DNA of 64,000 nucleotides from Lichenibacterium minor (lineage in GTDB: Bacteria > Pseudomonadota > Alphaproteobacteria > Rhizobiales > Beijerinckiaceae): assembly GCF_004137685.1 (NCBI RefSeq), contig NZ_QYBB01000005.1, forward strand, positions 1-64,000. Reading direction: 5' to 3'. The position numbers were made by a program, and so were the translations under genes. Within the stretch, counting starts at the first letter, position 1. The number at the start of each line of letters is the position of its first letter. This document shows positions 1 through 64,000 of this stretch, one piece after another. Under the pieces are notes generated by a model. That model had not been told where the DNA came from. It saw nothing but the letters and a program-made list of their open reading frames with translations, and made no database searches.

Positions 1-71
1 CCGGGCCGATGCCACGCGACCCTGTATCGGGTCCGCGCCGACACCGTCAAGGCGAGGCGCCGGACCGGCGG

Positions 72-91
72 GGCCGCCCCCGGAGGCGGCC
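72..91. terminator. GC hairpin downstream of csaA
   Basis: A 7-bp inverted repeat (GGCCGCC/GGCGGCC) with a 6-base loop lies about 30 bases past the stop of the minus-strand CsaA-like gene. There is no T-run on either side, so it is only a candidate transcript-end or 3' stability hairpin. Confidence 0.3.
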
Positions 92-121
92 GGCCCGCGG
101 ATCGGGGGATCCGGGGCGGCG

Positions 122-490
122 TCAGAACAGGCGGCCGCCGTTCGGGACCGCGCGGGTCGGCACGGCCAGGACCACCTCGCCGTCGGCGTCCGGCAGGCCG
201 AGGGTGAGCACCTCGGACATGAAGGGCCCGATCTGCCGCGGTTCGAAGTTCACGACGGCACAGACCTGCCGGCCGACGAGGCCGGCCGGGTCGTAATGCC
301 GCGTGATCTGCGCCGAGGACGTCTTGCGGCCGATCTCCGGCCCGAAGTCGATGACGAGCTTGATGGCGGGCTTGCGCGCGTCCGGGAAGGGATCGGCCTT
401 CACCACCGTGCCGACGCGCACGTCGATGCGGCGGAAATCGTCGAAAGCGGCGACCGCCGCGACCGGCTCGGGGCCGGACCCGCCGATCAG
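122..490 (-). CDS. csaA: CsaA-like tRNA-binding-domain protein (probable CTG start)
   Basis: About 122 residues forming one EMAP/tRNA-binding OB fold, the size of CsaA. Seen: the conserved opening FDDFRRIDVRVGTVV, the KPAIKLVIDFG strand, SSAQIT, then VCAVVNFEPRQIGPFMSEVLTLG, as in CsaA dimers. The family is described as an export-related chaperone or tRNA-binding protein; the role here is inferred. No ATG, GTG or TTG lies in frame between the conserved N-terminus and far inside the upstream gene. The best-placed start is a CTG at 488-490 whose TG is shared with the TGA of the TetR-like gene (487-489), giving a CTGA overlap like the usual ATGA coupling. The family call is strong; the exact start is the weak point. 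Confidence 0.85.
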   Translation of the reverse strand: MIGGSGPEPVAAVAAFDDFRRIDVRVGTVVKADPFPDARKPAIKLVIDFGPEIGRKTSSAQITRHYDPAGLVGRQVCAVVNFEPRQIGPFMSEVLTLGLPDADGEVVLAVPTRAVPNGGRLF

Positions 491-1251
491 AGCGCCGTCT
501 CGGCGTCGACCCCGTCGATGTCGCTCGCGCGCGTCGCGGCGTCGGGGCGACGGTCGCGCGACCGTCGGCGCGCGTCCATCATGGCGCGGCCCATGATGCG
601 CAGGGGCGATACGAGGCGGTCGAGGTCGTCGAGCCGCGCCACCCAGGTCTCGCCCTTGGTCAGCTCGCGGTCCAGCGCCGCCATGGTCCGGGCCTGGCCG
701 GGATCCTCGTCGGCGAACCACGCGTCGAGCACCCGGCCCCAGGACAAGGCCATGCCCTGCAGCTTGAAGCCCGCCATCTTGCCGTCGACGTCCACGCCCG
801 CGGCGGCCAGCATGAAGCGCATCGAGTTCACCACCACGCCGTTCAGCGCCGCCGCCGTCAGCGGATCGCGCCGCACGTGTTCCATGATGCCCTGGAGGCC
901 GAGCTTGTAGGGCGCCATGGCGTCGAGCCGCCGCATCAGCACGTCGAACACGCGCTCGCGCGGCGCCTCGTCGGCGAGCACCTGGTTCTCCTGCTTCAGG
1001 ACGATGTGGTCGATCTTGCGGGCGAAGCCCGCCAGAACGGCGCCCTTCGACGGGAACGCGTCGCGGAACTCCGACAGGGACACGCCGGCGCGGGTGGCGA
1101 CGTCGGTCAGGCCGAAGTCGTCCCATTCCCGCTCGGCCGACAGCTCCATCAGCGCCTCGATGATCCGGTCCTTGGTCGACGGCGCGGGCCCGGCGGGCTT
1201 CGGGGTGATGTCGGGGCCGGCGACGTCGTCGCTGCGCTCGTCGGGGGTCAT
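487..1251 (-). CDS. TetR-like transcriptional regulator
   Basis: About 254 residues. After a 25-residue polar lead, residues roughly 25-75 form a TetR-type helix-turn-helix (TKDRIIEALMEL, then DVATRAGVSLSEFRDAFPSKGAVL). The rest is a helical ligand-binding domain. Alphaproteobacterial TetR-like proteins of this shape are sometimes grouped with COQ9-like folds, so a lipid or quinone ligand is possible but unproven. The ATG at 1251 is preferred over the one 15 bases upstream because AGGAGAGG lies at ideal spacing before it. The stop overlaps the presumed start of the CsaA-like gene, so the two are probably co-translated. Confidence 0.8.
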   Translation of the reverse strand: MTPDERSDDVAGPDITPKPAGPAPSTKDRIIEALMELSAEREWDDFGLTDVATRAGVSLSEFRDAFPSKGAVLAGFARKIDHIVLKQENQVLADEAPRERVFDVLMRRLDAMAPYKLGLQGIMEHVRRDPLTAAALNGVVVNSMRFMLAAAGVDVDGKMAGFKLQGMALSWGRVLDAWFADEDPGQARTMAALDRELTKGETWVARLDDLDRLVSPLRIMGRAMMDARRRSRDRRPDAATRASDIDGVDAETAL

Positions 1252-1395
1252 GCTGCCTCTCCTCATCGCCCGTCTCGGGCCGTCACGGGCGCAAACGCAC
1301 CGGACGGCGACGGGGTCCTCCCACCCATCTGGGGTGGCGACACGCCGGGGCCAAAGGCGCGAACGGCGGCGAAAGCGCGCGACGCCCCCCAGGCT

Positions 1396-2268
1396 TCAGC
1401 CGGCGAGCTCCCGCGCGCGGCGGTGGGCCGCCCCGGCTGCCGCGGCCAGGAGGTCGGCGAGCGCGCCGTCCGCCATCAGCACGGCGAGCGCCGCCGCCGT
1501 GGTGCCGCCCGGCGACGTCACGTTCTGCCGCAGCGCCGCGGGCGCGAGGTCGGCGTGGCGGTGCATCATCTCGCCGGCGCCCTCGACCGTCGCGCGGCCG
1601 AGCCGGGCCGCGAGGTCGGGGGGGAGCCCGAGTCGCACGCCGGCCTCGGCCAGCGCTTCGGCGAGCAGGAACACGTAGGCGGGCCCCGAACCCGAGATCG
1701 CCGTCACGACGTCGATCTGGTCCTCGTGGTCCAGGCGCTCGACGAGCCCCACGGCGCCGAGCCAGCGCTCGACGCGCGTCAGGGCGGGTTCCGGCAACCG
1801 GCCGTCGCCGGCGATCCCCGTGGCGCCGCGGCCGACGGAGGCCGGCAGGTTCGGCATGGCGCGGACGCAGCCCGCCGCGCGCGGGAACTTCGCCGCGAGG
1901 TCGGCCAGGGTGCGCCCTGCCAGGATCGACACGACGGCGGTGTTCGGGCCCGCCCAGGGCTCGATCCCGGGCGCCGCGGCGTCGAGCCCCTGAGGCTTTA
2001 CGGCCAGCAGCAGCGTATTCACGGGGTGCGCGACGGGCGGGTTCAGCGCGACGCCGTGTTGGCGGCACGATCGGAGAAGCGCGTCGGAAGGCTGGGTGTC
2101 GAGCACGGCGATGCGCGATCCGGCCACGCCCCGCGCCAGCCAGCCATCGAGCATCGCGCCGCCCATGCGGCCCGCGCCGACGAGCAGGATGGTGTCGTCG
2201 GCGTCACCCGTGCCCACGTGGGCCACGTTCGCGCCGGCCACGTCCGCGCTGTCCATGTCCGCGCTCAC
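1396..2268 (-). CDS. proC: Pyrroline-5-carboxylate reductase
   Basis: Last step of proline synthesis: NAD(P)H-dependent reduction of 1-pyrroline-5-carboxylate to proline, cytoplasmic. Seen: Rossmann motif VGAGRMGGAM near residues 26-35, the middle segment VVSILAGRTL, and the C-terminal signature from AISGSGPAYVF to SPGGTTAAAL that forms the dimer interface and active site. The length of about 290 residues is normal. A GTG at 2268 overlaps the YbjN stop as GTGA; an ATG four codons later (2256) is an alternative. The tight overlap implies co-transcription with the upstream YbjN gene, an arrangement common in Rhizobiales. Confidence 0.95.
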   Translation of the reverse strand: MSADMDSADVAGANVAHVGTGDADDTILLVGAGRMGGAMLDGWLARGVAGSRIAVLDTQPSDALLRSCRQHGVALNPPVAHPVNTLLLAVKPQGLDAAAPGIEPWAGPNTAVVSILAGRTLADLAAKFPRAAGCVRAMPNLPASVGRGATGIAGDGRLPEPALTRVERWLGAVGLVERLDHEDQIDVVTAISGSGPAYVFLLAEALAEAGVRLGLPPDLAARLGRATVEGAGEMMHRHADLAPAALRQNVTSPGGTTAAALAVLMADGALADLLAAAAGAAHRRARELAG

Positions 2269-2765
2269 GCTTCGCCCTGCGTTTCGAACATGGCGCCGTC
2301 GAGGGCTTCGCGGGCGGACTTGCCGGCCCAGAGCACGAACTGAAAAGCCTGAAAATAGCGGTCGCAAGCCGACACGGCCATGGTCAGGATGGCTTCGCAC
2401 TGGCGACCGTCCGGGTCGGCGCCGCCCGATATCAGCAGCGAATGGCGGAACATCACCACGTGCTCCTTGCTCCACAGGTCGAAGTGGCCGATCCACAGCT
2501 GTTCGTTGATCATCGCCACGAGCGACTGGATCTCGACGCGGCGGCGCTCCGGCACCTTCAGGTCGAAGGCGCAGCCGACGTGGAGCGCTTCGAGGTCCGA
2601 CAGCCACGTGAAAGCGACGTGGTAGTCGGCCGCCTTGCCCTCGACCGAGATGGAGATTTCGTCCTCGTCCTCGCGGTCGAACGACCATTCGCGTGACGAC
2701 GCGAGCCGTTCCACGACGTCGACGGGATGTTCGTCGCGGGAAGGTTCGAAGGGGAGAAGCGACAT
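2265..2765 (-). CDS. YbjN domain-containing protein
   Basis: About 166 residues of the YbjN family, a fold related to type III secretion chaperones. Seen: the block DEDEISISVEGKAADYHVAF, then CAFDLKVPERRR, INEQLWIGHFDLW and FQFVLWAGKSAREALD, the usual alphaproteobacterial pattern. Function is unknown; E. coli YbjN has been linked to stress and motility. A second ATG 12 bases upstream (2777) is possible, but the family normally starts at MSLL. Directly upstream of proC and overlapping its GTG start. Confidence 0.88.
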   Translation of the reverse strand: MSLLPFEPSRDEHPVDVVERLASSREWSFDREDEDEISISVEGKAADYHVAFTWLSDLEALHVGCAFDLKVPERRRVEIQSLVAMINEQLWIGHFDLWSKEHVVMFRHSLLISGGADPDGRQCEAILTMAVSACDRYFQAFQFVLWAGKSAREALDGAMFETQGEA

Positions 2766-2985
2766 GCGGGGACTCATCGTTCTTTGGGCACCGAGGATGG
2801 CGCCGGGACCTTGCCCCGCACTCTCCCCTTCCGTCCGACCGCGGCGGCCCACCGAATGCCGGCGGGCAGGCGCGGGCGAATCACCCTCGTCCCAACTATA
2901 GACTCCGGGTCCACCCGAAAGAACCTGGGGCGCCCCGCGGCACCCCGACATCCCTGCGGATAAATGATGCAGCTTGTGGAGAAGG

Positions 2986-3810
2986 TCAGGCCCGGGCGGA
3001 GGCCGAAACGCCGCCGCCCCGGCGGTGTGACTTGCGGTCAAAGAACAGCACCTGGCTGATGACCGCGCGCAGCGTTTCCACCGAGAAGGGCTTGGCGATC
3101 AGGAAGGCCGGCTCGGGCGGCGCGCCGGTGAGGAAGCGCTCGGGATAGGCAGTGATGAAGATCACCGGCACTTCGAAGGCGCCCAGGATCTCGTTCACGG
3201 CTTCGAGGCCCGACGAGCCGTCGGCGAGCTGGATGTCGGCGAGGATCAGGCCGGGCTGGTGGTGCTGCACCGCCTTCAAGGCTTCGCGGTGCGTGCGGGC
3301 CACGTCGACCACCTTGTGGCCGAGGTCTTCGACGACGTTCTGCAGGTCGAGGGCGATCAACGGTTCGTCCTCGATGATGAGGACGTCGGTCGAGATCTGC
3401 GCGGCGATCTCGGAATTGGCGGATTCCAGCAGGGCGCGGGCATCGTCGACGGAGCAGTCGATGGTTCGTGCCACTTCACCGATGTCGAAGCCTTCGAGCG
3501 CGGTCAGGAGCAGGGCCACGCGCGGCATGATGGAGATGGCTTCGAGGCGCCGGACGGTGCCGACCTCGTCGGTCGACGACGCGGAGCCGTCCGTCACGGT
3601 GTTGACCGACACCGAGCGCCACAGGTTCAGGAACAGCTTGTACAGGCTGCAGCGCACGTCGGCGCCGGCATCGAGGTTGCTCGGGTCCGCCACGATGGCT
3701 TCGAGCGTCTCGACCACGTAGGCATCGCCACCCTTCTGGCTTCCCGTCAGGGCCCGCGCGAAGCGCCGCAGCTGCGGCAGGTGCGGAGCGATCGCCTGTG
3801 AAATCGACAT
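2986..3810 (-). CDS. phyR: General stress response regulator PhyR
   Basis: 274 residues with the PhyR architecture: an N-terminal EcfG sigma-like domain (about 1-137; sigma-2-like and sigma-4-like helices) fused to a C-terminal receiver (about 141-255). Receiver residues seen: acidic E147/D148/E149, phosphoacceptor D192 in LILADIQL, T220 and K240. In this family, phosphorylated PhyR binds NepR through its sigma-like domain and so frees the sigma factor EcfG. It lies divergent from nepR, the classic layout. A GAGG ribosome site precedes the ATG. No kinase of the PhyK type is adjacent. Confidence 0.95.
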   Translation of the reverse strand: MSISQAIAPHLPQLRRFARALTGSQKGGDAYVVETLEAIVADPSNLDAGADVRCSLYKLFLNLWRSVSVNTVTDGSASSTDEVGTVRRLEAISIMPRVALLLTALEGFDIGEVARTIDCSVDDARALLESANSEIAAQISTDVLIIEDEPLIALDLQNVVEDLGHKVVDVARTHREALKAVQHHQPGLILADIQLADGSSGLEAVNEILGAFEVPVIFITAYPERFLTGAPPEPAFLIAKPFSVETLRAVISQVLFFDRKSHRRGGGVSASARA

Positions 3811-3867
3811 TCTAACCTCAGTCCAACGTCGCGAAGCGCACAGCGCTGCGCAGGAAAACGCGCGAAT

Positions 3868-3883
3868 CCGAAAATAGTTTCGG
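3868..3883. repeat. Inverted repeat upstream of phyR
   Basis: CCGAAA and TTTCGG arms separated by 4 bases, about 60 bases upstream of the phyR start and just before the EcfG-type promoter. Could be an operator or chance; nothing else supports a function. Confidence 0.25.
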
Positions 3884-3888
3884 GAGCT

Positions 3889-3913
3889 GGAACATTAATT
3901 TTACCGCGGCGTT
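3889..3913 (+). promoter_or_regulatory. EcfG-type promoter upstream of nepR
   Basis: GGAAC at 3889-3893, a 16-base spacer, and CGTT at 3910-3913 match the GGAAC-N16/17-CGTT consensus of the alphaproteobacterial general stress sigma factor EcfG. It faces nepR and would give a leader of roughly 120 bases to the ATG at 4039. This fits known autoregulation of the phyR-nepR-ecfG circuit. Confidence 0.75.
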
Positions 3914-4038
3914 CTCGAACCGCGACGGCCGTTGCGGACCCTCGGGTGATACCCCCATGCGGTTGTCCGGAGATTAATCCCCGGCCTGCTGGACCGCAAG
4001 CCGTGGAACTAGAGTGGGCCGGGGCGAGTGAATCGACG

Positions 4039-4278
4039 ATGAACCCAGAAGAAGAGAACGAACGCGCCATGCCGTCGAAGCAGGACACGAGCGGATCGGC
4101 TGACGCTGGCGGCGAGACTTCGGGGTCCGAGGACGCTGCCCGGCCGGGCGTCACCGACGTCCAGGCCTACATCGGCCGCCAGCTGCGGGCCGTCTACGAC
4201 GACGTGGTCAAGCAGCCGATCCCCGATCGCTTCCTCGCCCTGATGAAGCAACTCGAAGAGGGCGCGGGCCAGGGCTGA
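4039..4278 (+). CDS. nepR: Anti-sigma factor NepR
   Basis: 79 residues. The C-terminal half carries the NepR core: YIGRQLRAVYDDVVKQPIPDRFLALMKQL, the two short helices that clamp EcfG or the PhyR sigma-like domain. The N-terminus is polar and probably disordered, as usual. Starts at 4039 or 4069 (MPSKQD) are both plausible. Divergent from phyR and behind an EcfG-type promoter. The sigma factor gene ecfG often follows nepR but is absent here; the next gene encodes an unrelated DUF2939 protein. Confidence 0.9.
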   Translation: MNPEEENERAMPSKQDTSGSADAGGETSGSEDAARPGVTDVQAYIGRQLRAVYDDVVKQPIPDRFLALMKQLEEGAGQG

Positions 4279-4288
4279 GCCCTGGCCC
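4266..4288. terminator. Perfect 10-bp hairpin with the nepR stop codon as its loop
   Basis: GGGCCAGGGC (4266-4275) and GCCCTGGCCC (4279-4288) are perfect complements; the 3-base loop is the TGA of nepR. No T-run follows, so this may be a non-canonical terminator, a 3' barrier to RNA decay or a read-through control. Confidence 0.5.
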
Positions 4289-4404
4289 GACGGGCGGAGC
4301 GGACGGCCGGCGAAAGCCGCACGGCGGGAAGCTTTCGCCCCACCAGCCTTGTTTCCTCCACACCGGTCGCCCAGGGAACCGTCCTCGTTCAGGAGGGTGG
4401 CCCG

Positions 4405-5022
4405 ATGCGGCGTTGGTTGTGGATCGTCGGCGCGGTCGTCGTGCTGGGTGCGGCCTACTGGGCCTGGCCTCTCGCGGGCGCGGCACAGCTCGCCAGCACG
4501 GCGCGGGGCGGCGATGCCGGCCAGGTGTTCGATCGCGTCGACGTTGACAGCTTGCGGCGCTCCCTCGCCCGGCAGATCGCCGGCGCCTATCTCGACGTGT
4601 CCGGCAAGGGCAAGAAGATGGGCGCCTTCGGCCGAAGCCTCGCGGGCGCGGCCGTGACCACGGTGGCCGACCCCTACGTGGCGCAGCTCCTCACGCCCGA
4701 CAACGTCATGGCGCTGCTGTCCAGCGGGCACGTGAACCAGGTGACCCTCGACGGCCGCCCGGTGGCGGTGAAGGCCGACCTGCCCGAGTTTTCGCGGCTG
4801 CTCGACGAGCACCTCCTGTCCGCCGTGACGGGATCCTACTTCGACCAGCTCAAGGACTTCGTCATCCCGGTCGACGGAGGCCACGGACCCGACGACCTTT
4901 ACGGCGTCCACATGCACCTCGTGGGCCTCACCTGGAAGCTCGGTGGGCTCGACCTGCCGACCCCCGTCCTCGAGCAGATGGCGCGCTCGATCCTCGCCAA
5001 CGAGCCGCCGGCGGCGCTGTGA
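4405..5022 (+). CDS. DUF2939 domain protein, membrane-anchored
   Basis: 205 residues of the DUF2939 family, function unknown. An N-terminal hydrophobic segment (residues 4-24, LWIVGAVVVLGAAYWAWPL) is followed by a periplasmic-type domain starting with AQLASTARGGDAGQVFDRVDVDSLRRSLARQI, typical of the family. An AGGAGG-like ribosome site precedes the ATG. It stands alone between nepR and the convergent kinase gene. Confidence 0.8.
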   Translation: MRRWLWIVGAVVVLGAAYWAWPLAGAAQLASTARGGDAGQVFDRVDVDSLRRSLARQIAGAYLDVSGKGKKMGAFGRSLAGAAVTTVADPYVAQLLTPDNVMALLSSGHVNQVTLDGRPVAVKADLPEFSRLLDEHLLSAVTGSYFDQLKDFVIPVDGGHGPDDLYGVHMHLVGLTWKLGGLDLPTPVLEQMARSILANEPPAAL

Positions 5023-5073
5023 CGGCCCGGCCCGGCCCCGTTGCGGCGTGAACGGGCTTCTGCGGGTGGAGGT

Positions 5074-6387
5074 CTAGACCGGCACGCGCACCGTCGCGCG
5101 AAGCCCGCCCAGGGGACTCTCGCTGAGCTGGATGTCGCCGCCGTGCGAGCGTGCGATGTCGCGCGCGATGGCGAGGCCGAGCCCCGTGCCGCCCTGGTCC
5201 TGGTTGCGCGCGGGGTCCAGGCGGAAGAAGGGGCGGAACACGTCTTCCCGCTTGTCGGCCGGGATGCCCGGCCCGTCGTCGTCGACGTGGACGGTGAAGA
5301 AGCGGTCGTCGCGCCGCGCCACGATCTCGATCCTGTTCCCGTAGCGCCCGGCATTGCCGACGAGGTTGGCGAGGCAGCGCTTGAAGCTGTCCGGCCGCAC
5401 GATCACCCCCGTTTCGCCCGTGACGGCGATGCCCGTGGCGTGGCCGTGGCGCTCGGCATCCGAGCGGAGCTCCTCGAGCAGGGCCCGCATGTCCATCATC
5501 ACGGAGGTTTCGCCGGCGTCCCCCCGCGCGAAAGCGAGGTAGGCTTCGAGCATGCGCCCCATCTCGTCGATGTCGCGGTGCATGGCTTCCGCGTCCGGCC
5601 CGTCGTCGAAGAGTTCGAGGCTGAGCTTGAAGCGCGTCAGCACGGTCCTGAGGTCGTGGCTGACGCCGTTCAGCATGGTGGTGCGCTGTTCCACGGCGCG
5701 CTCGATGCGCCGCCGCATCTCCAGGAAGGCGTAGCCCGCCCGGCGCACTTCCGTGGCGCCGTTGGGCCGGTATTCGATGAGGCGGCCCTTGCCGAGGTTC
5801 TCGGCCGCGATGGCGAGCCGCAGGATCGGGCGGATCTGATTGCGCAGGAAGGCCGTGGCCACGATGATCAGCACCGCCGAGGTGCCCACCATCCACAGGA
5901 TGAAGATGTAGGAGTTCGACGCGTAGGCGGCCGAGCGCCGCGCGATGACGCGCAGCACCGCGGTGTCGAGCTGGATGCGGATCTCGATGAAGTTCGAGCG
6001 CCCCACCGTGTCGATCCAGAACGGCAGGCCGACCTGCTTGCGGATCTCGCCCGACAGCGAACGGTCGAGGAGCTGAAGGAAGGGCTTCGGCAGCGCCGGC
6101 GGCAGGGGCTGGGGCGGCAGGAAGTCGATGTCGAGCCCGAGCCGGTTCGACGCGATGCGCTCCAGGGCTTCCGTGCCCTCGCCGGCCGGCAGGGCGCGGT
6201 ACAGGTCGATGGTGGCGGCGACGTCCTGCACCAGCGCCTGGCTGAGGCGAAACGTCACCGACTGCCAGTGCCGCTCCAGGAAGAAGTAGCTCATCACGCA
6301 CTGCAGCAGCAGCATCGGCACGATGAGGATCAGCAGCGCGCGGGAATAGAGCCGCTTCGGCAGGGCGTCGGCGACGGCGCGCATCAC
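5074..6387 (-). CDS. EnvZ-like sensor histidine kinase
   Basis: About 437 residues: TM1 (16-36), a periplasmic sensor (37-158), TM2 (159-180), HAMP (181-232), then HisKA with H244 in GVSHDLRTVL, an N box CLANLVGNAGRYG, and G boxes DDDGPGIP and GGTGLGLAIARD. This is the EnvZ/OmpR class, and the OmpR-type regulator lies directly upstream. GTG at 6387 immediately followed by ATG serves as start. The frame stays open upstream with an Ala/Pro-rich reading, but no ATG, GTG or TTG is there. The inducing signal cannot be read from sequence. Confidence 0.92.
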   Translation of the reverse strand: MMRAVADALPKRLYSRALLILIVPMLLLQCVMSYFFLERHWQSVTFRLSQALVQDVAATIDLYRALPAGEGTEALERIASNRLGLDIDFLPPQPLPPALPKPFLQLLDRSLSGEIRKQVGLPFWIDTVGRSNFIEIRIQLDTAVLRVIARRSAAYASNSYIFILWMVGTSAVLIIVATAFLRNQIRPILRLAIAAENLGKGRLIEYRPNGATEVRRAGYAFLEMRRRIERAVEQRTTMLNGVSHDLRTVLTRFKLSLELFDDGPDAEAMHRDIDEMGRMLEAYLAFARGDAGETSVMMDMRALLEELRSDAERHGHATGIAVTGETGVIVRPDSFKRCLANLVGNAGRYGNRIEIVARRDDRFFTVHVDDDGPGIPADKREDVFRPFFRLDPARNQDQGGTGLGLAIARDIARSHGGDIQLSESPLGGLRATVRVPV

Positions 6388-6508
6388 GCGGAAGCCCCAG
6401 CGGCGGCGCCCCCGCGCGGCGCCGGCCGGGGTCGGCGAAGCGGGGGCGGCTTCCGGGGCGGGAGCGGTCGGCGCCGCGTCCCCGTCCGAGAAGCGAGCGG
6501 CCGTCAGG

Positions 6509-7237
6509 TCACGGATCGAGGAGGAGGCGATAGCCGAGCCCTCTCACGGTCTGGAGGTAGGCGGGGTTGGCGGGGTCGCTCTCGATCTTGCGCCGCAGCC
6601 GGTTGACCTGGACGTCCACCGTGCGCTCGTTGCCGCCTTCGGCTGCGGCGAGCCCCGCCAACTCCTCGCGCGACACCGTGGCGCCGGCGGCCGAGCTGAG
6701 CAGGCACAGCATGTCGCGCTCGCGCTCGGTGATGCGGATCGGCTCGTCGCCCTGGCGCAACTCGCCGCGCTCGGGATGGAAGGCGAAGGGCCCGAAGCGC
6801 GCCACGCCGTCCGGCTTCGGCGCGCGGGGCGCGGCGCGGCGCAGGATGGAGGCGATGCGCAGCAGCAGCTCGCGCGGCTCGTAGGGCTTGGCGAGATAGT
6901 CGTCCGCCCCCGCTTCGAGCCCGCGCACGCGGTCGTCGGCCCCGTCGAGCGCGGTGAGCATCAGGATCGGCACTTCGGACGTGCGCCGCACGTCGGCGGC
7001 GAAATCCACGCCCGTCTCACCCGGCATCATCACGTCGAGGATCAGCAGGTCGAAGGCGAGCGAGCGCAGGTGCCCCCGCGCTTCGGCGGCCGTGGCGGCC
7101 AGGGTCACGCGGTAGCCGTTCTTGCCGAGCACGCGCGACAGCAGTTCGCGGATGCGCCGGTCGTCGTCGACCAGGAGGAGGTGGGCGGCGTCGTCCGCCA
7201 GCGGCGCCGGGCGCTCGTCGAGGGAAGCGCCGTTCAC
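6509..7237 (-). CDS. OmpR-family response regulator
   Basis: 242 residues: receiver domain with acidic D24-D26, phosphoacceptor D68 (LLILDVMMPG), T95 and K117; then a winged-helix DNA-binding domain (about 143-240) with the VDVQVNRLRRKIE recognition region. The GTG start overlaps the upstream MarR stop by four bases (GTGA), and the cognate kinase follows. This puts all three genes in one operon. Regulators of this subclass commonly pair with EnvZ-like kinases to adjust envelope or stress genes; targets here are unknown. Confidence 0.93.
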   Translation of the reverse strand: MNGASLDERPAPLADDAAHLLLVDDDRRIRELLSRVLGKNGYRVTLAATAAEARGHLRSLAFDLLILDVMMPGETGVDFAADVRRTSEVPILMLTALDGADDRVRGLEAGADDYLAKPYEPRELLLRIASILRRAAPRAPKPDGVARFGPFAFHPERGELRQGDEPIRITERERDMLCLLSSAAGATVSREELAGLAAAEGGNERTVDVQVNRLRRKIESDPANPAYLQTVRGLGYRLLLDP

Positions 7238-7803
7238 GCGGCGTGCTCCCGCGACGCGTCGTCCCGCCGGACCGCCGCCTCGGCGGCGGGAAGCGCCGGC
7301 TCGCCGAACACGAGGTCGACCACGCGGTCGCGCTCGCCGGCATCGATCATGCCGAGCAGGAACTCCACCGCTTGGCGCCGCACTTCGGGAGGCAGGGGCG
7401 ACAAGGCCCGCTCGAACCGGGCGGAATGGAGATAGGCGAGGTCGACGGCGAGCCGGCCCCCCGTCGGGGTGACGTGGAGCGTGCGGCGTCGGCGGTCGCT
7501 CGTGCCCGTCCGCACTTCGATGAAGGCGCCGTCGGTCAAGTCCTTCATGACGCGGTTCAGGCTCTGCTTGGTGATCTTGAGGATGTCGAGCAGCGACGCG
7601 ACCGTGAGGCCGGGATGGCGGTCGACGAAATGGAGCACGCGATGGTGCGCGCGCCCGAAGCCGAGCCCCGCGAGCTGCCGGTCGGCGTCGGCGGTGAAAT
7701 CGCGATAAGCGAAGAAGAAGAGCTCGATCAGGTCGTACAGCGGCGGCGGCGCGGCCACCGCCGCGCCCGACGGCACTTGTCCCACGACCTTCGGCTCAGC
7801 CAA
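7234..7803 (-). CDS. MarR-family transcriptional regulator
   Basis: 189 residues with a MarR winged helix: LTVASLLDILKITKQSLNRVMKDL (helix-turn-helix), then the wing IEVRTGTSDRRRRTLHVT with the conserved DRR. TTG start at 7803, first gene of an operon with an OmpR regulator and EnvZ-like kinase. This trio occurs in several alphaproteobacteria, suggesting the MarR protein controls the two-component pair. An AGCATGCT palindrome 30 bases upstream could be its operator. Confidence 0.88.
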   Translation of the reverse strand: MAEPKVVGQVPSGAAVAAPPPLYDLIELFFFAYRDFTADADRQLAGLGFGRAHHRVLHFVDRHPGLTVASLLDILKITKQSLNRVMKDLTDGAFIEVRTGTSDRRRRTLHVTPTGGRLAVDLAYLHSARFERALSPLPPEVRRQAVEFLLGMIDAGERDRVVDLVFGEPALPAAEAAVRRDDASREHAA

Positions 7804-7832
7804 GGGACGGCCCCCGCGCGGCAGACTGTGTC

Positions 7833-7840
7833 AGCATGCT
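7833..7840. promoter_or_regulatory. Candidate MarR operator
   Basis: The 8-bp palindrome AGCATGCT is flanked by TGTC on one side and TTGTC on the other, in an AT-richer patch about 30 bases upstream of the marR-like start. The position suits autoregulation; not otherwise supported. Confidence 0.3.
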
Positions 7841-7982
7841 TGTCAGATTTCAGGCCGGGGGTCGCTCGTCAAGCGCCGCCGCGGCGACGCGCCGGCCCGG
7901 GCGGCCCGGCGCCCGGCCGCACGGAGCGCGATCGGGAACCCGTCGCGCGGGAGCTGCAGGCTGATCCGCGATGCGCCAGCCG

Positions 7983-8687
7983 TCAGGGGGCCGGCGTCCG
8001 CAGCGCCGCCAACCCGCGGCGCTGCCGCCCGTTCTCGTCGAAATTGTCCGGCGCCAGCCACAGGTCGAAGGCGCGCCGCGCCGCCGGCCAGTCCCGGTCC
8101 GTCATCGCGTACCAGGCCGTGTCGCGGCTTCGGCCCTTCACGATCATGTGCTGGCGGAACACGCCCTCGAAGGTGAAGCCGAGCCGCTCAGCGGCGGCGC
8201 GGGACGGCGCGTTCAGCGCGTTGCATTTCCACTCGTAGCGGCGGTAGCCGAGGCCGTCGAACACGTATCCGGCGAGCAGCGCCATGGCTTCCGTGGCGGC
8301 CGGCCGCCGCTGCAGCGCCGGCGTGAACAGGACGTTGCCGACCTCGATCGCCCGATGGGCCGGCTCCTGCCGCATCAGCGCGGCATAGCCCACGGCGTGT
8401 CCCGACGCCGCGTCGACGATGGCCCAGAACAGGGGATCGGACGAGGCCGCCTTGGCGGCGAGGTCGGCGGCCAAGCCGGCTTCATCGGCGTAGGGCCCGT
8501 CGAACAGGTAGTCCCAGACCGCGTCGGCGCCGGCGACGCTTCGCCACAGTGCCGGGCCGTGGCGGGCGGCGTCGAGCGGCTCCAGCCGCACGAAGCGCCC
8601 GTCGAGCACCTTCCGCTCGGGTCGGGGCGCGGGCGCAGGGTCGACCGGGGGGCCTTTGGGACGGTCGGTCGGGCGGGTTTCCGTCAT
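7983..8687 (-). CDS. GNAT family N-acetyltransferase (RimJ/RimL-like)
   Basis: 234 residues with a RimJ/RimL-type GNAT fold: N-terminal FVRLEPLDAARHGPAL, the mid-fold GYAALMRQEPAHRAIEVGNVLF, acetyl-CoA region RRPAATEAMALLAGYVFDGLGYRRYEWKCNALN and AAERLGFTFEGVFRQHM. These enzymes acetylate protein N-termini, ribosomal proteins or small amines; the substrate here is unknown. Begins 9 bases after the HerA-like ATPase gene, so the two are probably co-transcribed. Confidence 0.88.
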   Translation of the reverse strand: MTETRPTDRPKGPPVDPAPAPRPERKVLDGRFVRLEPLDAARHGPALWRSVAGADAVWDYLFDGPYADEAGLAADLAAKAASSDPLFWAIVDAASGHAVGYAALMRQEPAHRAIEVGNVLFTPALQRRPAATEAMALLAGYVFDGLGYRRYEWKCNALNAPSRAAAERLGFTFEGVFRQHMIVKGRSRDTAWYAMTDRDWPAARRAFDLWLAPDNFDENGRQRRGLAALRTPAP

Positions 8688-8696
8688 GGCGTGGTC

Positions 8697-10259
8697 CTAC
8701 TCGGCCGCGGAGCGCTCGGGCGTGCCGAAAAGGTCGAGAGTTTCCGGTCGGGGCGCTTCGTCGGGTATCCGCGCGGGGGCGTTCGGGTCGCCGGGCGCCG
8801 TTTCCCATCCCAGCTCGGGCACGGCGGCGACGCGGTTGCCGGACATGTCGGAGCGCGTGACCACGAGGTCGCCCTTGTCGAGGTGCTTGACGCGCGAGCG
8901 GGCCCGGCCGGCCGAATGCATGCCGCAGCGCCGCGCCACCTCGCTGTCGGACGGGCAGGGAGCGCCCGCCAAAGCCGCCGCGGCGACGATGAGGTAGACG
9001 GCCTGCAGGTCGTCGGGGATCGCGCGGGCGACGCCGAGCGCCCGGTCCCAGTCGGCACCCGAGGCGAGTTCGGGGTCGAGCCCGGATCGCGCGGCGTTGA
9101 TGTGGAGCCGGAACTCCGCCGGCGCCACCGCGCCGACCTTGCCGATGCGGCACCGCACCTGAAAATCGCCGAACAGCACCGGCTCGGGCCGGAAGAAGCT
9201 GTCCGGGTCCGCCATGATCTCGCGGGCGATCGCCCTCAACGCCCGTTCGCGTTCCTCCGGCGGCAGGGCCGGCGCTTCCTCGGCCGGCACCGCGGTCGGC
9301 CGGTTGCGCACGATCTCCTCCAGGAGCTGGTTGACGGAGGGCGCCGGCGGCGCGGCGGCGCGGCGCTCCGCCGCGCTGGCGCGCGCCGGTCCCAGGGGCA
9401 CGGGGGCCAGGATGAGGTCCCGGGCGTCGGCGCCCGCGGGCTCGGGCAGGGGCGTCAGCTTCGGGGTGCCGCCGCGCGGCGCCGTTTCGACGCTGCCGAC
9501 CCTGATGGGCAGCGGGCGGCGCGACAGGGCGGGGCCGAGCGCCACGAAATGGCCGCGCTGCAGCTCGCGGAACACTTCCGCCTGCCGGCGCTCGAGCCCG
9601 AGCAGGTCCGCGGCGCGCGCCATGTCGATGTCGAGGAAGGTGCGGCCCATGAGGAAGTTGGTGGCTTCGGCCGCGACGTTCTTAGCGAGCTTGGCCAGGC
9701 GCTGCGTCGCGATGACGCCGGCGAGGCCGCGCTTCCGCCCGCGGCACATGAGGTTCGTCATGGCGCCGAGGGACAGCTTGCGCGCTTCCTCGCTGACGTC
9801 GCCCGACACCGCGGGGGCGAAGAGCTGGGCCTCGTCGACGATGATCAGCGCCGGGAACCAGTGGTCGCGGTCGGCGTCGAACAGCGCGTTGAGGAAGACC
9901 GCGGCGGCGCGCATCTGCATCTCGGCGTCGAGCTTCTCCAGCGTCAGCACGGCGGAGATGCGATGCTGGCGCACCCGCGCCGCGATGGTTTCGAGCTCGG
10001 CCACGGATCTGTCGCCGTCGACCACGACGTGGCCGAAGCGCTCGGCCAGGCCCACGAAGTCGCCCTCGGGGTCGATCACGACCTGTTGCACGTGGGGGGC
10101 GCTCTGTTCCAGCAGGCGGCGCAGAAGGTGCGACTTGCCCGAGCCGGAATTGCCCTGGACGAGGAGGCGCGTGGCCAGCAGCTCCTCGAGGTCGAGCATG
10201 GCGGGTCCGGGGACGGCGCCCGACGCGGCCGTGGCCCCCATGTCGATTTCGATCTTCAT
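8697..10259 (-). CDS. HerA/DUF87-like ATPase
   Basis: 520 residues. Walker A GNSGSGKS at 36-43, Walker B LIIVDEAQ at 138-145, and an arginine-rich RGRKRGLAGVIATQRLAKL segment, as in HerA/FtsK-type hexameric ATPases. Family members include DNA translocases of archaeal-type end resection and of defence and conjugation systems; bacterial stand-alone versions are poorly studied. The C-terminal 200 residues contain a low-complexity Pro/Ala stretch and a domain ending in DKGDLVVTRSDMSGNRVAAVP that I do not recognise. No NurA-like nuclease is adjacent; the downstream gene is a GNAT acetyltransferase. Confidence 0.82.
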   Translation of the reverse strand: MKIEIDMGATAASGAVPGPAMLDLEELLATRLLVQGNSGSGKSHLLRRLLEQSAPHVQQVVIDPEGDFVGLAERFGHVVVDGDRSVAELETIAARVRQHRISAVLTLEKLDAEMQMRAAAVFLNALFDADRDHWFPALIIVDEAQLFAPAVSGDVSEEARKLSLGAMTNLMCRGRKRGLAGVIATQRLAKLAKNVAAEATNFLMGRTFLDIDMARAADLLGLERRQAEVFRELQRGHFVALGPALSRRPLPIRVGSVETAPRGGTPKLTPLPEPAGADARDLILAPVPLGPARASAAERRAAAPPAPSVNQLLEEIVRNRPTAVPAEEAPALPPEERERALRAIAREIMADPDSFFRPEPVLFGDFQVRCRIGKVGAVAPAEFRLHINAARSGLDPELASGADWDRALGVARAIPDDLQAVYLIVAAAALAGAPCPSDSEVARRCGMHSAGRARSRVKHLDKGDLVVTRSDMSGNRVAAVPELGWETAPGDPNAPARIPDEAPRPETLDLFGTPERSAAE

Positions 10260-10398
10260 CGGTCCCACCCTAGCGCGAAACGGGGCCGCGGGGCAGGGGG
10301 CGGAGCCGGGCATCCCCAACGCTTCAGCGGTGGGGCGGGCCGACGGCAAGGGTTCGTTCAGATCCCCGTCGCACTCTCGTGGCCAGGAGATCGCGCCC

Positions 10399-10572
10399 AT
10401 GAGCTTCATCCCAGCCGGCTTCGTGCCCGCCGGCCTCGTCCCCCACCTGTCCCTGCAGGCGTCGCCATCCATGCTGGCGATCGGCTTCTCGGTGCTGCTC
10501 GTTCTGTCGCTCGTCGCCGCCGAGGAGATCGAGGTGCGGCGCGTCCGCCCGTCCGAGGTTTCCGACGGCTGA
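10399..10572 (+). CDS. Small single-pass membrane protein, unknown
   Basis: 57 residues with a proline/glycine-rich N-terminus and one membrane segment (about 25-41, MLAIGFSVLLVLSLVAA), then a charged tail. An AGGAGA ribosome site at 10385-10390 with 8-base spacing to the ATG argues that it is real. Divergent from the HerA-like ATPase gene. No family recognised. Confidence 0.55.
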   Translation: MSFIPAGFVPAGLVPHLSLQASPSMLAIGFSVLLVLSLVAAEEIEVRRVRPSEVSDG

Positions 10573-10677
10573 CGGCGGACCGGTCAAGGGCGGCCTGCGG
10601 TCCATCGCTCCGCGACGCGGAGCTCGGTTCCACCCCGGCGGCGGCCCACTCCGGTGTTCCAGCGATCCGCGGTCGCG

Positions 10678-10974
10678 TCACTCCGCGGCGGCGAGCCGGC
10701 CCCGCATGCCGTCGAGCACCGCTTGGCCCGAGCGCCCCGCATCGGCGGGGTCGACGAACGTGTCGGCGCTCTGCGCCACGGGTTCCATGTGGCCGAACCG
10801 GCGGATCTGCCACGCGAAGCCCCGGGGACGGTCGGCGGCCCGCACCACCACCATCACGAGCTGATGCTCCTCGGGAAACTGCGTCTTGTGGTCCCGCTTG
10901 CGTTGCCGCGCCAGGGCGGCGGCTTCCCGCGCCGCTTCGGTGAAGTGGCGCCTCGTTTTCTCACAGGTCGGCAT
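10678..10974 (-). CDS. Conserved hypothetical protein
   Basis: 98 residues; not recognised. The body reads like a small soluble domain: MPTCEKTRRHFTEAAREAAAL, then EEHQLVMVVVRAADRPRGFAW and QIRRFGHMEPVAQSADTF. There is no signal or membrane segment. A longer frame extends upstream to 11112, but its added residues are low-complexity Arg/Pro/Ala, so the ATG at 10974 behind GGTAGGATCG is preferred. Convergent with the small membrane protein gene. Confidence 0.6.
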   Translation of the reverse strand: MPTCEKTRRHFTEAAREAAALARQRKRDHKTQFPEEHQLVMVVVRAADRPRGFAWQIRRFGHMEPVAQSADTFVDPADAGRSGQAVLDGMRGRLAAAE

Positions 10975-11245
10975 CGATCCTACCCTCGTCCATCGCGGCC
11001 GCCGGGCCTGATCCGGCCGGGGCCGCGCAGCCTGCCGCGCCCGCGGCGACGCGGGGCCGCGACGAGGCCGCCCCGCTGACCGCATAGGAGCAAGGGCAGC
11101 GGCGGACGGCATTCACATGGGATAGGTCAAATGCAGATCGCGGGAGAATAGTCCGCCCCGGCGGGCGACGAACCACCGATGAAGCACAGTTCCCCGGGGA
11201 CGCTTTTTGCGACATCACGCCGCGGTGACTTGTGGGTCCGCGGCT

Positions 11246-12355
11246 TCAAGACGAGGCGAGCGGCGCCACGCCGACGTGTTCGGCGAAGAAGCGCAGCATC
11301 TCGCCCGACGCATCCGGCCCCTGCGGGTCGGTGTAGGATCCCGCGGTGCTGCCGCCCGACCAGGCGTGGCCGGAACCGTGGACGATCCATTGCTCGACGA
11401 CGGTCCGCCCCGCGGCGTCGACGCGGCGCGTCCGGCGGTACGCCCGCCCGCCGGGCACGGCGCCGTCCTCGCTGGTGGTGTCGACCGCCGCGGCCCGGAC
11501 GGCCTGGGCGGCGACCTCGTCGGCGTTGACGGGATGCACGGTGGAGTCCCGGTCGCCGTGGAACACGATGGCGGGCACCGCCGCCGCGCCGGTGTCGGAC
11601 ACATGCGGGCCCGCGCCGGCGCGCATCGCCGCGAAGGCGGAGTTGACGTCGTGGGCGGCGCCGCAGGCCAGGCCCGAATGCACCCCCACGGCGGCGTAAA
11701 GGTCCGGGTAGCGCTGTCCCATCGTGGCGGCGAGCGCGCCGCCGGCGGACAGGCCGGCCACGTAGACGCGGGCGGGGTCGACCAGCCGGCGCGCCATCAC
11801 GTCGCGCGTGATGCCGGCGATCAGCGCCGGCTCGCCGCTGTCCCGCTTCTGGTCGGTCCCCTTGAACCAGTTCCAGCACCTTTGCCCGTTGGCGGCGGAC
11901 GTCTGCGCCGGGTAGCAGACGAGGAAGCCGTCGCGCTCCGCCCAGTCGTTCATGCGGGTGCCGGCCGCGAAGTCGTCGGGGGACTGGGTGCAGCCGTGCA
12001 GCATGACGACCAGCGGCAGGGCGACGCCCGCCTCGGCGCAAGCCGGCACGTAGAGCTTGTAGGCGCGCCGGCCGGCCCCGTCGGCGAAGGGCACCTCCGT
12101 GAAGGTCCCGCGTGCCGCCGCGGCCGGCACGGGCTGGGCGACCGTGAACGGGTTGAAATATTGGAAGCTGTCGAAGGCGTCCTGGAAGTCCGACATCATG
12201 CCGTCGAAGAGGCTCGACGGGGGCGGGCGGCGGGGAACCACGTCGGCGGTGTCGCCCTTGAGGGTCCGCTGGACGAAGGTCCCCGCGTCGCCGCCGCGGC
12301 CGGCCCGCGGCATCCTGGAGGCGCCGATCATCCCGGCTCGAAACAGCTGCGTCAT
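11246..12355 (-). CDS. PHB depolymerase-family esterase
   Basis: 369 residues of the LpqC/polyhydroxybutyrate-depolymerase esterase family, alpha/beta hydrolase fold. Seen: oxyanion-side VVMLHGCTQSPDDFA (117-130), nucleophile S203 in VAGLSAGGALAA, a later FHGDRDSTVHP acid segment, and GSGHAWSGG bearing the catalytic histidine. No clear signal peptide, so likely intracellular. The N-terminal 80 residues with MMSDFQDAFDSFQYFNPF resemble the lead of rhizobial members. Divergent from an SDR gene, with two TTGCNNTGCA sites between them. Confidence 0.85.
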   Translation of the reverse strand: MTQLFRAGMIGASRMPRAGRGGDAGTFVQRTLKGDTADVVPRRPPPSSLFDGMMSDFQDAFDSFQYFNPFTVAQPVPAAAARGTFTEVPFADGAGRRAYKLYVPACAEAGVALPLVVMLHGCTQSPDDFAAGTRMNDWAERDGFLVCYPAQTSAANGQRCWNWFKGTDQKRDSGEPALIAGITRDVMARRLVDPARVYVAGLSAGGALAATMGQRYPDLYAAVGVHSGLACGAAHDVNSAFAAMRAGAGPHVSDTGAAAVPAIVFHGDRDSTVHPVNADEVAAQAVRAAAVDTTSEDGAVPGGRAYRRTRRVDAAGRTVVEQWIVHGSGHAWSGGSTAGSYTDPQGPDASGEMLRFFAEHVGVAPLASS

Positions 12356-12725
12356 GGCGTCGTGTCCTGCTGGTCCGTCGCGACGGAGGGAGGCGGGGCG
12401 CGGCCCGCCGGCCGTCCCGGTGATGCGGACCTGGAGCGGCCCGTCTGTCGAGGGCGACGCGACGCCGCCCCCTTCCACGGCGATGGCCGCCGCGGCTTTT
12501 GTTGCGCTGCACAATGGATATGCAACGTCCATATTGCAATGCACCGATCGGAAGGTGGTTGCCCGTCCCGCGCCGCGGTCGGGGCTGCCCCGCGCCCGAC
12601 GAGCCCCTGCGCGACGCCATCCTGGGCGCGAAGCTTGAAGGATCCGTGCCCGCCGCCGCCCGTCCCCGCCGGGCGACGCGGCCCTTGACGCGGCGCGGGC
12701 CGCTTCGCAAACCGAGGACGAAGCG
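12356..12725. other. 370-base divergent intergenic region
   Basis: Separates the divergent esterase and SDR genes. It contains an AT-richer patch around 12490-12545 with paired TTGCNNTGCA sites and otherwise GC-rich DNA in which I see no gene. The SDR start has CGAGGACGAAGCG just before it. Confidence 0.6.
12502..12543. promoter_or_regulatory. Paired TTGCNNTGCA sites, possible PhaR operator
   Basis: TTGCGCTGCA (12502-12511) and TTGCAATGCA (12534-12543) lie exactly 32 bases apart, about three helical turns. TGC/GCA-type motifs are described for the polyhydroxybutyrate regulator PhaR of alphaproteobacteria, and the neighbouring esterase belongs to the PHB-depolymerase family. PhaR control is inferred. 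Confidence 0.45.
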
Positions 12726-13610
12726 ATGTCGACCTTCGAGGAGCCCACCATGCAGCACCATCCCGCCATCGCCCCCGGCCGCACCGCCGTCGTCACGGGC
12801 GGCGCCAGCGGCATCGGCCTCGCGGCCGGCAAGCGGTTCGCGTCGCTCGGCCTCAACGTCGTGCTGGCCGACCTCGCCGGCGACGCCCTCGACGCCGCGC
12901 GCGCCGCGGTGATGATGGCGGCGTCGGCCGCGGGGGCGACGGATCCGTCGGCGGCGGTGCGCGCCGTGCCCACCGACGTGGGCCGCATGGACGACATGCG
13001 CGTCCTGAAGGAGACCGCCTACGAGGCCTTCGGCGACGTGGCGGTGCTGATGAACAACGCGGCCATCAGCCCCGTCGGCAAGCCGTGGGACGCCTACGGC
13101 GACTGGCAGCGGCTGCTGGCCACCAACCTGTGGGGCGTCATCAACGGCGTGCAGGCCTTCGCGCCGGCTTTGTTGGAGGCCGGCAAGCCCGCCGCCATCG
13201 TCAACACGGGCTCGAAGCAGGGCATCACCACGCCGCCCGGCAATGCCGCCTACAACGTCAGCAAGGCGGGCGTGAAGGCCTTCACCGAGGCCACCGCCTA
13301 CGAGCTGCGGGAAACGCCGAACTGCGCCGTGACGGCACACCTGCTCATCCCCGGTTTCACCTTCACGGGCCTGACCAACGCGTCCGAGAAGCCCGCCGCG
13401 GCCTGGACGGCCGAGCAGGTCGTCGCCTTCATGCTCGACGCCATGGCGAGCGGCGACTTCTACATCCTGTGCCCCGACAACGATGTCGATCGCGCCACCG
13501 ACGAGAAGCGCATGGCCTGGGCCATGGGCGACGTGATCGAGAACCGCCCGGCCCTGTCGCGCTGGCACCCGGATTTCAAGGACGCCTTCGCGCGTCACAT
13601 GGCCGGCTGA
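12726..13610 (+). CDS. SDR family NAD(P)-dependent oxidoreductase
   Basis: 294 residues, classical short-chain dehydrogenase. Cofactor motif TGGASGIG (24-31), D49 near the end of beta-2 (favouring NAD), NNA at 110-112, catalytic S163, Y176 and K180 (YNVSK). The C-terminal WHPDFKDAFARHMAG tail is not part of the core fold. Substrate unknown. Divergent from the PHB-depolymerase-type esterase, with which it may be co-regulated; a 3-hydroxyacid role is conceivable but not shown. Confidence 0.88.
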   Translation: MSTFEEPTMQHHPAIAPGRTAVVTGGASGIGLAAGKRFASLGLNVVLADLAGDALDAARAAVMMAASAAGATDPSAAVRAVPTDVGRMDDMRVLKETAYEAFGDVAVLMNNAAISPVGKPWDAYGDWQRLLATNLWGVINGVQAFAPALLEAGKPAAIVNTGSKQGITTPPGNAAYNVSKAGVKAFTEATAYELRETPNCAVTAHLLIPGFTFTGLTNASEKPAAAWTAEQVVAFMLDAMASGDFYILCPDNDVDRATDEKRMAWAMGDVIENRPALSRWHPDFKDAFARHMAG

Positions 13611-13621
13611 GCGCCGCGGCC

Positions 13622-15319
13622 GTGCGGGTCCGGCCGGGGCTGCCGCGGCGCGTGGGGGCGGCCTGGCCCGCTGCCGCCGCCGCTCTGCTCTGCGCGGGGG
13701 CGGCCGGCACGGCCGCCGTCACGGTCGCGGCGGTGTACCGCCTCCACGTGCCGCTGCCCTACTGGGACGAGTGGTACACGATCGCGCATTTCCGCCACTT
13801 CGCCGAGGGCGGCTACGGGATCGCCGACCTCGCCGCGCAGCACAACGAGCACAGGCTCCTGTTTCCGCGGCTGTTCTTCTTCGCCGACGAGGTGCTGTTC
13901 GGGTTTTCGGGCGTCCTCGACGCCACCGTGACCCTGGTCCTCCAGGCCGTCAACGCCGCCCTGCTGATCGCCTGGATGAGGTGCCTCGTCGCTCGGGCCG
14001 CCCATCGGGCCCTGCTGGCGGGGCTCGTGGTGGTGCTGCTCTTCACGCTGCGGCAGGAGCAGAACTTCACCAACGGTTTCCAGCTCCAGTTCGTCGGCGT
14101 CTTCACCGCTGCGGCGCTGGCGGGCTCGGCCTACGTCGCCGCGCTCGATCGCCTGCGGGACGCGCGCCGGGGCAGCGCACCCTTCTTCGCCCTGGCGGCG
14201 CTCGGTTGCGCGGTGTCGACCTACACCATGGCCAACGGCCTGCTGGTGGGGCCCGTCCTGGCCGTCGCGGCCGTGTTGCGGCGCGCCCCGTGGTGGGTTT
14301 CGGCCGCCACGGCGGCGGCCTCCGTCAGCCTCGCGGCGCTGTTCGTCCACGGATACGCGCCCGGCGGCGACGGGCAGCCGCTGTCGCAGGCCCTGACGCA
14401 CCCGCTGCCCTACGCCGTCTACGTCGCCGCCTATCTCGGCAATCCCCTTGACCTCGGGAGCCCGGCCGCCACCGCCCTGGGGTCGGTGGGGCTGGCCCTC
14501 GCGGCGGGTGCGGCGTGGCGGGTCCGCGACGGCGCGGCGCGCGACCCCGCCAGCCTCAAGCTCCTGATCCTCGCGGGCTTCGTGCTGGCGAGCGCCGCCG
14601 CGACCGCCTACGGCCGCATCGCGCTCGGCGTCGAACAGGCTTCGGAAAGCCGCTATGCCACGCCGTCGCTGCTGTTCTGGTGCGCGCTGGTGCTGTTCTG
14701 GTTTCCCGTCGCGGTCCGCCCGGGCCGCCGCCCGGCCGGCGCCTTCGCGCTGGGCGCGCTGGTGGCGCTGCTCGCCGTCGCGGCGCTCGCCGCCGAAGCG
14801 ACGGCCTGGCCGGCGCTGGCGGAGCGCTCGGCCGCGTTGCGCCGCGTGTCGGACAGCCTCGTTTCCGGCCTCTACGACGGCGCCGCCGCGGGCGTCTACG
14901 AGACCACGCCGTGGGACGACATCCGCCCGGTGGTCCCCTTCCTGCGCCAGCACCGCCTCGCTGCCTTCGCGGATCCGACCGTCGCGGCGCTCGGCCAGCC
15001 GGTGGCGACGCTCGGGCGGATCGCCCCGCGGGACGCCTGCGAGGGGACCGTCGCGGCCCGCGCCGATCCGGCGCTCGGCCCGGGCGGCGTCAGGCTCGAC
15101 GGGACGGCGCGGGACGGTGGCACCCGCGGCGCCCCGCGTCGCATCGTGGTGACGGACGGCACCGGCACGGTCGTCGGCTTCGGCTCGGCTTCCCTGCCGT
15201 CCCGGCCGTCCCGCCTGTGGTCCGCCTACGGCACGGGGGGGCCGGGGAGCGCCTTGCAGGCCTATGCCGAACTGGCCGACGGCGCCCTGTGCCCGCTGGG
15301 GACCGCCGCGATCGAATGA
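13622..15319 (+). CDS. Polytopic membrane protein, possible glycosyltransferase-type
   Basis: About 565 residues, some 11-12 hydrophobic segments over residues 10-400, then a C-terminal soluble domain. The first extracytoplasmic loop carries PLPYWDEWYTIAHF and AAQHNEHRLLFPRLFF. An acidic W/D/E motif just after TM1 followed by a histidine-rich stretch resembles the GT-C membrane transferase layout, but I cannot name a family. Start is a GTG at 13622 or 13652, just after the SDR stop, so read-through from that gene is likely. A frame extending farther upstream only overlaps the SDR gene. Confidence 0.7.
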   Translation: MRVRPGLPRRVGAAWPAAAAALLCAGAAGTAAVTVAAVYRLHVPLPYWDEWYTIAHFRHFAEGGYGIADLAAQHNEHRLLFPRLFFFADEVLFGFSGVLDATVTLVLQAVNAALLIAWMRCLVARAAHRALLAGLVVVLLFTLRQEQNFTNGFQLQFVGVFTAAALAGSAYVAALDRLRDARRGSAPFFALAALGCAVSTYTMANGLLVGPVLAVAAVLRRAPWWVSAATAAASVSLAALFVHGYAPGGDGQPLSQALTHPLPYAVYVAAYLGNPLDLGSPAATALGSVGLALAAGAAWRVRDGAARDPASLKLLILAGFVLASAAATAYGRIALGVEQASESRYATPSLLFWCALVLFWFPVAVRPGRRPAGAFALGALVALLAVAALAAEATAWPALAERSAALRRVSDSLVSGLYDGAAAGVYETTPWDDIRPVVPFLRQHRLAAFADPTVAALGQPVATLGRIAPRDACEGTVAARADPALGPGGVRLDGTARDGGTRGAPRRIVVTDGTGTVVGFGSASLPSRPSRLWSAYGTGGPGSALQAYAELADGALCPLGTAAIE

Positions 15320-15341
15320 CGGTCCGACGCCGGGCGGCGGG

Positions 15342-16358
15342 TCACTGCGCCGCCACCGGCGACGGGGCCACGGTGCCCTTCAGGCCCATGCGGTCGGCCA
15401 CGGAGCCGATCGCCGCGACGACGACGTCCGGGTCCGACCATTGCGGCGAGTGCCCGCGCCCCTTCAGCAGCGCGATCGTGGCGCCCGGCAATTCGCGGGC
15501 CATGCGCTCGCCGTGGAAAAAGGCCGGCGCGATCGTGTCGCTGTCGCCCGCCACGATCGCGGTCGGGATGGCGATGTCCGGCAGCCGCGGCCCGAGCCCC
15601 GTCACGAAGGCATGGAGGTGGAACACGTCGGTGGCGTTGTTTTCGAACTCGTCCGGCCGCAGCACCAGTTCCACGCCCGTCCGCTCGGCGAAACGCGGCG
15701 GCACGGGCTCGGGGGCGAAGACGGACGCGATGCCGGCCGGCAACAGGAGTTGCCCGACGGGGAGCGTGACGATGTGGGTGAAGGCCGGCCCGAGCCAGCG
15801 CGACGCCGCCGGGGCGTAGTACCATTCGATGCCGGTCGGCCAGGGGTAGACGACCGGCGACAGCAGCACGACGCCCCCGGTGACGTCGCGATGGTCGAGC
15901 GCGAAGACCGCCGCCAGGGCGCCGCTCCAGCTGTGCCCCACCACCACCGCATCCGCCACCCCCAGGCGGTGCAGCCCGTCGGCGATGAGCGCGGCCTGCC
16001 GGGCGGGCGACGCGTCGCCCTCCTCGCCGTCGGGCCGGTCGCTCCATCCGTGGCCCGGACGGTCGAAGGCCAGCACGCGGAACCCCCGCTCGGCGAGCGG
16101 GGCGCCCAGGGGCACCATCATGTCGGCCTGGTTGCCGCTGGCGCCGTGCAGCAGCACCACGGTGCCGCGCGGCCGGCCCTGCGGTGTCCGCTCGGTGTAG
16201 TGGAGCCGGGCGCCGCCGCCGATTTCCACGAAGGCCCCGCCCGGCGGAAAGCGGCGCGAGATGACGCCGGTCTGCCACAGCGTGTAGAGCCAGCCGCCGA
16301 GCGCCAGGGCCGCCACCAGCACGGCGACGCCCGCGGCCGATCCCCAGGCGTACCTCAA
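15342..16358 (-). CDS. Alpha/beta hydrolase, membrane-anchored
   Basis: 338 residues. N-terminal hydrophobic anchor (8-28), then an alpha/beta hydrolase: LLHGASGNQADMM (oxyanion region), FDRPGHGWSDRP, nucleophile elbow VVGHSWSG with S143, acid in VAGDSDTIAP, histidine in GRGHSPQWSDPD. Substrate unknown. TTG start at 16358, close behind GGAGG; a later GTG is possible. Lies 40 bases downstream of the TPR gene on the same strand and converges on the large membrane protein gene. Confidence 0.85.
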   Translation of the reverse strand: MRYAWGSAAGVAVLVAALALGGWLYTLWQTGVISRRFPPGGAFVEIGGGARLHYTERTPQGRPRGTVVLLHGASGNQADMMVPLGAPLAERGFRVLAFDRPGHGWSDRPDGEEGDASPARQAALIADGLHRLGVADAVVVGHSWSGALAAVFALDHRDVTGGVVLLSPVVYPWPTGIEWYYAPAASRWLGPAFTHIVTLPVGQLLLPAGIASVFAPEPVPPRFAERTGVELVLRPDEFENNATDVFHLHAFVTGLGPRLPDIAIPTAIVAGDSDTIAPAFFHGERMARELPGATIALLKGRGHSPQWSDPDVVVAAIGSVADRMGLKGTVAPSPVAAQ

Positions 16359-16398
16359 GCCTCCGCGGTCCCGCGCCCGCCGCCCGCTCCCCCAGCCG

Positions 16399-17184
16399 TC
16401 AAAGATCCCGTCCTTCCACCGAGGGGGCCAGCTTGTCGACCGCTTTCCTCACGTCGGCGTTCCCCGGATAGACCGACAGGGCGCGGCGCAGGGCCCGGAG
16501 CGCCGCGGCCTCCTCGCCGTGCCGCGCCAGGATGAAGCCCATGCCGCTCAGCGCCCCGAAGTGGCGCGGCTCCAGCGCCAGGACGTGGCTGATGTCCTCC
16601 ATCGCGCCCGCGTCGTCGCCGTCGAGGAAGCGCAGCGTGGCGCGCTTGTTCCAGGCCTCGGCCCAGCCGGGCCTGAGCTCGATGAGCTTGTCGAGCAGGG
16701 CCGCGGCGACGTCCTCGCGCTTGTCGCCCATGGCGGCCACCGCCCGCGTCATGAGGAGGTCCGCCGTATCGGAGCCGGAGTCGAGCCACAGGCGCTCGAC
16801 CAGCGCGGCGATCCCCGTGGCCTCGTCGGGATCCTGGGCCTTGGCGAGCCGGTCCATCAGGCGGTCGAGCGTTTCGGCGCGGGTCGGGGGTTTCGGCGGC
16901 GGTGCCGGCGGTGCGTCGGCGGCGGGCTGGTCGGCGCGCGACCCGTCGGGGCCGGGGCGGAGCGGCACGGCGGGCCCCTTCAGGCCCGGGAAGCCCGGAA
17001 ACGGGTCGACGCCGTCGGGGCTGCGATGGAAGAAGGGCAGGGGCACGGGCGATCGGGGTTCGCCATCGGGCGGCACGCCGTCGAGGCTGGTCGCCGCGGA
17101 GGCGGCCGGAATGGCCCCGTGCAGAGGCACCCCGAAGAAAGCGAGCGCCGCCAGGGCGGCGGCGCAGGATGGACGGTTCCGCAT
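16399..17184 (-). CDS. Secreted TPR-repeat protein
   Basis: 261 residues: signal peptide (about 1-29, ending AAS/ASA), a proline-rich linker (to about 100), then several TPR-like helix pairs, for example DDAGAMEDISHVLALEPRHFGALSGMGFILARHGEEAAALRALRRALSVYP as the clearest repeat set. A periplasmic scaffold is likely; rhizobial homologues exist, function unknown. Start MRNRPSC is chosen because the signal peptide follows directly. Probably co-transcribed with the alpha/beta hydrolase gene. Confidence 0.82.
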   Translation of the reverse strand: MRNRPSCAAALAALAFFGVPLHGAIPAASAATSLDGVPPDGEPRSPVPLPFFHRSPDGVDPFPGFPGLKGPAVPLRPGPDGSRADQPAADAPPAPPPKPPTRAETLDRLMDRLAKAQDPDEATGIAALVERLWLDSGSDTADLLMTRAVAAMGDKREDVAAALLDKLIELRPGWAEAWNKRATLRFLDGDDAGAMEDISHVLALEPRHFGALSGMGFILARHGEEAAALRALRRALSVYPGNADVRKAVDKLAPSVEGRDL

Positions 17185-17235
17185 GGCCGCAGGATAGCGG
17201 CGCCTCGGCACCCCGTCAAAGCAGGACCCGACGAC

Positions 17236-17266
17236 AAAAGCCCCGGGACTGGGTCCCGGGGCTTTT
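17236..17266. terminator. Strong bidirectional terminator downstream of rpmJ
   Basis: A 14-bp perfect stem with A-run on one side and T-run on the other (AAAAGCCCCGGGAC / GTCCCGGGGCTTTT) and loop TGG. It works as a Rho-independent terminator in either orientation. It ends rpmJ and insulates the TPR gene. Confidence 0.92.
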
Positions 17267-17283
17267 CACGCGGACGGCGGCGT

Positions 17284-17409
17284 TCAGCCCTGGCGGGCCT
17301 TGTAGCGCTTCTGCGTCTTGTTGATGATGTAGACCCGGCCCTTGCGGCGCACGAGCTGGTTGTCGCGGTGACGTCCGCGGAGCGACTTCAAGGAATTGCG
17401 GACCTTCAT
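17284..17409 (-). CDS. rpmJ: 50S ribosomal protein L36 (zinc-free form)
   Basis: 41 residues starting [20 protein letters not shown] and ending [12 protein letters not shown]. It has no cysteine, so it is the C-minus, YkgO-like form that does not bind zinc, the usual single L36 of alphaproteobacteria. It binds 23S rRNA in the large subunit. A monocistronic unit bounded by terminators on both sides. Confidence 0.97.
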
Positions 17410-17423
17410 CACTGCACCCGATC

Positions 17424-17453
17424 AAAAAGAAAGGCGGCGGGAAGGCCCGCCGC
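17424..17453 (-). terminator. Rho-independent terminator downstream of the old yellow enzyme gene
   Basis: Read on the minus strand: GCGGCGGG stem, 4-base loop, CCCGCCGC, then a T-rich tail (CTTTCTTTTT). It sits between the OYE stop and the rpmJ start, so it ends the OYE transcript. Confidence 0.85.
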
Positions 17454-17514
17454 GTCGGAGCGTCCTATGCCCCATCGGGCGCCCGCGATCAACCCCTTCC
17501 CGTCGCGCCGTCGG

Positions 17515-18576
17515 TCACGCGGCGTCGAGCGACGGATAGTCGGTGTAGCCTTCGGGGCCCGGCGCGTAGAACAGCTCCGGCCGCGGCGCGTTCAGCGGCG
17601 CGTCCTCGCGGAAGCGGCGCACGAGGTCCGGGTTGGCGATGTACAGCTTGCCGAACGCCACGGCGTCGGCCTCGTTGTTCTCCAGCACCCGCACGGCGTC
17701 GGCCTTAGAGAACAGCTCGTTCTCGACGTAGAGGCCGCCGAACTCGCGCTTGATGTGGGCCGCGAGGCTGTCGTCGCCGACCTTCTCGCGCGAGCAGATG
17801 AAGCCGATCTTCCGGTCGGCGAGCGCGCGCGCCACGTAGCCGAAGGTGCCCTCGGGGTCGGAATCCCCCATGTCGTGGGCGTCGCGCCGGGGGGCGAGAT
17901 GCATGCCGACGCGCGACGCGCCCCAGACCGCGATGCAGGCGTCCGTGACTTCCAGCATCAGGCGGGCGCGGTTCTCGACCGGGCCGCCGTAGTCGTCCTC
18001 GCGGCGGTTGGTCTTGTCCTGCAGGAACTGGTCGAGCAGGTAGCCGTTCGCGCCGTGGACCTCGACCCCGTCGAAGCCCGCGCGCTTGGCGTTCTCGGCG
18101 CCGCGCCGGTAGGCGGACACGATGCCGGGGATCTCCGTGATCTCCAGGGCGCGCGGCGTTTCGTAGTCCTTCGTGGGACGGACGAGGCTGACGTGGCCGG
18201 CGGGCTTGATGGCGCTCGGCGCCACCGGCAGGCGGCCGCCGAGGTAGCTCGGGTCCGAGATGCGGCCGACGTGCCAGAGCTGCATGAAGATGTGCCCGCC
18301 CGCCGCGTGGACGGCGTCGGTGACGAGCTTCCAGCCCTCCACCTGCTCGTCCGACCAGATGCCGGGCGTGTCTGGGTAGCCCACGCCCTCGTCGGTGACG
18401 CTGGTGGCCTCGCTCAGGATGAGGCCGGCGCTGGCGCGCTGGCGGTAGTATTCCGCCATGAGGGCGTTGGGCACGCGCCCGCCGCCGTCCGCGCGGCACC
18501 GCGTGAGCGGCGCCATGAAGATGCGGTTCGGCAGCGTGAGGTCGCCGAGGGTGAGCGGTTCGAAGAGGTCGGCCAA
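17515..18576 (-). CDS. Old yellow enzyme family NADH:flavin oxidoreductase
   Basis: 353 residues, full OYE TIM barrel with FMN. Seen: FEPLTLGDLTLPNRIFMAPLTRCRAD near the start, the active-site LWHVGRIS, FDGVEVHGANGYLLDQFLQ with the catalytic H-x2-N pair, and NRREDDYGG. Reduces activated C=C bonds or nitro compounds with NAD(P)H, close to NemA/XenA-type enzymes. TTG start at 18576 behind GGGAG. Gene stands alone between gpmA and rpmJ. Confidence 0.93.
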   Translation of the reverse strand: MADLFEPLTLGDLTLPNRIFMAPLTRCRADGGGRVPNALMAEYYRQRASAGLILSEATSVTDEGVGYPDTPGIWSDEQVEGWKLVTDAVHAAGGHIFMQLWHVGRISDPSYLGGRLPVAPSAIKPAGHVSLVRPTKDYETPRALEITEIPGIVSAYRRGAENAKRAGFDGVEVHGANGYLLDQFLQDKTNRREDDYGGPVENRARLMLEVTDACIAVWGASRVGMHLAPRRDAHDMGDSDPEGTFGYVARALADRKIGFICSREKVGDDSLAAHIKREFGGLYVENELFSKADAVRVLENNEADAVAFGKLYIANPDLVRRFREDAPLNAPRPELFYAPGPEGYTDYPSLDAA

Positions 18577-18678
18577 GTGCGGTGCTCCCGTGGCGGGGGC
18601 GAAGGGTCACCCGCCACCCGCACGGAGCGATACCAGATCAGGCGGCGCCCGCGTCGGCATGGCAGACCTGACGTGGCG

Positions 18679-19296
18679 TCAAGGCTTGAGGACCTCCTTG
18701 CTGTCCACCGTGGAATCCGCCTTGAGCCGGTACACGATCGGCACGCCGGTTTCGAGCTCCACGCCGACGATGCCGTCGGGCGACAGGCCGTCGAGGACCA
18801 TGATGAGCGAGCGCAGCGAGTTGCCGTGCGCCGCCACCAGCACCCGCTGGCCGCCGAGCACGCGGGGCAGGATCCTTTGGTTGTAGAAGGGCAGGGCGCG
18901 CGCGACGGTGTCGCGCAGGCTTTCGCCGCCGGGCGGGTTCACCGCGTAGGAGCGGCGCCAGGTGTGGACCTGGTCGGCGCCCCACCGTTCGCGCGCCTCG
19001 TCCTTGTTGAGCCCCGACAGGTCGCCGTAATCGCGCTCGTTCAGGGCCTCGTCGCGGATGGTTTCCAGGCCGTCCTGGCCGACCTCGCCGAGGACCAGGC
19101 TGCAGGTGTGCTGCGCCCGGGTGAGCGCCGAGGTGAAGGCCACGTCGAAGGGCCCGACGCCCTTCAGCGCCCGCCCGGCCGCCTTGGCCTCCTCGACGCC
19201 CTTCGGCGACAGTTCGGGGTCCTTCCAGCCGGTGAACAGGTTCTTCAGGTTCCAGTCGGACTGGCCGTGGCGGATCAGGACGAGCAGGCGGTCCAT
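18679..19296 (-). CDS. gpmA: 2,3-bisphosphoglycerate-dependent phosphoglycerate mutase
   Basis: 205 residues. Interconverts 3- and 2-phosphoglycerate in glycolysis. Motifs: [10 protein letters not shown] (H10 phospho-acceptor), [53 protein letters not shown] with the second histidine. It is of the short alphaproteobacterial type. GAGGAG precedes the ATG. Lies 23 bases downstream of dapB, a pairing common in Rhizobiales, and is likely co-transcribed. Confidence 0.96.
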
Positions 19297-19318
19297 GGGG
19301 GCTCCTCGGGACGGGGGT

Positions 19319-20134
19319 TCAGGAATCGGAAAGGTCGAGCACGTCGGCCATGCTGTAAAGGCCGGGCCGGCGCCCGCGCGCCCACAGCGCCGCCGTCACG
19401 GCCCCGCGGGCGAAGAGCGAGCGATCTTCGGCGCGGTGGCCGAGCTCGATGCGCTCGCCGGCGCCGGCGAAGATCACCGAATGGTCGCCGATCACCGTGC
19501 CGCCGCGCAGGCTGGCGAAGCCGATGGTGCCGGGCTCCCGCGCGCCCGTGACGCCGTCGCGCCCCCGGACGGCGCTCTGCCCGAGCCCGACGCCCCGTCC
19601 CTCGGCGGCGGCTTCGCCGAGGAGCAGCGCGGTGCCGGACGGCGCGTCCACCTTCATGCGGTGGTGGGTTTCGACGATCTCGATGTCCCACTCGGTCCCG
19701 AGCGCGCGGGCGGCGCGGCGCACCAGGGCGGCCAGCAGGTTGACGCCGAGGCTCATGTTGCCCGACCGCACGATCGGCGCGTGGCGGGACGCGGCGTCGA
19801 GCTTGGCCAGGTCCTGCTCGTCGAGCCCCGTCGTGCCGACCACATGGGCGATGCGCGCCTGGGCGGCCAGCATGGCGAAATGGGTGGTGGCCGCCGGGCC
19901 CGTGAAGTCGAGCACGCCGTCGGCGCCCACGAAGGCTTCGAGCGCGTCCTCGGTGACGGGCACGCCGATGGGCCCGAGGCCCGCCAGCGTGCCGGCGTCC
20001 GCGCCGATCGCCGCCGCGCCCGCCCGCTCCAGCGCGGCGGACAGCACCACGCCGGGGGTGGCGTGGACGGCGGCGACGAGCATGCGGCCCATGCGCCCGC
20101 CGGCGCCGGTCACGACGAGCTTCATGTCCGACAT
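19319..20134 (-). CDS. dapB: 4-hydroxy-tetrahydrodipicolinate reductase
   Basis: 271 residues. Reduces hydroxy-tetrahydrodipicolinate in lysine and meso-diaminopimelate synthesis. N-terminal Rossmann motif GAGGRMGR (10-17), DFTGPAAT, the dimer/active-site [23 protein letters not shown] with catalytic His-His and lysine. GGAGGAGCGAAGCG ribosome site. First gene of the dapB-gpmA unit. Confidence 0.97.
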
Positions 20135-20269
20135 CGCTTCGCTCCTCCGCTGCCCCGCCCCGCGGGCCCGTGGCGCCCCTCGTAGCCGGCTCCGCGGGAT
20201 TTAGGAACGCCGAAGGCTACCGGCCGCCGCCCCGCCGCGGCGCGCGCGCCTGGTCGCGGCGGCGCGGCG

Positions 20270-20548
20270 TCACCGCCCGGCTTCGCCCGGCGCCCGCGCC
20301 TCGATGGCGAGGGCGTGGACGCCGTCCGGCCGCAGCTCGTCGGCCAGCAGCGCGTTGACGGCGCGGTGGCGGTCGACGCGGCTGCGGTTCGCGAAGGCGT
20401 CCGCGGTGATGCGGACGCGGAAATGCGTCTCGCCTCCGGCGCGCGAGCCCATATGGCCGGCGTGCTGGTGGGACTCGTCGATGACGTCGAGCGCCTGCGG
20501 CTGCAGCCCCTGCGTCAGGGCGGCCACGATTCTGTCCTTAACGCTCAT
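20270..20548 (-). CDS. bolA: BolA family protein
   Basis: 92 residues of the BolA fold: helix LTQGLQPQALDVIDESHQHAGH, strand THFRVRITADAF, then RVDRHRAVNALLADELRPDGVHALAIEA. The conserved histidine in the HQHAGH loop and the later VHAL histidine can hold an iron-sulfur cluster with a monothiol glutaredoxin in this family. GAGGAG precedes the ATG. Divergent from the J-domain gene, as in other Rhizobiales. Confidence 0.95.
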   Translation of the reverse strand: MSVKDRIVAALTQGLQPQALDVIDESHQHAGHMGSRAGGETHFRVRITADAFANRSRVDRHRAVNALLADELRPDGVHALAIEARAPGEAGR

Positions 20549-20685
20549 GATACGATCTCCTCGGCAGGCAAGGGGGCCCGGGTCGGCCGGACGGGAACGC
20601 CGTCCCGGCCGGGCACCCCGGCGGGGCAGGGATGCGCCGCGGGCCGCCTTGCGACGCCCGCGAACTCCCCCATAATAGGCCGGTG

Positions 20686-21315
20686 ATGAACCTGAACTCG
20701 CACCATTTCGATCGCATCCGCTCCAAAAGCGCGGGCAAGAGCGGCAAGGCGGCCGCCGTGCCGTCGAAGACGCCGTGCGATCACCCGGGGTGCACCGAGG
20801 CCGGCGATTACCGCGCCCCTCAGGGCCGCGACCGGGAAGGGCAGTATTTCTGCTTCTGCATCGACCACGTGCGGGAATACAACGCCACGTATGATTATTT
20901 CAGCGGCATGAGCGACGATGCCGTGCAGAAATACCAGAAGGAAGCGCTGGTCGGCCACCGGCCGACCTGGAACATGGGCGTCAACCGCGCCGCCGGCGAG
21001 CCGTCCGCGCCCGACGACCTCCATCCCGACTCGCTCGGCATCTTCAAGGCCCGGGCCCGGCAGGGCCGCGCCGATGCGCCGCGCCGGCCCTATTATTCCA
21101 TCGCCACCACCAAGGCGTTGACCGCCATGGGTCTCGACGAGATGGCGGATGCCGCGGCCGTGAAGGCGCGCTACAAGCAGCTGGTCAAGCAATTGCATCC
21201 GGACGCCAACGGCGGCGACCGGTCGAACGAGGACAAATTGCGCGACATCATCCGCGCCTATAACTTCCTCAAGACCATCAAGTTGTCGCCCCCGGCCGCC
21301 GGCGCGGCCCGGTGA
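20686..21315 (+). CDS. J-domain-containing protein
   Basis: 209 residues. The J domain is C-terminal (about 135-200) with HPD at 171-173 in KQLHPDANGGD; it would stimulate a DnaK-type chaperone. The N-terminal part holds C31, C36, C56 and C58 (CDHPGC ... CFC), a possible metal site. This layout is conserved between bolA and cobS in Rhizobiales, so the protein may deliver chaperone activity locally; the client is unknown. Start is the ATG in GTGATG at 20683-20688. Confidence 0.9.
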   Translation: MNLNSHHFDRIRSKSAGKSGKAAAVPSKTPCDHPGCTEAGDYRAPQGRDREGQYFCFCIDHVREYNATYDYFSGMSDDAVQKYQKEALVGHRPTWNMGVNRAAGEPSAPDDLHPDSLGIFKARARQGRADAPRRPYYSIATTKALTAMGLDEMADAAAVKARYKQLVKQLHPDANGGDRSNEDKLRDIIRAYNFLKTIKLSPPAAGAAR

Positions 21316-21323
21316 CACACAAC

Positions 21324-21367
21324 GGCCGTTTCGCGGCCTGACGAGACACCCCGGCCGCATCGCGGCC
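21324..21367. repeat. Twin small hairpins in the cobS leader
   Basis: GGCCG/CGGCC (21324-21338) and GGCCGC/GCGGCC (21353-21367) form two short stems with similar sequence, both in the space between the J-domain gene and cobS. Could be a terminator pair or leader structure; no T-run. Confidence 0.35.
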
Positions 21368-21432
21368 AGACGCAGCCACGAGAGCCCAGGAGCGGGCGCC
21401 GCCTCGATCCCCGGGGCGGACCCGGAGGATCG

Positions 21433-22422
21433 ATGCAGAACCCCATGTCAGACACGCAGTCCCTTCCCGACACGCGCATCTCCGTGCGGGACGTCTTCGG
21501 CATCGACTCCGACCTTCACGTGCCGGCCTATTCGCAGGCCGGCGAGCACGTCCCGGACCGCGACTCCGACTACCTGTTCGACCGCGACACCACGCTGGCC
21601 ATCCTCGCCGGCTTCGCCCGCAACCGCCGCGTGATGATCACCGGCTACCACGGCACCGGCAAGTCGAGCCACGTCGAGCAGGTGGCGTCGCGGCTGAACT
21701 GGCCGTGCATCCGCATCAACCTCGACAGCCACGTGTCCCGCGTCGACCTCGTCGGCAAAGACGCGATCGTGCTGCAGGATGGCAAGCAGGTCACCGAATT
21801 CCGCGACGGCATGCTGCCCTGGGCGCTGCAGAACAATGTGGCGCTGTGCTTCGACGAATACGACGCGGGGCGACCCGACGTCATGTTCGTGATCCAGCGG
21901 GTGTTGGAGCTGTCCGGCCGGCTCACGCTGCTCGACCAGAAGCGCGTGATCAAGCCGCACCCCGCCTTCCGGCTCTTCGCCACCGCCAACACCGTGGGGC
22001 TCGGCGACACGTCGGGCCTGTATCACGGCACGCAGCAGATCAACCAGGGCCAGATGGACCGCTGGTCCATCGTCACCACCCTGAACTACCTGCCGCACGA
22101 CCGCGAGGTCGACATCGTCCAGGCCAAGGCACCCCACTACCAGGGATCGAAGGAGGGTCGCGACATCGTCAACAAGATGGTGCGCGTGGCCGACCTCACC
22201 CGCAACGCCTTCACGGCCGGCGACCTGTCGACCGTGATGAGCCCCCGCACGGTGATCACCTGGGCCGAGAACGCCGACATCTTCGGCGACATCGGCTTCG
22301 CCTTCCGCCTGACGTTCCTGAACAAGTGCGACGAGCTGGAGCGCTCGCTGGTGGCCGAGTTCTACCAGCGGAGCTTCGGCAAGGAGCTGCCGGAAAGCGC
22401 CGTCAACGTCGCGCTGAGCTGA
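21433..22422 (+). CDS. cobS: Cobaltochelatase AAA+ subunit CobS
   Basis: 329 residues. MoxR-like AAA+ ATPase that drives cobalt insertion into hydrogenobyrinate a,c-diamide, with CobT and CobN, in aerobic cobalamin synthesis. Walker A GYHGTGKS (71-78), Walker [17 protein letters not shown], sensor region [14 protein letters not shown]. The length matches the family. Starts at the first ATG, or at MSDTQS four codons later. CobN is not in the window. Followed by a DUF29 gene and cobT. Confidence 0.96.
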
Positions 22423-22468
22423 AGCGCCGCCCCGCCCGACGGCCCGGCTTTCGGAAAGGAGACGCGCC

Positions 22469-22960
22469 TTGGACCACGCGACCTTCGTTTCGACCCGAAG
22501 CCGGGACGAACGGGCGGGGCGTCCCCTCATCCGCTACGAGGACGATGCCCACGCCTGGGCGATGGAGCAGGCCGAACTCATCCGACGGGGCCGGTTCCAT
22601 GAACTGGACATCGAGAACCTAGCCGACGAGGTCGAGGACGTGGCGCGCCGGGAACGGAGGGAGCTGATCAGCCGGCTCGACCTCGTCTACCAGCATCTGC
22701 TCAAGTGGGATTTTCAGGAAGCTCGCCGCAGCGCGAGTTGGGCGCGCACGATCCGAGAACAGCGGACGCAGGTCGGTGAGGTCCTCGGCGACAATCGAAG
22801 CCTCCGCCAGCAGCTGGATGAGCTGAGCGAGACGGCCTATCGACAGGGCCGCGTCTCGGCCTTGAACGAGACCGGCCTGCCGGATGAAGCCATCCCGGGT
22901 GCCAACCCCTATTCCTGGGACGATGCGATGTCCCGCCCCATCGCCTGGCCTGAACTTTGA
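22469..22960 (+). CDS. DUF29 family protein
   Basis: 163 residues matching DUF29: DDAHAWAMEQAELIRRGRFHELDIENLADEVEDVARRERREL, then LLKWDFQEARRSASWARTIREQR. Function unknown; the family is common in cyanobacteria and scattered in proteobacteria, often as dispersed copies. TTG start at 22469 with AGGAG at good spacing. Visibly less GC-rich than cobS and cobT. It sits between two subunits of one enzyme that are normally adjacent, which suggests a later insertion that kept the operon running. Confidence 0.88.
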   Translation: MDHATFVSTRSRDERAGRPLIRYEDDAHAWAMEQAELIRRGRFHELDIENLADEVEDVARRERRELISRLDLVYQHLLKWDFQEARRSASWARTIREQRTQVGEVLGDNRSLRQQLDELSETAYRQGRVSALNETGLPDEAIPGANPYSWDDAMSRPIAWPEL

Positions 22961-22996
22961 CGATCCGCCCCGCCGCCTGAAACGTTCCGAGATCCC

Positions 22997-24913
22997 ATGA
23001 GCCCGCTGTCCAATCGCAAGCCCGGCGCCCCGGCCGAGAGCCCGCAGGAGCCGTTCAAGCGCTCCGTCGCCGCCTGCATGCGGGCCATGTCGCGCACGCC
23101 CGAGCTGGAGGTGACCTATGCCCCCGACAAGCCGAGCGTGATCGGCCACGGCGAGGGCGCTAAGGCGCGCCTGCCGGAGCCCGCCCGCAAGCTCAGCCCG
23201 CGCGAGGCCGCCATCGTGCGCGGCCACGCCGATTCCATGGCGCTGAAGCTCGCCTGCCACGACGCCGCCACCCACCGGCGCCTGCTGCCCGAAGCCCAGG
23301 CGGCCCGCACGGTGTTCGAGGCCGTCGAGCAGGTGCGGGTGGAATCGATCGGCGCGCGCCGCATGGAGGGCGTGGGCATCAACCTGTCCGCCATGCTGGA
23401 AGACCGCTACCACCGCGGCAACTACGCCGAGATCACCGACCGCGCCGACGCCCCCATCGAGGACGCCGTGGCGCTGATGGTGCGCGAACGCCTGACCGGG
23501 CGCGCCCCGCCGCCGAACGCCCAAACCATCGTCGACCTGTGGCGCCCCTGGATCGAGGAGCGCGCCGGCCCCGACCTCGACCGACTGGACGTGCTGCTCG
23601 AAGACCAGCGCGCCTTCGGCCGCTCGATCCACAAGCTCCTGCAGTCGCTGGAGATGGCCGATCCGTCCTCCTTCGACCGCGAGGAGGAGAGCGACGAGGA
23701 CGACGAAAGCCAGGCGCAGGACGACGCCGACCAGTCGGAAGGCGAGGGGCAGGAATCCGAAACCGGCCAAACGCTGGAGATGGACACCGCCGAATCGTCC
23801 GCCGACGACATGGAGGAGGGGGCGATGGAAAGCCCCGACGCTCCCGCCGGCGAGACCCTCGAGGAGCAGGACGACGGGGAAGCCGAGGAGGCCGCGGAAA
23901 GCCGCCGCCCCCAGCCCCCCGTCACCGACACCCGGGGCCAGGACTACAAGGCCTTCACGGCGAAGTTCGACGAGGTGGTGCCGGCCGAGCAGCTCTGCGA
24001 CGCGGAGGAGCTGGAGCGGCTGCGCGCCTACCTCGACAAGCAGCTGAACAACCTGTCGAGCGTTGTGGCCCGCCTCGCCAACCGGCTGCAGCGGCGCCTG
24101 ATGGCGCAGCAGAGCCGCGCCTGGGAGTTCGACCTGGAGGAAGGCATGCTCGACCCCGCGCGCCTGTCGCGCGTGGTGATCGACCCGCAGCAGCCCCTCT
24201 CCTTCAAGCGCGAGAAGGACACGGACTTCCGCGACACGGTGGTGACGCTCCTGCTCGACAATTCGGGCTCGATGCGCGGTCGCCCCATCACGGTGGCGGC
24301 GACCTGCGCCGACATCCTGGCCCGCACCCTGGAGCGCTGCGGCGTCAAGGTCGAGATCCTGGGCTTCACCACCAAGGCGTGGAAGGGGGGCCAGTCGCGC
24401 GAAGCGTGGCTGCAATCGGGCAAGCCCGCCACCCCCGGCCGCCTCAACGACCTGCGCCACGTCATCTACAAGTCGGCGGACGCGCCCTGGCGCCGTGCAC
24501 GCCGCAACCTCGGCCTGATGATGCGCGAAGGGTTGCTGAAGGAGAACATCGACGGCGAAGCGCTCGATTGGGCGCACAAGCGCCTGCTCGGCCGGCCGGA
24601 GCAGCGCAAGATCCTGATGATGATCTCGGACGGCGCGCCGGTCGACGATTCCACCCTGTCGGTCAACGCCGGCAACTACCTGGAGAAGCACCTGCGGGCG
24701 ATGATCGAGGAGATCGAGACGCGCTCGCCCGTCGAGCTCATCGCCATCGGCATCGGCCACGACGTGACGCGCTACTACCGCCGCGCCGTCACCATCGTGG
24801 ACGCCGAGGAGCTCGGCGGCGCCATGACGGAGAAGCTGGCCGAACTCTTCGCCGAGACGGGCGGCGGCGGCGGTCGCGGCATGGTGGGCCGCCGCGCGCC
24901 GGCCCTGGCCTGA
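22997..24913 (+). CDS. cobT: Cobaltochelatase subunit CobT
   Basis: 638 residues. VWA-domain partner of CobS in the cobalt chelatase. An N-terminal helical domain precedes a very acidic linker (about 225-305, runs of E and D), then the C-terminal VWA domain with MIDAS DNSGS at 421-425 and later [10 protein letters not shown]. The acidic linker is normal for CobT and BchD. Ends in a glycine-rich tail. Downstream of cobS and the DUF29 gene on the same strand. Confidence 0.96.
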
Positions 24914-24998
24914 CGGGGCCGAGGATGCGGGGCGCGGGACGGGACAGGGGCGCGGTGCGCGCGCCGGCGCCCTGGGCGGCGGTTCGCGGAACACCGCC

Positions 24999-25952
24999 GT
25001 GGCCGGCGTGACGCCGGCCCCCGGCGGCCCGCTCGCGCTGCCGCTCTTCTGGCGCGCCGACGCCTCAGGTGGATGGGTCTGGTGCTGCGCCGCATGGACG
25101 TCCCGCACGGGCCTGTCCGGGACGGCGAGCGCCGGCGACGGCTGGGTCGACGCCGTCCATCCCGAGGACCGCGCCCTCGCCCTCGCGCCCTGGGGGGATC
25201 GGGACGATGCCGGCTGCCGGCGGGCGCGGCTGCGCATCCGGAGCCGGGGCGACGGGCGATATCATCCGGTGCAGCCCGTCGCGGCATCGGCCCGGGACCC
25301 CGCTGGCGGCCTCCGGGAATGGATCGGCACGCTCGGCCCGGCCTCGCCCCCCGAGCCGCGTCGCCCGGACGGGGAGCTGCAGCACTACCTGCGCAACGCC
25401 CTGTCGGTCATCCGCTCCGTGGCGCGGCGCACCGCGCTGACCAGCGACAGCGTCGAACATTACGCCACCCATTTCGAAGGCCGCATCGACGCGCTGGCGC
25501 GCGTCCAGGTCGCCGTGATCCGCAGCCCGTGGGGCGGCGTCGACCTCGAAAGCCTGATCGGCGAGGAGCTGCTGGCCCATCGCGTCCGCGACGTCGTGGT
25601 CGAGGGCCCGGCCGTGACCCTGAAGGCGCGGGCGGCGGAGTCGCTCGGCCTCGCCGTGCACGAGCTCGTGATCAACGCCGTGAAGTTCGGCGCCTTCTCG
25701 TCGCCGCGCGGGGCCGTATCCGTGCTGTGGACCGTGGGGCCCGGACCGAGGCTGCACCTGACCTGGTGCGAGACCGGCATCGTGGCGGTGAGCCTCGCGC
25801 CGCGCCGCAGCGGCTTCGGCACCGAGCTGATCGAGCGGGGCCTGCCCTACGACCTGGGCGCGACCACGCGGATCCGTATCGAGCCTGGTCGGCTCGTGTG
25901 CGGGATCGAGATGCCGCTCACCGCCGAGACGGCGCTCGGCGAGATCCCCTGA
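24999..25952 (+). CDS. HWE-type histidine kinase with PAS-like sensor
   Basis: 317 residues. Residues 15-120 look like a PAS/PAC module (WRADASGGWVWCC, VHPEDRAL, WIGTLGP). H129 in LQHYLRNALSVIRSVARR is the phospho-acceptor of the HWE/HisKA_2 type, followed by VHELVINAVKFGA and a GFGTELIERGLPYDLGA box. There is no membrane segment, so it is cytoplasmic. Rhizobial HWE kinases often feed the general stress response, possibly PhyR, but no receiver is adjacent. GTG start at 24999. Confidence 0.88.
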   Translation: MAGVTPAPGGPLALPLFWRADASGGWVWCCAAWTSRTGLSGTASAGDGWVDAVHPEDRALALAPWGDRDDAGCRRARLRIRSRGDGRYHPVQPVAASARDPAGGLREWIGTLGPASPPEPRRPDGELQHYLRNALSVIRSVARRTALTSDSVEHYATHFEGRIDALARVQVAVIRSPWGGVDLESLIGEELLAHRVRDVVVEGPAVTLKARAAESLGLAVHELVINAVKFGAFSSPRGAVSVLWTVGPGPRLHLTWCETGIVAVSLAPRRSGFGTELIERGLPYDLGATTRIRIEPGRLVCGIEMPLTAETALGEIP

Positions 25953-25983
25953 GGGGGCGGGACCTGTCGCGAAGGGAGCTTCC

Positions 25984-26928
25984 ATGGGCCAAATGGTGGA
26001 CGGCGTTTGGCGCCGCGACGAGGACCTCGCCCATGCGGAGGACGGGCGGTTCCAGCGGCCGCCTACGCGGTTCCGCGGCACGATCGCGGCCGGCGGCCCG
26101 CATCCCCCGGCGGCCGGGCGCTACCGTCTCTACGTGTCGCTCGCGTGCCCCTGGGCTCATCGGGCCCTCATCGTCCGCCGGCTGAAAGGCTTGGAGCGCA
26201 TCGTCGGGCTGTCCGTCACGCATTGGCTGATGCGGGAGGAGGGCTGGACCTTCGCGGACGGCCCCGGCGTGGTGCCGGATCCCGGTGGCGCGCGGTTCCT
26301 GCACGAGGTGTATCGCCGTGCCGACCCGCACTACACCGGGCGCGTCACGGTGCCGGTCCTGTGGGACTGCGAAGCGGGGACGATCGTCAACAACGAGTCC
26401 GCCGACGTGATGCGCATGTTCAACGCGGGGTTCGACGCCGTCGGGGCGCTGCCGGGCGACCTCTACCCCGAAGCGCTGAGGCCGGAGATCGACGCCGTGA
26501 ACGCGCGCATCTACGACACGCTGAACGACGGCGTGTACCGCGCCGGCTTCGCCACCACCCAGGAGGCCCACGAGGCCGCGGTCCGGCCGCTGTTCGACAC
26601 GATGGACTGGCTCGAGCGGCTGTTGGCGCACCAGGACTACCTGTGCGGCAACGCCGTCACGGAAGCCGACTGGCGCCTCTTCACCACGCTGGTGCGCTTC
26701 GACGCCGTGTACCACGGGCACTTCAAGTGCAACCTGCGGCGGCTCGTCGACTATCCGGCGCTGTGGGACTACGCACGCCGCCTGTACCGCTGGCCGGGCG
26801 TGTCGGACACCGTCGATGTCCGGCACATCAAGGGGCACTATTACGGCAGCCATCGCGGCATCAACCCGACCGGGATCGTGCCTCTCGGCCCCGCCGTGGA
26901 TTGGGACGGGCCGGGGCGGCAGGGCTGA
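25984..26928 (+). CDS. Glutathionyl-hydroquinone reductase
   Basis: 314 residues, the Xi-class glutathione transferase (YqjG/EcM4/PcpF type). Seen: SLACPWAHRALIVRRLKGL with catalytic C55, the VPVLWDCEAGTIVNNESADVMRM glutathione-site segment and GNAVTEADWRLFTTLVRFD in the helical domain. It reduces glutathionyl-hydroquinones formed from quinones. The gene is 31 bases after the HWE kinase stop and converges on the histidine phosphatase gene. Confidence 0.94.
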   Translation: MGQMVDGVWRRDEDLAHAEDGRFQRPPTRFRGTIAAGGPHPPAAGRYRLYVSLACPWAHRALIVRRLKGLERIVGLSVTHWLMREEGWTFADGPGVVPDPGGARFLHEVYRRADPHYTGRVTVPVLWDCEAGTIVNNESADVMRMFNAGFDAVGALPGDLYPEALRPEIDAVNARIYDTLNDGVYRAGFATTQEAHEAAVRPLFDTMDWLERLLAHQDYLCGNAVTEADWRLFTTLVRFDAVYHGHFKCNLRRLVDYPALWDYARRLYRWPGVSDTVDVRHIKGHYYGSHRGINPTGIVPLGPAVDWDGPGRQG

Positions 26929-26957
26929 CCGGCCGGCCCGATCTCGCGCCGCAGTGC

Positions 26958-27527
26958 CTAGCTCCGGGGCGGCGACACCAGCCCGGCGAGCGTCCAGCGC
27001 CGGCCGTCGTGGCTGAGCGCCGCCCGCGCCAGGGGAGGCGCCTCGACGCGCCAGAAACTTGCCGCCCCGGCCCCCAGCGCCGTCACGACTGCGGCCCGCA
27101 CCCAGGCCGGGTGCGTGACGGCCGCGACGCGGCCGCCCGTGGCCGCCCAGGCCTCCATCCAAGCCGCCACCCGCGCCAGCAGGCCGAGCAGGCTTTCCCC
27201 GCCGTGCGGGGCCGCGGCAGGGTCGCCCATCCAGGCCGCCACGGCGTCCGGCTCCTCCGCGGCCAGGTCGGCGAGGCTTCGCCCGGCCCATCGCCCGAAA
27301 TCCTGGTCGCGCAGGGCCGCGTCGACCGCGAAGGCGGGGTCGAGCGCCGCCGCGGTCGCCCGCGCGCGCTGCTCGGGGGCGGTCAGGAGCGTCGCGGCGG
27401 CGAGCCCAGGCTCCGCATGCGCCAGCGCGGCGGCCCAGTCCGCATCGGGCGGCTCGTCGAGCGGGAACCGCGCGACGCGCGTCGACGCCGTCGGGGCGTG
27501 GCAGATCAGGGTGAGGCGGGCGGTCAT
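26958..27527 (-). CDS. Histidine phosphatase-superfamily protein with atypical active site
   Basis: 189 residues. The fold is that of the histidine phosphatases, but the first motif is LICHAPT rather than LIRHGET: the catalytic histidine is kept while the RHG arginine is replaced by cysteine and the glycine by alanine. Also seen: PEQRARATAAAL, PHGGESLLGLLARV and VTHPAWVRAAV with the second histidine. It is divergent from the cobalamin riboswitch-cbtB-cbtA unit, so a cobalamin role like CobC (alpha-ribazole phosphatase) is suspected; activity is uncertain. Confidence 0.82.
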   Translation of the reverse strand: MTARLTLICHAPTASTRVARFPLDEPPDADWAAALAHAEPGLAAATLLTAPEQRARATAAALDPAFAVDAALRDQDFGRWAGRSLADLAAEEPDAVAAWMGDPAAAPHGGESLLGLLARVAAWMEAWAATGGRVAAVTHPAWVRAAVVTALGAGAASFWRVEAPPLARAALSHDGRRWTLAGLVSPPRS

Positions 27528-27604
27528 GCGAGATCCGTTCGATCCTCCGGAACGCCGCATCCGGCCCGCCGGGACGTTTATCACGGCCCGGCCGAACTCG
27601 GAGG

Positions 27605-27765
27605 GAGCGTTGACACGGACCCGGTGCCGTCTAAGGTCCGACGCGGGGACGGGAAGCCGGTGCGACACCGGCGCGGTCGCGCCACTGTGGTCCGGACGGT
27701 CACGTCCGGCGAGCCAGACCCTGGCCCCCTCGGTTCAACCCCGCACGGGACGCGTGATCCCGGGA
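27605..27765 (+). ncRNA. Cobalamin riboswitch
   Basis: Leader of cbtB. Recognisable elements: the GGGAAGCCGGTG segment, the CGCGCCACTGT B12 box (GCCACTG at 27681-27687), paired CCGGACGG/CCGTCC-type arms, and the later GAGCCAGACCC. Order and spacing match the AdoCbl class. Ends close to the ATG at 27775, so it may control translation through the GGGAGG ribosome site. Predicts repression of cobalt uptake when cobalamin is plentiful. Confidence 0.92.
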
Positions 27766-27774
27766 GGTCCTTCC

Positions 27775-27984
27775 ATGTCCGATGCCGTCCTTCATCCCGC
27801 CCGCGCGCCCCGCGCGATCCCGGTCCGCGAGATCCTGCCCTGGGCGGTGCTGTGCGGGCTGCTGTGCCTGATCGCTATCTATTTCGTCGGCGCCGAAGAG
27901 GGCGCGACGTCGTTGATCTCCGGCACGTCCGTGCACGAGTTCGTGCACGATGGGCGCCACCTGCTCGGCTTCCCCTGCCACTGA
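27775..27984 (+). CDS. cbtB: Cobalt transporter subunit CbtB
   Basis: 69 residues with one membrane segment (about 22-40, ILPWAVLCGLLCLIAIYF) and the family C-terminal motif HEFVHDGRHLLGFPCH, whose histidines likely bind cobalt. CbtB pairs with CbtA; the pair was proposed from riboswitch genomics as a cobalt uptake system. GGGAGG ribosome site within the riboswitch end. Confidence 0.95.
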   Translation: MSDAVLHPARAPRAIPVREILPWAVLCGLLCLIAIYFVGAEEGATSLISGTSVHEFVHDGRHLLGFPCH

Positions 27985-28104
27985 TTCGCTGACGCCGGCG
28001 CCGCGGCGCCGGCCCCTCCGCTTCCCATCCCCGGCCGCCCGGCCGCGCATGTGCCTCCGCGCCGCGCGAACGCCGTCGCTCGCGCCGTCTTCAGGACATC
28101 CATC

Positions 28105-28857
28105 ATGGTCGGACGCTTGATCCTGCGAGGCCTGCTCTGCGGGCTGGTCGCCGGCCTCCTCGCCTTCGGTTTCGCGCGGCTGTTCGGCGAACCCCTCGTC
28201 GAGCGGGCCATCGCTTTCGAGACCGCGATGGACCAGGCCAAGGGCGAAGCCCCCGAACACGAGGTCGTCAGCCGCGAAACCCAGGCGGGCCTGGGCCTGC
28301 TCACGGGCACGGTCGTGGTCGGCACGGCGCTGGGCGGCCTGTTCGCCCTCGCCTTCGCCCTCCTGCACGGGCGCCTGGGCTCGTCGAACGCCCGCGAAAC
28401 GGCGGCGCTGTTGGCCCTGGCGGGCTTCGTGGTCCTGGCCGTCGTGCCGTTGATCAAATACCCCGCGAACCCGCCCTCGATCGGCGATCCCGACACCATC
28501 GGCCTGCGCACGGCGCTGTATTTCGAACTGATCGCCCTTTCGCTCGCCGCGGGCGCGCTGGGGACGGCGTTGGCGCGTCTCCTGGCGTCCGCCCGGGGCG
28601 TGTTCGACGCCAACCTGGCCGGCATCGCGCTCTTCGCCGCGCTGGTCGCCGCCGCCTTGTGGTTCATGCCGGCGGTCGACGAAGTGCCGGAGCACTTCTC
28701 GGCGGTGCTGCTGTGGCAGTTCCGCATGACGGCGCTGGGCATTCAGGCCGTTATTTGGAGCACGATCGGCCTGGGATTTGGAACGTTCGCACATCGCTTG
28801 CTGGAGAACATTCCCTTGGGAGATGCCCCGGTCCGAACGGCGACGGCGGCGCGCTGA
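28105..28857 (+). CDS. cbtA: Cobalt transporter subunit CbtA
   Basis: 250 residues with five or so membrane segments. The family features GLVAGLLAFGFARLFGEP, the polar loop with E/H residues (APEHEVVSRETQAG), and FMPAVDEVPEHFSAVLLWQFR are all present. Partner of CbtB in predicted cobalt import, under the upstream cobalamin riboswitch. AGGACA precedes the ATG at 28105. It ends against the convergent TadG gene, separated by two hairpins. Confidence 0.95.
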   Translation: MVGRLILRGLLCGLVAGLLAFGFARLFGEPLVERAIAFETAMDQAKGEAPEHEVVSRETQAGLGLLTGTVVVGTALGGLFALAFALLHGRLGSSNARETAALLALAGFVVLAVVPLIKYPANPPSIGDPDTIGLRTALYFELIALSLAAGALGTALARLLASARGVFDANLAGIALFAALVAAALWFMPAVDEVPEHFSAVLLWQFRMTALGIQAVIWSTIGLGFGTFAHRLLENIPLGDAPVRTATAAR

Positions 28858-28891
28858 CAGCGTCGAAGCGCTGTGCATCACTGACTGATGC
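28857..28891. terminator. Two back-to-back hairpins between cbtA and tadG
   Basis: ACAGCG/CGCTGT (28857-28874) and GCATCA/TGATGC (28875-28891) form consecutive 6-bp stems between convergent stops. The second includes the tadG stop codon. Probably a shared transcript end. Confidence 0.45.
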
Positions 28892-30659
28892 GCAATGCTC
28901 CGATGCTGGCTGCGATCTGACCAAACGCTGCGATAAGGCTGTTCGAGTCGTTGGCTATGAAGGCTTGGCTGCTCGATGTTGCGCAATTCTTCAGCAGCGT
29001 TACACCCTGGCTGTCGATCGGATCCGATGGCACGCTGAACCCTATGGTGTAGATCGACACGCCAGCCGTCTTGGCGTTCGTGCATGTTTCGAGCGTTAAT
29101 TCGTCCAAAGCGTTCCTTTGTTGCGCGGTGGTCGAAATGCTGGAGATCGTCTGGTAACTGGTCGGCATCGTGGGAGTCGGGTCGCTGCCATCCGCGTTGG
29201 TTAGGTACCCGTGCGAGAAGTAGAGAGTTTGATTGTAGTTCGTGTACGGATTGTCCGGCCAACTGTTGGTGCCGTCTGTCATCAAGATGATGACCTTGGT
29301 GGTGGCGGTCGAACTAGTCGAATTCGCGGGGGAGTAGGCCGCACCGTCAGCGAAGACGCTGAGTGGTGACAGGGTGCGCCAACCCCACAGGATACCGTCG
29401 TGGATGTTAGTCGATCCCGCTGCCGTCAGGCTGTTGATCAGCGCCTTCAACGTCGTCCCGCTGGTGGTAAGCCGCTGCAACGGCTTGCTGACGCACTGGA
29501 AGTTGGGCCCATTTGGCAAGCCTGTGTACTGATTGTACGCCGTTGATTGAGCGCCGCTTGCGTTATAGTATTTGCAAGCTTGCTTCTCGACGGTGGCGAA
29601 GCTCGTCGCTGAGTTTGAGCAGGAATTAAATCCGTTGGAGTCGTTAATGTAACTGTTGAAGCTGTAGTTAGTAGCGGCATTTGAATTATTGTTGCTTGGG
29701 TTCCACGCGGCGTAGCCTGTCGACCCGCTGCCCGGCTCATCTGGGGCAAAGAGCGGTACATAGAGCGAGTTGAAGCCAGCCTGCGTAGACGCGCTGCTCG
29801 GTGCTCCATCCTGCACGCTTTCCGGATAAGGCTGTGCCTCAAAACATCCTGCCCATCCCCAGCTTGAGTTGACGAGCTTTAGGGCGTTGAAGATCGACAA
29901 GCGGCTCGTGAAGCCGAGGGCGCGTGCAGAGGACTGGTCGACGTTAGTCCAGTGGTAGGCCGACAGGCCCTTGGTGTCGACCCAACTCGCCGTCGCGGTT
30001 CCTGACACGACGGGGTCGATCGCCACAGCGGCCGCGAAAGGCACGATGGAGATGCGGCTCGACGACGAAAAAGCGCCGTTGGTCTGAACGTAGTCGACGA
30101 AGTTCGATGCCGCTTGCTGCACGGCCTGCAGCTTGGTCTGCGAGCCGCTCGACTCCGACATCGAGCCCGTGTTGTCGAGCACCATGGCGATCTCGAACGT
30201 TTTGGGCAGTGGCGTCGCGCATTGCGAGGAGGCGGATACGAGGGGGGAGCTCACGCCGGTGAACCTAGGGAAGAAAGTCTTGGAATTGATATGCGTCGTC
30301 AAAGTGATCTTGCGCGGATTGCTGGTAATGCCCAGCGCGTCGACAATCACGCCCGAGGTTTTGCCCATGTAGTCCAGCGACAGTGTACTCGCCTGCGCCT
30401 GCAGCACCACATTCGTAGTGCTCAGGGGCGTCTGGCAGAGGGCGAGAGCAGTGGCGTCGGCAGAGGCCTGGAGCTTGGCCTGCATACGGGTAGCCATACC
30501 GTAGTCGATCGCAGCGCCTGTGAAGGCCAGCAACGGCAGGCTCGCCAGAGCAAAGGTAATGGCGACGTTGCCGCCCTTCGACCCCGCGAAACGAGAGAGC
30601 GATCCAGCCCAGGTCATCGTCGCGTTCCGATCGTCGGAGGAAGGAGGAAAGCCAAACAT
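28878..30659 (-). CDS. TadG-like pilus-assembly protein with VWA domain
   Basis: About 593 residues. N-terminal TadE/G segment GGNVAITFALASLPLLAFTGAAIDYGMA (membrane anchor), then a VWA domain with MIDAS DNTGS (D148 counted from the ATG at 30617) and a later LMTDGTN. A long Asn/Ser/Tyr-rich segment lies inside the VWA region (about 240-360). Surface or periplasmic, tied to Flp/Tad pili. Two starts: ATG at 30659 overlapping the tadE stop (TGATG), or ATG at 30617. GC content falls well below the window average. The core tad genes (tadA, rcpC, flp) are not here. Confidence 0.85.
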   Translation of the reverse strand: MFGFPPSSDDRNATMTWAGSLSRFAGSKGGNVAITFALASLPLLAFTGAAIDYGMATRMQAKLQASADATALALCQTPLSTTNVVLQAQASTLSLDYMGKTSGVIVDALGITSNPRKITLTTHINSKTFFPRFTGVSSPLVSASSQCATPLPKTFEIAMVLDNTGSMSESSGSQTKLQAVQQAASNFVDYVQTNGAFSSSSRISIVPFAAAVAIDPVVSGTATASWVDTKGLSAYHWTNVDQSSARALGFTSRLSIFNALKLVNSSWGWAGCFEAQPYPESVQDGAPSSASTQAGFNSLYVPLFAPDEPGSGSTGYAAWNPSNNNSNAATNYSFNSYINDSNGFNSCSNSATSFATVEKQACKYYNASGAQSTAYNQYTGLPNGPNFQCVSKPLQRLTTSGTTLKALINSLTAAGSTNIHDGILWGWRTLSPLSVFADGAAYSPANSTSSTATTKVIILMTDGTNSWPDNPYTNYNQTLYFSHGYLTNADGSDPTPTMPTSYQTISSISTTAQQRNALDELTLETCTNAKTAGVSIYTIGFSVPSDPIDSQGVTLLKNCATSSSQAFIANDSNSLIAAFGQIAASIGALRISQ

Positions 30660-31309
30660 CAAGGGCAGGGCGCGCCGCCGGGCATCGTGACCTCCGGCGT
30701 GCTGGTCTTGCTGTTGTGGATGGCGCCGTTGCGGACGGGCCACGGAAAGACGCTGCTCACCGTAATGGTGCCGCTGCCGGTGGCGAATTTGACTAGCGAA
30801 GCGCCCACCATCGGCGAGTAGGGCATGGTGACCTCGGCAATGACGTATCGGTTGCCGTTGGTGTTGAAGCCGACCGGTATGGTGAGGTCGGACGCGATAC
30901 CTGTAACCCTGGCCTTGGCGTTGCTCGTGGCGATGCTCGAACACACGCGAGGGCTGGTCACCGACGCCGTGGTATCGACGCCGAGTGCGCTTACCACGAT
31001 CTTGACGTTGGCGGTGCCGAAGGGTCTCAGCACGGCCGACGACGCGCCCATGATGTCGGTCATCGTCGTCGATGCGATCGGGTCGCTCGAGTCCCCCTGC
31101 GAAGTGAGGTCCGCCACCGTGCGCCCGAGCAGGGTCACCTTTCTCCAATTGTCTATGGCATGAGCCATCTCGCTCATGCCGACCAGAAGCGTGAGCATGA
31201 CGGGCAGGACCAGGGCAAATTCCACGGCAGAGGCGCCGGCCGTGCTCCCCACGAAGGTCATCGCCGGGTGGGCTCGTCGACGCATTTCCACGAAGCTCAA
31301 TTCGGGCAT
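30659..31309 (-). CDS. TadE-family pilus protein (second)
   Basis: 216 residues. Membrane segment SAVEFALVLPVMLTLLVGMSEM (about 27-48) containing the TadE/TadF hallmark E after the hydrophobic lead, followed by a secreted domain with GRTVADLTSQ. Pseudopilin-like partner of Flp pili. Its start overlaps the upstream tadE stop by 13 bases; an ATG at 31285 is an alternative. Stop overlaps the tadG ATG (TGATG). Low GC like its neighbours. Confidence 0.82.
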   Translation of the reverse strand: MPELSFVEMRRRAHPAMTFVGSTAGASAVEFALVLPVMLTLLVGMSEMAHAIDNWRKVTLLGRTVADLTSQGDSSDPIASTTMTDIMGASSAVLRPFGTANVKIVVSALGVDTTASVTSPRVCSSIATSNAKARVTGIASDLTIPVGFNTNGNRYVIAEVTMPYSPMVGASLVKFATGSGTITVSSVFPWPVRNGAIHNSKTSTPEVTMPGGAPCP

Positions 31310-31914
31310 GGAGAGTTCTGAGACGAAGAATAGGGCTCCGTGCGGAAAACCGCCGTACTCTCGAGCAGGGTCGACCCATCGGCGAAGTTGGCGAGGCCTG
31401 CGTCGAGGAGACCGAAAAACACTGGAAACTTCACGGCCGCCGTGGCGATGACAATAGAGCCCGGGGCTGCGCAGGCATAATGCGTTCCGAAGCTCGATGA
31501 CCAGTTCCGGGTTGTCGGATCGATCGGCACGGCGGCCTTGCTCGAAGAAAAGTTGGTGCCGAGCGAGATGTCGATCTTGACGCCCGAGCAATTGAAGATC
31601 GTCACCGTTGCGGTGGTGCCCGATCCGCACATTTTCTTCTGCAGCGCTGCAAGGATGACAGATGGTTGAGCGGTCTGGTCGTTGTTCTGCTGGAACGATC
31701 CGGTAAACAGCGATCGCGTGGCCGTTTGAAAGACGAAGTCGAAATTCTGGGCAGCCCAGATCATGAATGCCAACTGGATGATGGCGCCCAGCAAGGCCAG
31801 GAAGGGCAGGGCGACCAGTCCGAACTCGACCGCGGTCGCGCCGCCCGCGTCGTCGAGGAGGCGCCGCAGGAGGGATGCGCGGGGCGAGGTGGGAGAGGCG
31901 GACACTGACATCAT
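31297..31914 (-). CDS. TadE-family pilus protein (first)
   Basis: 205 residues. Hydrophobic segment TAVEFGLVALPFLALLGAIIQLAFMIWA (about 27-54) with the conserved glutamate, then a secreted domain with two cysteines in the middle (CGSG, FNCSG) and an alanine/cysteine pair (HYACAAPG). First gene of the TadE-TadE-TadG unit, preceded by an AT-richer promoter region. Confidence 0.85.
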   Translation of the reverse strand: MMSVSASPTSPRASLLRRLLDDAGGATAVEFGLVALPFLALLGAIIQLAFMIWAAQNFDFVFQTATRSLFTGSFQQNNDQTAQPSVILAALQKKMCGSGTTATVTIFNCSGVKIDISLGTNFSSSKAAVPIDPTTRNWSSSFGTHYACAAPGSIVIATAAVKFPVFFGLLDAGLANFADGSTLLESTAVFRTEPYSSSQNSPCPN

Positions 31915-32123
31915 CGGGCTAAGGGCTTAGAATGTCACCGACCTTTGACGACGACCTCTTTCGAAATCGTTGTGAGCTGGAACGTCATGCAATATGGGAG
32001 GGTTTAAGGTAAAGGCACCGTGCCATGACGCCGGGAACGCCGCTTTGATAAGCTGTCCAGTCGTGAATGAATCCGTGGCCCCGTGGGGAGACCCGGGGAT
32101 CCTCGCAAGGTAATTCAAGTCCC

Positions 32124-33983
32124 ATGATCTGGAAGCGGCTGCTGATTGACCTCGCACCCCTCCGCGACCGCCTCGGCACGCTGCGCAACCTACCGCGCCT
32201 GTTCGGCCTCGTGTGGGGCACGAGCCCCGCCCTGGCGCTGCTCACGGTCGCGCTTCGGCTCCTCCGCGCGCTGCTGCCCACCGCCGCGCTCTATGTGGGC
32301 AAGCTGATCGTCGACGCCGTTGTGGCCGAAGCCCGGCTGCCGCATCCCGGCCCGGCCTTGAGCGACTGGATCGCGGCGGGCCGCCTGACCCACGTGGCGC
32401 TGCTGGTGCTGGCCGAGGCGGGGCTCGGCATCCTGTCGGACCTGCTCGGCCGCGCGTCCTCGCTCGTCGGCGACCTGCTCGGCCAGCGCTACAGCGATTC
32501 GGCCAGCCTGAGGCTGATGCGCCACGCCGCGACGCTCGACCTCGAACAGTTCGAGTCCTCCGACCAGCAGGACCGGCTCGACCGCGCCCGCCGGCAGGTG
32601 ACGGGCCGGTCGTCGGTCCTGCAGCTCGTCTTCGGCCAGGCGCAGGACCTCGTCACGGTCGTCGCCCTGGCGCTCGGCTTCGCCGCCTATGCGCCGTGGC
32701 TCCTGCTGCTGCTCGCCCTCGCCCTCGTGCCGGCGGCCTACGGCGAGCTGCACTTCAACCGCGAAGGCTACCGGCTCAACTTTTCCCGCACGCCCGAACG
32801 CCGGCAGGTCGACTATCTCCGCTACCTCGGTGCCAGCGTGGAAACCGCGAAGGAGGTCAAGCTCTTCGGGCTCGAGGGCTTCCTCGCCGCCCGCTTCGCC
32901 GCCTTGTCCGAGCTGATGTACGGCGACACGCGCCGGCTCGCGACGCGGCGCGCGCTGTGGGGCGGGTCCTTCGCCACGCTGAGCGCGCTGTCCTATTACG
33001 CCGGCTACGCCGTGATCCTGTGGCGGGCGCTCGACGGGCAGGTGACGATCGGCGACCTCGGCTTCCTCGCCGGCTCGCTGCTCCGGCTGCGCTCCCTGCT
33101 GGAAGGGCTGCTGCTCGGGCTGTCGCAGCTCGCCTCCCAGGCCGCCTACCTCGACGACCTGTTCTCCTTCTTCGACATCGTCCCGCAGGTGGCGACGCCG
33201 CCCGACCCCGTGCCCTTCCCGTCGCCGATCCGCACCGGCATCCGCTTCGAGAACGTCGGGTTCCGCTACCCCGAAGCCGAGCGCTGGGCCGTGCGGGGGC
33301 TCGACTTCGAGATCGGCGGCGCGGAAGTCGTGGCCCTGGTGGGCGAGAACGGCGCCGGCAAGACCACGATCGTCAAGCTCCTGTCGCGCCTCTACGACCC
33401 GACCGAGGGGCGCATCACCGTCGACGGCATCGACCTGCGCCGTTTCGCGCTGGACGACCTCAGGACGCGGATCGCCCTCATCCTGCAGGACTTCGTGCGC
33501 TATTCCTTCACGGCGGCGGAGAACATCGAGGTGGGGCTGATCGGCCGCGCCGGCGAGCGGGACCGTGTGGTGGACGCGGCCGAGCGTGCGCTCGCCGACA
33601 GGGTGATCGCCCGGCTGCCGCTCCGCTACGAACAGCCGCTCGGCCGGCGCTTCAAGGACGGCGTCGAGCTGTCGGGCGGCGAATGGCAGAAGGTCGCCAT
33701 CGCGCGCGCCTACATGCGCGACGGCGCCGTGCTGGTGCTCGACGAGCCCACGGCGGCGCTCGACGCCCGCGCCGAATACGACGTGTTCCGCAGGTTCCGG
33801 GACCTCAGCCTCGGGCGGGCCTGCCTCATCATCTCGCACCGCTTCTCGACGGTGCGCATGGCGGACCGCATCCTCGTGCTGGAGGACGGCCGCGTCGCCG
33901 AGGCGGGCTCCCACGCCGAACTCCTGGCGCGAGGCGGCCGCTATGCCGCCCTGTTCGAGCTGCAGGCGGCCGGCTACCGGTGA
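32124..33983 (+). CDS. ABC transporter, fused permease and ATPase
   Basis: 619 residues: an N-terminal six-helix exporter domain (about 25-330) and a C-terminal ATPase with Walker A GENGAGKT near 407, signature LSGGEWQK near 515 and Walker B VLVLDEPTAALDA. The H-loop SHRF follows. MsbA/LmrA-like half transporter, dimeric, inner membrane; substrate unknown. The ATG at 32124 is chosen over one 19 codons upstream because the extra residues are not family-like. Divergent from the tad block. Confidence 0.92.
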   Translation: MIWKRLLIDLAPLRDRLGTLRNLPRLFGLVWGTSPALALLTVALRLLRALLPTAALYVGKLIVDAVVAEARLPHPGPALSDWIAAGRLTHVALLVLAEAGLGILSDLLGRASSLVGDLLGQRYSDSASLRLMRHAATLDLEQFESSDQQDRLDRARRQVTGRSSVLQLVFGQAQDLVTVVALALGFAAYAPWLLLLLALALVPAAYGELHFNREGYRLNFSRTPERRQVDYLRYLGASVETAKEVKLFGLEGFLAARFAALSELMYGDTRRLATRRALWGGSFATLSALSYYAGYAVILWRALDGQVTIGDLGFLAGSLLRLRSLLEGLLLGLSQLASQAAYLDDLFSFFDIVPQVATPPDPVPFPSPIRTGIRFENVGFRYPEAERWAVRGLDFEIGGAEVVALVGENGAGKTTIVKLLSRLYDPTEGRITVDGIDLRRFALDDLRTRIALILQDFVRYSFTAAENIEVGLIGRAGERDRVVDAAERALADRVIARLPLRYEQPLGRRFKDGVELSGGEWQKVAIARAYMRDGAVLVLDEPTAALDARAEYDVFRRFRDLSLGRACLIISHRFSTVRMADRILVLEDGRVAEAGSHAELLARGGRYAALFELQAAGYR

Positions 33984-34002
33984 CGGGCGGGGCGGGACGC
34001 CG

Positions 34003-35499
34003 TCACTCCCAATCGAGGAATCCCGGCGCTTCGGCGATGGGCCGGGCGGCGGCCAAGCGCGCGAGGTCGGGCGCCGGCCGGCCGAGTGCGGCGTCGCCCG
34101 CGACCGCGCGTTCCAGCGCCGCGGCGGTGCCGAGCACCAGGGCATCGCCCCCGCGCGGGCCGACGATCTGCAGCCCGAACGGCATCCCCGCCTCGTCGAG
34201 GCCGAGCGGCAGGCTCAGCGCCGGGTGTCCCGCCAGCGTCACCGCATAGGCGAGCGCCAGCCAATGGAAGTACGAGCGGGTGGGGGTGCCGTCGATCGCG
34301 GTCGGGAAGGGTTCGGCCCACGGGCGCGGGCTCAGCGTCACGGCGGGGCTGACCAGCACGTCGTGGTCGGCGAAGAAGGTCTGCCACGCGCGGTAGATGC
34401 GCGTCTGCGCCGTCGCCGCGCGGGCGTAGTCGGCGAGGCCGTAGCCGAGCCCCTCCTCGACGTTGGCGCGCACGTTGGATCCCAGCATCGCCGGCCGTGC
34501 CCGGTAGGCTTCGCCGTGCTGCGCGAGGAAATGCGAGGCGCGCAGCACCGCGAAGGCGTCGTCGGCGCCCGAACAATCCGGGGTCGCCTCCTCGGCCCGG
34601 GCGAACAGCGGGCCGATCGCCTCGACGCGGCTGCGGAACACGCGCCGCACGTGCCGCTCCGTCGGGGCGAAGCCGAAATCCTCGGTGAAGGCGAGCCGCA
34701 GGTCCTTCAGCGCCGGCGCGCGCGGGGGACACCAACGCGCGGCCCGTCCCCGCACGGCCTCGCCCGGCAGCGTGTAGGCCAGGGGGTCGCGGGCGTCGTC
34801 GCTGGCCAGCACGGACAGCATCAGCGCCGCATCGGCCACGCCCCGCGCCATGGGGCCGTCGACCGGCAGCGCGCTCCAGCCGAGGCCGCGCCCTTCGCTC
34901 GCCACGAGGCCGGGAGACGGGCGCATGCCCACGATGCCCGCATAGGCGGCGGGGTTGCGCAGGCTGCCCCCGGTGTCCGACCCCGACGCGAGGGGGACCA
35001 TGCCGCAGCTCAACGCCACCGCCGAACCGCCGGACGAGCCCGCCGCCGAGCGCGACGGGTCGAAGGCGTTGCCGGTCGCGCCGTAGACCTTGTTGCGGGT
35101 GTTGGCGCCGGCGGCGAATTCCGGCGTGTTGGTCTTGCCGACGATCACGGCGCCGGCGGCGCGCAGCCGCGCCACGCAGCCGGCGTCCGCGGCCGGCACG
35201 TGGTCGGCGAAGAGGGGGCTGCCGTAGGTCGTGCGCAGCCCCGCCGTGTCCTGCGTGTCCTTGATGGCGACCGGCACGCCGTGAAGCGCCCCGAGCGCGT
35301 CGCCGCGCATCACCGCGGCTTCGGCGTCCCGCGCCGCGCGGCGCGCGCCTTCGGCGTCGACCAGCGGCACGGCGTTGACGGCCGGATCCACCGCGGCGAT
35401 GCGGGCGAGGCACGACTCGAGCGCTTCCACCGGCGACACGCGCTTCCGCGCGATGGCGTCGACGAGGTCGACGGCCGAAAGATCGCAGGGTTCGGTCAT
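34003..35499 (-). CDS. Amidase signature enzyme
   Basis: 498 residues with the amidase triad: K80 (VAIKDTQD), cis-Ser S155 (GSSGGSA), nucleophile S179 (SDTGGSLRNP). Hydrolyses amides; substrate unknown. Not GatA, since no gatB or gatC is nearby and the C-terminal half differs. Convergent with the ABC transporter gene, 19 bases apart, and divergent from the aminotransferase gene. Confidence 0.93.
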   Translation of the reverse strand: MTEPCDLSAVDLVDAIARKRVSPVEALESCLARIAAVDPAVNAVPLVDAEGARRAARDAEAAVMRGDALGALHGVPVAIKDTQDTAGLRTTYGSPLFADHVPAADAGCVARLRAAGAVIVGKTNTPEFAAGANTRNKVYGATGNAFDPSRSAAGSSGGSAVALSCGMVPLASGSDTGGSLRNPAAYAGIVGMRPSPGLVASEGRGLGWSALPVDGPMARGVADAALMLSVLASDDARDPLAYTLPGEAVRGRAARWCPPRAPALKDLRLAFTEDFGFAPTERHVRRVFRSRVEAIGPLFARAEEATPDCSGADDAFAVLRASHFLAQHGEAYRARPAMLGSNVRANVEEGLGYGLADYARAATAQTRIYRAWQTFFADHDVLVSPAVTLSPRPWAEPFPTAIDGTPTRSYFHWLALAYAVTLAGHPALSLPLGLDEAGMPFGLQIVGPRGGDALVLGTAAALERAVAGDAALGRPAPDLARLAAARPIAEAPGFLDWE

Positions 35500-35707
35500 G
35501 GCACGGCTCCGTGGTGGAGCCCGCACCATGTCACCACGCCGGGCGCGGTGCGAGCCCCGGGCGGGGGGACGCCCCCACCCCGCGCGGTGGGCGCGCGGAC
35601 CCCTTCGCTCGACGGGACGCGGGGCGCTTGTCGCGCCGGGCCGTTCTCGGCATACCGTGACGCGGAACCCGCCCGCCGCCCGTCCCGAACCGAAAGCACC
35701 CCGTCCG

Positions 35708-36961
35708 ATGTTCCAGGATGACGCTTCGCAGCCCCGCACCCCATCGCCGGCCCGGCCCGCCGCCGGCCCGGCATCGCTGGCGCGGGGGCGCGAGTTCCTG
35801 TCGATCCCCGGGCCCACCAACGTGCCCGAATCCGTGCTGGGCGCCATGCACCGGCCCGCCGTCGACATCTACGACGACGACCTCCTCGACACGACGCGCC
35901 GGTCCCTTCAGGACCTGAAGGCCGTGTTCCGCACCGAAGGCTCGACCTACATCTACATCGCCAACGGCCACGGCGCCTGGGAAGCGGCCCTCACCAACAC
36001 CCTGTCGCGCGGCGACCGCGTGCTGGTGCTGGAAAGCGGCCGCTTCGCCAAGGGCTGGGGCGACCAGGGCGACATGCTGGGGCTCGCCGTCGAGGTGCTG
36101 CCCGGCGGCTGGCGGTGCGCCGTGGACCCCGCGGCCGTCGAAGCGCGGCTCAGGGCCGACCGGGCCCACGAGATCAGGGCCGTGCTGGTGGTGCAGATCG
36201 ACACGGCGTCCGGCGTCGTCAACGACATTCCGGCCATCCGCGCGGCGATCGACGCGGCCCGCCACCCGGCGCTCTTCATGGTCGACGGCATCGCGTCGAT
36301 CGGCTGCATGCCGTTCGAGATGGACGCCTGGTCGGTCGACGTGGCGCTCACCTGTTCGCAGAAGGGCCTGATGATGACGCCGGGCCTGTCCTTCGCGGCG
36401 GCGTCCGCGAAGGCCATGGCGGCCCACGCCACGGCGGGGCTGCGCACCGCCTACTGGGACTGGACGTCCCGCGACATGCCGGAGAACTACCGCAAGTTCT
36501 GCGGCACCGCGCCCGAGCACATGCTGTTCGGACTGCAGGCCTCGCTGGGGCTGCTCTTCGCGGAAGGGTTGGAGAACGCCTGGGCCCGCCACGCCGCGCT
36601 GGCGGACGCCGTGCAGGCCGCCGTCGCGGTCTGGGCGGAAGGCGGCGCGATGGAATTCAACATCCTCGACCCCGCCCAGCGCGCGGCCTCCGTCACCACC
36701 ATCCTAACGCCCGGCTTCGACCCGCAGCGGCTCCGGGCCTTCGCCCGCGAACAGCTGGGGCTGGTCCTCGGCTCGGGCATCGGCGACCTGACCGGCAAGG
36801 CGTTCCGCATCGCCCACATGGGCTACGCCAACGCCCCCATGGTGATGGGCACGTTGGGCGCCACCGAGGTGGCCCTGGCGGCGCTCGGCGTGCCGCACCG
36901 CGCCGGCGGCCTCGGGGCCGCCGCGACCGCGCTGGCGCGGCACTTCGCGGGTCCGCGCTGA
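35708..36961 (+). CDS. Class V aminotransferase, serine/alanine-glyoxylate type
   Basis: 417 residues. PLP lysine K219 in TCSQKGLMMTPG, glycine-rich NGHGAWEAA (86-94), VDGIASIGCMPFEMDAW around the cofactor aspartate. Closest in pattern to serine-glyoxylate aminotransferase, which in methylotrophs works in the serine cycle. No other serine-cycle gene is here, so photorespiratory-type glycolate salvage is an alternative. The N-terminal 25 residues are Pro/Ala-rich and unlike the family. Confidence 0.9.
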   Translation: MFQDDASQPRTPSPARPAAGPASLARGREFLSIPGPTNVPESVLGAMHRPAVDIYDDDLLDTTRRSLQDLKAVFRTEGSTYIYIANGHGAWEAALTNTLSRGDRVLVLESGRFAKGWGDQGDMLGLAVEVLPGGWRCAVDPAAVEARLRADRAHEIRAVLVVQIDTASGVVNDIPAIRAAIDAARHPALFMVDGIASIGCMPFEMDAWSVDVALTCSQKGLMMTPGLSFAAASAKAMAAHATAGLRTAYWDWTSRDMPENYRKFCGTAPEHMLFGLQASLGLLFAEGLENAWARHAALADAVQAAVAVWAEGGAMEFNILDPAQRAASVTTILTPGFDPQRLRAFAREQLGLVLGSGIGDLTGKAFRIAHMGYANAPMVMGTLGATEVALAALGVPHRAGGLGAAATALARHFAGPR

Positions 36962-36983
36962 CGGCGCGCCTTCGCCCGCGCCG
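36962..36983. terminator. Hairpin between convergent aminotransferase and mucR genes
   Basis: CGGCGCG/CGCGCCG stem with an 8-base loop, followed on the plus strand by GCTTTCC. Plausible shared terminator; the T-run is weak. Confidence 0.4.
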
Positions 36984-37004
36984 GCTTTCCAGGGTGGGCC
37001 GCGA

Positions 37005-37418
37005 TCAGCCCTCGGCTTTGCGGCCGAGGCCGATGCGGCGGGCGAGTTCGGAGCGCTTGGTTGCGTAGGCGGGCGCCACCATCGGATAATCGCGCGGCAG
37101 GCTCCATTTGGCCCGATACTGTTCGGGCGACAGGCCATAGGCCGACTGCAGGTGCCGCTTCAAAGACTTGAACTTGCGGCCGTCCTCCAGGCACACGATG
37201 TAGTCGTCGGTGATCGACTTCTTCACCGAAACTGCCGGTTGTTGAGCTTCCACCACAGGTTCGGGCGCGGGGCCCGACTGCATCCGGTCCAGCGAGCCAT
37301 GAATAGCCTTGATGAGCGACGGAAGGTCGGCCACCGGGACGGCATTGTGGGCCACATAGGCCGCCACGATATCCGTCGCGAGCTCGATCAGGCGGGTCCC
37401 GTCGCTATCTTCCATCAT
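37005..37418 (-). CDS. MucR/Ros-family transcriptional regulator
   Basis: 137 residues. The C-terminal Ros-type domain reads CLEDGRKFKSLKRHL ... AYGLSPEQYRAKWSLPRDYPMVAPAYA. Compared with Ros, the second zinc-ligand cysteine is aspartate and the last ligand histidine position holds tyrosine, as in several zinc-free rhizobial members. These proteins act as H-NS-like or exopolysaccharide and motility regulators in Rhizobiales. First of two adjacent ATGs used, with AAGGACAAGG upstream. A longer frame to 37541 adds unrelated residues. Confidence 0.93.
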   Translation of the reverse strand: MMEDSDGTRLIELATDIVAAYVAHNAVPVADLPSLIKAIHGSLDRMQSGPAPEPVVEAQQPAVSVKKSITDDYIVCLEDGRKFKSLKRHLQSAYGLSPEQYRAKWSLPRDYPMVAPAYATKRSELARRIGLGRKAEG

Positions 37419-37641
37419 GTTCGCCTTGTCCCTTCCATTCACGTGCGATCGCTGGCCAGCGGCGATTGCCGTGGGGCGCGTCGATGATCTCAGCGCTTCT
37501 TCGCATGACTTTACGTTAAAGACGCACCCCTCCCTTCGCAAGTTTGCGACACGAAGTTACGTGTGGGTTGTGCAATTCTGGCATCCTGTCCGCCGTCCGG
37601 GCCGGGGCCGCCGCGCGCCGCGCACCTCCGCCGGAGTCCCG

Positions 37642-38334
37642 ATGTCGAACGACCGAGACCGCCTCAGGGCCCGCATCGCGGCGCTGCTGGCCAAAACCGT
37701 CCAGAACGGCTGCACCGAAGGCGAAGCGCTGTCGGCTGCCGCCAAGGTGGCGGAACTGCTCGACCGTCACGCGCTGTCGCTGACCGACGTGGAGATCCGC
37801 GATTCCCCCTGCGAGGAACGCGCCTTCGCGTCCCGCCACAGGAAGCGCGTCCCGCTGGACTCCTGCATCGGCGCGATCGCGGCCTTCTGCGACTGCCGGG
37901 TGTGGCGCCAGAAGGGCACCGACGGCGCCGCGACCCACGTCTTCTTCGGCCTGCCGGAGGACGCGGCGGCGGCACGCGACCTCGCCGATACGGTCGACGG
38001 CGCCGTGCGGGCCGAGCTCGGCCGCTACAAGACGAGCCGCGACTACGCGCGATTCGACACGCGCGACCGGCACATGGTCAACGCGTCCTTCGTGCTCGGC
38101 ATGGTGACGGGCATCGCCGACAAGCTCGACGCCCTCAAGGCGGCGCGCGACGCCCGCCACCGCGGCACGGGTCGCGACCTCGCCGTGGTCAAGTCGTCGG
38201 CCGTCGACGAGGCCTTCGACAGGCTCGGGCTCACGATGGTGGAAGGGCAGGGCGGCCCGCGCCGTTTCATCGCCGAAGGCGCCTACGAGGCCGGAAGCGC
38301 GGCGGGGACGGAGTTCGAAGCGGCACCGCGATGA
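37642..38334 (+). CDS. DUF2786 domain protein
   Basis: 230 residues. Residues 5-45 (RLRARIAALLAKTVQNGCTEGEALSAAAKVAELLDRHAL) match DUF2786, often seen in phage and plasmid proteins and rhizobial chromosomes. The following region (WRQKGTDGAATHVFFGLPEDAAAARDLADTV) is shared with related hypothetical proteins. Function unknown. No operon partner; its start is 223 bases from the divergent mucR start. Confidence 0.82.
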   Translation: MSNDRDRLRARIAALLAKTVQNGCTEGEALSAAAKVAELLDRHALSLTDVEIRDSPCEERAFASRHRKRVPLDSCIGAIAAFCDCRVWRQKGTDGAATHVFFGLPEDAAAARDLADTVDGAVRAELGRYKTSRDYARFDTRDRHMVNASFVLGMVTGIADKLDALKAARDARHRGTGRDLAVVKSSAVDEAFDRLGLTMVEGQGGPRRFIAEGAYEAGSAAGTEFEAAPR

Positions 38335-38422
38335 CCGCCGTCCCGGCGCGGCCCGACGGCGGCGCGCCATCGCCGGTGCCGGATGCTATACACGGGCGGT
38401 TCGGGCGGACGGCGGGGCGGCG

Positions 38423-39364
38423 GTGGATTTCCTGGGCGTGCATTGGGTCGGGGTGACGGCGGAGAACGGCAAGCGCCTCGTTCTGTCGATCCTGTTCGTC
38501 GCCGCCGTGCTCGCGGTCCGCGCCGCGCTGCGCCGCGGCGTGCGTCGCCTCGTGACGGGCGAGGGCGCCCGCCAGGCGCGGTTCTGGACCCACCAGGGGC
38601 TCAACCTCCTGGCCTCGCTCGTGGTCGTCTTCGGGCTGATGTCGATCTGGTTCGACGACCCCGCCCGGCTCGCCACCGCCATCGGCCTGTTCAGCGCCGG
38701 CCTGGCTTTCGCGCTGCAGCGCGTCGTCACCGCCTTCGCGGGCTACATCGTGATCCTGCGCGGCAACAACTTCACCGTGGGTGACCGCATCTCCATGGGC
38801 GGCGTGCGGGGGGACGTCCTGGCGCTGGGCTTCATCCAGACGACCCTGATGGAGATGGGCGTGGCGCCCGGCAGCGACGCCGGCCCCTCCGTGTGGGTGA
38901 AGAGCCGCCAGTTCACCGGGCGCATCGTCACCGTGTCCAACAGCAAGATCTTCGAGGAGCCCGTCTACAACTACACGCGGGACTTCCCCTTCATCTGGGA
39001 AGAGATGAGCGTGACGGTGCGCTACGAGGACGACCGCGCCGCCGTCGAGCGCATCGTGATGGACGCGGCGCGCCGCCACGCCGTCGACCCCGCCGAGATC
39101 TCGGCCGAGGCCGCCCGCACGCTGGAGCGGCGCTTCGAGCTGCAGCGCCTCGATTTTGAGCCGCGCGTCTTCTACCGGCTGACGTCGAACTGGCTGGAAA
39201 TGAACCTGCGCTTCATGTCGCGCGACCACGGCACCCGCGCCATCAAGGACCTGATCGCGCGCGACGTGCTCGACGGGCTGGACCGCGCCGGCATCCGGGT
39301 CGCGTCCGTGCCCTACCGCGTGGTGGAGATGCCGCCCTGGCCGGCGCCGCCCGGCGCCGGATGA
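38423..39364 (+). CDS. Small-conductance mechanosensitive channel family protein
   Basis: 313 residues of the MscS fold: three membrane segments (about 17-37, 60-82, 84-112) with the pore-lining GLAFALQRVVTAFAGYIVILRG, a beta domain beginning FTVGDRISMGGVRGDVLALGF, then an alpha/beta C-terminus. Likely releases solutes on osmotic downshift. GTG start at 38423. Short for the family, with no extra sensor domain. Confidence 0.9.
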   Translation: MDFLGVHWVGVTAENGKRLVLSILFVAAVLAVRAALRRGVRRLVTGEGARQARFWTHQGLNLLASLVVVFGLMSIWFDDPARLATAIGLFSAGLAFALQRVVTAFAGYIVILRGNNFTVGDRISMGGVRGDVLALGFIQTTLMEMGVAPGSDAGPSVWVKSRQFTGRIVTVSNSKIFEEPVYNYTRDFPFIWEEMSVTVRYEDDRAAVERIVMDAARRHAVDPAEISAEAARTLERRFELQRLDFEPRVFYRLTSNWLEMNLRFMSRDHGTRAIKDLIARDVLDGLDRAGIRVASVPYRVVEMPPWPAPPGAG

Positions 39365-39443
39365 AGGCGGCCCCCCGGCCGCCGCTGAACCGTCGCTCGC
39401 CCGGGGCCCGGCCCGTGCTCCCGCGACCTGGAGGATGAGATCG

Positions 39444-40169
39444 ATGCGCGCCACCTTCGCCCTGGCCCTTGCGGCCCTGACTGTCGCCGCCCGGCCTGCC
39501 GCGGCCCAATGCCCGGGGCCGGCGGCGGAGCGCGCGACGCTCGTGGTGGCGGGCGCCGGGGAGGTGTCGCGTCCGCCCGACACGGCGCGGATCTCGATCT
39601 CGATCCAGACGCGCGGCCCGACGCTTGACGGCACGTCGCGGGACCACCGCCAGCGTGTCGCCCGCGCGGCGCCGGTGCTGGAGCGGCTCAGGGCGGCGGG
39701 CGCCGCGGTCGACGACGGCAGCTTCAGCCTGACGGAGGAGCGCGCGCCCGTGGCGGTCGGCACCCGTCCCGCCGCCGACCCGCCGACCTACCGCGCCGAC
39801 ACCATCTACGGGCTCACGCTCCGCCCCGTCGACAGGGTCGACGCCGTCGTGGCCGACATCGCCGCCGCGGGGCTGTTCGAGATCGGGTCGATCCGCTTTT
39901 CCGTCGCGGACGAGCGCGCCGCGCTCGACGACGCCCGCCGTGCCGCGATGGCGGATGCCCTGCGGCAGGCCAAGGTCTACGCCGACGCCGGCGAGCTCCG
40001 CCTCGACGGCATCGACCACATCGTCGACGGCCAGGCGGCATCGCGCGGCGACGGCGCCTTCGACCTGCCGGTCCGCATGGCCCGCACGGCCTCGGTCGGC
40101 ATCGTCGCCCCGCGGGCGCTGGCGTTTTCGGGGAACGTGACGGTGACGTGGCACATCGCGCCGCGGTGA
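39444..40169 (+). CDS. SIMPL (DUF541) domain periplasmic protein
   Basis: 241 residues. Signal peptide (1-20, ending AAA/Q), then the SIMPL domain: ATLVVAGAGEVSRPPDTARISISIQTRG and a C-terminal FSGNVTVTWHI strand. Family relatives include the outer-membrane-associated BP26/OMP28 of Brucella; function unclear, with links to oxidative stress. The ATG at 39444 with GGAGG upstream is preferred over the one at 39435. Confidence 0.88.
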   Translation: MRATFALALAALTVAARPAAAQCPGPAAERATLVVAGAGEVSRPPDTARISISIQTRGPTLDGTSRDHRQRVARAAPVLERLRAAGAAVDDGSFSLTEERAPVAVGTRPAADPPTYRADTIYGLTLRPVDRVDAVVADIAAAGLFEIGSIRFSVADERAALDDARRAAMADALRQAKVYADAGELRLDGIDHIVDGQAASRGDGAFDLPVRMARTASVGIVAPRALAFSGNVTVTWHIAPR

Positions 40170-40253
40170 ACCCGGCGCCGTCGCCCGCTGGCCGCCGCGG
40201 CCCCGCTCGGGCATAGGGGAGCGCAAGTTCCACGACGCGCCGGACTTCCCCGC

Positions 40254-40883
40254 TTGCCCTTCGACGACGCCTTCCGTGACGATCTGCGGGCGCTCCTGCG
40301 CTGGCGGCGCGACGTGCGCCGCTTTCGACGCGAAACCCTGCCCGATGGCGCGCTGGACCGGCTGCTCGCCACGGCCTGCCTGGCGCCTTCCGTGGGGCTG
40401 AGCCAGCCCTGGCGCTTCGTCGTCGTCGACGACCCTGGCCGCCGCACCGCCCTGCGAAACCTTTTCGCGCGGTGCAACGCCGAGGCGGCTTCCGGCTACA
40501 CGGACGAGCGGGCGGAGCGCTACGCCGCCCTGAAGCTCGCCGGGCTCGACGATGCGCCGGCGCAGGTGGCGGTCTTCGCGGACCGGTCCACCGCGGTCGG
40601 TCACGGGCTCGGGCGGCGCACCATGCCGGAGATGGCCGACTTCTCCGTCGTCACGGCGATCCACACGCTGTGGCTCGCCGCGCGCGCCGAAGGCATCGGG
40701 CTCGGTTGGGTGTCGATCCTCGAGCCCGCCGCCGTGGCGGGCATCCTCGACGTGCCGAGCCATTGGCGCTTCATCGGCCACCTGTGCATCGGCTTCCCGG
40801 AGCGCGAATCGGACACGCCCGAACTCGAACGCTCGGATTGGGAGCACCGCCGCCCGCCCGCGGAAGCCGTGATCCGGCGCTGA
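40254..40883 (+). CDS. bluB: 5,6-dimethylbenzimidazole synthase
   Basis: 209 residues, flavin-destroying BluB of the nitroreductase fold. It cleaves FMNH2 with oxygen to form the lower ligand of cobalamin. Motifs: RRDVRRFRRETLPDGAL, APSVGLSQPWRFV, DRSTAVGHGLGRRTMPEM and EGIGLGWVSILEP. TTG start at 40254; no other usable start upstream. No cobalamin riboswitch is visible in its short leader, unlike cbtB. Confidence 0.94.
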   Translation: MPFDDAFRDDLRALLRWRRDVRRFRRETLPDGALDRLLATACLAPSVGLSQPWRFVVVDDPGRRTALRNLFARCNAEAASGYTDERAERYAALKLAGLDDAPAQVAVFADRSTAVGHGLGRRTMPEMADFSVVTAIHTLWLAARAEGIGLGWVSILEPAAVAGILDVPSHWRFIGHLCIGFPERESDTPELERSDWEHRRPPAEAVIRR

Positions 40884-40912
40884 CCGGAACTCGCGTCCTT
40901 GCCTGATGCTGC

Positions 40913-40940
40913 CCGATCGTGCATGTTTCAGCGCGATCGG
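40913..40940. promoter_or_regulatory. Inverted repeat, candidate DeoR operator
   Basis: CCGATCG (40913-40919) and CGATCGG (40934-40940) flank 14 bases, directly before the deoR-type gene. Good position for autoregulation, though CGATCG is common in such genomes. Confidence 0.35.
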
Positions 40941-40949
40941 AGCCCCGCC

Positions 40950-41720
40950 ATGCCCATCCTCCCCGACGAACGCCACGCCGCCATCCTGGATCGCCTGCTG
41001 CGCGACGGCCGCGTCCTCGCCGCCGACCTCGCGGCGGAGTTCGACACCTCGGAGGACACGATCCGTCGCGACCTGCGCGACCTCGCCGCCGCGGGACGCT
41101 GCCGCCGCGTCTACGGCGGCGCCTTGCCGCCCGCGCCGGACATCGGCCCGGTGTCGCGCCGGAACGGGGTCGCGCGCGACGCCAAGCGGGCGCTCGGCCA
41201 TGCCGCCGCGGCGCTGGTCGCGCCCGGCTGGACGGTGCTGATCGATTCGGGTTCGACCAACCTGCGCATCGCCGAAGCGCTGCCGGCCGACCGGGACGTG
41301 ACGGTCGTGACCAACGCGCCGGCGGTGGCGGCGGCCCTCGCCGGGCGCCCCCGCTGCACCCTGGTGGTCCTCGGCGGCCGCGTGCACCCCACGGTCGGCG
41401 CCGCCTTCGGGCCGCGCACCCTGCGGGACCTCGACGGGATCTGGGCCGACCTTGCCTTCATCGGCGCCTGCGGCCTCGCCGCCGGGCCCGGCCTCACCGT
41501 GTTCGATCCGGAGGAAGCCGAGTTCAAGCGGCGCCTGCTCGTCGTCAGCGCCCGCGCCGCCGTGGCGGTGACGGCCGAAAAGCTCGGCACCGCGGCGCCC
41601 TTCGTGGTCGGCCCCGCGGCGGCGCTGCACCACATCGTCGTCGAGGCGGGCACGCCCGACGCCGCGCTCGACGGCCTCGCCGGGCCGCGATCGCGGGTCC
41701 ACCGCGCCGACGCCGCCTGA
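40950..41720 (+). CDS. DeoR-family transcriptional regulator
   Basis: 256 residues. N-terminal DeoR helix-turn-helix ERHAAILDRLLRDGRVLAADLAAEFDTSEDTIRRDLRDL, then a sugar-phosphate sensor domain with DSGSTNLRIAEAL and TNAPAVAAAL. Usually represses sugar or polyol genes. Ends 9 bases before an MFS transporter gene, so that gene is its likely target. GGAG precedes the ATG. Confidence 0.9.
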   Translation: MPILPDERHAAILDRLLRDGRVLAADLAAEFDTSEDTIRRDLRDLAAAGRCRRVYGGALPPAPDIGPVSRRNGVARDAKRALGHAAAALVAPGWTVLIDSGSTNLRIAEALPADRDVTVVTNAPAVAAALAGRPRCTLVVLGGRVHPTVGAAFGPRTLRDLDGIWADLAFIGACGLAAGPGLTVFDPEEAEFKRRLLVVSARAAVAVTAEKLGTAAPFVVGPAAALHHIVVEAGTPDAALDGLAGPRSRVHRADAA

Positions 41721-41729
41721 GGTTCGCCC

Positions 41730-42893
41730 ATGACAGCCCTGTCCTCCAACGCGGTGCGGGCCAGCGAGCGCGCCGCCATCCTGGCCGTCTTCCTGCAGCT
41801 CGGCGTCTTCGCCGGGGCCTGGGCGGCGGCTCTGCCGGCGGTGAAGTCGGGCCTGGCGCTGTCGGACCGCGCGCTCGGGCTGGCGCTGCTGAGCTTCGCC
41901 GGCGGCTCCATCGCTTCCACGCTGGCCATGGGGGCGGTGACGGCGCGGCTCGGGACGCGCCGGGCCATCTGCATCGGCGTCCTCGCCACGGCGGCGACGC
42001 TGCTCCTGCCGCCCCTGGCCCACACCCTGCCGGAACTCGCCCTGGCGGCCGCCGCGATGGGCGTCGCCATGGGGCTGCTGGACGTGTCGATGAACGGCGC
42101 CGCGGGCGCCCTCGAGGAGCGCTGGGGCGCGCCGCTGATGTCCTCGTTCCACGGCGCGTTCAGCCTCGGCGGGCTCGGCGGAGCCGCCCTGGGAGGCGCC
42201 TTGGCGGGGGCCGGCTTCGGCGCGGCGGGCCAGCTCACCGTCGCCGCCGCCCTGGCGGGGTCGGTCGGCGTCGCCGCCATGCCGTTCCTGGGACCCGACG
42301 CGCCGGCCGTTCCCGGACGCGGCCCCGCCCTCGCCCTCCCGAGCCGGCGGATGCTCGGGCTCGGCGTCGTGGCGGCATCCTGTTTCGTGATCGAGGGCGC
42401 AGTCGGCGATTGGAGCGCCATCTACCTCGACACGGTCGCGGGGAGCGGCCTCGCCCTGGCGTCGGCGGGCTATGCCGGGTTCTCGATCGCCATGGCGGCG
42501 GTCCGCTTCGCCGGCGACGGCGCCGTCGCGGCGGTGGGGGCGCGGGCCGTGCTGTGCGGCGGGGGCGCCGTGGCGGCCGCCGGCCTGGCGCTGGCCGTGC
42601 TGGTGCCGCTGCCGCTCGCGGCCGCCATCGGCTTCGCCTTCGTGGGGCTGGGGCTCGGCAACGTCGCGCCGGTGGCGTTCAGCGCGGCGGCGCGGGGCGG
42701 CGCCGATCCGGCCGCCGGCGTGGCGCCCGTGGCGACGGTCGGCTACGCGGGCCTGCTGCTCGGCCCGCCCGTCATCGGCTTCCTGTCCGGGGCGGCCGGG
42801 CTCCGGGTCGCCCTGGCCTGCCTGATCCTGGCGACGGGCGTGGTGGTCGCGGTGGGCTATTCGGTGGCGGACGGGCGCCGCAGGCGGACGTAG
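41730..42893 (+). CDS. MFS transporter (FucP/YbjJ-like)
   Basis: 387 residues with 12 hydrophobic segments and the MFS cytoplasmic loop GAVTARLGTRRAI. GLLDVSMNGAAGALEERWG and MSSFHGAFSLGG match the YbjJ-like sugar/proton group. Adjacent to the DeoR gene, consistent with sugar import or export. Its last 37 bases overlap, in antisense, the end of the Smr gene. Confidence 0.88.
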   Translation: MTALSSNAVRASERAAILAVFLQLGVFAGAWAAALPAVKSGLALSDRALGLALLSFAGGSIASTLAMGAVTARLGTRRAICIGVLATAATLLLPPLAHTLPELALAAAAMGVAMGLLDVSMNGAAGALEERWGAPLMSSFHGAFSLGGLGGAALGGALAGAGFGAAGQLTVAAALAGSVGVAAMPFLGPDAPAVPGRGPALALPSRRMLGLGVVAASCFVIEGAVGDWSAIYLDTVAGSGLALASAGYAGFSIAMAAVRFAGDGAVAAVGARAVLCGGGAVAAAGLALAVLVPLPLAAAIGFAFVGLGLGNVAPVAFSAAARGGADPAAGVAPVATVGYAGLLLGPPVIGFLSGAAGLRVALACLILATGVVVAVGYSVADGRRRRT

Positions 42894-43435
42894 AGCGCGC
42901 CCGCACCGCCGTGGCCGATCGAGGCTTCCTCGAAGCCGATCACGATCTGGCGCAGGATGCCATCGCGCAGCCAGGACGGCACGGCGCGGCGGAGCACCCC
43001 GGGCTCGACCGCATCGGTGCGGTGGTAGCGCTCGCGCATGCCCTTGCCGGTCACCACGATCACCAGGCGAGACCCGTCGCGCTGCGCCGTCACGAGGAAG
43101 CGGTTCAGCGCGCCATGGGCCTGGGCCTGCGTCATCCCGTGCAGGTCGAGCACCCCTTCGACCGGCACGCGGCCGATCGCGACCTTGCGCTTGTAGCGCC
43201 GCTCGAGCCCGATCGGGGGCGGCTTCGGCACCGACACCGGCGGCACGTAGCTCGGCGCGTGGAACACGCGCGGCTTGGGCCGGGGCGCCGCATCGGCGGC
43301 GGGCGGCGGTGGCGGCGCGGCGTCGGGCCGGCCGAGGGGCGGCTCGGGCAGGGCCGAGCCGTCGCGGGGCGTCACGGTCGCGGCGACGCGGCGCCAGATC
43401 TCGATTTCGGCCCCGGACAGGCGGCGGATGCGCAT
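42857..43435 (-). CDS. Smr/MutS2-type domain protein
   Basis: 192 residues. A proline-rich linker (about 32-75), then an Smr domain with VLDLHGMTQAQAHGALNRFL and VVTGKGMRER; Smr domains are nicking nucleases in MutS2, but small stand-alone forms are uncharacterised. Located at the start of a minus-strand pair with the Tim44-like gene upstream. Its 3' end overlaps the MFS 3' end, a genuine convergent overlap since both ends carry conserved sequence. Confidence 0.9.
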   Translation of the reverse strand: MRIRRLSGAEIEIWRRVAATVTPRDGSALPEPPLGRPDAAPPPPPAADAAPRPKPRVFHAPSYVPPVSVPKPPPIGLERRYKRKVAIGRVPVEGVLDLHGMTQAQAHGALNRFLVTAQRDGSRLVIVVTGKGMRERYHRTDAVEPGVLRRAVPSWLRDGILRQIVIGFEEASIGHGGAGALYVRLRRPSATE

Positions 43436-43454
43436 GGCGCCGGCCGACGGGGGT

Positions 43455-44219
43455 TCAGGCGCCGGCTTCGGTGGCGACGAGGCGCCAGTTCGGGTCCCGC
43501 GCGTCGGTTTCGCGCGCGAAGGTCCACAGGTCGAACACGTCGGCCACCTGGTCGGGCGCGCCGTCGACCACGGCGCCGTCGCGGCCCCGCGTCACGGTGA
43601 TCATCTTGGACTGGAAACGGATCGTCACCTGGGCGGTGCGGCCGCGGAGCTGGGCGTCGTGCACCAGGGACTTCTCCGTGGACACGAAGGTGGTCTCGTT
43701 CTTCTCGCCCCGTTCTTCCCGGGCCGAGATGGCGGCGTCGAACCCGTCGTAGACATCCTTGGCGAGCAGCGGCTTCAGCGCCGCGCGGTCGCCGGCGGCG
43801 AACCCCGTGACGATCATCTCATAGGCGCCGCGGGCGCCCTGCATGAAGCCGTTCGGCTCGAAGCCGCCGTCGGCCGCGGCGATGCGGCCGAGGCCGTCGA
43901 GCGCCCGGGAGCCCGGCTCCACGAGGTCGCGCCACGCCGCGGCGGGGTCGGCCGCGGAAGCGGTGGCGTCCGCCGCGCGGGCTTCCCCGCGCTGCAGCGG
44001 GATCACCTCGCCGGTCCGTCGGCCGGCCCCGCGGCCGGGCTCAGGCGGCGCGGCGTCGCGGCCCGGCTTGCCTTCCCGCAGCTTGCGGCGCGCTTCGAAC
44101 GGGTCGAAGGGGGGCCGCTCGGCGCCGGTGCGGGTGCCCAGCACCGAGCGGAGCTTCCAGACGACGAAGATCGCCAGCACGGCGAAGATGACGATCGACG
44201 GGTCGAAGGACTGGTGCAT
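43455..44219 (-). CDS. Tim44/TimA-like membrane protein
   Basis: 254 residues: an N-terminal membrane segment (about 9-25, IVIFAVLAIFVVWKLRS), a Pro/Arg-rich linker, and a C-terminal Tim44-like domain (about 110-253) with EMIVTGFAAGDRAALKPLLAKDVYDGF and VTIRFQSKMITV. Alphaproteobacterial relatives of the mitochondrial import motor subunit; function in bacteria unsettled, envelope stress suggested. Divergent from fxsA. Confidence 0.92.
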   Translation of the reverse strand: MHQSFDPSIVIFAVLAIFVVWKLRSVLGTRTGAERPPFDPFEARRKLREGKPGRDAAPPEPGRGAGRRTGEVIPLQRGEARAADATASAADPAAAWRDLVEPGSRALDGLGRIAAADGGFEPNGFMQGARGAYEMIVTGFAAGDRAALKPLLAKDVYDGFDAAISAREERGEKNETTFVSTEKSLVHDAQLRGRTAQVTIRFQSKMITVTRGRDGAVVDGAPDQVADVFDLWTFARETDARDPNWRLVATEAGA

Positions 44220-44382
44220 GGGTTCGGGCCTTGCCGGCGGGTCGGGACGCGCGTTGCGCAGGCGCGACGGCGCGCCCATATTCACCTCCGAATGTGGGTG
44301 TGCCGCCCCCGATGTCCACGCCTGCCCCCGCGGAGATGTGTGGACGGCGCGGCTTCGCCCCCCTTTCCGAAGGCTTCCCGCC

Positions 44383-44832
44383 ATGCTGCGCCGCCAGAAC
44401 ATCGGAACCCTGCTGCTGCTGGGCCTCGTCGCCGAAGTGGTGGCCTTCGTCGCCGTGGTGGATTGGATCGGCGCCGGCCCCGCGGTCCTGCTCGGCATCG
44501 GCTCGACCCTGCTCGGGCTCGCCCGCCTCCGGCAGGTCGGCCTGTCGTCGATGGCGGGGCTGCGCGCCGCCGCGGCCGGTCGCCCGCCGCGGGAGGACGG
44601 GTTCGCCGACGGCGCGCTCAGCACCGCCGGGGCGGCGCTGTTGATCCTGCCCGGCTTCATCACCGACGCGATCGGGCTGGCCCTGATGGCGCCGACCGCG
44701 CGCGAATGGGTGATGGGGCGCATCGGCGTGACCGCCCTGTCGCCGACCGCGCGCCGGCCCGCCGGCGGCCCGCGCACCATCGACCTCGAAGCCCAGGACT
44801 GGACGCGGCTCGACCGCTCGCGGCCGAAGTGA
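44383..44832 (+). CDS. fxsA: FxsA family membrane protein
   Basis: 149 residues. FxsA domain with membrane segments at about 8-45 and 70-95; key pieces LLLGLVAEVVAFVAVVDWIG and ADGALSTAGAALLILPGFITDAIGLALM. Named for suppression of F exclusion of phage T7 in E. coli; physiological role unclear. Divergent from the Tim44-like gene and upstream of secB, as in other Rhizobiales. Confidence 0.93.
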   Translation: MLRRQNIGTLLLLGLVAEVVAFVAVVDWIGAGPAVLLGIGSTLLGLARLRQVGLSSMAGLRAAAAGRPPREDGFADGALSTAGAALLILPGFITDAIGLALMAPTAREWVMGRIGVTALSPTARRPAGGPRTIDLEAQDWTRLDRSRPK

Positions 44833-45013
44833 GGAGCGAGGCCGCATCGTCCGTGTCTTCTACCCCGTGTTCCCACCGGACAGGGGCGCCCCCGACGTGA
44901 TGGACTGGCTGTCGGCGTCCTGAGCGGCACGGTCGCGCTCGCTTGTCGGGGCGGGTGAAAGCGTGTTACCCGCGGCGCGAAACCGGCCCGCGCGGCCGCG
45001 GAGGATGACAGCG

Positions 45014-45496
45014 ATGGCCGAACAGAACGGGAATGGGAACGGCACAGGCGCCGGTGGCCCGCAGCTCAACGCCCTCGCGCAATACATCAAGGACCTGTCC
45101 TTCGAGAACCCCAATGCGCCGAACTCGCTGGGCCCGCAGGAGAACGGCCCCAACATCTCGATCCAGGTCAACGTCAACGCCAAGCAGTTGAGCGAGACCG
45201 ACTTCGAGGTCAGCCTGTCGCTCGAAGGTTCGGCGGGCGAGGGCGCCGGCACGCTGTTCAAGTTCGAGCTCGACTACGCGGGCGTGTTCCGCGTCGCCGG
45301 CATCCCGAACGACCAGGTCCACCCCGTCGTCATGATCGAGTGCCCGCGCCTTCTGTTCCCCTTCGCGCGCCAGATCGTCGCCGATTCGGTCCGCAACGGC
45401 GGCTTCCCGCCCCTCTACATCGACCCGATCGACTTCGCCGGCCTGTACCGCCAGCGCATGGGCGAGGGCGCCCCCCCGCCGGCCAACATGGCCTGA
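45014..45496 (+). CDS. secB: Protein-export chaperone SecB
   Basis: 160 residues. Tetrameric cytosolic chaperone that holds precursors for SecA. Seen: [46 protein letters not shown], and [36 protein letters not shown] at the SecA-binding C-terminal half. GGAGG about nine bases upstream selects the ATG at 45014 over the one at 45005. Confidence 0.97.
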
Positions 45497-45525
45497 CAGG
45501 GCGGCACGGCGGGGAGGGCGGCCGC

Positions 45526-46056
45526 ATGGCGATCTACGCGCTGGGGCCCCACACCCCCCGCCTGCCGTTCGAGGGCCGGTTCTGGATCGCGCCCGGCGCC
45601 CATGTGGTCGGCGACGTCTCGCTCGGCGAGGACGTCGGCGTCTGGTTCAACGCGTCGATCCGCGGCGACCGGGCACCGATCAGCATCGGCGCCCGGAGCA
45701 ACGTGCAGGAAGGGGCGGTGCTGCACGCCGACCCCGGCTTCCCGCTCACGGTCGGCGAGGGCGTCACGGTGGGCCACCGCGCCATCGTCCACGGCTGCAC
45801 GGTGGGGGACGGCAGCCTGATCGGCATGGGGGCCGTGGTGCTCAACGGCGCCCGGATCGGTTCGAACTGCCTCGTCGGCGCCGGCGCCCTCGTCACCGAA
45901 GGCAAGGTGTTCCCGGACGGCAGCCTGATCGTCGGAAGCCCCGCCAGGGCCGTCCGGCAGCTCGACGAGGCCGCGATCGAGGGGCTGTGCCGCTCCGCCC
46001 AAACCTACGTCGACAACCTCCGCCGCTTCCGCGCCGAGCTCAAGCGCGTGGACTGA
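45526..46056 (+). CDS. Gamma-carbonic anhydrase-family protein (YrdA-like)
   Basis: 176 residues forming a left-handed beta-helix of hexapeptide repeats. Metal-ligand histidines H67, H84 and H89 are in place (VLHAD, VGHRAIVHG). YrdA/PaaY relatives bind zinc; some are carbonic anhydrases or thioesterases, others inactive. Starts 29 bases after secB. Convergent with the molybdenum hydroxylase operon across a strong hairpin. Confidence 0.94.
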   Translation: MAIYALGPHTPRLPFEGRFWIAPGAHVVGDVSLGEDVGVWFNASIRGDRAPISIGARSNVQEGAVLHADPGFPLTVGEGVTVGHRAIVHGCTVGDGSLIGMGAVVLNGARIGSNCLVGAGALVTEGKVFPDGSLIVGSPARAVRQLDEAAIEGLCRSAQTYVDNLRRFRAELKRVD

Positions 46057-46062
46057 GGGGAC

Positions 46063-46086
46063 GGGGGCGGCCCGACGGCCGCCCCC
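46063..46086. terminator. Perfect 10-bp hairpin between convergent genes
   Basis: GGGGGCGGCC (46063-46072), loop CGAC, GGCCGCCCCC (46077-46086). Lies between the stops of the carbonic-anhydrase-like gene and the molybdopterin subunit gene. Probably a shared terminator even without a T-run. Confidence 0.6.
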
Positions 46087-46095
46087 TCCGCGCGT

Positions 46096-48339
46096 TCAGG
46101 CGCCCTGCAGCTTGTCGATGGTGATCGGCAGGTCGCGGACGCGCACCCCGGTGGCGTGATAGACCGCGTTGGCGATGGCGGCACCCGTCCCGACGATGCC
46201 GATCTCGCCCAGGCCCTTCACCCCGATGGGGCTGGCCTTGTCGTCCGGCTCGTCGACGAAGATCACCTCGATGGGCCCGATGTCGGCGTTCACCGGCACA
46301 TGGTACTCGCCGAGGTTGTGGTTCATGAAGCGGCCGATGTTGTGGTCCAGCATCGATTCCTCGTGCAGGGCCGAGCCGATCCCCATCACCACGCCGCCGA
46401 GGATCTGGCTGCGCGCGGTCTTGAGGTTGAGGATCTTGCCGGCCGCCACCGCGCTGACCACGCGGGTGACGCGCACGACGCCCAGCTCCTCGTCGACCTT
46501 GACCTCCACGAAGACGGCGCTGTGCGTGTAGGACACGAAGCGCCGCGCCTGGATGGTCGACGGCGCCGCCGTCTCCTCGGCTTCCACCTTGCCCTCGTTG
46601 GAGGACTTGATGGCATCGATCAGCGACACCGAGCGGGACGGGTCGTTGGTGACGACGATGCGCCCGTCGCGGAAGGTGACGTGGTCGAGGTCCTGGTTGG
46701 CCAGCGGCGAGCCGTCGAGCTGGCGTGCGAGCTTGAACACCTTCTCGCGCACGGTTTCGCAGGCCATCTGCACGGCGGTGCCGGCCGAAGCGGCCGTCCA
46801 CGAGCCGCCCTCGATCGGTGAATAGGGCAGCGACGAGTCGCCCAGCCGCGCCGTGACGTCCTCCATCCGCAGGCCGAGCGCGTCGGCGCCGAGCTGCGTC
46901 AGGATCGTGTAGGTGCCGGTGCCGATGTCGGCCGAAGCGGTGGCCACCTCGAGCCTGCCGTCCCCCGTCAGCGTGGCGCGCGCCGACGTCTTCTGCATCA
47001 TGGCTTCCCACACGCCGGTCGCCATGCCCCAGCCGACGAGCTCACGCCCATCCGTCATGGAACGCGGGCGCGCGTCCCGCTTCGACCATCCGAAGCGCTC
47101 GGCACCCTGCGTGTAGCACTCGCGCAGCGCCTTGCTGGTCAGCTTCTTGTCTGTGTTCTGGTCGGTGTCGGCGATGTAGTTGCGCAGGCGCAGCTCCACC
47201 GGGTCCACCCCCGTGGCCGAGGCGAGCTCGTCCATCGCGGCTTCGAGCGCGTAGAGGCCCAGCACCGCGCCCGGCGCCCTCATGTCGGCGGGCGTGTAGG
47301 TGTCGAGCTTGGCCAGCTCGTAGGAGAACTTCGTGTTGTCGCACTTGTAGAGGAGGCCGGACCAGTTGACCGTGTTCTCCTGGTAGTCCTCGAAGTGCGA
47401 GGTTTCCTGCACGGCATCGTGGATGATGCTGGTCAGCCGGCCGTCCGGCTCGGCGCCGAGCGACAGCGTCTGGATCGTCAGCGGCCGATGGCCGAAGGTG
47501 AACATCTGGTCGCGCGTCAGCACGACCCTGACGGACCGCTCGAGGTCGAGCGAGGCCAGCACGGCCAGGAAGAGCTGGTACTGCGGGCGTAGCCCCGAGC
47601 CGAACCCGCCGCCCATGAAGGGCGAGATGCAGCGCACCTTGTCCTTCGACAGGCCGAACACCCCGGTGACGTAGCCCTGCGTGTTGGTGACGCCCTGGAT
47701 CTTGTCGTGCACCGTGATGGCGCCGTCGCCGTCCCACACCACCGTGGTGGCGTGGGGCTCCATCGGGTTGTGGTGCTCGACCGCGACCCGATACTCCTGC
47801 TGCACCTTCACCGGCGCCGCCGCATAGGCCTTCTCGGCATGGCCGCGGGGCTTCGGCGGGGGCTCGACGCCCGAGCGCTTCTTCGGCGGGTCGTAGCTCT
47901 GCCCCTTCTGCGCGTCGAGGTCGGTCTTCGGCACCTCGGCGTCGTAGGAAACCTCGACGAGCGAGGCCGCGTAGGTGGCGGTCTCGAAATCGTCGGCCAC
48001 CACCAGGGCGACCGGCTGGCCCGAGAACATGATCTTCGCGGAATGGAGCGCGCGGAAGGGATGGCCGGGCGGCGCCACGTCGTCGCGGTAGGACGAGTCG
48101 AGCCATGCGGTGCGCGGCCGGTTCTCGTGCGTGTACACCTTGACGACGCCGGGGACCGCTTCGGCGGCCGCGGTGTCGATCTTGGTGATCGTGCCCCGCG
48201 CGATGGCGCCCGACACGACGGCGCCGTGCAGGAGGTCGGCGGCGGCGAACTCGGCTGCGTAGCGCGCGCCGCCCGTCACCTTGGCGTGGCCGTCGACGCG
48301 CCGCTGGGCGGTCCCGACGTATTTCTGGGTCATGCTCAT
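46096..48339 (-). CDS. Molybdopterin-binding subunit of aldehyde oxidoreductase, PaoC-like
   Basis: 747 residues of the xanthine dehydrogenase large-subunit family, binding the molybdenum cofactor. Seen: GGFGSGLRPQYQLFLAVLASL, DADMRAPGAVLGLYALE-type active-site loop (here PADMRAPG), and the C-terminal catalytic segment GVKGLGEIGIVGTGAAIANAV with the base glutamate. Works with the FAD and 2Fe-2S subunits encoded just upstream; pattern and subunit sizes fit PaoABC aldehyde oxidoreductase. Starts 10 bases after the FAD gene stop. Confidence 0.93.
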   Translation of the reverse strand: MSMTQKYVGTAQRRVDGHAKVTGGARYAAEFAAADLLHGAVVSGAIARGTITKIDTAAAEAVPGVVKVYTHENRPRTAWLDSSYRDDVAPPGHPFRALHSAKIMFSGQPVALVVADDFETATYAASLVEVSYDAEVPKTDLDAQKGQSYDPPKKRSGVEPPPKPRGHAEKAYAAAPVKVQQEYRVAVEHHNPMEPHATTVVWDGDGAITVHDKIQGVTNTQGYVTGVFGLSKDKVRCISPFMGGGFGSGLRPQYQLFLAVLASLDLERSVRVVLTRDQMFTFGHRPLTIQTLSLGAEPDGRLTSIIHDAVQETSHFEDYQENTVNWSGLLYKCDNTKFSYELAKLDTYTPADMRAPGAVLGLYALEAAMDELASATGVDPVELRLRNYIADTDQNTDKKLTSKALRECYTQGAERFGWSKRDARPRSMTDGRELVGWGMATGVWEAMMQKTSARATLTGDGRLEVATASADIGTGTYTILTQLGADALGLRMEDVTARLGDSSLPYSPIEGGSWTAASAGTAVQMACETVREKVFKLARQLDGSPLANQDLDHVTFRDGRIVVTNDPSRSVSLIDAIKSSNEGKVEAEETAAPSTIQARRFVSYTHSAVFVEVKVDEELGVVRVTRVVSAVAAGKILNLKTARSQILGGVVMGIGSALHEESMLDHNIGRFMNHNLGEYHVPVNADIGPIEVIFVDEPDDKASPIGVKGLGEIGIVGTGAAIANAVYHATGVRVRDLPITIDKLQGA

Positions 48340-48349
48340 GGTGCGGATC

Positions 48350-49366
48350 TCACTGCACGCGCTTGTCGACCTGGGACTGCGGAGTGCCGGCAGCCGCCTG
48401 GGACAGGGCGCGGATGATGGCCTTGCGGGCGAGGCCGATCTTGAAGGCGTTCTCGCTCCGGCCCACCGCCGGCGCGAGGATGTGGTCGGCCACCGCCGCG
48501 AAGGCGTCGACGCCGGCCGCGCGGCCGACCAGCAGCGCTTCCGCGCTCTCGTCGCGCCACGGCTTGTGGGCCACGCCGCCGAGCGCAATGCGGGCTTCCG
48601 CCACGGTGCCGCCGTCCATCTTCAGCGCCGCCGCCACCGACACCAGGGCGAAGGCGTAGGACTGGCGGTCGCGCAGCTTCAGGTAGGTATGGTGCGGGCC
48701 GTAGTCAGCCGCCGGAAGGTCGACCGAGACGATGATCTCGTCCGGCTTCAGCGTGCTTTCGACCTGCGGCGTGTCGCCGGGCAGGCGGTGGAAATCCGCG
48801 AAGGCGATGGACCGCTCGCCCGACGGGCCCTCGACCCGAACCGTCGCGCCGAGCGCCGCCAAGGCGACGCACATGTCGGACGGATGGGTGGCGATGCACT
48901 TGTCGCTGGTGCCGAGGATGGCGTGGATGCGGTTCACGCCCTCGATGGCGGGGCACCCGGTGCCGGGCTCGCGCTTGTTGCAGGGCGTGCCGGTATCGTA
49001 GAAATAATAGCAGCGCGTGCGCTGCAGAAGGTTGCCGCCGGTCGAGGCGGCATTGCGGAGCTGCGCCGAAGCCCCGGCCAGGATGGCGGACGACAGCAGC
49101 GGGAAGCGCTCCTGCACCCGCGCGTCGTAGGCGAGCCGGCTGTTCGACACCAGGGCGCCGATGCGCAGGGAGCCGTCCGGCCCGTCCTCGATGTCGGTGA
49201 GCGGCAGGTGGGTGATGTCGACGACCGTGGTGGGCCGCTCGACGTCGTATTTCATCAGGTCGAGCAGGTTGGTGCCGCCGGCGATGAAACGGGAGCGGGA
49301 ATCCGACGCCTTGGCGCGGAGGGCATCGGCGACCGTCGTGGCGCGGACGTAATCGAAACGGTTCAT
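48350..49366 (-). CDS. FAD-binding subunit of aldehyde oxidoreductase, PaoB-like
   Basis: 338 residues. FAD motifs [13 protein letters not shown] and [12 protein letters not shown]. The central loop carries cysteines in [19 protein letters not shown] and [11 protein letters not shown], the extra cluster-binding insert known from PaoB and 4-hydroxybenzoyl-CoA reductase, so a [4Fe-4S] centre is likely. ATG overlaps the stop of the 2Fe-2S gene (ATGA), showing translational coupling. Confidence 0.92.
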
Positions 49367-49902
49367 TTCGCGGCCTCCAGGCGACGGGCGGCCTTGGCGT
49401 CGATGACGTGCTTCACGGCTTCGACGATGTTGGGATAGGCGCCGCAACGGCAGATGTTGCCGCTCATCGCTTCGCGGATCTCCTCGGCCGAGTGGGCGTG
49501 ACCCTCGGCGATGAGGCCGACGGCCGAGCAGATCTGGCCCGGCGTGCAATAGCCGCACTGGAAGGCGTCGTATTCGATGAAGGCGTCCTGCACGGGATGG
49601 AGGTGGCCATGCTCGGCCAAGCCCTCGACGGTGCGGATGTCGGCGCCCTCCTTCATCACCGCGAGGGTCAGGCAGGCGTTGATGCGCTGGCCGTCCACCA
49701 GCACCGTGCAGGCGCCGCACTGGCCGTGGTCGCAGCCCTTCTTGGTGCCGGTGAGGCCCATGTGGTTGCGCAGCGCGTCGAGCAGCGTGGTCCAGGGGGC
49801 GAGTTCGATCGTCGTCGGGGCGCCGTTCAGCCTGAAGCTGACGGGAATCTTCGCCATCCCGACGGGGTGGGGTGCGGGTGATGAGCTCATGCCGTCCATC
49901 AT
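49363..49902 (-). CDS. 2Fe-2S subunit of aldehyde oxidoreductase, PaoA-like
   Basis: 179 residues: plant-type ferredoxin domain with [23 protein letters not shown] and a helical domain with [11 protein letters not shown] and [12 protein letters not shown], giving two [2Fe-2S] clusters. Unlike E. coli PaoA, I see no twin-arginine signal at the N-terminus, so the complex is probably cytoplasmic. The start at 49902 follows no clear ribosome site; MAKIPVSF at 49857 is possible. Confidence 0.92.
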
Positions 49903-50063
49903 GCTGTGGTGGGAGGCTTCGCAGCGTCACATACGCCCGGGCTCGTCGTCGGAACCCGCTGCCCCCGTCGGTCGAGAAACCGGGCGCAGCTTTGATTGGT
50001 TCCAAAGAACGGGCGCCGGCCCGGGCGGCGGAGCGGCGGGCCGCCGCGCCCCGAGTTGCGCCC

Positions 50064-50624
50064 TCACATGCCGTCGGAGGACCCGCGGGGCATGCGGGCC
50101 TGAAGGGCCGCGAAATGGGCGAGGTGGTCGTCGACCTCCGGCAGCGTCATGGCCTCGTAGCGCAGCAGCGGCGCGTAGCTGCCCTGGACCGCGTAATCGC
50201 TCATCTGGCGGGCGGTGCGCTCGTGGGCCTCGACCTGCGCGTCGATGTAGGCCTTGTCGAAGGCCGCGCCGTCGAGCGCGCCGAGGTCCGACAGCGCGGC
50301 GGAGGTCACGGGCGTTTCCACCGGGTCGGCCCCGCCCTGGTATCCCTCGTAGGCGGCGGCGCCCTGCAGCTTCCGCTCCGCTATCGTGTGGCTGTCGATC
50401 ATCCAGCGCGCCATGTCGCGGACCGCCGGGTCGCGGCTCTTGCGCAGCGCCAGCCGCGAGGAGCGGATCTCGAACGTGTTGGACGCGGAAGCCCGGCCGG
50501 CGAACTGGCGGTCGAGGGGCGACGCCACGCCGCCGGACGGCGAGGCGAGGACGGGATCCTGCGCGACGGCCGCCGAGGACAGGAAGGCGAGGCCGAGCGC
50601 GCCGGCCAATGTTGCGATTCTCAT
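50064..50624 (-). CDS. DUF4142 periplasmic protein
   Basis: 186 residues. Signal peptide (1-22, ending AVAQ), then a ferritin-like helical DUF4142 domain: [63 protein letters not shown]. Role unknown; common in rhizobia, sometimes in stress regulons. AGGATC upstream of the ATG. The preceding region lacks a clear EcfG motif. Confidence 0.9.
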
Positions 50625-50691
50625 GGGGTGATCCTGATGTCGTGCTCCGCCGTCGTCCGGCGGATCGTGCACGCCCAACGACATCAGCCGA

Positions 50692-50716
50692 CGCGGGTTC
50701 CGTAGGGGAACCCGCG
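50692..50716. terminator. Hairpin downstream of fghA
   Basis: CGCGGGTTCC (50692-50701) and GGAACCCGCG (50707-50716) with a 5-base loop, between the fghA stop and the DUF4142 start, both on the minus strand. A likely transcript end for fghA or the hpn unit; no T-run. Confidence 0.5.
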
Positions 50717-50724
50717 GTCGTTCA

Positions 50725-51564
50725 TCACAGCCCCAGTCTCGCCGAATGCCACCTCAGATGATCGGCGATGAAACTGGCGATGAAGAAGTAGGAGTGGTCG
50801 TAGCCGTCACGCCTGTTCAGCGTCAGGCCGATCCCGGCCTCGCGACAGGCGTCTTCCAACAGCTCCGGCTTGAGCTGCTGGGCCAGGAACGGGTCGGCCG
50901 TCCCCTGTTCGACCAGGATTTCCGGCAGCCGCGCGCCGTCGGCGATGAGCGCACAGGCGTCGTAGGCCCGCCAGGCCGCGCGGTCCGGGCCGAGGTAGCG
51001 GGGCAGGGCCTTCTCGCCCCAGGGGCAGTTCATCGGCGACGCGATGGGGGCGAAGGCCGACACGGCGCGGAAGCGCCCGGGGTTGCGCAGGCCGATGGTC
51101 AGCGCGCCGTGGCCGCCCATCGAATGCCCCGACAACCCTTGGCGGTCCATGTCGAGCGGCAGCTCCGCGGCGAGCAGGGCCGGCAGCTCGTCCTCGATGT
51201 AGGCGCGCATGCGGAAGTTCGCCGACCAGGGCGCCTCCGTGGCGTCGAGGTAGAAGCCGGCCCCCACCCCGAAGTCGTAGGCTTCGTCGTCCGGCACGCC
51301 ATCGCCGCGCGGGCTGGTGTCGGGGGCGATCAACGCCAGGCCGAGGTCGGCCGCGACGCGCTGCGCTCCGGCCTTCTGGGCGAAGTTGTCCTCCGTGCAG
51401 GTGAGGCCGGCCAGGAACCAGAAGGCCGGCACCGGGCCGCGCTCGGCCTGCGGGGGCAGGAACACCGCCACGCGCATCGCCGTCCCGGTGCTCCGGGAGT
51501 CGTGCTTGAAGGTGACCTGCCGGCCGCCGAAGCAGCGGGTTTCGGACACGGTGGCGAGGCTCAT
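50725..51564 (-). CDS. fghA: S-formylglutathione hydrolase
   Basis: 279 residues. Esterase D family; hydrolyses S-formylglutathione to formate and glutathione in formaldehyde detoxification. Nucleophile S148 in GHSMGGHGAL, N-terminal FWFLAGLTCTEDNFAQKAGAQ, acid and histidine in VEQGTADPFL and GYDHSYFFIASFI. It lies 70 bases after hpnK on the same strand but is metabolically unrelated. The partner dehydrogenase is not in the window. Confidence 0.95.
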   Translation of the reverse strand: MSLATVSETRCFGGRQVTFKHDSRSTGTAMRVAVFLPPQAERGPVPAFWFLAGLTCTEDNFAQKAGAQRVAADLGLALIAPDTSPRGDGVPDDEAYDFGVGAGFYLDATEAPWSANFRMRAYIEDELPALLAAELPLDMDRQGLSGHSMGGHGALTIGLRNPGRFRAVSAFAPIASPMNCPWGEKALPRYLGPDRAAWRAYDACALIADGARLPEILVEQGTADPFLAQQLKPELLEDACREAGIGLTLNRRDGYDHSYFFIASFIADHLRWHSARLGL

Positions 51565-51634
51565 GGGCGGGCTCCGGAGCTGGACGGCTGTCGCCCCGGA
51601 TAGAGCGCCCGCGGTCCGCCCGGCAAGGGCCGGG

Positions 51635-52477
51635 TCAAACGAGGTCGCCGTAGCCGCAGGGCGTCGCGCCGCTGCGCCGGGCCGCCGCGATCACGCGCGG
51701 GGACACCAGCGCGTCGAGCTCGTCGCGGTAGCGGTAGCCCGGCGCGGCGCCCGGATAGGCGCCGTCGAGCGCCGGGTGGGTGTAGATTTCGGTGGTGCCG
51801 GCCGGCAGCCGGTCGAGCAGGCCGACGAGCCGCTCCTCCGTCACCGCGCCGGTCCAGCTCAGGCCGAACACCTGGTCCGGCACGGCGCAGCCGGCGGCGC
51901 GCAGGCGCAGCCCGAGCAGCCGGGTCCAAGGCGCCGTGATGGCCGGCAGCGCGCGGGGCGAGCCCGGCTCGACGGCGCGCACGATCCCGGCCGGCTCGGC
52001 CGGGATGCGGACGGAGCGCATGCCGTGGCGGCGGCCGACCCGGATCATCAGCGACGCCACCGTCGGGTGGAGGTGGAAGTGCTGGTGGGCGTCGACGTGG
52101 TCGAGCGGCAGGCCGGTGGCGGCGTAGGCGGCGAACTGCGCGTCCACCTCGCGGGCGAGCTGGCGCCGCATGCGGGGCGAGAAGAACAGCTCGGCGCCGA
52201 AGCGCGCCGTGTCGCGGCGGAACCAGCCGTCCGGCCCGACGAGGTCCGGCACCTCGGACGGGGGCAGGGCGGGGCGGCACTCGACGAGGGCGAGGTGCAG
52301 GCCGACGCGCAGGCGGGGCAGGCGGCGCGCGAGGTCGACCGCTTCGGCGGCGGCGGGGGCCGCCACCATCAGGCTCGCGGCGGTGAGGATGCCGTCCCGG
52401 TGCGCGCGCTCGACGGCGGCGTTGACCTGGGACGAGAGGCCGAAATCGTCGGCCGTGACGATGAGGCGCTTGGGCAT
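51635..52477 (-). CDS. hpnK: Hopanoid biosynthesis deacetylase HpnK
   Basis: 280 residues of the ChbG/HpnK (YdjC) deacetylase fold. Metal site: D10/D11 in TADDFGL and histidines in HVDAHQHFHLHP. In hopanoid producers it removes the acetyl group from the N-acetylglucosaminyl head added by HpnI. Last of the hpnL-M-I-J-K set on the minus strand, 51 bases after hpnJ. Confidence 0.94.
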   Translation of the reverse strand: MPKRLIVTADDFGLSSQVNAAVERAHRDGILTAASLMVAAPAAAEAVDLARRLPRLRVGLHLALVECRPALPPSEVPDLVGPDGWFRRDTARFGAELFFSPRMRRQLAREVDAQFAAYAATGLPLDHVDAHQHFHLHPTVASLMIRVGRRHGMRSVRIPAEPAGIVRAVEPGSPRALPAITAPWTRLLGLRLRAAGCAVPDQVFGLSWTGAVTEERLVGLLDRLPAGTTEIYTHPALDGAYPGAAPGYRYRDELDALVSPRVIAAARRSGATPCGYGDLV

Positions 52478-52528
52478 GGGCCGCGGGGCCGCCCTTCCGC
52501 CGTGGAACGGGGAAGGGCGGCCTTCAGG

Positions 52529-53953
52529 TCAGGCGGCTTCCTTGCGGTCGCGCAGGAAGCGGAAGAACTCCACGCCCTCGCGCAGGCGGCGCTTCATCAT
52601 CTCCGGGCTGCGCACCATCTCGCCGACGATGGAGGCGATCTTCGGCGCGCGGAAATAGAAGCGCCGGTAGAAGTCCTCGACCGAGGTGAAGATTTCGGTG
52701 TGGTTGAGGTGCGGGTAGGACAGCGGCGCGATCTGGGTGCCGCCGGCGGTGAGCAGGTCCTGCCCCTCGTCGTAGAGCCAGCCGTTCTCCATCGCCTGCT
52801 TGTACAGGAAGGTGCCGGGGTAGGGGGCGGCCAGCGAGATCTGGATGGTGTGGGGGTTGATCTCCTTGGCGAAGTTGATCGTTTCCTCGATCGTTTCCTT
52901 GGTTTCACCCGGCAGGCCGAGGATGAAGGTGCCGTGGATCACGATGCCGAGCTCGTGGCAGTCCTTGGTGAAGCGGCGCGCCACGTCGGTGCGCAGGCCC
53001 TTCTTGATGTTGTGCAGGATCTGCTGGTTGCCGGACTCGTAGCCGACGAGGAGCAGGCGCAGCCCGTTGTCCTTCAGCACCTTGAGGGTGTCGCGCGGCA
53101 CGTTGGCCTTGGCGTTGCACGACCAGGTGATGCCGAGCTTGCCGATCTCCTTGGCCAGCGCTTCGATGCGGGGCAGGTTGTCGGTCAGCGTGTCGTCGTC
53201 GAAGAAGAACTCCTTGACCTCGGGGAAGGCGGCGCGGGCGTAGCGCAGCTCGTCCATCACGTGGCCGATGGAGCGGGTCCGGTAGTTGTGGCCGCCGACC
53301 GTCTGCGGCCACAGGCAGAAGGTGCAGCGGCTCTTGCAGCCGCGGCCCGTGTAGAACGACATGTAGGGGTGCTTGAGGTACCCGCCGAAGTAGTTCTCGA
53401 TCTGCAGGTCGCGCTTGTAGACGGGCGTGACGAAGGGCAGCTCGTCCATGTTCTCGAGGATGCGGCGGTCGGCGTTGCCGACGATCACGCCTTCCCGGTT
53501 CCGGTAGGTGATGCCGTCGATCTTGGACCAGTCGCGGCCGTCCGCCACTTCCTTGATGGTGAAGTCGAACTCTTCGCGCGCCACGAAGTCGAGCGCCGAG
53601 CAGGCTTCGAGGCTCTGCATCGGCTCCACGGCGACCTTGGCGCCGACGAGGCCGATCTTCAGGTCCGGCTTCAGGTCGCGCAGCATCTGCGCGGTCCTGA
53701 TGTCCGAATCGAAGGACGGCGTCGAGGTGTGCATCACGACCATGTCGTAATCCTTCACCTGGGGCGCGATGTCGGAGAACTTCAGCTTGTGCGGGGGCGC
53801 GTCGATCAGCTTCGAGTTCTCGACCAGCGCCGCCGGCTGGGCCAGCCAGGTCGGATACCAGAAGGACTTCACTTCGCGCTTCATCTGGTAGCGCGCGCCG
53901 GCGCCGCCGTCGTAGCCGTCGAAGGAGGGAGCCTGGAGGAACAGTGTGCGCAT
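52529..53953 (-). CDS. hpnJ: Hopanoid biosynthesis radical SAM protein HpnJ
   Basis: 474 residues. B12-binding-type N-terminal domain (about 1-150) and a radical SAM core with C206, C210 and C213 (GRGCKSRCTFC). In characterised hopanoid makers HpnJ converts the glucosamine head group to the cyclitol ether. The start ATG overlaps the hpnI stop as TGATG. The B12-binding-like domain links it to the cobalamin genes of this region. Confidence 0.95.
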   Translation of the reverse strand: MRTLFLQAPSFDGYDGGAGARYQMKREVKSFWYPTWLAQPAALVENSKLIDAPPHKLKFSDIAPQVKDYDMVVMHTSTPSFDSDIRTAQMLRDLKPDLKIGLVGAKVAVEPMQSLEACSALDFVAREEFDFTIKEVADGRDWSKIDGITYRNREGVIVGNADRRILENMDELPFVTPVYKRDLQIENYFGGYLKHPYMSFYTGRGCKSRCTFCLWPQTVGGHNYRTRSIGHVMDELRYARAAFPEVKEFFFDDDTLTDNLPRIEALAKEIGKLGITWSCNAKANVPRDTLKVLKDNGLRLLLVGYESGNQQILHNIKKGLRTDVARRFTKDCHELGIVIHGTFILGLPGETKETIEETINFAKEINPHTIQISLAAPYPGTFLYKQAMENGWLYDEGQDLLTAGGTQIAPLSYPHLNHTEIFTSVEDFYRRFYFRAPKIASIVGEMVRSPEMMKRRLREGVEFFRFLRDRKEAA

Positions 53954-55104
53954 CAAGAACCTGCTTTGTCGGGCGCCGTCATCGAACCGTCGGTCTGCAG
54001 GGCGAAGCGATGCCCGCGCCAATCGATCGATCCGGGCCAGAAGCCGAGGAGGAAGACCAGGAAAGCCGCGTAATCGCGGACGGGGCCGAGAATAAGGCCT
54101 TTCGTTCCCATCTTCAGCGCCCGGTTGACGATAATCTGGAGGAGTAGCCGGGATGTCACAGCGGCGGCCAGCATCGTCAGCGCGGCGGGCGCGAACCCGG
54201 CGGCCAGCACCGCCAGCGTCGCCACGGGGATCGGGTGGGTGACCACGGAGCCCACATACCCCGCGGGGTCGACCGAGCGGATGGTGCGCGACCAGCGCAG
54301 CTCCTGGCGCATCAGCGTGCCGAAGCTCGCCGCCGTGCAGGTGTGGCCGAGCACGAGGTCGCGCGGCACCACGACCGCGAGGCCCAGGGCCCGCACGGCT
54401 TCGCCCACCGCGTAATCGTCCGCGAGCCGGTCCTTGAAGGCGGTGAAGCCGCCGATGCGCTCCAGCGTGTCGCGGTGGAGCGCGATGGTGGAGCCGAAGC
54501 AGGGCTTGGCCAGGCCGAGCGCCATGCCGACCGCGACGTTGGGCAGGAAGTGGTGGTCGATCCACCCCACGGCCAGCCGCGACCAGATCCCCGGCACCGC
54601 GATCCCGCGGTAAAGGCAGGTCACGGCGCCGACGCCCGGCTGCGCCAGGGCGGCCACGACCCGGTCCAGGCAGTCCGGCTCGACCAGCATGTCGCTGTCG
54701 GCGAAGACCACCACGGGATGGCGCGCGCGCTCGGCCATGTTGGCGAGGTTCGACACCTTGCCGTTGGTGCCGTGGCGCCGCTCGTCGACGACGAGGCGGA
54801 TGTCGCGCGCGGGGAACTCCGCCTGCAGCCGCCGCACGGTCGCCACCGCGGGGTCGTCGGCGCGGGCGACGCCGAAGATCACCTCCACCGGCCCCGGATA
54901 GTCCTGCAGGCAGGCGGAGCGCAGGTTGCGGTGGAGGTCGGGCTCGTCGCCGTGGAGCGGCTTCAGCAGGCTGACGCCGGGCCGCGGCCCGGCGGCCCGG
55001 GGCGGCGCCGGGGTGCCGATGCCGCGCGTTACCAGCCCGGCGGCCAGCCAGGCGTAGAGGCAGCCCGCCCCCGCCAGGACGAGCAGGAGGAGGACGACGA
55101 TCAG
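53953..55104 (-). CDS. hpnI: Hopanoid biosynthesis glycosyltransferase HpnI (probable CTG start)
   Basis: About 383 residues: N-terminal membrane segment (3-20), GT2 domain with PGVSLLKPLHGDEPDLHRNL, ADSDMLVEPDCL (DxD), DRLADDYAVGEAVR and QELRWSRTIR, then membrane segments near the end. Transfers N-acetylglucosamine to bacteriohopanetetrol. No ATG, GTG or TTG gives the normal N-terminus; the CTG at 55102-55104 overlaps the hpnM TGA as CTGA and is preceded by AAGG, so a CTG start is proposed. Stop overlaps the hpnJ ATG. Confidence 0.92.
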   Translation of the reverse strand: MIVVLLLLVLAGAGCLYAWLAAGLVTRGIGTPAPPRAAGPRPGVSLLKPLHGDEPDLHRNLRSACLQDYPGPVEVIFGVARADDPAVATVRRLQAEFPARDIRLVVDERRHGTNGKVSNLANMAERARHPVVVFADSDMLVEPDCLDRVVAALAQPGVGAVTCLYRGIAVPGIWSRLAVGWIDHHFLPNVAVGMALGLAKPCFGSTIALHRDTLERIGGFTAFKDRLADDYAVGEAVRALGLAVVVPRDLVLGHTCTAASFGTLMRQELRWSRTIRSVDPAGYVGSVVTHPIPVATLAVLAAGFAPAALTMLAAAVTSRLLLQIIVNRALKMGTKGLILGPVRDYAAFLVFLLGFWPGSIDWRGHRFALQTDGSMTAPDKAGS

Positions 55105-55754
55105 AATGCCTTCATGTCCTTGTCGGTCTGGCTCTTCACGGCCGCCATCAGGCCGTCGAAGCCGGCGTCCTGGAAGGTCGAGCCGTATTCGGAGTGCCAG
55201 GTGGCGAGCTGCGAGATCGTGCCGTTGAGGTAGATGTCGACGACGTGCCAGTCGGTGCCCCGGCCGCGCAGCAGGAAGTTGATGTCCACCGGCGCGCCTT
55301 CGCCGTTGAAGCGCGACTTCACGAACTTGTCGGTGCCCCGCATCGCCACGTCGCCGTCCACCGCATAGGTTTCGCCCTTGAAGTCGTCGAAGGTGCTGGC
55401 GAAGGTGGCGGCCAGCAGCTTGCCGAAGCTGTCGCGCAAGGCCGACTGCTGGTCCGGCGTCAACTTGGCGAAGTCCGGCCCCACCGCGATCCGCGTCATG
55501 GCGGGAACGTCGAACAGCTTCACCATCACCGGGTACAGCCGGTCGTAGCGGCCCTGCATGTGCCACTCGCCCGCGTGGCGCATGGCGTCGAACAGGGCGT
55601 CGTAGAAATCCTGCACCACCAGCGCGGCCGGGTCGGCGGCGGGCTTGGCGGCGACGGCGGGCGCCGTCTGCGCGCCCGCGGGGGCGAGCGCCGGCCCGGC
55701 GGTCAGGAAGGCGGCCAGGGCGGCGCGTGCGCCCCATCGTGTCGCGTTCAGCAT
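55101..55754 (-). CDS. hpnM: Hopanoid-associated MlaC-like protein HpnM
   Basis: 217 residues. Signal peptide (about 1-28, ending AGA-QT), then an MlaC/Ttg2D-like domain: VQDFYDALFDAMRHAGEWHMQGRYDRLYPVMVKLFDVPAMTRIAVG and VAMRGTDKFVKSRFNGEG. Periplasmic lipid carrier type, predicted to move hopanoids. HpnN, the usual RND partner, is not in the window. Lies 31 bases after hpnL. Confidence 0.94.
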   Translation of the reverse strand: MLNATRWGARAALAAFLTAGPALAPAGAQTAPAVAAKPAADPAALVVQDFYDALFDAMRHAGEWHMQGRYDRLYPVMVKLFDVPAMTRIAVGPDFAKLTPDQQSALRDSFGKLLAATFASTFDDFKGETYAVDGDVAMRGTDKFVKSRFNGEGAPVDINFLLRGRGTDWHVVDIYLNGTISQLATWHSEYGSTFQDAGFDGLMAAVKSQTDKDMKAF

Positions 55755-55785
55755 GGCATCTCTTGCAGGGTTTGGTGTCGCGGCG

Positions 55786-56826
55786 TCACGGCCGGCGGAC
55801 CGCCGCGGGGGCGGGCCGCGCGCCGTCGTCGCCGGCCCCGAGCGCCCGCTCGGCGCCTCGTCGCACCAGAATGCGGCGGCTTTCCAGCCCCTGCCACACC
55901 AGCAGGCCGGGCAGGCCCAGCACCACCTCGGGGAAGCGCTTGGCGAGCGACAGCGCGATGGCGGCCGGCGCCGGGATGCCGAAGACGGCGCAGAGCGCGA
56001 CGAAACCGGCCTCCTGGACGCCGATGCCGCCCGGCACCACGAAGGCGGCCCCGCGCACCGCTTGGCCGAGGCTCTCCAGCACCAGAGCGGTGCCGTAGGG
56101 CACGGGGTGGCCCATGAAGCGCAGCGCCGTCCAGACTTCGAGCACGCCGAAGAACCAGATGGCGAAGTGGAGGGCGAACACGGCCGACAGCCGGCCACGG
56201 CGCCCGTAGAGCGCGAGGAGCTGGGCGTTGATGGCGTTGAGCCCGCCGCCGACCGCGGTCCATTGCGGGTCGTCGGTGAAGTGGCGCAGCACGCGGTCGA
56301 GCAGGCGCGCGCCGCCGAAGCGCTGTGCCGCGTAGAAGCCCGCGAGCGCCGGCCCGAGCAGGGCCAGCCCAAGGCCCACCCAGCGCGCGATCGCGCCGCC
56401 GCCCTCGTGGCCCGCGAGCAGCGCCACGCCGATTAACGTGAACACGAACTGCGTGGCGGTCTGCGCCAGGAGGTCGACCAGCACGGACGCGGCGGCGAGG
56501 CTTCGGGACACGCCCCAGAAGGTGATGAGCCGCGCGCCCACCACCTCGCCGCCGACCTGCGCCACCGGCAGCAGCGCGTTGACGGATTCGCGCACCCAGC
56601 GCAGCAGCAGGGTCGCCCGGAGCGTGCGCGCATTCTGCCGGTCGAGCAGCAGCCACCAGCACAGGCCCGCGCCGGCCGCCTCGCCCGCGCGCACGAGCGA
56701 CACGGGCACCACGCCCCAGCCCACCGCTTCGACCGCCTGCACGATCGGCTGCCAGCCGTAGAACCCCACGAGCGCGACCGCGGCCGCGACCCCCAAGGCG
56801 CTGGCGATGACGAAGGTGAGGCGCAT
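55786..56826 (-). CDS. hpnL: Hopanoid-associated membrane protein HpnL
   Basis: 346 residues with seven or so membrane segments, of the lysylphosphatidylglycerol synthetase-like (DUF2319) flippase-related family. Seen: ESVNALLPVAQVGGEVVGARLI and FVVPGGIGVQEAGFVALCAVFGIP, family hallmarks. First gene of the hpnL-M-I-J-K unit. Role in hopanoid handling is inferred from conserved linkage. Confidence 0.92.
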   Translation of the reverse strand: MRLTFVIASALGVAAAVALVGFYGWQPIVQAVEAVGWGVVPVSLVRAGEAAGAGLCWWLLLDRQNARTLRATLLLRWVRESVNALLPVAQVGGEVVGARLITFWGVSRSLAAASVLVDLLAQTATQFVFTLIGVALLAGHEGGGAIARWVGLGLALLGPALAGFYAAQRFGGARLLDRVLRHFTDDPQWTAVGGGLNAINAQLLALYGRRGRLSAVFALHFAIWFFGVLEVWTALRFMGHPVPYGTALVLESLGQAVRGAAFVVPGGIGVQEAGFVALCAVFGIPAPAAIALSLAKRFPEVVLGLPGLLVWQGLESRRILVRRGAERALGAGDDGARPAPAAVRRP

Positions 56827-57164
56827 GAGGTGGAGATCATCCCGGTGGAGGGCCGTCGCGCCCGTCCGACGCCCCGGCGCCGTCCGCGCCCTCCTTAACA
56901 TGACGCGGACCCATCCCGACAAGCCGGTTCTCGCCGCCGCGGAGGGGAACCCAACGCGGCTCCGGCAAGATCGGTTGCCTGCAGTTCGGATATTTTCGAG
57001 AAGCGTCAGGTCGAGGTCAAATACGGACGGACGGAAGGTGAGAATGTTCGGTTCGGCAGTAAGACGACGGCAACAGAAAGGCGCCTACAAAGCCCTGCGC
57101 CGGCCGGCGTTGTCGATCCAGAACGGCGGGTTGATCGTGAAGGTTGTGGTCTTTTTGAGGTCGT
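56827..57164. other. 338-base divergent intergenic region
   Basis: Between divergent hpnL and the chemoreceptor-linked gene. It becomes AT-richer from about 56985 on and probably holds the promoters for both sides. It contains one small frame (57044-57172) with a good ribosome site; otherwise I see nothing gene-like. Confidence 0.55.
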
Positions 57165-57172
57165 ATGCATAA
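57044..57172 (+). CDS. Possible 42-residue leader peptide
   Basis: Small basic peptide starting MFGSAVRRRQQKG and ending in a hydrophobic [23 protein letters not shown] lies just before the ATG, and its stop overlaps the start of the next gene by 8 bases, as in a coupled leader. No family recognised; only the ribosome site and overlap support it. Confidence 0.35.
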   Translation: MFGSAVRRRQQKGAYKALRRPALSIQNGGLIVKVVVFLRSYA

Positions 57173-57563
57173 TCCCGACGCGATATCGCTGAGCCGCGGC
57201 GACGGTGTCTCGGCCGCCGCGATCCGGCGCGGAGCGGCAGGCTGGCCCGCGGCCGCGGTCCCGTTCGTCGCGGCGGCGGGCATGGCCGCGGCCGGCCTGC
57301 TGGCCGCCGTTCTGTCGCTGCCGCCCGGCGACGGCGAGGTCGCCGCCCTGTTCCCGCCCTGGTGGGCGGCTTCGCGCGCCTTCGCGTCCGCGTCTTCGGC
57401 GGGGGCGGTGGCCGCCACGGGCGCCCTGCGCTCGGTGCTGATCGTCCGTTCCGATCGGCCGGCCCTGGCCGAGCGCCTCCGCGCCGCCGGCGCCCTGCTG
57501 GTGGTGGCCGCCGACGGCCCGTTCGGCTGCCGTTCCCCCCTTTCCCCGGAGCCCGCGCGATGA
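57165..57563 (+). CDS. Small hypothetical membrane protein coupled to a chemoreceptor
   Basis: 132 residues; unrecognised. Two hydrophobic stretches (about 28-52 and 66-85) within an Ala-rich sequence, then a hydrophobic end. GAGG is 4 bases before the ATG. Its stop overlaps the chemoreceptor ATG as ATGA, which is the best evidence that it is translated. May be part of the receptor input or only a coupling device. Confidence 0.5.
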
Positions 57564-59284
57564 CCCACGCTTCGTTTCCGCTGGACGACCTGCGCCGGCG
57601 GGCCGCCCGCGCCATGCTGATCCTGCTGTGGCTGCAGGTCGGGCTCGTGGCCGCCGTGGCCTGGGCGGTCGGGGCGCCCTGGGCCTTGCCGTGCATCTGC
57701 GCGGCGCTGACCGCCGCCGCCGCCCAGGCGAGCTGCATCGGCGACCGGGCCACGGTGCGGGCCCGCGTCATCCCCGGCGTCGCCTTCATGGTGGCGATCT
57801 CGCTTCTCGTCGCCGTGCTGAGCGGCAGCAAGATGCAGGTCGACGCGCACATGTACTACTTCGCCGGCCTCGCCCTGCTCGTGGCCTTCTGCGATTGGAA
57901 GGTGGTGCTGGCCGGCGCCGCCACCGTGGCGGTGCACCACGTCGCGCTCAACTTCACCCTGCCGGACCTGGTCTACCCGGGCGGCGGCGACCTCGTGCGC
58001 CTGTCGGTCCACGCCGTCGTGGTGGTGATCGAGGCGGGCGCGCTGATGGGCATCGCCCACACGGTCGAGCGCATGTTCGGGACCGTGCAGGAGCGCATGG
58101 ACGAGGCCGGGGCGGCCCTGGCGGCGGCCGAACGGAGCGGCGACCGCGCCGAAGCGTCGGCGCGCGAGGCCGACGAGGCCCGCCGCGGCAGCGACGACCT
58201 GCGGCTGCGGACGGCCGAGGAGGACCAGCGCATCCTGTCGGCGCTGGGGGCCACCCTGAGCCGGCTCGCCGCGGGCGACCTCGGGGCCGCGGTGCCCGAC
58301 GACCTGCCCGCCAAGGCGGCCGGTCTGCGGACCGATTACGCCGACGCGGTGGCGGGGCTCGGCGGCACGCTCGTCGGGGTGCTGCAGACCGCGTCCGGCA
58401 TCCGCTCCAACGCCGACGCCCTGGCCCAGGCGGCCGACGGGCTGGCGCGGCGCACCGAACAGCAGGCCGCCAGCCTCGTCGGCACCGTGGCGTCGCTCGA
58501 CGCCGTGACGGCCGGCGCGCGCAGCACGTCGCAGTCCGCTGTCGCCATGCGGGACCTCGCCCGCGACGCCCGCCGCGAGGTGGACCGATCGGCCGGCGTG
58601 GTGGGCGAGGCCGTCGACGCCGTCGGGGCCATCGAGGCTTCGGCGCGCGAGATCGGCCAGATCGTCGGCGTGATTGACGAGATCGCGTTCCAAACCAACC
58701 TCCTGGCCTTGAACGCCGGCGTGGAGGCGGCGCGGGCCGGCGAGGCGGGCCGCGGCTTCGCCGTGGTGGCCGCCGAGGTGCGGGCGCTCGCGCACCGCTC
58801 CGCCACGGCCGCCAAGGAGGTCAAGGCGCTGATCTCGGGCTCGACCGGGCAGGTTTCGGCCGGCGTCGAACTCGTGCGCCGCACCGGCGCGGCGCTCGAG
58901 CGCATCGTGGAGCGCGTGGGCGCGCTCGACGCCCTGACGGCCGCCATCGCGGGCGACGCCGAAGGGCAGTCCGGCCGCCTGGCGGAGGTGAACGCCGCGC
59001 TGGTCGAGGCCGACGGAGTGACGCAGCGCAATGCCGCCATGGCGGAAGAAACCAGTGCCGCCGTCCACACCCTGGTGGGCGATGCCGAGGAACTGATGCG
59101 GCTCGTCGCGCGGTTCCGCCTCGGAGAGCTCGAGACCCCGCGCCCCGCGCCCCCGCCGGCGCGCCCCGCGCGTCCGCTCAGGCTCGTCGCCGGGACCGGC
59201 CGGGCCCCAGCGCCGCCGCGGGCCGGCCCGCCCGGCACGGCAAGTGACGCGGCGCGCTTCCACGGCGTCGGGAACCTGTTCTAA
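57560..59284 (+). CDS. Methyl-accepting chemotaxis protein with membrane-embedded sensor
   Basis: 574 residues. Five or six N-terminal membrane segments (about 18-175) with almost no periplasmic domain; histidines in AHMYYF and [10 protein letters not shown] resemble heme- or ligand-binding helices. A coiled region follows, then the signalling hairpin around 364-414 ([21 protein letters not shown], and [15 protein letters not shown]). No CheR-binding pentapeptide at the end. No other che gene is nearby. Ligand unknown. Confidence 0.88.
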
Positions 59285-59338
59285 GGAGAGGGTGGCCGGC
59301 TTTCGCCGGATCCCGCTTGCCCCCACCCGAAGGACGCC

Positions 59339-59953
59339 ATGGCCATCCGCTTGCACAAGGGCGACCTCCCGCCCGGCTTCCGGGCCGGCGCCAGCGTCGC
59401 CATCGACACCGAAACCCTCGGGCTGAAGCCGCACCGCGACCGGCTCTGCGTGGTGCAGCTGTCGACGGGCGACGGTTCGGCCGAGGTGGTGCAGATCGCC
59501 AAGGGCCAGACGGCGGCGCCGAACCTGCAGCGCCTGCTCGCCGACCCGGCGGTGCTGAAGCTGTTCCACTTCGGCCGCTTCGACGTCGCCGTCATGTTCA
59601 ACGCCTTCGGCACCATGACGCAGAACCTTTACTGCACCAAGATCGCGTCCAAGCTCGTGCGGACCTACACGGACCGCCACGGGCTGCGCGAGCTGTGCCG
59701 GGAGCTGCTCGGCGTCGACGTGTCGAAGCAGCAGCAATCCTCCGATTGGGGGGCCGACACGCTCACCGACGCGCAGGTGAGCTACGCCGCCTCGGACGTG
59801 CTGCACCTCCACGCCCTGAAGGCGAAGCTCGACGCCATGCTGGAGCGGGAAGGGCGGGACGCGGTGGCGCGGAGCTGCTTCGACTTCCTCCCCACCCGCT
59901 GCCGGCTCGACCTGATGGGCTGGGCCGAGAACGACATCTTCGCGCACGAGTAG
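59339..59953 (+). CDS. RNase D-like 3'-5' exonuclease
   Basis: 204 residues: a single DEDDy exonuclease domain. D23 and E25 in VAIDTETLG, the second acidic group in FHFGRFDVAVM, and YAASDVLHL at the third motif. It is half the length of E. coli RNase D because the HRDC domain is missing, the normal alphaproteobacterial form. Linked to lptC-lptA-lptB in this class of bacteria. Confidence 0.93.
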   Translation: MAIRLHKGDLPPGFRAGASVAIDTETLGLKPHRDRLCVVQLSTGDGSAEVVQIAKGQTAAPNLQRLLADPAVLKLFHFGRFDVAVMFNAFGTMTQNLYCTKIASKLVRTYTDRHGLRELCRELLGVDVSKQQQSSDWGADTLTDAQVSYAASDVLHLHALKAKLDAMLEREGRDAVARSCFDFLPTRCRLDLMGWAENDIFAHE

Positions 59954-60060
59954 CGCGCGCACGCTCCCCGCGCGCGTCCCGCAGGCGAAACCCGTGCCGC
60001 CGGCCACAACTCCGCCACCGCGGCCGGGTATCGGTCGCCATCCTCTTGTGTTGCGAGCGC

Positions 60061-60795
60061 ATGACAGACATCGCCACCGCCCCCGGGCGACCGCCGCGAC
60101 CGGACGCGCGCGACGCGGGAAACAACCCGCTCGACGCCGTCGGGCCGCGGCGCGACGCGTTCCGGGCCGCCGGCCGCCACACCGCGCGGGTGCGGGTGCT
60201 GCGGCGCGTCGTGCTGGCCGGGGCCGTGCTGGGCTCCGCGGCCGTCATCGCCTTCGCGTTCTTCAACCCGTTCCGGATCGCCATCCCGGGCGTGTCGGTC
60301 GACGGCATGGGCCTCAACGGCAGCAAGGTCACGATGCAGCATCCGAAGCTGACGGGCTTCCGCAGCGACGGGCGCCCCTACGACCTCGTGGCGAGCTCCG
60401 CCGTGCAGGACGCCAAGACGCCGAGCCAGCTGGAGCTGCACGACATCGACGCCCACGTCACCATGGCGGACCAGAGCGTGGTCCATATCGTGTCCGACTC
60501 GGGCCTCTACGACAGCTCCAAGGAAACCATGCAGCTGAAGAGCGCCATCCACCTGACCAGCGACAAGGGGCTGGACGCGCACATGCTGAGCGCCTTCATC
60601 GCGTTCAAGACGGGCGACGTCGACACGCGCGAGCCCCTCACCGTGGTCAACGGCACCGGCACCGTGACGGCCGACAGCATGCACATGACCGACAACGGCG
60701 CCCACATCGTCTTCGAGGGCCACGTCCACACCACCGTGCTGCCGGCCGCGGCCGCGGCCACCACGACCGCCAGCCTGAAGGGGACCGGCCAGTGA
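60061..60795 (+). CDS. lptC: LPS export protein LptC
   Basis: 244 residues: basic N-terminus, one membrane segment (about 50-68), then a periplasmic LptC fold with NPFRIAIPGVSVDGMGLNGSKVTMQHPKLTGF and LYDSSKETMQLKSAIHLTSDKG. Anchors the bridge from LptBFG to LptA. Stop overlaps the lptA GTG (GTGA). Confidence 0.93.
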   Translation: MTDIATAPGRPPRPDARDAGNNPLDAVGPRRDAFRAAGRHTARVRVLRRVVLAGAVLGSAAVIAFAFFNPFRIAIPGVSVDGMGLNGSKVTMQHPKLTGFRSDGRPYDLVASSAVQDAKTPSQLELHDIDAHVTMADQSVVHIVSDSGLYDSSKETMQLKSAIHLTSDKGLDAHMLSAFIAFKTGDVDTREPLTVVNGTGTVTADSMHMTDNGAHIVFEGHVHTTVLPAAAAATTTASLKGTGQ

Positions 60796-61595
60796 ACCAC
60801 CACGCGAGCCGCTTCGCCGCTTCCGCGGCGCTGATCCTGGCGTCCTCGGCCCTCCTCGCCGCGGGGCCGGCTTCCGCGCAGAAGCGGCCGAAGAACCCCG
60901 CGTCCATCCCCTTCGTGGACGACGCCGCGAAGAAGCCCGCGCCCGCCGCCGACGCGGCGCCGAAGAAGGCCGCCGCGGGCGTGCCGCTCCTGCCCGGCAG
61001 CGGCTCCAAGGAGCCCGTCAACATTTCCGCCGACAAGCTCGATTTCCTCAACAAGGAGAACAAGCTGATCTACAGCGGCAACGTCGTGGTGGTGCAGGGC
61101 GAGTCCACCATGAAGGCGTCGGTGCTGAACATCGACCTCCAGAAGGACGCGGCGGGCGGCGCCACCGCTCCGGCGACGCCCTCGCCCGCCGACGGCGCGG
61201 CACAGGCCGGGGGCAACAGCTCCGTCCGGCACATGGAGGCGGAAGGCCCCGTGACGCTGATCTCCAAGGACCAGGTCGGGACCGGCGATCACGCCACCTA
61301 CGACAAGGGCGAGAACAAGGTCTACCTCAACGGCAATGTCACGTTGAGCCAGGGCACCAACGTCACGACCGGCGACCGGCTCGTCTACAACATGACCTCC
61401 GGCCAGGCCCAGGTGTTCTCCGGCCAAACCAACAACGGCCGCGTGTCGAGCGTCTTCACGCCCGGAAGCGGCTCCCCCGCCGGAGCGGCGAAGCCGGGCG
61501 CCGCGCCGGCCCCCGCGCCGTCCAAGGGCAAGCAGCGCACCGCCAAGCGCGGCGGCGAGGGCGCGGCGGCACGCGACGCGGAGGCGATGCAGTGA
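60792..61595 (+). CDS. lptA: LPS transport periplasmic protein LptA
   Basis: 267 residues: signal peptide (1-29), a Lys/Ala/Pro-rich stretch, then an OstA/LptA beta-jellyroll with VNISADKLDFLNKENKLIYSGNVVVVQG and DRLVYNMTSGQAQVFSG. It is longer than E. coli LptA because of low-complexity inserts and a basic Ala/Pro/Lys tail. GTG start overlaps the lptC stop. Confidence 0.93.
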   Translation: MNHHASRFAASAALILASSALLAAGPASAQKRPKNPASIPFVDDAAKKPAPAADAAPKKAAAGVPLLPGSGSKEPVNISADKLDFLNKENKLIYSGNVVVVQGESTMKASVLNIDLQKDAAGGATAPATPSPADGAAQAGGNSSVRHMEAEGPVTLISKDQVGTGDHATYDKGENKVYLNGNVTLSQGTNVTTGDRLVYNMTSGQAQVFSGQTNNGRVSSVFTPGSGSPAGAAKPGAAPAPAPSKGKQRTAKRGGEGAAARDAEAMQ

Positions 61596-61633
61596 ACCGG
61601 GCCCGGTCCGGGGCCGGCGGGCGCGGCTGAAGC

Positions 61634-62686
<1,053 letters not shown>

Positions 62687-62887
62687 CGCGGGATCCGGCC
62701 GCACGGGCCGGGCCGCCGAGGCGCCGGGTCGGGAGGGAGGTCGGGACGGCGAGGCCGGTCGTGGATGCAAATTCGGGGCCGAACTGCCACGAGGGAGTTC
62801 CTTTACCCGAAAGCGTGGTATGGTCGTCGGTGACGGCGGCCCCCCGCGGGATGCGCCGGCGCGGCGTGGCGTGGGATACGGGACCGG

Positions 62888-64000
62888 ATGGCGCTTTCGG
62901 CGAAGCTCGTGATGCGCCAGGGCCAAGCCCTGGTGATGACGCCGCAGCTGATGCAGGCGATCAAGCTTCTGCAGCTGTCGAATCTCGAGCTGGCCTCCTT
63001 CATCGAGGAGGAACTCGAGCGCAACCCGCTGCTCGAGCGCGCCGAGGACTCGCACGACCCGCGCGAGCACGAGCCGCCCGCCGAGGCCGCTCCGAGCGGC
63101 GACCCGGTCGAATCCGACTGGACCAGCGACGAATTCGCGACGGACCGCGGCGCGCTCGAAGCCGGGCTCGGCACCGAACTCGAGAACAGCTTCGACGGCG
63201 AGCGCGCCGGCCCCGCGGCCGATCCCGCCGGCGACATGATGGGCCTGTCCGCCACCTCCTGGACGGGCGCGCCGCCTTCGGCCGAGGGCGAAGCGTCGAG
63301 CCTCGAGCGCTACGTCGCGTCCCGCCCCTCGCTCCACGACCATCTGGCCGACCAGCTCCATCTCGCCGTGCCGGACCCGGTCGACCGCCTGATCGGCCTG
63401 AGCCTCATCGACGCGATCGACGAGGCCGGCTACCTGTCCGAGCCGCTCGACGCGGTGGCGGAGCGCCTGGGCGTCGACCTCGACCGCGTCGACGCCGTCC
63501 TCGGCGTGGTGCATGGCTTCGATCCCACCGGGATCGGGGCGCGCTCGCTGGCGGAATGCTTGGCGCTGCAGCTCAAGGAGCGGGACCGCTTCGACCCCGC
63601 CATGGCGGCGCTGATCGGCCATCTCGACCTCCTGGCGCGGCGCGACCACGCCGCCCTGCGCCGCATCTGCGGCGTCGACGACGAGGATCTCGCCGACATG
63701 GTGGGCGAGATCCGTCGCCTCGACCCCAAGCCCGGCCGGTCCTACGGTGGCGGACCGGTGCAGACCGTCGTGCCGGACGTGTATGTCCGCGCCGCGCCCG
63801 ACGGCTCCTGGCTGATCGATCTCAACACCGACGTGCTGCCCCGCGTGCTCGTCAACCAGACCTACCGGGCGCGCGTGGTGCGCGGCGCCAGCGACGCCGA
63901 CAAGAGCTTCGTCAACAACTGCCTGCAGACCGCCAACTGGCTCACCAAGAGCCTGGAGCAGCGCGCCCGCACCATCCTGAAGGTGTCGAGCGAGATCGTG
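62888..64000 (+). CDS. rpoN: RNA polymerase sigma-54 factor RpoN (cut by window end)
   Basis: The first 371 residues are visible. Region I is clear: QALVMTPQLMQAIKLLQLSNLELASFIEEELERNPLLE, which contacts activators and blocks melting. Then an acidic linker (about 55-140) and the core-binding domain with DAIDEAGYLSEPLDAVAERLGVD and HGFDPTGIGARSLAECLALQLKE. The DNA-binding RpoN box lies beyond the window. Follows lptB by 201 bases, the conserved order in proteobacteria. Confidence 0.97.
   Translation, partial: MALSAKLVMRQGQALVMTPQLMQAIKLLQLSNLELASFIEEELERNPLLERAEDSHDPREHEPPAEAAPSGDPVESDWTSDEFATDRGALEAGLGTELENSFDGERAGPAADPAGDMMGLSATSWTGAPPSAEGEASSLERYVASRPSLHDHLADQLHLAVPDPVDRLIGLSLIDAIDEAGYLSEPLDAVAERLGVDLDRVDAVLGVVHGFDPTGIGARSLAECLALQLKERDRFDPAMAALIGHLDLLARRDHAALRRICGVDDEDLADMVGEIRRLDPKPGRSYGGGPVQTVVPDVYVRAAPDGSWLIDLNTDVLPRVLVNQTYRARVVRGASDADKSFVNNCLQTANWLTKSLEQRARTILKVSSEIV

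Follow-up and report, generated by a model that had tools for sequence, protein, structure and literature searches.

The hpnM/hpnI junction

Where does translation of hpnI begin when the gene has no standard start codon (ATG, GTG or TTG throughout this work) at its N-terminus? The gene, which encodes a bacteriohopanetetrol glucosamine biosynthesis glycosyltransferase, occupies minus-strand positions 53953-55104 of the window analyzed here, the first 64 kb of a 201,933-base contig (C155) in a 5.9-Mb genome of the genus Lichenibacterium (G000). It is preceded on the same strand by hpnM (55101-55754; TIGR03481), whose ATG at 55754 was placed from the position of the 217-residue protein; a copy of HpnM without its 21 N-terminal residues reaches 150.4 bits against TIGR03481, for a cut-off of 160.1. 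It is followed by a radical SAM gene (PF04055; 52529-53953, minus strand), which from its position we take to be hpnJ and whose ATG at 53953 overlaps the hpnI TGA as TGATG. At the hpnM/hpnI junction the minus strand reads GACATGAAGGCATTCTGATCGTC. The junction sequence AAGGCATTCTGATC ends the hpnM frame with TTC TGA and is read as ATT CTG ATC in the hpnI frame, so that the HpnM C-terminus KDMKAF is followed by the TGA stop (55101-55103), and the hpnI frame continues from 55104 as CTG ATC GTC GTC. The candidate CTG start (55102-55104) and the hpnM stop have two bases, TG, in common, for a 4-nt gene overlap at 55101-55104, and the motif AAGG (55109-55112, minus strand), a possible short Shine-Dalgarno core, lies 4 nt ahead of the CTG.

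The preliminary description had reported that hpnI lacks a standard start and carries instead an AAGG-preceded CTG sharing two bases with the hpnM stop, and this is confirmed: there is no ATG, GTG or TTG within the 59 codons examined upstream of the CTG, nor through codon +71 downstream. The first standard codon, at +72, falls inside the glycosyltransferase matches, the Pfam stretches of which start at residues 49, 53, 98 and 132. The hpnI frame stays open farther upstream, up to an ATG at 55737 inside hpnM, but over the 60 codons upstream of the CTG it scores as non-coding (-73, versus +47 for the hpnM frame), and the codon-usage model places the coding onset exactly at the CTG, at 55104. Read from there, HpnI matches TIGR03472 well above the curated cut-off (450.9 bits versus 310) and over nearly its full length (profile positions 3-371 of 373), with residue 2 aligned to position 3.

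If the CTG is the start, hpnM and hpnI form a stop/start overlap (CTGA, 55104-55101). Since the overlapping codon is CTG and not the ATG of ATGA or TGATG pairs, we class it as a variant of such overlaps. The CTGA string is not improbable in itself, because in the DNA sampled from the genus C precedes 415 of the 755 uncoupled TGA stops; the oddity of hpnI is the absence of any other start, with no fitting standard codon from -59 to +71. On balance, hpnI probably starts at the stop-coupled CTG at 55104-55102.

hpnI in related genomes

We compared the junction with five further genomes of the genus (G001-G005), of which G002 is Lichenibacterium ramalinae; only L031 was taken from the 36 loci that a scan of genome contigs returned. 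The hpnI frame is intact and 81-82% identical to its counterparts in two other species, and the hydrophobic stretch following the CTG is retained in G000, G002 and G001. CTGA is present at the overlap in all four genus genomes with hpnM directly upstream (G000, G002, G003 and G004). In L. ramalinae, hpnI reads CTG ACC and has no standard codon before a GTG at +19. The G004 and G003 genes carry an ATG at +6 and a GTG at +11, respectively, and may start at these codons. G005 also presents CTGA, together with a TTG nine codons upstream, in a frame that is open for just 35 codons upstream; no hpnM match was found in the 1.5-kb flank of its hpnI, which could start at this TTG. In G001 (L003, G001:C1:517299-521462), no hpnM was found in the hpnI flank, though it is present between the same neighbors in the window, and the gene before hpnI (ortholog of window 55786-56835) stops about 40 nt ahead of the coding onset. 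This hpnI has neither a nearby standard start nor a CTG suitably spaced from its GAGG, and an ATC behind the GAGG fits better than any CTG.

No hpnI ortholog among the genus loci compared was seen with a standard start at the CTG codon. Conservation of CTGA is by itself weak evidence, since its C occupies the wobble position of hpnM's final codon and is also the commonest background base before TGA. Outside the genus, HpnI loci were collected from 397 genomes of the order at E-values up to 1e-60, some of them below the curated cut-off, and in all 29 loci a standard start lies within about 15 codons either side of the corresponding place.

A second overlap in the window

The preliminary description counted hpnI as the second CTGA case in the window. 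The other, a gene at 122-490 (minus strand) with a tRNA_bind domain (PF01588) that we take to be csaA-like, could also be verified. Its proposed CTG start (490-488) overlaps the TGA of the preceding gene, and the next standard codon lies at +23; no Shine-Dalgarno core from the list used occurs 4-11 nt before the CTG. At this same overlap the orthologs read CTG ATC in G000, CTG ATG in G002, TTG AGC in G001 and ATG AGT in G004, while G003 has a different start and G005 no match. G001 presents no other standard codon in the 59 codons upstream or the 43 downstream, and the overlap TTG is therefore its start. For the upstream gene, the difference between TTG and CTG is synonymous (CTT/CTC in its final codon). 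As a candidate CTG start, csaA is thus a stronger case than hpnI.

Genes without a standard start

To place these two genes in context, we screened 801,933 bases of G000, 380,000 of G001 and 400,000 of G002. As comparators, two GC-rich genomes contributed 400,000 bases each, G024 from the same family and G054 from the same order. A home-made gene caller returned 1281 genes above the score limit in the three Lichenibacterium species and 661 in the comparators. Genes in which no ATG, GTG or TTG occurs between the upstream limit and the 15th codon past the coding onset numbered 27 and 10, respectively, and their dependence on CTG was judged by unblinded inspection. Nine genus genes in eight families were kept as CTG-dependent: hpnI, csaA, telA, cls and a tRNA-editing domain gene in G000, a DUF1800 gene in G001, and hpnI, an aminotransferase (presumably cobC) and a GNAT-like gene in G002, the latter kept from its sequence alone, with no family search. 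None of the 661 comparator genes was kept, a standard codon 15-25 codons into each of the 10 comparator rows having been accepted without homology tests. The contrast between genus and comparators (P = 0.023) weakens to P = 0.08 when hpnI and csaA, preselected by the preliminary description, are removed.

The remaining 18 of the 27 genus rows were dropped before counting. A GTG/ATG at 6387/6384 fits for the histidine kinase gene in the window (5074-6531) and for its G002 ortholog. A standard codon 15-53 codons in was judged fitting for G000 genes on C107 (136153 and 213160) and C122 (8971, 13724, 52222, 117572 and 123302), and for G001 genes at 139349, 102821, 168055 and 86283. Also in G001, the row at 82401 resembled a kinase fragment by eye, an ABC ATPase was ambiguous, the glycosyltransferase at 563760 has orthologs with GTG TTG 14-15 codons in (G000) and ATG 17 codons in (G002), and hpnI, which has no clear start, was left out. 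The G001 kup gene was dropped because an upstream GTG with a good Shine-Dalgarno sequence is available, in a frame broken by an in-frame TAG. This TAG, between the GTG start and the conserved first helix (L081, G001:C1 ~509,700-509,780), may be a nonsense change, a sequence error or a site of re-initiation.

Several further observations were made along the way. An additional, uncounted CTG candidate is found on the minus strand at G000:C107 346,298 and G002:C56 163,930, where CTGA at the coding onset is preceded by GGGAG at about 8 nt and a GTG 7-8 codons in has no such site. At window position 13607 (plus strand), CTGA also coincides with the coding onset of a protein without a Pfam match; a GTG lies 5 codons in, and neither codon has a Shine-Dalgarno core. 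The G002 aminotransferase is present in two copies, L116 (C56) and L122 (C13), the C13 copy with one in-frame TGA.

Ortholog comparisons

Codon-for-codon replacement of CTG by a standard start in a genus ortholog was found for csaA, cls and the tRNA-editing gene, and for telA over its first nine codons. The G000 cls gene (PLD domains) reads CTG CTG where G005 reads GTG TTG right after an in-frame stop; cls of G001 and G002 also reads CTG CTG, but with standard codons 19 and 11 codons upstream, respectively. In the G000 tRNA-editing gene (PF04073), CTG stands opposite a GTG in G002, GGGAG lies ahead of both, and there is no standard codon between an in-frame stop at -21 and codon +32. The G000 telA gene (PF05816) has its CTG in a CTGA overlap, in the context CTG AGC, opposite a GTG in G001; nine codons align before a two-codon indel, and no standard codon follows in G000 before +82. 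Stop coupling of telA is claimed for the G000 overlap only. In the remaining two cases examined the orthologs start elsewhere: the G001 DUF1800 gene presents GGAGG, 5 nt and CTG, with an in-frame TAA upstream, and in the G002 aminotransferase CTG is the sole NTG codon between an in-frame stop and the conserved region.

An automatic tally of 244 ortholog pairs found a shared standard start in 187 (ATG/ATG 128, GTG/GTG 34, GTG/TTG 10, TTG/TTG 8 and ATG/GTG 7). When the same pairs were searched for a standard codon facing CTG, the 21 rows obtained held a single such codon (TTG/CTG, 16 codons before the anchor) and none of the counted CTG genes, due to anchors lying inside genes, the two-codon indel in telA, and several orthologs falling outside the samples. 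The ortholog evidence hence comes from the loci checked by hand, and on these alignments CTG is probably a real minor start in Lichenibacterium.

Stop overlaps and the wobble base

Five of the nine kept genes start in CTGA overlaps, and four (cls, the tRNA-editing gene, DUF1800 and the aminotransferase) are uncoupled, so CTG starts are not specific to stop coupling. Among genes with a single standard candidate, 66 starts lie at NTGA overlaps and 325 do not; with the CTG genes included, CTG accounts for 5 of 71 starts at NTGA overlaps versus 4 of 329 elsewhere (P = 0.011), a contrast that falls to 2 versus 4 (P = 0.27) without the preselected hpnI and csaA. The enrichment of CTG at CTGA overlaps is therefore only suggestive. 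The preliminary description had proposed that stop-coupled CTG initiation is used in this lineage, to be checked through a genome-wide count of CTGA overlaps. The use of CTG is well supported by the TTG, ATG and GTG codons found opposite it in orthologs, whereas specificity for stop coupling is not borne out, and the count, made here on samples (801,933 bases of G000), shows the enrichment only with the preselected genes included. As a putative minor start of Lichenibacterium, CTG is accordingly better supported than any special tie to stop overlaps.

The excess of non-ATG starts at NTGA overlaps is firmer than the preference for CTG. Non-ATG codons make up 33 of 66 single-candidate starts at NTGA in the genus versus 79 of 313 elsewhere, TGATG excluded (P = 9e-5); the comparators show the same tendency (14 of 39 versus 26 of 200, P = 0.001). 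At such overlaps, the wobble position of the upstream gene's final codon supplies the first base of the start, which is the likely origin of CTGA. Of the 1282 stops sampled from the genus, 1139 are TGA. Uncoupled TGA stops (755) are preceded 415 times by C, 243 times by G, 55 times by T and 42 times by A. By comparison, the first base of the 58 overlap starts without an alternative is A in 26, G in 23, C in 5 and T in 4, the five C being hpnI twice, csaA, the GNAT-like gene and a glycosyltransferase otherwise dropped as ambiguous; telA is outside the 58, its onset having been called 11 codons later. Once this wobble background is corrected for, GTG is accepted at about 0.15, TTG at about 0.12 and CTG at about 0.02 of the rate of ATG, from small counts (26 A, 23 G, 4 T and 5 C). 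CTG is the most frequent product of wobble pressure at overlaps, and it is strongly avoided as an overlap start, yet not excluded.

A broader proposition, which we advance tentatively and regard as possible but rather doubtful, is that in GC-rich bacteria codon-usage pressure pushes ATGA towards GTGA and CTGA, which re-initiating ribosomes tolerate, so that some tens of Lichenibacterium genes per genome would start at CTG and start-codon choice within operons would be set largely by the neighboring gene.

Alternative readings of the hpnI start

The hpnI CTG might be used through de novo ribosome binding, hpnM termination being irrelevant. The uncoupled CTG genes (cls, tRNA-editing, DUF1800 and aminotransferase) and the AAGG ahead of the hpnI CTG are in keeping with this, but AAGG at 4-nt spacing is a weak site, the G000 csaA CTG lacks any listed core, and non-ATG starts are concentrated at NTGA overlaps in all sampled genomes, which leaves de novo binding improbable. 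We likewise give little credence to a start at the neighboring ATC or ATT (GGC ATT CTG ATC). Although the ATC lies 7 nt behind AAGG, the second codon of csaA is also ATC in G000 and is ATG in L. ramalinae, and G001 hpnI carries an ATC behind its GAGG, other CTG genes have no ATC there, the second codon being ACC in L. ramalinae hpnI and AGC in telA, and in csaA of G001 and G004 the standard codon (TTG and ATG) occupies the overlap position itself, followed by AGC and AGT. ATT has worked as a leadered start in mycobacteria (PMC4633059); in hpnI, it stands only 1 nt behind AAGG and is replaced by CAT, GAT and GTT in G004, G003 and G005, respectively.

HpnI could also be made from a distant standard codon, within hpnM or at +72, or hpnI could be decaying. 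The in-frame ATG at 55737, the standard codons from +72 onwards and the GTG at +19 in L. ramalinae would allow the former, but the frame upstream of the CTG is non-coding and a start at +72 would leave HpnI without its hydrophobic N-terminus and without part of the glycosyltransferase domain; decay, for its part, sits poorly with an intact frame conserved at 81-82% identity in two other species. Both are, in our judgment, unlikely. A -1 frameshift before the hpnM stop, generating an HpnM-HpnI fusion, accords with the hpnI frame being -1 relative to hpnM and open through the stop. Yet the same event would have to be invoked for csaA, telA and the uncoupled genes, and GCATTCTGA is not among the usual slippery heptamers, making a frameshift highly improbable.

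Mechanism and relation to known systems

Under the preferred reading, in which hpnI starts at the stop-coupled CTG, ribosomes or 30S subunits ending hpnM at the overlapping TGA would remain on the mRNA, perhaps helped by the AAGG just upstream, and re-initiate on the hpnI CTG by means of the initiator tRNA, giving a protein with an N-terminal Met. CTG would be tolerated as a minor Lichenibacterium start with or without stop coupling, and strong GC bias would drive the shared wobble base of stop overlaps to C or G. Re-initiation in Escherichia coli employs formylated initiator tRNA together with IF2, and an excess of IF3 inhibits it (PMC2268962). CUG initiation complexes are less stable than AUG, GUG and UUG ones (PMC11497404), a CUG in Caulobacter dnaA is seen by toeprint and unused in vivo (PMC8443254), and a mycobacterial selection showed no enrichment of CTG among leadered starts (PMC4633059).

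We interpret the hpnI case as a variant of two known phenomena, CTG initiation and overlapping stop and start codons. As in the termination-reinitiation overlaps (ATGA, TGATG) described by Huber et al. 2019 (PMC6728339), same-strand neighbors share a 4-nt stop/start overlap and a short Shine-Dalgarno-like sequence precedes the junction; unlike those, the proposed hpnI start has C as its first base, and its coupling is proposed here from sequence. The strings CTGA, GTGA, TTGA and NTGA are absent from the main text of that paper, and no description of CTGA-coupled starts was found in the open-licence literature searched. As in CTG initiation elsewhere, represented by TetRP in E. coli (PMC4909307) and CUG complexes in vitro (PMC11497404), the CTG would be read by initiator tRNA. 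The E. coli study lists six CTG codons among newly analyzed start sites, three with signal at both the old and the new site (PMC4909307). In contrast to these E. coli and in vitro cases, several Lichenibacterium genes have no nearby standard alternative, and orthologs switch between CTG and standard codons.

The initiator tRNA variant M1 is also reported to lower discrimination against CUG in vitro (PMC11497404). Like M1, the G000 initiator tRNA departs from three G-C anticodon-stem pairs; in M1 the middle pair is flipped, whereas in G000 (arm AGG-CTCATAA-CCT) the first pair is A-U. A first initiator-tRNA pattern had no match in 6 genomes, and a wider arm pattern matched 42 of 60 genomes in the order sample, 41 of them with the A-U form, which consequently neither singles out nor explains the genus. 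The 18 unmatched genomes include G001, G003, G004 and G005, whose initiator tRNAs may differ in the anticodon arm; G000 and G002 were matched. ARAGORN called the G000 and G024 loci as Met tRNA and did not call the G002 locus.

Implications and an additional observation

If CTG is accepted as a start, it would serve about 0.8% of genes, scaling to some 37 per genome (from the 5 kept among 632 genes that 801,933 bases of G000 yielded to the screen), and gene finders restricted to ATG, GTG and TTG would misplace or truncate such proteins; for hpnI, a call of this kind loses the hydrophobic N-terminus. A hopanoid gene and several unrelated genes in a lichen-associated lineage appear to begin with the rarely used CTG, and the sharing of a codon with the neighbor's wobble base offers a testable reason for the frequency of non-ATG stop-coupled starts. 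Elsewhere in the window, the segment at 28001-32000 has a GC content of 62%, versus about 72% around it, and two of its genes match TadE/TadG-type pilus-assembly families.
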